Source: a virus. Taken from it: a DNA stretch of 25,374 nt. A program made the position numbers and the translations under genes. Shown piece by piece: positions 1 through 25,374 of this stretch. The notes beneath the pieces were generated by a model, which worked only from the letters and a program-made list of their open reading frames with translations, was not told the DNA's origin and did not search any database. Location of the stretch: positions 1 to 25,374 of the IMG/VR virus record IMGVR_UViG_3300036978_000038; one strand, given 5' to 3'. Numbering within the stretch: position 1 is the first letter of the stretch; every line of letters starts with the position of its first letter.

Positions 1-105
1 GTAAAATTATTACCAGGTTATGATGAAGCAATTGTTATATTAACAGATCGAGCTAAGGAAGGATTAGCGGCTAGAGAGCCGGATGACGTTAAATTAAATA
101 CTTAA
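1..105 (+). CDS. 3' end of an unidentified plus-strand gene (partial)
   Basis: Frame 1 is open from the window edge for 34 codons and ends in TAA; the other two plus frames stop within a few codons. The visible peptide ends AREPDDVKLNT. I do not recognise the family from this fragment. It is the only plus-strand gene supported here and it converges on the late block. A strong hairpin terminator begins 7 bases after its stop, which fits a real gene end. The gene probably belongs to an oppositely transcribed module to the left, but its function cannot be judged. Confidence 0.55.
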   Translation, partial: VKLLPGYDEAIVILTDRAKEGLAAREPDDVKLNT

Positions 106-112
106 TTAAATT

Positions 113-146
113 AAAAAAAGGGAGGCCGAGGAGCTTCCCTTTTTTT
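113..146. terminator. Bidirectional intrinsic terminator between convergent genes
   Basis: AAAAAAAGGGA (113-123) pairs perfectly with TCCCTTTTTTT (136-146). Three further pairs inside (one G-U, then G-C and C-G) leave a loop of about 6 bases. The A7 and T7 tracts form the base of the stem, so either strand yields a GC-containing hairpin with a U run. It lies 7 bases after the plus-strand stop and about 43 bases beyond the stop of the giant minus-strand gene, so it can end both transcripts. The rest of 147-189 shows nothing else. Confidence 0.88.
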
Positions 147-189
147 GTTATGGAACTTTAGGTATGGTGCCTATTTATATTTGTTCCCA

Positions 190-3100
190 TTAATAACTTT
201 CCATTGCTTTTTTTCTTTTTCTTTTTTCTCTTCTTTTGTCTCGTTCATCTTGTTCAATTTGAGCTTGAACCGCAAATGGTAATTTACTAATACTATCTTG
301 TCTTGCTTGTTTTGTTTCTTCTCTAGATATTTTAGCTTTTTTAATTCCTTCTTCTTTTCTTATGGCTTTTGCTTTAGCGCGTATTTCTAAATCACCTTTT
401 GTATCTTCTATACCTACTGAGTAAGGTGTAAACCCAACCCCAACAGCAACTCTTTGCCAAGCTTGATTTTGTGAGTTCATTGCTTGAGATACATTTTCAA
501 TCTTATTTACCAAACGATCCATTGGAAAGTTTGTACCAGCTTCTACTAGTTTTCCAGTTACGCTGTACATAGGTCCTAAGTGAACTCTACCATCTTGCAT
601 TACTCCCCAGCCTCTTTCTGCTATAAGATCTTTTTCAAACTTAGTTTGTTGAAGCCCTGTATATACTTTTCTAAGCTTAGATCCAATTGGAGGGGATATA
701 TTAGCACCTTCTAACATAACTTTTGCGTAGTCAGCTTTAAAACCTTTATCTTTTTCATCAAGATACTTATTGGTCATGTTTTTTAATACAGATATAATTC
801 CCCCTAAAAACCCGGTACCTCTAAGTATTGTATCTAATACCCCGTCAGCTACGTCTATCAATCTTTCGTTAAGCGTTTTCTTTTTTGCTTTTTCTTTTTC
901 TTTATCTATTTCTTCATCGTCATCATCAAAGGCAACCGCAAATAAACCTTGTTGTAATACGGCAAATAATGTATTTTGTATCCCTAAGTAATAAACTATT
1001 TTTGCCACATGGGTTTTAGCATCCCCCCTACCGTTTTTAAGATCTAAAAAAGATTTTTTAACAGTACGAGCTTGCTGCATTGCAGTGTTTTGAAAAGTTA
1101 ATAATAATCTACCCGCTCCACTTGCTTGTTGTTTTGATATATCTCTTGGGTCCCCTGACTGTTGAGTTTGATCTGATACTTTAGTAAAGTCACCCCAAGC
1201 CGCTTCTTCTGCTTCACTTTCCGTTAAGCCTTCTTTTAAATAACTTTTAATTCTATTTCTGTAAAACGGAGCGCCCCCGGACGCAATAGCAAAACTATCC
1301 GCTAATTGGGTTGGTGTATAACCTATTTTTAATAAATAAGATATAACAGAGTTAACTTTATTTTTACTACCAGCGGCAGCATTAGCAATTTCAGCAGCAG
1401 CAACGTCTTCCTTTAATCCGCCGCGTCTTTCTTTCATTTTGTCAGAATTCCATATACGTGAAAAATCTGCCCAATATTGTTTTTGATTTGCAAATGCTTT
1501 AGCAGCAGCTATAGGATTATTATCTCTTAAGTTTAAGAAATTGACAGCTCCAATTAATTGCAATGCAGCAGATCTAGTATTTAAGAACATAATAGTTCCT
1601 GTAGATCCGTTTACCCAGTTACTCCATCCAGAAGTTTCTTTATCACTTCCGTAACTTCTGTTCTTGCCATTGATCATTCTATATAATTGATCGTCTAAAG
1701 CTTCTCTTACGTTTGTACCGTAAACCGCTTCAATCTTATTTATATTAGGGCCAACCAATTTTCCGTTTTCAAACTTACCAAACATTTCTTCAGTGTTTTC
1801 AATAAACTCTGCAAGGAATTTTTTTCTACCAGCGCCTTCTGTTAAGTTATGTAAGTCAGATATAATTGTACTTGTATCCCAAAATTCAGTAGGAGCAACC
1901 CATCCTTTACCTTGTCTACCGGTAATTAATACACCTTGTTTGAATGCGGTTAATTCCGGATCATTGTTTATAAGATCTACTAATTTAGTTTGGTCTCTTT
2001 GTGATAAACCGGGTATTTCAACCCCTTCGTCAGACCATAAGGCAACGCGTATTGCTTGATCATATGTAAAATCACCATCCGGCGTTAAACTTTCTATTTT
2101 ATCTTTAATGCCAGGAAATTGATTTATTAATGCTTTATAATCCTTTTTAATTGATTGTCTTGCAGCATCCATTAAATCATTTCCGTTTGCATATGGTTTT
2201 AATAAAGCATCAGCAAAGAATTGTTGCTGCTCTTCTCCGCGTTCCCCTTTACCTATAAAATTATACAATAGTAATTCAAAATCTGCAGCAGATGGCGGAA
2301 CATACAAATCAAATTTGTTTTTACCGGATCCTCTTCTTCTTGCAACAATATCTGAAAATACTTTATAGTTTTCCATTCCAGTATTCTCTTCAATTATCTT
2401 ATTGAATTCTGTGGATATGGTTTTACTAAATTTAAGTTTTGCTTGTTGTATTTTTGATTTAACATCTAATACTTCTAAAGCATTTTTAACCGCTTCAACA
2501 TTTTGTATTGCATCATCTGCAAAGTAAAAATCATTATATCCTTCTGCTGCTTTAGCGGTCATCCAATCTGCCTTTGCTTGAGCGGCACTATTGCCTAATC
2601 CAGTTATATTTTCTATTGGTATATCAATACCTATTGAATCTAGAAACTCTTTAATAGGCGCCGCTGCATTTGCCGGTCTTGCTGTAAGAATAAAGAAATT
2701 TTCATTGCCAAATTTAGCAATCATTTTTTTCATCTTTTCAACCATAGGCCCTGGCTTGCCGTCAACAACTTTACTAAATTCAGAGAAATCAAATTCTGCT
2801 CCGGCATCAAGCATATTTCCGCCTTCTTTTGCAAATTCTTCTGCATTCAATTTACCTTCAGTTCCATCTGGCATTGTGTATAGCACGCTACCACTCGTAA
2901 AAGCCGATGTGTCATCAAAATCAAAAACCGAAATGCCTTTTGATGTTTTAGAAAACTTAGGGTTTAAAGACCTTGTAACCGCATCATTTGTAATTGCATC
3001 TTTTTTTGCTTTTGATAATTTAGCAGAGTTTCTTATTGCATCAAATACTTTTACAGCACCTTCCGGGGTGTCTAAATTAAAATCAGATTTTTCATTAAAA

Positions 3101-6100
3101 TTAGGATCTAAATAAAAATAAACTCTTTCTGTCAAAGTTCTCCATGTACTATTTTTACTAGCAGCATTTGTTCTAAACTCTGATGAAGCAAATATTTTAC
3201 CAGTTATAGGGGGAATACCACCCACTGATTTTCCTGGAAAAGTAAAAGCTCCGTAATTTTGTATTTGCAATATATCTTTGTCTGAATTTATATCTGATAA
3301 AGATTGCAAATCTACTTCTGCATTAGTTGAAGTACCTGCTCTATCTAAAATTTTATAAAGGTCTCCACTTATTTGTATTCCCTTAGGAGTTAACCTAACA
3401 TCTTTACTTTTTTCGTCTATCAATTGTTGTAAATAATTAATAAATTTTGTTCTAAATTTATTAGCTTTTTGAGCATCTTTTAAATCTTGTAGCCCAGCAA
3501 ATTCTTTTGTATATTTTGAATCATCATTCATGAAATTACCATTACTTGTGCTGCCAAGAGGATCTCTAGGATTTGATTTAAGCTCTACAGTGGTTTTTTC
3601 ATCTGTATTTTCATCAATAATAACTAAATCATTTTTTTTACTATTGAATCTATCCGGTACGTCATCTTCTAAACTTAAGTTTACTCCCGTTAAATACCCT
3701 TTTACTTTTCTTAACGCTACATAAATATCTTTTTCATATCTAACACCTAAATTTTTTTCCCAAATCTCTTTATATTTATCTAATAATGATCCGTTTTCAT
3801 TTAAAAAATCATCTAAATTTCTTTTTTCTTTTTCAGATAAATCTTTATAGAATTGCGTATAAGGCAAATAATTTCTTCTCCAATTCCCTTCGTTCAATAA
3901 GAATAGGGCAGCAGCTCTGTCGCTTGCTTTAGAAAATTTAACATTACCTCTGTCCGCTTGTTTTTCAAATTCTGTTTTTATAACTTCAGTAACTTCAACG
4001 CCTTGTCTTTCTTGATTTGTATTAAAAGCTTCCAGTATAGGGCCATCGGTTTCAAAGTCTTCTTTTATAAGTTCAAATGCAAGTTCTTCAGACATTGCTT
4101 TTGCTAATGATTCTTTTCTACCACGCAATGGATTTCCATCAGGACCAATTACCTGCGCTAAAAAGTCTGCGTCAGATATATTATTAGCAACATTAGGTAG
4201 TCTTCTAACTAATTCAGCTCCGGAAGTTCTACCCGCTAAATCAGTAGTTGTTTTTTCTCTATCAATTTTTTTACCAACCCATTCTGGAAAACTAACCCAT
4301 TTGCCATCAATTTGTTTTTGAATAGCAATTGGCATACCTCCTTGACCATCTTTACCCATAAGCCAAGTGGTAGTCATATTTTCAAGAATATATCTTTTGC
4401 CTTTTAAAAGAAATTTTTCAAGTTGTTGATCTTTTTTACCTCCCATTGCAGTTTTAATGTCAATGTCAAGTAACTTACCCATTTCGTCTTTAATCTCCCC
4501 AATTAATGGCGTTACTGTTCTATTTAAAGATACAGGAGCATCAATTCTAGATTTTAATGTTCTTACAACCGATAAAGCCTTTTTATTGCCTGTTTCTATC
4601 ACCTCTGGCGGAAAAACTTTTGATTCTAATGCGTTTTTATATTTTGGCTTTTCTTTTACCTCTACGGCTGTTTCTTCGGCTATTAAAGCTTTTTGATCTT
4701 CAACGTCTTTTTTGATACCTCCTTTAGTTGCACCCTCAATACCTAATTCATACGCTAAAGCATTTGCTCTAAGATTTAAACGAGAACTAATAAATTTATC
4801 TAATGATTGCTTAGTTGGATCAAATTCATTATTAATTAATAACGCAGCGCTTTGTAATAAAGCATCTTTATACTCTTCTCTAGTAACGCCACGCTTTGCA
4901 TCGGCAGCAATAGGGTCGTATAATCTTCTTGTTATTGTTTCAACTGATCCGCCAAGCTCTTTACCTATTACAGATTTTGAAAAATCATTAGTAACACCTC
5001 CAGACGGAGTATTTCTTAATCCTTCAGAAGCAAACTTTTTAGGATTGCCTTCATATTTTGTGTCTAATAAATTTTGTAAATTAGTTTTTGTTTTAGGTTT
5101 ATTCTCTGTAGATTCTTTTTTTACAGTTTCTTTTTTAGGGGTTTCAGCTTTTATGCTTGGCCCATTAGCTTCTTCATCTTCTAATATAGCTAATTGATCT
5201 TCAAATTGCTTGTCGGATATTTCCTCGGAAGCATAGGCATCGTATAAATCATTAATACGCTCTTGTACACTTTTAGAGGAAGCTATATTACCAGTCATTG
5301 ATTTTCCAGCTTCTAATAAAGTTTTTTGGCGATCTGTTAATTTACCAGCTTTTGATGTTATATGATAATCCTTTAAAAATTGGTATATATCATTACCACT
5401 TTCAAAATCTAATTTTTCAAAACCTAATTTTTTATATATAGGACGAATTAAAGATTTCCACATGCTTTTAAATGTAGCGTCTGTAGCTTTAATTTCGCCA
5501 GCTTCTAATGCTTCAAAAAATTGTGTTAAATATTCATCCTTATTATTAGCAAGGTATTTTGCATCATAACCCCTGTCTGCTAATCTTTGCTCTATTACCG
5601 CATTTTCTTTATTACTTAACACGCTTGTAAATTGATTTAATAATTTTTCAGATTGAGCAGCGTCATTAAATTGTGATTTTAATATTTTATGCAATAATTC
5701 ATGTCTACCTGCAGAAGCTCCTTCATCAACTTGTCTAGCTATTTCTCTATTTATTATTATTTGCCCATTAGGCAATACTATTGCCGGCTCGTATTGGTAA
5801 TCTATTTTTACTTTTTTGCCGTTTTTATCGGTTTCGTATAATTCTTCTTCCCTATTATTATTTACAAACCATTCTTCAGCCAATTTAGCGGTTTCTTCTT
5901 TAGTTGATACAACACTATAAGCTTGTCCATTATTAATAGACCCTTCCCCAAAAGTTTCAGCTTCTGCTTGAGAGGTTAATGCTTGTAATCTTTCTACTTC
6001 TGTATCTAATCTTTGATCATAAACACCTGTAATTTCAGCATTTAATGCTTCAATCTTTGCATCAATTGGAGCGTGAAAGGGCGCAGCAATTTCTTTTTTA

Positions 6101-8412
6101 CTAGATTCTAAATTGCTAACTTCTTCTAATTTCCTAACTAAATCTAATGTTGTTTCAGCATTAATATCTTTTGGTATATGTCTTAATTGTCTTACGGTTG
6201 CAATAGCATCAGATTTTAATTGATTTGCTTCTTCTGCGGTAGCGGTTCCATTTGCTACCATAGTATCTAAATGATCAGATAAAGAATTTGGATTTTGACC
6301 TAAAGTAACTAAATTATTTATTTGTTGCCTAGGATCTTGTTTAAAGTTTGGCAATTTAGCATTAGCAATCATACCTCCAGATAAAAAAGCTAACCCGCTA
6401 GTGTTAACAAAATCTTGATAAGTATAATCTTCCTTTAATATTTTTTGACCAGCTAGCTCATTAATGCTAGCATTGACTTGTTCATTTTCTAATTTTTGTT
6501 GTATATTTTCTTGTATAGTTTCTTTTCCTCCTTCTTCAACAAATCCAACTGCCCCTCTTGCAAAAGTTTTTACATTACCAGTTAAGTTATTTATAAACCC
6601 TTTAGCTCCGCCTGTTTTATAGGCCTCTAATGCTTCCTTTATTAAATTTTGCTCTGCAGATCCAAATATTAACTCTCTTGCTTTCGTTTGTGGCGATAAT
6701 GGAGCTGTAGCTGCGTATAGCAAAGCCATTTTAGATCCTGCGTTTAAAGCAAGCGTTTCTGCCTCTTTATCATTTATGCCAGCGTCTTTAGCGGCCTTTA
6801 AAGTTTGTTCGTATCCATTAGAATATCCAAAAGCGCTTTGAGCTACAACCGCGCTAGCCATATCTTTAGTTATTCCTAATGGCATTTTAGCTAAAGTCTT
6901 AGCGCCCCCTATAGCTTCACTGGCTTCAAGAATATTTTTATATTGTTTTATAGATGTAAATCCATTTTTTGCTGCTGCATATCTAGTTAATGCGGCGTTA
7001 CCAAGTCCCGCTGTTGCTTCTGTTAATAAAATTTGAGGTATCATTGCTCCAACTACTTGACCTGTAGCCTTAGCTGATCCTCTCGCATTTACATCCCAAT
7101 CTTCAACGCCTTTAGCGTCAATTTCGTCATTTATTTTTTTGTATTCTGCATTGTCAATTAATCCGCCTACATTAAAACCGTTGGTTATATCATATATATT
7201 ATTATTTTCGTCTTTTATATATTTTATACCGTTTTTTGTTATACTTTTCCCATTAATATAAGAATGAGATCTTGTGTCAAAGTTTTTAAATTCTTCAATG
7301 TCTCTAGCATCTCTCCCTCTTTCTGCAGCATCATCAAATCCAATTAAATCAAGACCTGTATTAATTAAATCTTGTGTTGTATCCCAAAAACCGCTTCCTA
7401 TGTTTTTTATTGCTAAACCAGTATTTTCAATACCGCCTTGAACCGCTCCTCTTTTAGAAACTTCTGAATATAATTGTTTTTCTTTAGCTAGTCTTTCTTT
7501 CTCTAACTTGCTCATAATAGGAAAAACATTAGCCTTATAATCGTCGTCTATTGTATTTTGCCAGTTGGTGCTTCCTTTTTTTGCTGCTACAATGTCTTGC
7601 CAATTTGCTTTAGGATTATTCTTCTTGGCCTCAAGCATAGCCAGTTTCCCGGCTCTTTCGTCTTTGTCTTTTAAATAAGAATTTAAATAAGTATTTAATA
7701 TTTTTTCTTTTTTAAATTTAATATCTTCCTCAGATCGAGTGGCTCTTCCCATCCACTCCGGCATATAATCTTCAAGCTTTTCAGTAAACGATCTTTCAAA
7801 AGCACCGTCCTGTTCTTTTTCTATAAAATCATCCTTATACTTTTGCTTATTTATATAACCATCAAAATCATTAATATCAATGCCTCTCTTCTTTAATAAC
7901 TTTTCATTATAATTTCTACTTACAAAGTCATCCCCCATTTTTGAATTAGAATAATATAAGTAAGGACTTTTTAAATCAAGATCGTATTTTTCAATTTCTT
8001 TTTGAACATTTTGGGGATCGCTTAGCATGTCGTTTACGAAACGATCCGGCATTCCTTTTTGAAATCCGGTTTGCGGACCTATATAGCGTTCTTTAGGTAT
8101 ACCCATTTCAAGAACCTCTTTCTTTTTATCTATACCAAAATTTGGAGCAACCTTACCTGACTGTCTATCTTCTACAGTTCGAGCAGGTTTATAAAATCTA
8201 TTTAAATTAAGCGGATCATATTCTTTTATTTCACCAAAAATATTTTCTTTAATTTTTACCGGGGCAACTGTTTTTTTAGATTTATTAGCCGCTCTATTTA
8301 CCAATTTTAAACCTCTTTTTTGTATATAAGCCGCTGCTTTATCTGCTCCTCCGGCTGCTCTATTTATTTGATCTTCAGTATATATTTTGCCGTTAAGTTC
8401 GTATTCTAACAT
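190..8412 (-). CDS. Giant multidomain internal virion / ejection protein (polyvalent protein), 2740 aa
   Basis: Last gene of the late block, probably packed in the particle and ejected with the DNA. Visible modules in order: an N-terminal charged region; a Gly/Ala-rich hydrophobic stretch around 440-475; a zincin-like HELLH at 904-908 with a possible third ligand E960; a Lys-rich linker near 1130; a sigma-like helical segment around 1165-1225 (EFDPTK at 1196-1201); KFSK at 1492; a PD-(D/E)XK-like D1595...E1610-x-K1612; KFSK at 1819; a HAD-like module with DFDDT 1831-1835, TAR from T1910 and DD 1966-1967; KFSK at 1994; then a long helical C-terminal part with hydrophobic stretches near 2470-2495 and 2525-2550 and a very basic end. 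This matches the 'polyvalent protein' theme described for phages and conjugative elements, in which several enzyme domains share one delivered chain. The frame is intact and the start is the first ATG, 22 bases after the 551-aa gene. Whether any module is catalytically active is unknown. Confidence 0.8.
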   Translation of the reverse strand: MLEYELNGKIYTEDQINRAAGGADKAAAYIQKRGLKLVNRAANKSKKTVAPVKIKENIFGEIKEYDPLNLNRFYKPARTVEDRQSGKVAPNFGIDKKKEVLEMGIPKERYIGPQTGFQKGMPDRFVNDMLSDPQNVQKEIEKYDLDLKSPYLYYSNSKMGDDFVSRNYNEKLLKKRGIDINDFDGYINKQKYKDDFIEKEQDGAFERSFTEKLEDYMPEWMGRATRSEEDIKFKKEKILNTYLNSYLKDKDERAGKLAMLEAKKNNPKANWQDIVAAKKGSTNWQNTIDDDYKANVFPIMSKLEKERLAKEKQLYSEVSKRGAVQGGIENTGLAIKNIGSGFWDTTQDLINTGLDLIGFDDAAERGRDARDIEEFKNFDTRSHSYINGKSITKNGIKYIKDENNNIYDITNGFNVGGLIDNAEYKKINDEIDAKGVEDWDVNARGSAKATGQVVGAMIPQILLTEATAGLGNAALTRYAAAKNGFTSIKQYKNILEASEAIGGAKTLAKMPLGITKDMASAVVAQSAFGYSNGYEQTLKAAKDAGINDKEAETLALNAGSKMALLYAATAPLSPQTKARELIFGSAEQNLIKEALEAYKTGGAKGFINNLTGNVKTFARGAVGFVEEGGKETIQENIQQKLENEQVNASINELAGQKILKEDYTYQDFVNTSGLAFLSGGMIANAKLPNFKQDPRQQINNLVTLGQNPNSLSDHLDTMVANGTATAEEANQLKSDAIATVRQLRHIPKDINAETTLDLVRKLEEVSNLESSKKEIAAPFHAPIDAKIEALNAEITGVYDQRLDTEVERLQALTSQAEAETFGEGSINNGQAYSVVSTKEETAKLAEEWFVNNNREEELYETDKNGKKVKIDYQYEPAIVLPNGQIIINREIARQVDEGASAGRHELLHKILKSQFNDAAQSEKLLNQFTSVLSNKENAVIEQRLADRGYDAKYLANNKDEYLTQFFEALEAGEIKATDATFKSMWKSLIRPIYKKLGFEKLDFESGNDIYQFLKDYHITSKAGKLTDRQKTLLEAGKSMTGNIASSKSVQERINDLYDAYASEEISDKQFEDQLAILEDEEANGPSIKAETPKKETVKKESTENKPKTKTNLQNLLDTKYEGNPKKFASEGLRNTPSGGVTNDFSKSVIGKELGGSVETITRRLYDPIAADAKRGVTREEYKDALLQSAALLINNEFDPTKQSLDKFISSRLNLRANALAYELGIEGATKGGIKKDVEDQKALIAEETAVEVKEKPKYKNALESKVFPPEVIETGNKKALSVVRTLKSRIDAPVSLNRTVTPLIGEIKDEMGKLLDIDIKTAMGGKKDQQLEKFLLKGKRYILENMTTTWLMGKDGQGGMPIAIQKQIDGKWVSFPEWVGKKIDREKTTTDLAGRTSGAELVRRLPNVANNISDADFLAQVIGPDGNPLRGRKESLAKAMSEELAFELIKEDFETDGPILEAFNTNQERQGVEVTEVIKTEFEKQADRGNVKFSKASDRAAALFLLNEGNWRRNYLPYTQFYKDLSEKEKRNLDDFLNENGSLLDKYKEIWEKNLGVRYEKDIYVALRKVKGYLTGVNLSLEDDVPDRFNSKKNDLVIIDENTDEKTTVELKSNPRDPLGSTSNGNFMNDDSKYTKEFAGLQDLKDAQKANKFRTKFINYLQQLIDEKSKDVRLTPKGIQISGDLYKILDRAGTSTNAEVDLQSLSDINSDKDILQIQNYGAFTFPGKSVGGIPPITGKIFASSEFRTNAASKNSTWRTLTERVYFYLDPNFNEKSDFNLDTPEGAVKVFDAIRNSAKLSKAKKDAITNDAVTRSLNPKFSKTSKGISVFDFDDTSAFTSGSVLYTMPDGTEGKLNAEEFAKEGGNMLDAGAEFDFSEFSKVVDGKPGPMVEKMKKMIAKFGNENFFILTARPANAAAPIKEFLDSIGIDIPIENITGLGNSAAQAKADWMTAKAAEGYNDFYFADDAIQNVEAVKNALEVLDVKSKIQQAKLKFSKTISTEFNKIIEENTGMENYKVFSDIVARRRGSGKNKFDLYVPPSAADFELLLYNFIGKGERGEEQQQFFADALLKPYANGNDLMDAARQSIKKDYKALINQFPGIKDKIESLTPDGDFTYDQAIRVALWSDEGVEIPGLSQRDQTKLVDLINNDPELTAFKQGVLITGRQGKGWVAPTEFWDTSTIISDLHNLTEGAGRKKFLAEFIENTEEMFGKFENGKLVGPNINKIEAVYGTNVREALDDQLYRMINGKNRSYGSDKETSGWSNWVNGSTGTIMFLNTRSAALQLIGAVNFLNLRDNNPIAAAKAFANQKQYWADFSRIWNSDKMKERRGGLKEDVAAAEIANAAAGSKNKVNSVISYLLKIGYTPTQLADSFAIASGGAPFYRNRIKSYLKEGLTESEAEEAAWGDFTKVSDQTQQSGDPRDISKQQASGAGRLLLTFQNTAMQQARTVKKSFLDLKNGRGDAKTHVAKIVYYLGIQNTLFAVLQQGLFAVAFDDDDEEIDKEKEKAKKKTLNERLIDVADGVLDTILRGTGFLGGIISVLKNMTNKYLDEKDKGFKADYAKVMLEGANISPPIGSKLRKVYTGLQQTKFEKDLIAERGWGVMQDGRVHLGPMYSVTGKLVEAGTNFPMDRLVNKIENVSQAMNSQNQAWQRVAVGVGFTPYSVGIEDTKGDLEIRAKAKAIRKEEGIKKAKISREETKQARQDSISKLPFAVQAQIEQDERDKRREKRKRKKAMESY
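2434..2946 (-). other. HAD-like phosphatase module bounded by KFSK
   Basis: Residues 1823-1993. Motif I is DFDDT (1831-1835), with D1831 as the expected nucleophile and D1833 as general acid/base. Motif II is a strand ending in a threonine (FFILTAR, T1910). Motif IV is an acidic pair at the end of a strand (FYFADD, D1966-D1967). A lysine before it (AKADWM region) could serve as motif III. Order and spacing fit the haloacid dehalogenase superfamily. The module begins straight after one KFSK and ends straight before the next. Confidence 0.72.
2959..3927 (-). other. KFSK-bounded module with PD-(D/E)XK-like signature
   Basis: Residues 1496-1818, lying exactly between two KFSK tetrapeptides. D1595 begins a hydrophobic strand (DLVIID); after a short charged hairpin a second strand carries VELKSN with E1610 and K1612. 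D...ExK on adjacent strands is the catalytic pattern of the PD-(D/E)XK nuclease superfamily. The region after it is Lys/Asp-rich and not recognised. The superfamily is very divergent, so this remains a candidate. Confidence 0.4.
4738..4920 (-). other. Sigma-70 region-2-like helical segment within the giant protein
   Basis: Residues about 1165-1225. A helix (YKDALLQSAALLINNEF) leads into FDPTKQSLDKFISSRLNLRANAL. The pattern resembles the sigma-70 region 2 stretch in which FDP and a small basic turn are followed by F-[ST]-x-[YF] and an arginine-containing helix. The resemblance is short and could be chance. It lies after a Lys-rich linker, so it may start a separate module. A DNA- or RNA-polymerase-binding role is speculative. 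Confidence 0.3.
5488..5760 (-). other. Zincin-like metallopeptidase segment within the giant protein
   Basis: Residues about 885-975. HELLH (904-908) matches the HExxH zinc site: two His ligands and a catalytic Glu. A downstream helix reading DEYLTQFFEAL supplies E960 as a plausible third ligand, the arrangement expected of gluzincins. In front lies a beta-rich stretch (PAIVLPNGQIIINREI). This is a motif-level call only. If active, it could process the chain itself, its neighbours in the particle, or host proteins. Confidence 0.6.
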
Positions 8413-8434
8413 ACAATTTGTTTTTTATTGGTAA

Positions 8435-10090
8435 TTATTCTACTTTAAGGTATTTAGCCGCTTCCGCTTTTGAATTATATCCAGTCTGTGTGCTTTTTTT
8501 CCATTCACCGCTTGAAGGGCTAAATGTACTTATCATCCATTTTTTACTAGCTGGATCATAGGTTGTCATTTTGCTTCCATCAATACTTTCCATTGTATCC
8601 GTATCATTGCTTGCTTCCCATGCTGTTATTAATCCCAATCTTTGTTTTCTATTTTGTAAATCTAATTGCTGCCCAGGAGTTAATTTATTATCAGCAGGCA
8701 TATCTTTAGCATATACAATAGGTTCACTTTTAGATTCATAAACATCATCTCCTACTTTATTAGCTATTTTATTTTCTACATCTTTTGGAGTAGCGAGCCT
8801 TCTAGTCCATGTTTTACCGCCACCTGCATTTGTACTTGTTAAACGAGATTCTAAATCTAATGACATAGCCTGATTAGCCATAAACTCTATCATCTTTTCG
8901 TCGGTTTTATATGTTTCTCGAAGTTTATCAACAGTCATGTCTGGCAGCTTAAGTCTATTCTGTAAAAATCCGTTCCATACTGAAATATCTTTAAAATCAG
9001 ATTGCATTAGCCCTTGAATATTAAAATTATAATATTGAGAAGATGCTTGTTTTATAGCGTTTACATTTGCATAAACCGTCTCTACATAAGCAGTCTTTTT
9101 ATTTTTGCTTAATCCCTCACTAACTTTCACATCTTCGGTTTTAGGCACTCCATTATTATAAAGAAATTTAGTAAATAGCCCTCCTTTTTCAGTATCTAAT
9201 ACATTACCATGATCTTTATCTAATTCTGTTCCCTGTGTTGCTTTTGGTATTTTTCTATAAAAACTATAGTCCCATCCCTCCCCAATTTGCTTTTCAAAAT
9301 TAATTATAAATTCTTGTTTATCATTTTTAGTAATTTTTCCATCACTAATCCCTTTATCCAAAGCTTCTTTAATTTTTTCAGTAGGAGTGTCGTTAGGGAA
9401 ATAATTTGCAAAAGCTTTTATTGCCTCTGCTTCAGAGCCTATATTTGTTTTAAGATTAAGTTTTGCTAGCGAAGGATTATTTTCATCTGATGTATATTTT
9501 TTTTCAATTTTTCCAGCATAACCAAGATTTTTTGGATTCATTGCAAAAAAGGTAACTTGATTGCTAAATTTTTCTAATTGATCAGTCCCATTCCAAACAA
9601 TATTTGTAACAGCATCAGAACCCATTGCATCATATTCAGTTTGATTAGCTAATATTCCCCCGGCCATTTTAACAGCATTATCTTTTCCTACTTCTAAGTT
9701 TTGATTGAAAGTAGATATTTCTTGTAATCTTTCCTCTGTTTGAGGAATAGTAGCAACTTCCATTGCAAAAGTTCCGCTTTTGCTATAATTTTTAGCTATC
9801 ACGCCTCCAATTTGCTTTTGTAATTCTGTATCGGTTTTACTTATAGTTGATAAAGTATTGCTAGTTTGCTTGTTATTATATATATCACTTTCTAATCTTA
9901 GTGTTTGCTGGCGAAGTATTAATTCATCTGCTTCTTTTCTTTTCTTTTCTAATAATTTTGCCTGTTCTAATAATTTAGCATCCCTTGCGGCACGTGCTTT
10001 TTCAAAGTTTTCGCTAAAGGCAGTAATACCTTGAGCCAAAATCATCCCGGAATTATCTTTAATTATTGTTGGATTATCGTATGCACTCAT
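8435..10090 (-). CDS. Putative internal virion protein, 551 aa
   Basis: No domain recognised. The N-terminal third (about residues 27-80) is a charged, probably coiled-coil segment rich in Lys, Glu, Arg and Leu; the rest looks mixed alpha/beta and soluble, with no signal peptide. It lies between the Ala/Gln-rich internal virion protein and the giant protein, the place held by the middle of three ejected core proteins in T7-type phages (gp14-gp15-gp16). The role is inferred from position, not homology. Its start follows an A/T-only leader (TAAAAAAATATAAATA then ATG), 13 bases downstream of the stop of the frameshift extension of the gene before. It ends in TAA, 22 bases before the giant gene. 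Confidence 0.6.
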   Translation of the reverse strand: MSAYDNPTIIKDNSGMILAQGITAFSENFEKARAARDAKLLEQAKLLEKKRKEADELILRQQTLRLESDIYNNKQTSNTLSTISKTDTELQKQIGGVIAKNYSKSGTFAMEVATIPQTEERLQEISTFNQNLEVGKDNAVKMAGGILANQTEYDAMGSDAVTNIVWNGTDQLEKFSNQVTFFAMNPKNLGYAGKIEKKYTSDENNPSLAKLNLKTNIGSEAEAIKAFANYFPNDTPTEKIKEALDKGISDGKITKNDKQEFIINFEKQIGEGWDYSFYRKIPKATQGTELDKDHGNVLDTEKGGLFTKFLYNNGVPKTEDVKVSEGLSKNKKTAYVETVYANVNAIKQASSQYYNFNIQGLMQSDFKDISVWNGFLQNRLKLPDMTVDKLRETYKTDEKMIEFMANQAMSLDLESRLTSTNAGGGKTWTRRLATPKDVENKIANKVGDDVYESKSEPIVYAKDMPADNKLTPGQQLDLQNRKQRLGLITAWEASNDTDTMESIDGSKMTTYDPASKKWMISTFSPSSGEWKKSTQTGYNSKAEAAKYLKVE

Positions 10091-10103
10091 TATTTATATT
10101 TTT

Positions 10104-10939
10104 TTATCTAATTCTTACTAAAGGTGTTGATGCGAGTTGTGACGCAGCAGAAGGCCCCATAACAGGACCTGCCGCTGTAAGCCCTCCGCCGAGGGCACTT
10201 ACTTTCCCGCACTTCCACCTACAGCCCCTCCAAGCCCACCAAGAGCAGACCCTATTCCGGCAGCAGCCCCACTCCATGCAGCGGCTTGAGCCTCATTAGC
10301 ACTTGCTTGATTTTGTAGCGCTTGTTGTTCTTGTCCTGCCGTATATCCAAGATCTTGGTTTGTTCGGGCTTCTTGAGATTGAAACATAAATTGTTTACCA
10401 GCCGCTTCGTTTTGTTGTAATCTTTGACCTTCGCTAATCTGTATTCCTTGCAATCTTTGTTGCTCAGACATTTTGGCTTGATTTTTTTGTACTTCACCCT
10501 GCGCTTTTAACTTTTCATTTTCGCCTTCTTGTTGCTCAATGCTGGCAGCAACACCTTTCTTACTTTGCAAAGCAGCTTGTGCTAATGCCGTTGCTCCACC
10601 TGCACTTGATCCGGTTTCACGTAAAGTATCTAAAGTATTTGCTAAAGCTAAATCCGATTGCTCCATTTGTATTTCTGCGGCCTGGGTAGCAACGCCTAAA
10701 TTTGCATAAGGATTTGTTATCATACCAGACAAATCTTTTGCCATACTGCTAAGATCTTTATCATTAGCGTATGGGTTTGTAATTTTTTGTCTGTTTGCTT
10801 TTATAGCTTCCATTTCGGCTCTAGCTCTTGCAGCGTCGTTTGCTGCCCCTTTTGCCGCTTGACCTGCTTGGTGAGCCGAAACTGCTCCACCTATTAAGGA
10901 TGTTCCTACTCCTACTGCCACCGCTGTTATTGCTGCCAT
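10104..10939 (-). CDS. Predicted -1 frameshift product of the internal virion protein, 278 aa
   Basis: After the zero-frame codons GGA AAG, a one-base backward slip gives GTA AGT GCC and so on. This frame stays open for 32 codons, starting VSALGGGLTAAGPVM and ending TPLVRIR, with TAA at 10104-10106. The added tail keeps the Gly/Ala-rich style of the zero-frame C-terminus, as expected of a continuous protein. It fills most of an otherwise unexplained 108-base gap in a tightly packed block, leaving 13 bases before the 551-aa gene. An alternative is a one-base sequencing or assembly error, or a recent mutation that truncated a 278-aa gene. Confidence 0.65.
10177..10208 (-). promoter_or_regulatory. 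Programmed -1 ribosomal frameshift signal: GGGAAAG slippery site plus stem-loop
   Basis: On the minus strand the codons read GCG GGA AAG TAA, placing G GGA AAG in the X XXY YYZ register (10202-10208). GGGAAAG is the heptamer used by phage lambda for its gpG/gpGT frameshift. Five bases later (TAAGT) comes a perfect stem GCCCTC-GGCG-GAGGGC (10181-10196), unusually GC-rich for this genome. A further GTAA/TTAC pairing could extend it across the stop codon. Slippery site, a stop in the spacer, spacing and structure all fit a -1 signal. Confidence 0.72.
10199..10939 (-). CDS. Ala/Gln/Gly-rich internal virion protein, zero-frame product, 246 aa
   Basis: Resembles the small T7 gp14-like internal virion proteins of short-tailed phages. 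It has an N-terminal Gly/Ala-rich hydrophobic segment (residues 1-37, with alternating small residues that could insert in a membrane), an imperfect internal duplication carrying ITNPYAN at 53-59 and 74-80, a long Gln/Glu/Ala helix (about 80-215) and a Gly/Ala C-terminus. Such proteins are carried in the particle and help form the channel for DNA entry. It starts 1 base after the GNAT-like gene. The stop TAA comes directly after a GGGAAAG slippery heptamer in the correct phase, so this 246-aa form is probably one of two products. The protein assignment comes from composition and position. Confidence 0.7.
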   Translation of the reverse strand: MAAITAVAVGVGTSLIGGAVSAHQAGQAAKGAANDAARARAEMEAIKANRQKITNPYANDKDLSSMAKDLSGMITNPYANLGVATQAAEIQMEQSDLALANTLDTLRETGSSAGGATALAQAALQSKKGVAASIEQQEGENEKLKAQGEVQKNQAKMSEQQRLQGIQISEGQRLQQNEAAGKQFMFQSQEARTNQDLGYTAGQEQQALQNQASANEAQAAAWSGAAAGIGSALGGLGGAVGGSAGK

Positions 10940-10940
10940 A

Positions 10941-11348
10941 TTACATTATTTTTTTTGAAATTTCATACGATGGGCTTTCATCCACCGTATAACCTAATTT
11001 TTTGTGTATATTTATTAAACTTTTATTTCTAGCAATGCTAATTATTATGCTATACCCTTCTAGCTTTGCAACCAACTCTAAACTTTTTATAAGCATCTCT
11101 AAAGCGTCTTTTCTATCCGCTTCTCTATATTGCGGATTAGATACAATCCAATCCAACCATGCTACCTTAGAGTTTGATAAGTATAAAAACCCGGCCGCAA
11201 CCGGAATATCTCCTTTGCAAACCATTATGCCTCCGCACCCATTTAAAGGTAAAGTTTCTTTACTGACCTCAGGCCATCTCCACCATTTCCACCATGAGGA
11301 CATACTTTCCCAATCGGATTCTTTTAATTCTCTTACTGTTAATTTCAT
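10941..11348 (-). CDS. GNAT-like N-acetyltransferase, 135 aa
   Basis: A short single-domain protein with the GNAT layout: beta strands around residues 38-70, strand 4 (AWLDWIVSNPQYR, about 68-80), a long helix (about 84-104), strand 5 (SIIISIA) and the helix NKSLINIHKKLGY (about 108-120), the usual end motif. GNAT enzymes move acetyl from acetyl-CoA to an amine on a small molecule or protein. The pyrophosphate-binding loop, usually R/Q-x-x-G-x-G/A, reads here as YREADRKDA and lacks the glycines, so cofactor binding may be altered. It lies between tail and internal virion genes, 20 bases after the 563-aa gene and 1 base before the next, and is clearly co-transcribed with them. Its substrate is unknown; a virion protein or a host target are both possible. 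Confidence 0.7.
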   Translation of the reverse strand: MKLTVRELKESDWESMSSWWKWWRWPEVSKETLPLNGCGGIMVCKGDIPVAAGFLYLSNSKVAWLDWIVSNPQYREADRKDALEMLIKSLELVAKLEGYSIIISIARNKSLINIHKKLGYTVDESPSYEISKKIM

Positions 11349-11352
11349 TTTA

Positions 11353-11372
11353 TTTAATTTAATTTAATTTAA
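11353..11372. repeat. Four tandem TTTAA units in the leader of the GNAT-like gene
   Basis: TTTAA is repeated exactly four times, read as TTAAA on the coding strand just before AATAAAATG. It overlaps the stop codon of the 563-aa gene. It is probably an A/T-rich translation leader that grew by slippage; nothing suggests a protein-binding array. Confidence 0.6.
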
Positions 11373-13060
11373 CTTAATGAAGCAACATAGTCTGAAGATA
11401 CGGCAAACAATATTGCTTGCTTATTATACACTATAGAAGACTGCGTTGGATCTGGAAATTTAAAAGTACCTATAGCATAAAAGCCGGCCGTTCCCGACAT
11501 TGATTGCCCATAAACAACTGTTCCCTCCGATGGAGGAGATACATTTACTATATTTCCAAAATATTTATTTTCTTTTTGTTTAAAATTATTTGTAAACAAT
11601 TGATTTTCTAAAGAGTTTAAATTATAAGAAACAGTTGCCGACGTTATTGGAACGCCTACATTAGCATCTGTATATATATCTGTTAAAGCCCAACCAGTAG
11701 TACCTTCGTAATTAACTGTTTGGAAATTTTTAGAATAAGAAGGATCAGGGTTAAATATAATAGTTACACTAGAGTCGTATTGGGTGCTATAAAAATTACA
11801 AAAAGGCACACTAGTTGAATAATGTTTCCAAATATTTCCGCTTGCGGCGGTATAATAGCTACCTAACATGCTAAACCCATTATCCGGCCTAAAAGAAAAG
11901 GTGCTAGTCCATCCTAAAGAATCTTCGTCAAAAGCTAATGTTTTATATTCAGGTAAGTAACCTGTTTGATTTGGTCTTGAAGCGCCTTTGCTTAAAGCTG
12001 GCTGCATGGATAAAACGTATTGCTTATTATGCATGTCCCAAGATCCTGCTATTTTACCATCTAACCCGATTTCTGTTAAGTTATCTCTAAAATAATCTAG
12101 CATACCTGTGTTTGATATTTCTGTTATACCATCTTGAGATAATCTTAAAACAGCATTTTGATTTCTATCTACAAAGTATTTTCTATAACCATAAACAGCA
12201 AAACTTTCTGGGTTGGTGCTTATACCATAGTTACCAGCATATTGTTGTGTTTGCCCAATTACTAGAGTTCCAGAAGTAGTTAACGGCATTCCTTCTGCAG
12301 AATAAATAGCGTCTTTATCTATTAATGCTCTACTTACTTTTAATTCTTGAAAGATTATTAAATTAGTATCTTCCGCATATAATTTTTGTATTGTTCCAAG
12401 AGACGGATCTAAAGTCCTAGTTATATCTTCAGCAACTGAAAATTGATTGGTATTATTTACTCCTGTTCTAGAATTAAATACGCCTGAATATATTAAAGAG
12501 CTTCCTCTTTTTTGTCTGTTCGGACTATTTTCAACTATAAACGCTCTAACCCCTAAGTCTGTTGATACATTATTATAACCTCCTCTAATTCTTGATTCTT
12601 CTATAAACCAATCTTCTGTATCGCTGGAGCTATATTGTGTTTGACCAGCAACTACCCCATTTGAACCTGGAACATAATTAAAATCCCATATTTTACCAAA
12701 AGTAAGAGGTATAAAACTAACTCCGGCATTTGTAGTAAAAGTTACTAAAAGCGGTTCGTCTATATATATATTGTATTTTGATGAATTTAAAGGGTCAACT
12801 TCTACTCCAGATATAGTATAAGTATAAGTTTGCGAACTTATTCCGGTTAATGGATAAGTAAATGTTAATTTTTGACCTGGTCCTATAAATCTAGCATTAT
12901 ATCCACTAAATGTTTCATAAGTAAAAAATCTATTCCCAGTTGCAAATATAAATTTTAAACTATCAGTGCTTAAAGTAGTATAGGCTTTTACCGGCTGAAT
13001 TGATTTTATTTTCTTTAGCCAATATGAGTTAAAATATTTTATTTCTATAGTTGCTGCCAT
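11369..13060 (-). CDS. Tail nozzle / muzzle-type structural protein, 563 aa
   Basis: A beta-rich protein low in charge and rich in Ser, Thr, Tyr, Gly and Asn, with no enzyme motif. The stretch around residues 222-255 (IQKLYAEDTNLIIFQE, then VSRALIDKDAIYSAEG) and that around 272-326 (YAGNYGISTNPESFA, YRKYFVDRNQNAVLRL) are patterns I associate with a large tail protein of crAss-like and marine short-tailed phages, where repeated strands build a propeller-like distal tail tube. In those relatives I recall these motifs on the same chain as the N-terminal motif found here in the 1418-aa protein, so the two may be parts of one assembly. Start ATG follows an A/T-only leader, 29 bases after the upstream gene. 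Tail location is inferred; the exact ring is not determined. Confidence 0.6.
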   Translation of the reverse strand: MAATIEIKYFNSYWLKKIKSIQPVKAYTTLSTDSLKFIFATGNRFFTYETFSGYNARFIGPGQKLTFTYPLTGISSQTYTYTISGVEVDPLNSSKYNIYIDEPLLVTFTTNAGVSFIPLTFGKIWDFNYVPGSNGVVAGQTQYSSSDTEDWFIEESRIRGGYNNVSTDLGVRAFIVENSPNRQKRGSSLIYSGVFNSRTGVNNTNQFSVAEDITRTLDPSLGTIQKLYAEDTNLIIFQELKVSRALIDKDAIYSAEGMPLTTSGTLVIGQTQQYAGNYGISTNPESFAVYGYRKYFVDRNQNAVLRLSQDGITEISNTGMLDYFRDNLTEIGLDGKIAGSWDMHNKQYVLSMQPALSKGASRPNQTGYLPEYKTLAFDEDSLGWTSTFSFRPDNGFSMLGSYYTAASGNIWKHYSTSVPFCNFYSTQYDSSVTIIFNPDPSYSKNFQTVNYEGTTGWALTDIYTDANVGVPITSATVSYNLNSLENQLFTNNFKQKENKYFGNIVNVSPPSEGTVVYGQSMSGTAGFYAIGTFKFPDPTQSSIVYNKQAILFAVSSDYVASLS

Positions 13061-13089
13061 ACTTATTAATTACTTGTTTTTTATTGTTA

Positions 13090-16000
13090 TTACAGAGGAC
13101 AAGTTACCGATGCTCCTGTATAAGTTATTATCCCTCCTATAGCTCCTGTACCTCCTGCCGTTAGACTTAAATATCTAGCAATTGGTTGAGTTCCTCCGTT
13201 AGCAGGAGTACCTACTTGCTCACCTGGTTGAAGAATACCCCCTAGTATTTCATGCCCATTCCCGTGAAGACCACTCCAAGGAATTGGAAAACTAGAATTA
13301 TTTACTATATACCAATTTCTACATTGAGTAGGCACATATCCAGAAGGAACTCCAGCGACGCAAGTATCAGCAAAAACTTGTCTATATACTCCAGAAGGAG
13401 CCGTTGAAGCAACGCCAGTTGAAGTAAATAATATTGATATTGTTCTACCAGCTGAAGTAACTATTGTTCCTTTAAAAGTTATATCTTCTGGCGGATTAAC
13501 AGTTGGTCTAAGGCCGCCAGAGCTGCCTGCTACCCATGTATTTGTAAAATCACCATTAAAATTAGTTGTAGAATTAGGTGTAAATGTTACATTCCAAGAT
13601 CTATCGGGTAAATTATAATATGTATATGGCGTAAAATATTCTTTCCAAGATGTAATCCAAACATCAGATGAAGCAATTGTTTCTCCTTTTCTTAACATTT
13701 TCCATATGTTTATATAACCCTGAGTAGTACTGCCAGTTATGGTTAAAGTAGAAATATCTTCATATACAATGCTGCTCCATGTTCCGCACCCAACAGAAAC
13801 ATTAGGAACACTTAACCTAACCTCTCTAAAGGCAAATAATCCTCCGGGCGTTTGTAATCCAGCCGAAGTGGTGGCATCTTGAAGTTTCACTCTAAGATCA
13901 AAAGTTCCGGCTAATATATTTGTATTTATTAAACTAACATCTCCTGTAGAAGAGTTTACACTAAACCATTGCGAATAATCAAAACTAGGTAATGGATCGT
14001 ATTTCCAATACAAATCAGCTAAATAATTACCACTGTATATTCCAAAATTACCATTCTTACCGATCATATCAATAACAGGCCCTATTATAGGATCTGCAGT
14101 TAAATTATACACTGGAGTTAAATCAACACTTGGATTTGTTATTGCGGGAACTGTATTTGATACTTTTAATATTTCACCAGCGGTTGTTACAATAGGTGTG
14201 TAAACAACAGCGGAAGGTCCAACGCCAACAGTATGCGTTATTGCAAAGTTAAATATAAAACTTCCAAAGGTATTTATATTAGTTCCAAAATAAATTTCAC
14301 TTGATAATATTTTTATTCTCCAATACAAATAGGTAGGACTAAGCGGGGCTAAATCTTGTACCAATTGAAAAGAAGAAGTTATATCTTGATTGCTTCTATT
14401 AAAAGCAGAAAATACCATGTTATCAATACTTAATACAGCTACGCCTGATTCATTTTTAAAATAAAACCATTCTGTTATCCAGGGTGAATTAGCAGCTCCA
14501 GTTATATTACTACCTCCTTGAAAGTCTTGATTTTCAAAATATAAAAAATCTAAAGGCGAATAACTTACTATAGCATCTGATCCGTTTAAAACATCCGCAT
14601 TTAATTCTGATATATATCCTGAAGTAGATGTTTCCCAAAAAATATCTAATGCTGAACTAACAGGATTTGTTTCGTAAACCCCTAAGAACGGGCTCATTGC
14701 ATTCCAAATAATTGGACTATTTGCAGTATTTGGCCCAACATAATTTCCAATAACACCGATTTTGTTTGCTGTTGTAACTCTATTTACTAAAGGCGAAGTT
14801 TCAAATTGATATATATTAAAAGAGGCCGATCCGTGAGGATTTTCTTCTGTGGAGTTTGGCAAAAAATTTAGTTCTTGCGTTGGAGCTATTGTACTAACAA
14901 CATCAGGCTGAGACCCTGGGTAATATTGCCTATTAGAAGCATACCCAGTACTTATACTACCTTGGTTTACAAGCATATTTTCAACTCTACCCCATATTTG
15001 AGCACTACTTCTGTATTGTCTTTGATTTGGTCCAACCTCAGATAAATCTCTTGGTATTTTATTTATATTATCGTTTATAGATATAAAATGACAAGTTGTG
15101 CTCTCCTCTCCAACTGGAAATACAGAATATTGAGTTGGGGCTGGAGTAGTAGCAAATGATTGATTTACAGGATAGCCTGCTAACATTCCTGGAACATAAA
15201 CATTATAATATTCTTGCTCTTGTTGTTTAACTACTATCTTATAAGAATACCAACCTAATTCATTTATAGAATATGAATATTTAATATCAGGCACATTAGC
15301 ACTATTATAATTATAAAAATCACTTATAGCTCCGTCTGTTGTTATTACATAAGAGCCTGACGGTGGATTTGGAAGCGGCGTAGGTGGAATTATAATTGGA
15401 GATACTTGTACGTTTGTTACTTTTACATAATCAGTGTATTTGCCTCTTAAATAATTTCCAATGCTTGGGATATTTTTTTGCGCCGCCCCTCCTGTTAAAG
15501 TTAATGTATAAGTATTTCCAACAACCGCTCCGGCGGTTATTTGAAAACCAGCGCTGCTTCCAGATATACTACCAGAAACAGTTGCATATAATCCCGGGGT
15601 TCCAGAAACTTCGTCTCTAGATGATGTTATTTGTTTATTAAATATAAGAGCAAGCTCATCACCTAGCCAATCTTTTACATCCGTAGTCCAGAAACTATCT
15701 TTATATGGAAGAAACACGGACGAAGCACCGTATACTATATTTCCACCGGTAGTGTAAGGACTAGCGGAAGATAATATAACGGAAGATTGTCTACCAAATT
15801 TATCGGATAAAACAACGCCTACTTGATAAGTTCTATTTTGTTTTAATGTATGATTTGGATATTCTAGCCAGCTGTAAAAAGGCAGGTCTTTTTCTATAAC
15901 TACTACATTATAATCTAAAGTTGCCGGCGGAGTACTTTGATTTATAAAATTACCATATATTATTCTATTTCCCGCACTTTCTTGCGACAATGCTCTAACT

Positions 16001-17346
16001 GGCACCTTATCATATACTCTAACCGTTTCTGCTTCTTGTAATGTTTTACGAGGTTTTTGTGACTCATATACATAACTATATATATTTGTAGATGGCGCGT
16101 TTAAAGCTATATTACTTGCTGTAATAGTTTCAACAACCTTAACAGCTAAAGCGTCTGATTCTTTATAAAGTATGTCAATACTTTCTATTTTATATGAATT
16201 AATTATATTACTACCAGTATCAGGCAATTCTATTAAAAGCTTAACAGAATTAACATCATTCTGCATCCATTCTAATACGGTTGACTTATAAGCAGCGTCT
16301 TCGTCTCCATTTATAAAATAACCTTTTTGTTCGGGTATAAATACAGGTTGCGAGAAAGGAGCCATTAAAGAATACTCATTATCATCAAACTTAAATCTAT
16401 AACTAAATCTAACAAATTTATCAGATAAAAAATTATCATTTCCATTTACAATAGATTGCAAAGGAGCTTTTGACATTAAGCATCTGTAAAATGTTAAAGA
16501 TTCACCGCCAACAATAGGGGGCACTAATGTGGTATAATTTCCAGATACATATACCCACGAATAACCAAAAACTGCTGGAATTATATTTGTTACTATGGCA
16601 GAGTCTCCAACGGTTATTCCATATCCTACTAATTGATCGCCCATAGTAAGTCCACTAGAAGTAATAGTAGATGTTAAAATAGCTAATTTTGTTTGACCAG
16701 CTTCCAAAACAGCAGCGCCAGAAACAACATTACCTTCTATAATAGTAAACATACCGGGAGCAGTAAATGGAGCATATTTTGCTACAGATATTTGATCCAC
16801 TGTAGTATAATAAGGGGTTGGTGAAGTTGCTGGATTTGCAATAGCACTAGATATATTTATTTTTCTAGGCTGATTTCTATTATCAGTCCAGAATAATAAA
16901 TTTTCTACCAAATTTACACCTGTTATTAAATTTGTAACTGAAAAATTTAAAAAATTTCCACTTACTAAAGTTATATATGGATTTCCAGAATTTAAAGCAT
17001 CGTAAACAGTGATCTTCATTTCTCTACCCGCTGGAGGTAAATTTATATTTGAAGGATTTGGATCTTGATAATCTGTTAAAAATTGATATATTCTATTGTT
17101 TTCATTATCTACAAAATAACCAATACAAACTAAGTCCGTGTTTGATTCAAATGGTTCTGTACCCGTAGAAGTTGGTTTTGTAAGTTGAGCATTGCCTAAA
17201 ACGTTTTGCAAAGAACCAACGCTTTGATTTTCAGATTTTCCAACAGATATATTTAAAGCATCTCTATATTCTCCGTTCGGTAACAATCTGTTATCGAGAT
17301 CTTTATTCATTTTACCTTTTAGGAAACTATTTTTTACTTCTGCCAT
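13090..17346 (-). CDS. Large tail nozzle / muzzle-like structural protein, 1418 aa
   Basis: The N-terminus carries KGKMNKDLDNRLLPNGEY followed by DALNI, a pattern shared with tail tubular B / nozzle-type proteins of short-tailed phages. Later patterns support this: WTDNRNQPRKINI near 156, RFSYRFKFDDNEYSLMAPF near 312-330, and LKQNRTYQVGVVLSDKFGRQ near 498-518. These belong to a beta-propeller-like body. The C-terminal 400 residues differ: a cadherin/Ig-like stretch (FSVNSSTGDVSLINTNI, about 1125-1145) and a Gly/Ser/Thr-rich end with several cysteines, which may face outwards. It lies 5 bases after the 414-aa connector gene and 29 bases before the 563-aa tail gene, so all are made together. 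A tail-tip role with host contact through the C-terminus is inference. Confidence 0.65.
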   Translation of the reverse strand: MAEVKNSFLKGKMNKDLDNRLLPNGEYRDALNISVGKSENQSVGSLQNVLGNAQLTKPTSTGTEPFESNTDLVCIGYFVDNENNRIYQFLTDYQDPNPSNINLPPAGREMKITVYDALNSGNPYITLVSGNFLNFSVTNLITGVNLVENLLFWTDNRNQPRKINISSAIANPATSPTPYYTTVDQISVAKYAPFTAPGMFTIIEGNVVSGAAVLEAGQTKLAILTSTITSSGLTMGDQLVGYGITVGDSAIVTNIIPAVFGYSWVYVSGNYTTLVPPIVGGESLTFYRCLMSKAPLQSIVNGNDNFLSDKFVRFSYRFKFDDNEYSLMAPFSQPVFIPEQKGYFINGDEDAAYKSTVLEWMQNDVNSVKLLIELPDTGSNIINSYKIESIDILYKESDALAVKVVETITASNIALNAPSTNIYSYVYESQKPRKTLQEAETVRVYDKVPVRALSQESAGNRIIYGNFINQSTPPATLDYNVVVIEKDLPFYSWLEYPNHTLKQNRTYQVGVVLSDKFGRQSSVILSSASPYTTGGNIVYGASSVFLPYKDSFWTTDVKDWLGDELALIFNKQITSSRDEVSGTPGLYATVSGSISGSSAGFQITAGAVVGNTYTLTLTGGAAQKNIPSIGNYLRGKYTDYVKVTNVQVSPIIIPPTPLPNPPSGSYVITTDGAISDFYNYNSANVPDIKYSYSINELGWYSYKIVVKQQEQEYYNVYVPGMLAGYPVNQSFATTPAPTQYSVFPVGEESTTCHFISINDNINKIPRDLSEVGPNQRQYRSSAQIWGRVENMLVNQGSISTGYASNRQYYPGSQPDVVSTIAPTQELNFLPNSTEENPHGSASFNIYQFETSPLVNRVTTANKIGVIGNYVGPNTANSPIIWNAMSPFLGVYETNPVSSALDIFWETSTSGYISELNADVLNGSDAIVSYSPLDFLYFENQDFQGGSNITGAANSPWITEWFYFKNESGVAVLSIDNMVFSAFNRSNQDITSSFQLVQDLAPLSPTYLYWRIKILSSEIYFGTNINTFGSFIFNFAITHTVGVGPSAVVYTPIVTTAGEILKVSNTVPAITNPSVDLTPVYNLTADPIIGPVIDMIGKNGNFGIYSGNYLADLYWKYDPLPSFDYSQWFSVNSSTGDVSLINTNILAGTFDLRVKLQDATTSAGLQTPGGLFAFREVRLSVPNVSVGCGTWSSIVYEDISTLTITGSTTQGYINIWKMLRKGETIASSDVWITSWKEYFTPYTYYNLPDRSWNVTFTPNSTTNFNGDFTNTWVAGSSGGLRPTVNPPEDITFKGTIVTSAGRTISILFTSTGVASTAPSGVYRQVFADTCVAGVPSGYVPTQCRNWYIVNNSSFPIPWSGLHGNGHEILGGILQPGEQVGTPANGGTQPIARYLSLTAGGTGAIGGIITYTGASVTCPL

Positions 17347-17351
17347 ATTAT

Positions 17352-18596
17352 TTAATGTTTAATCCATTTAGATTTACCCCTCATTACTTGAGTAATTTCT
17401 TCTAATTTAATATTAGATAATCTAATTTTTGTATTTCTTAATTTTGCTGTTCTTTCTCTTTTTAATCTTTGAACTAAATATTCAGGTTGATTTATACGTA
17501 AGGAAATAACTGCATGAATAATACAAGCATATAAAGCTTCTTCTGCTAACTTAGGCACTTTTGTATCTAAGTCATAAGCCAGGCCATCTGATATATATTC
17601 TAATACAATAAGTTTACCTCTTAAGTCGCTACTAAAAGACATTTTACCTTCCCTGTCATTTATTGTAAAATAACCATTAATATTTGCATATTGAGGATCT
17701 AGTCCGTACTGACGCCCATAAGCGTAATAATCCCACTGGTATCCGTCTCCATAATTGTTTATATTATTTATATTGTTTACACCATTTTGTAAACCAAATA
17801 AATTAAGGAAATTATCATTAGCCCATCTTTTTTCTGTTAATGAATCTCCTTCAATATTATCAGAAAAATTATCCTGTATAGGCACACCTCTAGTGTCTTG
17901 TATTGGATTTTCATATGGATTTATAGTAAGATTATTTGCTGGATAAATAGGATGTTTAACGCCATAATCATCAATCCAAGAAACCTTAACATAATTAACA
18001 TAATCTTGGGGCAATACAACACTTAGACTAGGCGGTATATTTAATTCCATAGAATGAATGCTTTTCAATGTATCATAACTAAATTCTTGCATTGCTCGCT
18101 TAGCGTGAAATATTACATCAGTTCTTTTAACATCCCCAATTAATTTTCCTGCTCCAACATATGCAACCATAAAGTTATTGATAACATCGTTTAATGTTAA
18201 ATAAGCATAACTACCGTAATTTTCTTCAACGGTATTGCCATAGGCATAACTACCAGGTATTAATGGATTTCCATAATTACCACCATCTAATGTTTTTAAT
18301 TGTACCACAACGTAGTGATTAGCGGGCAATGCAGTAGTTAATGTAATTGTATTGCCACTTACGTTATAAGGCAAAAGATATTCATTAAACTGGCCAGGAA
18401 AACCGGTGGAACTATAATATAATTTAAAATTATTTAAAGCATAATCTATATCGTTAGGATCCCAACTTCCAAAAATTAAATCTGTATTAAAAGTAGTTGT
18501 ATATTGGGTTTGTGCAAGTAACGATATAAAGCCCTGCGCTCCTTCGTAGTATTGTCTATTTGTTTCGGTAATTAAACCGTTATTAGGAATTGGCAT
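17352..18596 (-). CDS. Head-tail connector / tail ring protein, 414 aa
   Basis: Two parts are visible. Residues about 30-110 are beta-rich (YALNNFKLYYSS, then YNVSGNTITLTTALPANHYVVVQL), similar to the N-terminal attachment domain of T7-type tail fibres. Residues about 130-230 (LTLNDVINNFMVAYVG, FHAKRAMQEFSYDTLKSI, VVLPQDYVNYVKV) and the helical basic C-terminus look like an adaptor or gatekeeper ring protein of short-tailed phages. An Asn-rich loop is found around 275-283. It would bind the portal-proximal ring and could hold another tail part through the beta domain. It starts 6 bases after the 241-aa gene and stops 5 bases before the 1418-aa gene. Assigned by motif memory and position. Confidence 0.58.
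   Translation of the reverse strand: MPIPNNGLITETNRQYYEGAQGFISLLAQTQYTTTFNTDLIFGSWDPNDIDYALNNFKLYYSSTGFPGQFNEYLLPYNVSGNTITLTTALPANHYVVVQLKTLDGGNYGNPLIPGSYAYGNTVEENYGSYAYLTLNDVINNFMVAYVGAGKLIGDVKRTDVIFHAKRAMQEFSYDTLKSIHSMELNIPPSLSVVLPQDYVNYVKVSWIDDYGVKHPIYPANNLTINPYENPIQDTRGVPIQDNFSDNIEGDSLTEKRWANDNFLNLFGLQNGVNNINNINNYGDGYQWDYYAYGRQYGLDPQYANINGYFTINDREGKMSFSSDLRGKLIVLEYISDGLAYDLDTKVPKLAEEALYACIIHAVISLRINQPEYLVQRLKRERTAKLRNTKIRLSNIKLEEITQVMRGKSKWIKH
18267..18509 (-). other. T7-fibre-N-terminus-like beta domain inside the 414-aa protein
   Basis: Residues about 30-110 alternate short strands with turns, including the run NVSGNTITLTTALPANHYVVVQ. This 'x-T-V-T-L-x-x-x-P-x-G-x-x-V-x-V' style ending is common in the phage T7 tail-fibre N-terminal family, which fixes fibres to the tail. 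The match is by eye and short. Confidence 0.35.
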
Positions 18597-18602
18597 GGGT
18601 TA

Positions 18603-19328
18603 TTAGCTTTTTGAGTTAATGTTTTCGGCTTGTATTTGCTGAGCCGCTACTTGTACAATTTGTGGATCTTTTATAACTATACCTGAATAAAGAAGTATTT
18701 TAGTTATAATATTAGTTTGCTCTGTTGGGTGTAATTCAAAATCTTGTGATCCTGTTGGCTGTGATAACGGGTCGTATGGACTTGGGTTATACACATACTC
18801 ATAACTAGGTGGAGAAGTATTAAATCCCCATCTTGGATTAGATGGCTTGCGTAAATATGTGCAACTAATACCAGAAGTTATAGTTGTTGGATATACTTTA
18901 ATTATTAAGTTTTTATATGTATATACGGGCCAATATTTTGAAGGTTTAGTAATTGGCGATAGGTTTAATTCTAATAATTCATTTGGTTGAACATATTGAA
19001 TTTCTTTGTCATCATTATATATTACAGTACCCAACTTGTAAAAGTCGGTTACTATAGGTACATTAAATCCACCTACGGTAGGAGGGCATGCTCCATCTGT
19101 TTGAAAAATAGCAATTTTTTGTTGTAAATTTTTTATACGATCACTATATTCCGTATCATTATCCGGCACTCTAATTTGCTGATTTAAATCTTCAAAATAT
19201 TCATTAAATATTTCAAGCTGAACTTGAGCCGCTGTTCTATTAAATTCATCCGGAGTTAAATAACCTCTTTGCTCCTTATTAATAATTAATAAAACAGTTC
19301 TATAAACTGTATTCACATCTACTGCCAT
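18603..19328 (-). CDS. Putative head-tail connector / adaptor protein, 241 aa
   Basis: The N-terminal half is strongly helical (VNTVYRTVLLIINKEQRGYLTPDEFN, then a long helix ending YFEDLNQQ), a pattern often found in short-tailed phages of aquatic Bacteroidota directly before the tail genes. The middle is mixed beta (FYKLGTVIYN, YKNLIIKVYPT) and the C-terminus is helical. Position after capsid genes and before tail genes fits a ring bound under the portal. No catalytic motif, signal peptide or membrane segment is visible. It is preceded by a hairpin that separates it from the 256-aa gene, and the next gene starts 6 bases after its stop. Function is inferred from place in the block. Confidence 0.5.
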   Translation of the reverse strand: MAVDVNTVYRTVLLIINKEQRGYLTPDEFNRTAAQVQLEIFNEYFEDLNQQIRVPDNDTEYSDRIKNLQQKIAIFQTDGACPPTVGGFNVPIVTDFYKLGTVIYNDDKEIQYVQPNELLELNLSPITKPSKYWPVYTYKNLIIKVYPTTITSGISCTYLRKPSNPRWGFNTSPPSYEYVYNPSPYDPLSQPTGSQDFELHPTEQTNIITKILLYSGIVIKDPQIVQVAAQQIQAENINSKS

Positions 19329-19351
19329 TTGCTTACTTTATTATAATATTA

Positions 19352-19375
19352 AGGCGGTAACCGTAGCTACCGCCT
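19352..19375 (-). terminator. Hairpin between the 256-aa and 241-aa genes (weak terminator or processing site)
   Basis: AGGCGGTA (19352-19359) pairs perfectly with TACCGCCT (19368-19375) around an 8-base loop. It is GC-rich for this genome. On the coding strand it is followed by TAATATTATAATAAAG, which has U's but no continuous run, so it may only partly stop transcription or may protect the 3' end of the upstream message. Confidence 0.55.
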
Positions 19376-19393
19376 ATATATTAATATTACGTA

Positions 19394-20164
19394 TTATTTT
19401 AATTTTTTCTCTACAGACTTAAAGACTTCTACGCCTTCATCGGTCTTAAAGAATGCCGCCATTGCGGAGTAAGGATTCTCATCAAATGGAATAGTCATTA
19501 ACTTTTTATCGTTTGACGCCCAATTAAATGTTCTTTGATCCTGTGATAATGTTATAATGTTTGCTTCAACCGCTCTAATAGCTAAGTTTCTAAGTTGAAC
19601 ATTTTCATCATTTGCTAATTCTATAAACAAAGAAGGATTGTTTCTTGCAAATATAAGCAAGTCCCTTCTAATTTCTTTTGAGCTCATCTCAGATACTTTA
19701 GATCCAATCTCAACTCTAAGAATTGCTTCTGCTTGATCAACTTCAATTGCTAATGCAGCGTTTAAAGCTTCTACTTGTAATTCTAATTCATCTAATTCAT
19801 CCCCTGCTATTTCAATAGCATCAAATTCCATGTACAATTTATTACGTAAAGGATGATATAATGATAATAATTTTTGTAAATTTTGTTTTTCTTTAGGAAC
19901 TTTTAAATCACCATTTTCAAAAGTAATATGCCCAACGGTTGCTTCTCCTTTTTGTTCATCTATAAAAGGTGAGTCCTGATTAGTCGCATATCTAATTTCT
20001 CTTTGGGTTTTTGTGTCTTGATCAAAATATAGTAAAGAGTGTTTACTTGTGTGCTTACTTGGGATTGTAAGCGTTAAGGGATTCATGTCATTTTTTAAAT
20101 AATAGATCCTATCTTTAATTTCCCATCCTACTGCGGTTGTATCCGCTTTTTTTGCTGTTGCCAT
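19394..20164 (-). CDS. Head-region protein of unknown function, 256 aa
   Basis: I recognise this as a pattern that recurs beside the capsid gene in aquatic short-tailed phages, but I know no proven function. The N-terminal half is beta-rich (RIYYLKNDMNPLTLTIPSKH, LLYFDQDTKTQREIRYATNQ, VDEQ-like FIDEQKGEATVGHITF). The middle, about residues 115-165, is an acidic helix (ELDELELQVEALNAALAIEV). The C-terminal third reads RRDLLIFARNNPSLFIEL, then LRNLAIRAVEANII, a HEAT-like helical pair. The neighbours are the major capsid gene before and connector genes after, so an auxiliary capsid or head-completion role is possible. Perfect hairpins flank it on both sides, which suggests its message is separately tuned. 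The leader is A/T-only (ATTATATTATATTAT then ATG). Confidence 0.55.
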   Translation of the reverse strand: MATAKKADTTAVGWEIKDRIYYLKNDMNPLTLTIPSKHTSKHSLLYFDQDTKTQREIRYATNQDSPFIDEQKGEATVGHITFENGDLKVPKEKQNLQKLLSLYHPLRNKLYMEFDAIEIAGDELDELELQVEALNAALAIEVDQAEAILRVEIGSKVSEMSSKEIRRDLLIFARNNPSLFIELANDENVQLRNLAIRAVEANIITLSQDQRTFNWASNDKKLMTIPFDENPYSAMAAFFKTDEGVEVFKSVEKKLK

Positions 20165-20205
20165 AATATAATATAATTTAATAAATTTTTTTTAAAAGAG
20201 TAGTA

Positions 20206-20234
20206 TTTACCCTCGTAATTTCAACGAGGGTAAA
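20206..20234 (-). terminator. Perfect 11-bp hairpin after the major capsid gene
   Basis: TTTACCCTCGT (20206-20216) pairs perfectly with ACGAGGGTAAA (20224-20234) around a 7-base loop, 18 bases after the capsid stop. On the coding strand the sequence after the stem is TACTACTCTTTTAAAAAAAA, so the U run comes about 8 bases late. This fits a partial terminator or a 3'-end stabiliser of the capsid message better than a full intrinsic terminator. Confidence 0.65.
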
Positions 20235-20252
20235 ACCACTATGTAACTAATA

Positions 20253-21710
20253 TTAGATACCTTTGAATAATACAAAGTTATTAGCTCCTTGAGTAACTAA
20301 ACATCTTTCAGATAAGAAGTTTACTTCCATTGCATCAAGAGTAGATGTTTCAGCTCCACCAGCAGATCCAGTTAACCAAGACTTCATTCTTCTATCGTCA
20401 GCTTGAGAAGCTCTATAACGAACGTGTAAGAATGGTCTACGGATGTTAGTTCCTAATTGTTGATCGTAAACTGTAGAAGTTCCAGCAGGAATTAATACTC
20501 CTTCAATAGAACTGATACCTACAATACCTCCACGAGTAGAAGCATCATTTAAGTATTTCCAGTCAGTTTTGTAAAAATCATAAGAACCTCTACGGAAACC
20601 AGAGAAACCTAAGTTCAATGCCATTTCTTCAGAGTTTTCAAACAATCCATAAGCAACTCCACCAGCAGCTCCAGAAGATAATGCAGCAAGCATATCATCA
20701 AAGTCTAAAGCAGTTTGTCTTTGTAAGAATAACATGTTTTCCTCAATAGCTCCTTGAGTATCCAAGTTTTTAAGGATTTGATCAAAAGATGTAAGTCCAC
20801 CAGCAGCGGTAAATCCAACTTCAACATTTCCTCTATCTTGTATAGCAGCAAAAAGTCCTTGAGTACCAGGTAATTGAGAAGCTTGATAAACTCCAGAACC
20901 TGTAACAGCATTTAATTCACCTTCCACTAAAGCCATTTCTAAGTAATCCTCAAAACGTAATCTTGTTTCAGATTCAGCTTTTAAGAACCATAAGTATCCA
21001 GAAGTTCCATCTTCTGTAGCAACTTCTACCCAACCAATTTGAGCCATATCAGATCCGCTAATAACGTATTGATTTCTGATAATAACAGGAGAGTTTGAGT
21101 ATTGAGTAAGAACAGGGTTAACACTATTTCTAGCAGCAGAGTTACCAGCACCAGTTCCAATAGTTGTTCCTTTAGTATAATCAGAACCATAAACAAACAC
21201 TTTTAATCCGCTAGCCGCAAATCCTTGAGTTGTAAGAGAAGTACCTTTGTAAAGTTGTACAGAGAAATTACCAGCGGTACCAACACCTACTGTTGAAGCT
21301 GTAACAATACCTTTTGCTTCTAATCCATTTGCAGGATCTAAAATTACAACAGTATCATTAATAGACACAACGTTAGTAGGGCTTCCAGCCGCGTTTAAAG
21401 TAATTGTACTAGGGTTTGTTCCTGTACCGCCGTTAGCTTGTGTAACTCCGGTATAAGCAATATGTAATCTATTTTGTTCAGACCAAATAACTTGATCAGA
21501 AGACATAGGCATTTCAGCACCTACCATACGTAAGAATCCAGATAAAGTTCTGTTTCCGTAACGCTCTACTTCTGCTTCGTAGATTTCTGGTAAATATTGT
21601 TGAGCAAAATCTGCTCCAGTTCCAGTGTTAAACTTCAAATAGTTTGTGTTTAACAATTGTTGAGTTTGAGAAGGTATAATGCTTCCAAACTGCGGAGATA
21701 ATGTAGACAT
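20253..21710 (-). CDS. Major capsid protein, 485 aa
   Basis: Identified by length, by position (portal, scaffold-like, then this gene) and by composition: Gly/Ala/Ser/Thr-rich with few charges and no enzyme motif. The N-terminus (LNTNYLKFNTGTGADFAQQYLPEIYEAEVERYGNRTLSGFLR) is split by short helices as in capsid N-arms. Between about 85 and 150 lies a beta-rich insert, and the C-terminus ends in strands (AMEVNFLSERCLVTQ, ANNFVLFKG). An HK97 fold is assumed, as in tailed phages generally. Codon choice looks more uniform and less AT-rich than in the neighbours (frequent CCA, AGA, GTA and GCT), as expected for the most abundant virion protein. It starts 19 bases after the scaffold-like gene and is followed by a strong hairpin. 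Confidence 0.82.
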   Translation of the reverse strand: MSTLSPQFGSIIPSQTQQLLNTNYLKFNTGTGADFAQQYLPEIYEAEVERYGNRTLSGFLRMVGAEMPMSSDQVIWSEQNRLHIAYTGVTQANGGTGTNPSTITLNAAGSPTNVVSINDTVVILDPANGLEAKGIVTASTVGVGTAGNFSVQLYKGTSLTTQGFAASGLKVFVYGSDYTKGTTIGTGAGNSAARNSVNPVLTQYSNSPVIIRNQYVISGSDMAQIGWVEVATEDGTSGYLWFLKAESETRLRFEDYLEMALVEGELNAVTGSGVYQASQLPGTQGLFAAIQDRGNVEVGFTAAGGLTSFDQILKNLDTQGAIEENMLFLQRQTALDFDDMLAALSSGAAGGVAYGLFENSEEMALNLGFSGFRRGSYDFYKTDWKYLNDASTRGGIVGISSIEGVLIPAGTSTVYDQQLGTNIRRPFLHVRYRASQADDRRMKSWLTGSAGGAETSTLDAMEVNFLSERCLVTQGANNFVLFKGI

Positions 21711-21729
21711 AATCTTTAGGTTTTAATTT

Positions 21730-22902
21730 TTAAAATTTTTTTGTTTGTATTTTTAATTTTGATGAATCTAAACCACTAACCGATTTTACTTTAAGTCCGT
21801 TTACAAATACTTCGCCTGCTTGACGTGGAGCATTTGTGCTAGGATTTTTTGAGGAATTAATAACGTCTTTTACAGCGTCAGCTTTTCCTTGTTCATAAAA
21901 ATGGGCCGCTATTTTATCAGCGTTCATCGCGGAGTACAAAGCCTTATGGTAACCTGATGTATCTGTTACATTCCCTTCATTATCTAGAAACTTTCCGATA
22001 AAGGACTGTATGTTTGATTGGGTTTCCCCTACTTGAGATGGATTTTGCAAACTATATCTAAATCTTTTTTCACCTAAGTTAAATTCAAAACCTTTGAATT
22101 CGTTATTGAAAAGATTGTTTGTTTGCTTTTTAAACGCCTCTTGTTGTTGAGCCACTTTGTTTTGCTCTTTATTTGCTCTATCAAAAAAGTCTAATGCTTT
22201 TTGATATTCATTGTTTATTGTTGGGCGGGATTTAATTTCCGCGTAATATTTTTGTTTTGTTTCTTCTAAAAATGTTTTAGCTTTTGAAACTTCATCTTTA
22301 AAAGCTAATTTTTTTAATTTAATATCTCTTTCATCATCTAGTTCTTCATCATAATAAAATTTATCTTCTAATAAAAAATCAATTTCATCACTATCTAAAT
22401 GCGATTTAGTGGCTTTATAATATTCTTTTAGTAAAGCATTATTACTAACACCAGAATAATCAGCATTTAGTCTTACATAGTCTTCCACGGTTCCTCCCGT
22501 TTCTTCCATAAATGTGACTAATTTTTCAATGTTTTCTGGTAATGGTTTGCCTGTATTAACTTGCTCATTAACATAATGTTGCAATTCCTGTTCGGCCTCT
22601 TTTGTTTCTTCTTTTATCTCTTGCTCGGAGATTTCTTGAATAACATTTTCAACGGTCCCTTCGTTTCTTTGCTCCACTTTTGGCAATTCCACTGCGGGCT
22701 GTTCTGCGCGTAACACGCTTTCATTTGTGCTTTGTTCTTGAACGGCATCTTCTTTTTCTTTAGGAATTACTACTTTAATTGGTTCGTCCTGTGTTACAGA
22801 TAAATCCACTTTAATTGGTTCATCTACTTTTCCAAGTTTTTTCATTGCAGGTTTTCTACCTTTAAGTTTAAACTCGCCTTCTACTTTTTCGTTTTGTGAC
22901 AT
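21730..22902 (-). CDS. Putative capsid scaffolding protein, 390 aa
   Basis: Lies between the portal and capsid genes, the usual place of a scaffold. The first 120 residues are low-complexity and highly charged, with long Glu/Gln/Val/Lys stretches and a repeat of DEPIKV (a matching 14-base DNA repeat is at 22772-22785 and 22808-22821). The middle (about 125-270) is helical and acidic, with probable coiled coil near 225-260. The C-terminus is short and basic (SKLKIQTKKF), as in scaffolds that dock to capsid protein through a basic tail. No protease motif is visible. It starts 34 bases after the portal stop behind an A/T-only leader. Scaffold function is inferred from position and composition. 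Confidence 0.65.
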   Translation of the reverse strand: MSQNEKVEGEFKLKGRKPAMKKLGKVDEPIKVDLSVTQDEPIKVVIPKEKEDAVQEQSTNESVLRAEQPAVELPKVEQRNEGTVENVIQEISEQEIKEETKEAEQELQHYVNEQVNTGKPLPENIEKLVTFMEETGGTVEDYVRLNADYSGVSNNALLKEYYKATKSHLDSDEIDFLLEDKFYYDEELDDERDIKLKKLAFKDEVSKAKTFLEETKQKYYAEIKSRPTINNEYQKALDFFDRANKEQNKVAQQQEAFKKQTNNLFNNEFKGFEFNLGEKRFRYSLQNPSQVGETQSNIQSFIGKFLDNEGNVTDTSGYHKALYSAMNADKIAAHFYEQGKADAVKDVINSSKNPSTNAPRQAGEVFVNGLKVKSVSGLDSSKLKIQTKKF

Positions 22903-22936
22903 AATATAATAATATAAAATTGGTTAATGAAATTTT

Positions 22937-25336
22937 TTACATTCCGAAATCAACGACTCCTCCTAAAGCATCTTGATTATTTTCAAAGTCTTTTGGGAAT
23001 GAATCATTTTTTCTTTGATCTATTAATTCCGATTGCTGAGTGGCTTGTATTTTTGTTCTATCGTCTTTTCTATCTTCTATTTGGCTTAATTTATTAGCTT
23101 CTGCTTTTACTTTTAATTGAGCAAGTTGCATGTTATATCCAAACTCTTCCGCTAATAATTGTTTTTTAATCTCTGCTTCTATCTGAAGTCTTTGTATTTC
23201 AAATTGAGATTTTGCTTGTTCTAAATTAACCGCTTCTTGTGTTAAAGCTTGTTGCTTTTGAACTTCAAACATAGCTGCTTTTTCTGCATTTTCTGAATTA
23301 GCTTGAGCTTGTGCCTGAATATTTGCTTGTTGAGCTTGTTGAGCCGCGTCTTGTTTTCTTTTTCTTCTAAGTTTTAATAATTGATTAGCTAACTTAAGAT
23401 TTTTAATTTGTCTAATATCTATAGCGTCTTCTAAATCAATTCCGCCACCTTGTAAAGAAACTTGTATATTTTGTTCTAATTGCGCTTTTTCTTCTTCATC
23501 GGGCTCAATTTCTAAATAGATACCAAAATCATGTAAATTTAATTGATCAATTTCTTTTAATGTTTCTGCATTGTAAGTTGATATTGCAGACTTTAAAGAG
23601 TTTGCCGTTAGTGGGTTATTTAAACAATCCGCAATTCTAAGTGAAATATTTTCACAAGTTCTAACAGTTAAATATAAACTAGCGTCTTTTATATGTCTAG
23701 TTGCAACATTAGAAGCATTGGCAGCTATTTTTTGCAAACCAACCAAAGCATTTGAATCTGGTTTACTTCCGTCAACAGCCTCGTTAAGCCCGGTAACATC
23801 TCGTATCATTTGTAAGTAATACTGATACGTTTGAATTAAACTTTGTATTTTACCTTGTCCACTTGAAGTAGCTAGTTCTTGAATAGGCACCTTAGCCCTA
23901 TTCATTTCGCCATCTTGGTTTAATGATCTACCAACAATACTACCTGTTTGAAAATACATATTTAATGCCTCTGCAGCATTATAGTTTGTGCCATTGCCTA
24001 AATCAACTTCTGCTAATCCGTCGACATCTAAGAATACCCCGTCAGGAACTACTCTTGACAAAACTTGTTGTAGCTTTAAATGGGTTAATTGAATCATGTC
24101 TGCAAAAGAAATACATTTGCTTACAATAGAATCAATTCTACCTTTATACATTCTAGGCGCAACTATATTATAGTTCATTTGCACTTTTGTTGTATCAGCA
24201 TTAGGACGTGTCATATCATTTGATAATTTCCATTCTAACATCATATCTGTACCAACAATTTTGGCACCTGTGTATAATACCTCTATTGTTCTAGATACTC
24301 TTTCAAAGTTATCATTTTTAGGCGGGTTAAAAGAACTATCTTTTTGAATAACTTTTTCTAATCCGTTTTCACCATATTTAATTTTAAATACTTGGTCCAT
24401 ATAGGTTTTATATTCAAAATATAATACCTGTACGGTGTTTGTATCATAATTGCCCCATCCCTGAATATACTGTCTGTTACCAGGCATTTGTTGAATTCTA
24501 TATAATTCATCTTCAGAAATATGAGGAAATTGTTTTTTTAATTCTGGTATTGTGATTGCTTTAACTTCTCCTACGTAATAAATATCCTCAAAATTTGGGT
24601 CCTCAGTATATGAGTAAACCATATACGCGGGATCAACATAGTCAATAACAATTCCTTCAGATGGATTAAACGATGTTTTTACTGCCGCAATACCTATTGT
24701 TGTTAAATCGTAATTTAATCTTTTTCTTGTAAGATCGTATTTATTAGTTTTTAGTACTGTGTTTATTGCTTCCTCTTCTGCTATCTCAATTGATTGCTTA
24801 AAAGATAATTGCATATGCAGTTCTAACTCTTCTTTTGAAGTAGGTAAATCAGCTGCAGGAATACTTGATTTTGATATATCAATACCAGAAACCTCCATAG
24901 CCGCTGCAATTTGTGGCTGTGCGTACATATCAAATGTTAGCGACGTAGCATAGTCCGTTCTCTTTTTTATTGATTCCGGGTCTTGAGCAAAAGCTCTTAC
25001 ATCATAAGTTTTTTGAGATATACCATTTGCAACTATATCAACAAATTTAGATAATATAGGCACAGGTGTCCAGTCTAAATTCAAATAAGATAAATCACCA
25101 TTTATTGATAATTCATCTTTATATTTTTGAGGCGACTGTTCTCCTCTAGCGTATAATCTTAATCTATTGTAATTATTCCAACTAGTTAAATACCTATTAC
25201 CAGAAGTTCTACCATAATTAAACCATTCTTGTTCTATAGCGCGTGATACTTGTAATCCATATTCTTCCGATGCTTTTGTAGCATCATCTACAACTTGACT
25301 GGGAAAAGCGCTATTTGTATTTGTGTATATCTTCAT
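22937..25336 (-). CDS. Portal protein, 799 aa
   Basis: Forms the dodecameric ring at the head vertex through which DNA is packed and released. Supporting patterns: NYNRLRLYARGEQSPQKYKD near residues 55-75, then LSYLNLDWTPVPILSKFVDI near 83-105, as in portals of crAss-like and marine short-tailed phages; a helical core with a wing-like beta region (about 225-370); and VTGLNEAVDGSKPDSNALVG near 518-538, the late-portal stretch. The C-terminal 170 residues form a long Gln/Ala/Lys-rich helical barrel or coiled coil (about 620-770), which makes the protein longer than typical portals. The start ATG follows a possible upstream stop directly. It is the first complete gene of the visible late block. 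Confidence 0.85.
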   Translation of the reverse strand: MKIYTNTNSAFPSQVVDDATKASEEYGLQVSRAIEQEWFNYGRTSGNRYLTSWNNYNRLRLYARGEQSPQKYKDELSINGDLSYLNLDWTPVPILSKFVDIVANGISQKTYDVRAFAQDPESIKKRTDYATSLTFDMYAQPQIAAAMEVSGIDISKSSIPAADLPTSKEELELHMQLSFKQSIEIAEEEAINTVLKTNKYDLTRKRLNYDLTTIGIAAVKTSFNPSEGIVIDYVDPAYMVYSYTEDPNFEDIYYVGEVKAITIPELKKQFPHISEDELYRIQQMPGNRQYIQGWGNYDTNTVQVLYFEYKTYMDQVFKIKYGENGLEKVIQKDSSFNPPKNDNFERVSRTIEVLYTGAKIVGTDMMLEWKLSNDMTRPNADTTKVQMNYNIVAPRMYKGRIDSIVSKCISFADMIQLTHLKLQQVLSRVVPDGVFLDVDGLAEVDLGNGTNYNAAEALNMYFQTGSIVGRSLNQDGEMNRAKVPIQELATSSGQGKIQSLIQTYQYYLQMIRDVTGLNEAVDGSKPDSNALVGLQKIAANASNVATRHIKDASLYLTVRTCENISLRIADCLNNPLTANSLKSAISTYNAETLKEIDQLNLHDFGIYLEIEPDEEEKAQLEQNIQVSLQGGGIDLEDAIDIRQIKNLKLANQLLKLRRKRKQDAAQQAQQANIQAQAQANSENAEKAAMFEVQKQQALTQEAVNLEQAKSQFEIQRLQIEAEIKKQLLAEEFGYNMQLAQLKVKAEANKLSQIEDRKDDRTKIQATQQSELIDQRKNDSFPKDFENNQDALGGVVDFGM

Positions 25337-25374
25337 TTATTCAATAATTTTTGACGTAGTCCCTTTATTATTAT
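25337..25374 (-). CDS. Probable 3' end of the gene upstream of the portal (partial)
   Basis: Two coding-strand frames stay open to the window edge. One ends ...NNKGTTSKIIE with TAA immediately before the portal ATG; the other ends ...GLRQKLLNK with TGA overlapping the ATG. Every complete gene here ends in TAA, which favours the first frame. The large terminase is the usual neighbour of the portal, but 11-13 residues cannot identify it. Confidence 0.4.
   Translation of the reverse strand, partial: NNKGTTSKIIE

Follow-up and report, generated by a model that had tools for sequence, protein, structure and literature searches.

A programmed −1 ribosomal frameshift very probably operates at the 3′ end of a phage gene for a gp14-like protein and would give rise to a tailed form of that protein. 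There are no ribosome or peptide data for this phage, and the proposal stands on comparison of related loci, which brings out the slippery heptamer, the hairpin, the open tail, the conservation of several tails as protein, and the recurrence of this arrangement across the family. The shift had been put forward from the letters of a single locus (the original prediction); it is now supported by the association of the heptamer with a gap after the gene, the position of the hairpin, the open −1 frame and several conserved tails in relatives. Because these features recur, chance or a sequencing error is disfavoured as their source.

The junction and its genomic setting

The window, that is, the whole stretch of DNA analysed, is a virus record of 25,374 bases, and the gene under study lies on its minus strand. 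In the zero frame, the gene ends GCG GGA AAG TAA. The original prediction had described GGGAAAG in the slippery register at this gene end, a 5-base spacer holding the stop codon, a 6-bp GC-rich stem closed by a tetraloop, and a −1 frame running on for 32 codons; each of these elements was confirmed (Table 1), and the −1 stop lies, as proposed, 13 nt upstream of the ATG of the next gene at 10090.

Table 1. Features of the frameshift junction and the genes downstream of it, in window positions
Feature	Position	Strand	Basis
Zero-frame gene, 246 aa, inferred gp14-like internal virion (ejection) protein; stop TAA at 10201-10199	10199..10939	-	Open reading frame; profile match to the phi18:3 gp120 family
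Slippery heptamer G_GGA_AAG, X_XXY_YYZ register	10202..10208	-	Sequence; counterpart in 21/24 long-gap loci
5-nt spacer TAAGT, with the zero-frame stop inside	10197..10201	-	Sequence
Hairpin GCCCTC-GGCG-GAGGGC, 6 bp, perfect; putative 3′ stimulator	10181..10196	-	Position conserved, sequence diverse in relatives
−1 frame tail, 32 codons and stop TAG (10106-10104)	10104..10202	-	Translation VSALGGGLTAAGPVMGPSAASQLASTPLVRIR
Next gene, 551 aa, gp15 position	8435..10090	-	Open reading frame; gene order common to cultured relatives
2740-aa gene, gp16 position	190..8412	-	Open reading frame

The gene order on the minus strand is portal-like, capsid-like and muzzle-like (crAss_MUZ, crAss_MUZ_C), followed by genes of 135, 246, 551 and 2740 aa. 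The three consecutive genes of 246, 551 and 2740 aa match the gp14–gp15–gp16 order, with a comparable order in cultured relatives; the 2740-aa gene has no Pfam match. Capsid and portal are 34–51% identical, and more distantly related, to those of podoviruses of Flavobacterium, Cellulophaga and Maribacter, and because these are the relatives, the host is inferred to be probably a member of the Flavobacteriia. The genes at the matching positions in Cellulophaga phage phi18:3, gp120, gp121 and gp123, owe their annotation as virion proteins to MS/MS. A profile of the window's family matched the profile of the same gene from six cultured or named phages, phi18:3 gp120 included, at a probability of 96% (E 1.4e-9); its low-complexity composition calls for some caution. 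The best match among viral models was to one named internal virion protein (E 0.02), and AlphaFold predicted a nearly all-helical protein (mean pLDDT 78, pTM 0.48). No usable match to solved structures in the PDB, including any solved gp14, was obtained by sequence or by fold, which is not evidence of a new fold. From gene order and the profile match, we read the 246-aa protein as a gp14-like first member of a podovirus ejection cassette, its presence in the virion not having been shown for this phage. The earlier assignment to the gp14-type ejection proteins thus draws support from gene order and from a family annotated by MS/MS, and none from a solved gp14 structure.

Other assignments were set aside. 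A Pfam hit to Mto2_bdg on the window protein, below cut-off, was dismissed as chance coiled-coil similarity, and a tail assembly chaperone of the lambda G/GT kind was rejected on gene order, since no tape-measure gene of a long-tailed phage follows. The relatives are podoviruses, with crAss-type muzzle genes upstream and genes in the gp15 and gp16 positions downstream. Positions 13090–17346 and 11369–13060 match the N- and C-terminal parts of the crAssvirus muzzle protein (PF25731 and PF25729, respectively), as if the muzzle were split over two neighbouring genes in this phage. The 135-aa gene (phrog_17252, 10941–11348) separates the muzzle genes from the ejection genes; its positional counterpart in MW202828 carries an N-acetyltransferase subunit annotation.

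Such shifts are conventionally explained by tandem slippage on G_GGA_AAG upstream of a hairpin, and in E. coli both G_GGA_AAG and A_AAA_AAG strongly favour shifting (PMC5009743). Regardless of register, GGGAAAG is not a rare string in the window (two found, three expected). Across zero-frame codon positions of this gene family, however, X_XXY_YYZ occurs at 0.5% and the heptamers counted below at 0.03%, which speaks against chance. All three frames happen to be open across 73–86% of the window's gap, and neither the comparison of tails among loci nor the search for relatives detected a relative of the window's own tail. The window locus alone is hence not decisive; its case rests on the heptamer, the hairpin and family membership, and the comparison of relatives decides. 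Its nearest relative, L001 (88% identical), lacks the heptamer and has a different in-frame end.

Heptamer, open frame and hairpin among relatives

Scans of viral contigs yielded 160 distinct loci, window included, for which the gene end and the following sequence were available (L-numbers denote loci). These were divided into a long-gap class (n = 24; gap of at least 50 nt, or contig ends) and a short-gap class (n = 136; next gene within 40 nt). An X_XXY_YYZ heptamer stood at the zero-frame stop in 21 of the 24 long-gap loci and in 4 of the 136 short-gap loci (Fisher p 2.5e-19; this value ignores relatedness, and the true one is less extreme). In the long-gap loci, the heptamer was GGGAAAG, GGGAAAC, GGGAAAT, AAAAAAG, AAAAAAC or TTTGGGG and began 7, 10 or 13 nt before the stop; none of the four short-gap loci pairs its heptamer with a long −1 tail. 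The long-gap class holds three loci without a counted heptamer: L249, L223 and L219. The first carries GGGGGAA and, because its tail is homologous to that of L274, is counted among the 22 frameshift loci; the 54-nt gap of L219 is noncoding in appearance. In L223 and L224, two contigs, the +1 frame stays open through the gap (NSASSITPASNSLVGQYSSS...) after GGC GGA GCC TTT GGG TAA, possibly reflecting a +1 shift at the stop codon.

The −1 frame was preferentially the open one. Where the gap was complete (21 frameshift loci), openness over at least 70% of its length was seen for the −1 frame in 20 loci, for the zero frame in 3 and for the +1 frame in 3. We give almost no credence to the idea that the tail has a small gene of its own or arises from readthrough of the zero-frame stop codon. 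The window's zero frame, open over 73% of the gap, would allow the latter, but so open a zero frame is confined to the 3 loci just given, and the homology to fused tails (see below) lies in the −1 frame. An independent small gene fails to account for eight frameshift loci, as their open −1 frame contains no start codon anywhere.

Distances to the next ATG bear on a more serious alternative. Measured from the zero-frame stop, the median distance is 104 nt in frameshift loci and 13 nt (maximum 40) in non-frameshift loci; measured from the −1 stop, the median in frameshift loci is 15 nt. The −1 stops are thus placed like the family's ordinary stops, which supports frameshifting as such. They would also be so placed if slippage were real but served the next gene: shifted ribosomes, ending 13 nt before the ATG in the window, would reinitiate there and set the gp14:gp15 ratio, with the tail itself doing little. 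Such a distance is, however, also expected if coding sequence simply extends as far as the next gene, and protein-level conservation is seen in several tails, some of which relatives keep fused in frame. We hold this reading to be unlikely, yet it cannot be excluded.

A folding signal accompanied the heptamer. The 30-nt window directly 3′ of it folded more stably than shuffled sequences (mean z −1.4, p 4e-5); the signal was weaker or near zero at other offsets and absent in controls (Mann-Whitney p about 1e-6). The controls' mean z at 30 nt is spoiled by a zero-variance case, and the comparison is better judged from the rank test and from the windows of 26 and 34 nt. Stems are mostly of 4–6 bp and start mostly 5 nt after the heptamer (range 3–8), and their sequences vary by lineage (GCCCTC/GAGGGC in the window, GCGCCG/CGGCGC in L249, AACCCC/GGGGTT in L139, GGCCC/GGGCC in L274). 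In L258 and L006 the heptamer is present and the hairpin weak or absent. For a Shine-Dalgarno-like (anti-SD) upstream stimulator, no signal exceeding that of non-frameshift relatives was found. The stop codon lies immediately 3′ of the heptamer in 15 of the 22 frameshift loci, from which we infer that a slow termination step may help slippage. Slippage of RNA polymerase, not of the ribosome, might produce the second frame where runs of A6 to A9 occur, as they do in a few loci (L003, L119, L258); most sites, the window's included, are instead GGGAAAG/C/T with only three A, two are TTTGGGG, and the hairpins stand at ribosomal spacing, leaving this origin extremely improbable.

The combination of slippery heptamer, stem-loop and open −1 tail, for which a comparison of homologues had been suggested at the outset, therefore recurs among the 160 loci. 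At least 13 changes in the trait are required on well-supported branches, which speaks against one ancestral event copied many times and argues for −1 frameshifting having been gained or lost many times in this gene. For several loci, identical junctions recur in contigs from different metagenomes. In the cultured relatives examined, the gene at the matching position is followed almost directly by the next one; tblastn searches of phage records with the window protein and the L072 protein found no cultured phage carrying the signal, and no bacterial genome contigs with it were found.

The tails as protein sequence

Homology joins the −1 tails into five groups (L006/L119/L122, L013/L016, L072/L217, L249/L274 and L279/L287), and for three −1 tails a counterpart stands at the zero-frame C-terminus of a relative: for L132 in L154 (81% over 16 aa, E 2.5e-9), for L258 in L257 (86% over 22 aa, E 3e-16) and for L274 in L259 (63% over 19 aa, E 3e-4). 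For the pooled tails, pS was 0.54 and pN 0.22 (eight pairs, three of them within one trio), and nucleotide alignments of four pairs had an excess of differences at third positions (p 0.02). With homologous tails aligned from few pairs, this test of selection is a modest one.

Either of two outcomes, it had been proposed, would refute the frameshift: a −1 frame not conserved as protein, or homologues with the two frames fused without a slippery site. As to the first, no relative of the window's own tail was detected, and several other tails of the family are conserved. As to the second, fused relatives do exist (L154, L257, L259), but the frameshift versions keep heptamer and hairpin in separate branches. 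Because they do so repeatedly, the fused relatives indicate that the tails are real protein sequence.

The same fused relatives could suggest that the gap is a product of decay or of an indel introduced in sequencing or assembly, that is, a tail once in frame and cut off by a one-base change. The near-identical L257 and L258, in which the A run at the junction is 9 or 10 long, a difference of one A, fit such an account, as do L018 and L200, where apparently decayed domain remnants are seen. Random indels would not, however, place a heptamer and a hairpin at the junction, and these recur at the same place, in separate branches and before unrelated tails; the junctions also recur in independent assemblies, and the pN of the tails stays low. 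We therefore judge a remnant or indel highly improbable as the explanation and retain programmed frameshifting. Of L257 and L258, one locus has the tail in frame and the other reaches it by slippage; their one-A difference may reflect either fusion in nature or a mistake in assembly.

C-terminal additions in the family thus exist in three states: none, fused in frame, and reached by frameshift. Twelve relatives (L008, L014, L029, L120, L149, L150, L171, L173, L201, L225, L252, L262) carry an in-frame C-terminal domain resembling the S74/endosialidase chaperone (SDRRLK.NI..IG...), just under the Pfam cut-off. It sits at the C-terminus of the same gene's product, a presumed internal protein, and the seemingly decayed remnants in L018 and L200 (DVEFK) lie downstream of the stop.

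A model for the tailed form and its known counterparts

In the mechanism that we propose, most ribosomes would stop at the TAA and release the 246-aa protein. A fraction would slip back by one base on G_GGA_AAG, GGA becoming GGG in the P site and AAG becoming AAA in the A site, with pausing provided by the hairpin 5 nt downstream and perhaps also by the stop codon in the spacer. The shifted ribosomes would read 32 further codons, ending 13 nt before the next gene, and would thereby make a 278-aa form whose tail is a C-terminal appendage following a Gly/Ala-rich helix. If T7 gp10A/10B is a guide, the particle or the pathway of its assembly would take up both forms, with the tailed one in the minority. 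That slippage takes place in the host, at whatever rate, that both forms are packaged and that the tail has a role are inferred. Our best guess, modelled on the extended minor capsid proteins of T7-like phages, is that a minor share of the subunits in the ejection apparatus is tailed, and a role in setting the ratio of the two forms in the particle is likewise inference.

Frameshift-extended virion proteins are known for capsid and tail proteins. T7 gene 10A/10B and other podovirus major-capsid frameshifts likewise use a −1 shift in a virion protein gene to make a longer minor form; in the major capsid gene of Proteus phage Privateer, the signal is also GGGAAAG, and the longer form was reported from virions (PMC7881722). 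T7 10A/10B and Privateer concern the major capsid protein, whereas here a gp14-like internal protein would bear short tails that differ between lineages. Lambda gpG/gpGT shares the G_GGA_AAG heptamer class and likewise yields two proteins from a single gene in a fixed ratio, but these are assembly factors absent from the mature virion (PMC5009743). In the present family, a presumed virion protein is concerned, the tail is of 15–39 aa, and a stop codon lies in or adjoins the spacer. In Lactobacillus phage A2 and Listeria phages A118, A500 and PSA, frameshifts give C-terminal extensions of structural proteins that are in frame in other phages; those are head and tail-shaft proteins, the extensions are often Ig-like domains, and some shifts are +1 (PMC5009743). 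T7 gp14 and P22 gp7 are likewise helical products of the small first gene of a three-gene ejection cassette (PMC8954989). Homology of T7 gp14 to the window protein has not been shown. Frameshifting goes unmentioned in a review of ejection proteins (PMC8954989), and in open-licence papers, the only ones searched, we found no description of it in an ejection protein, in keeping with the original prediction; within that literature, its probable occurrence in an ejection-type protein is what is new here.

For the ejection-type family of Bacteroidota podoviruses as a whole, we lean, with no great conviction, towards −1 frameshifting as a recurrent and evolvable route by which a minority of the ejection apparatus's subunits gain tails; the tails would often be swapped and the signal would re-form at the same place, and in L223/L224 a +1 shift at the stop may replace it. 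Such tails will be missed by gene callers. The natural series of no tail, fused tail and frameshift tail, with signals that appear and vanish, would be useful for studying how frameshift sites originate, and the phage group concerned has cultured relatives. The signal is present in many viruses of Flavobacterium-type bacteria, in which some ribosomes probably add a short extra tail; a device repeated at the end of an ejection-type protein suggests that the ejection machine may contain two kinds of subunit where one has so far been assumed.
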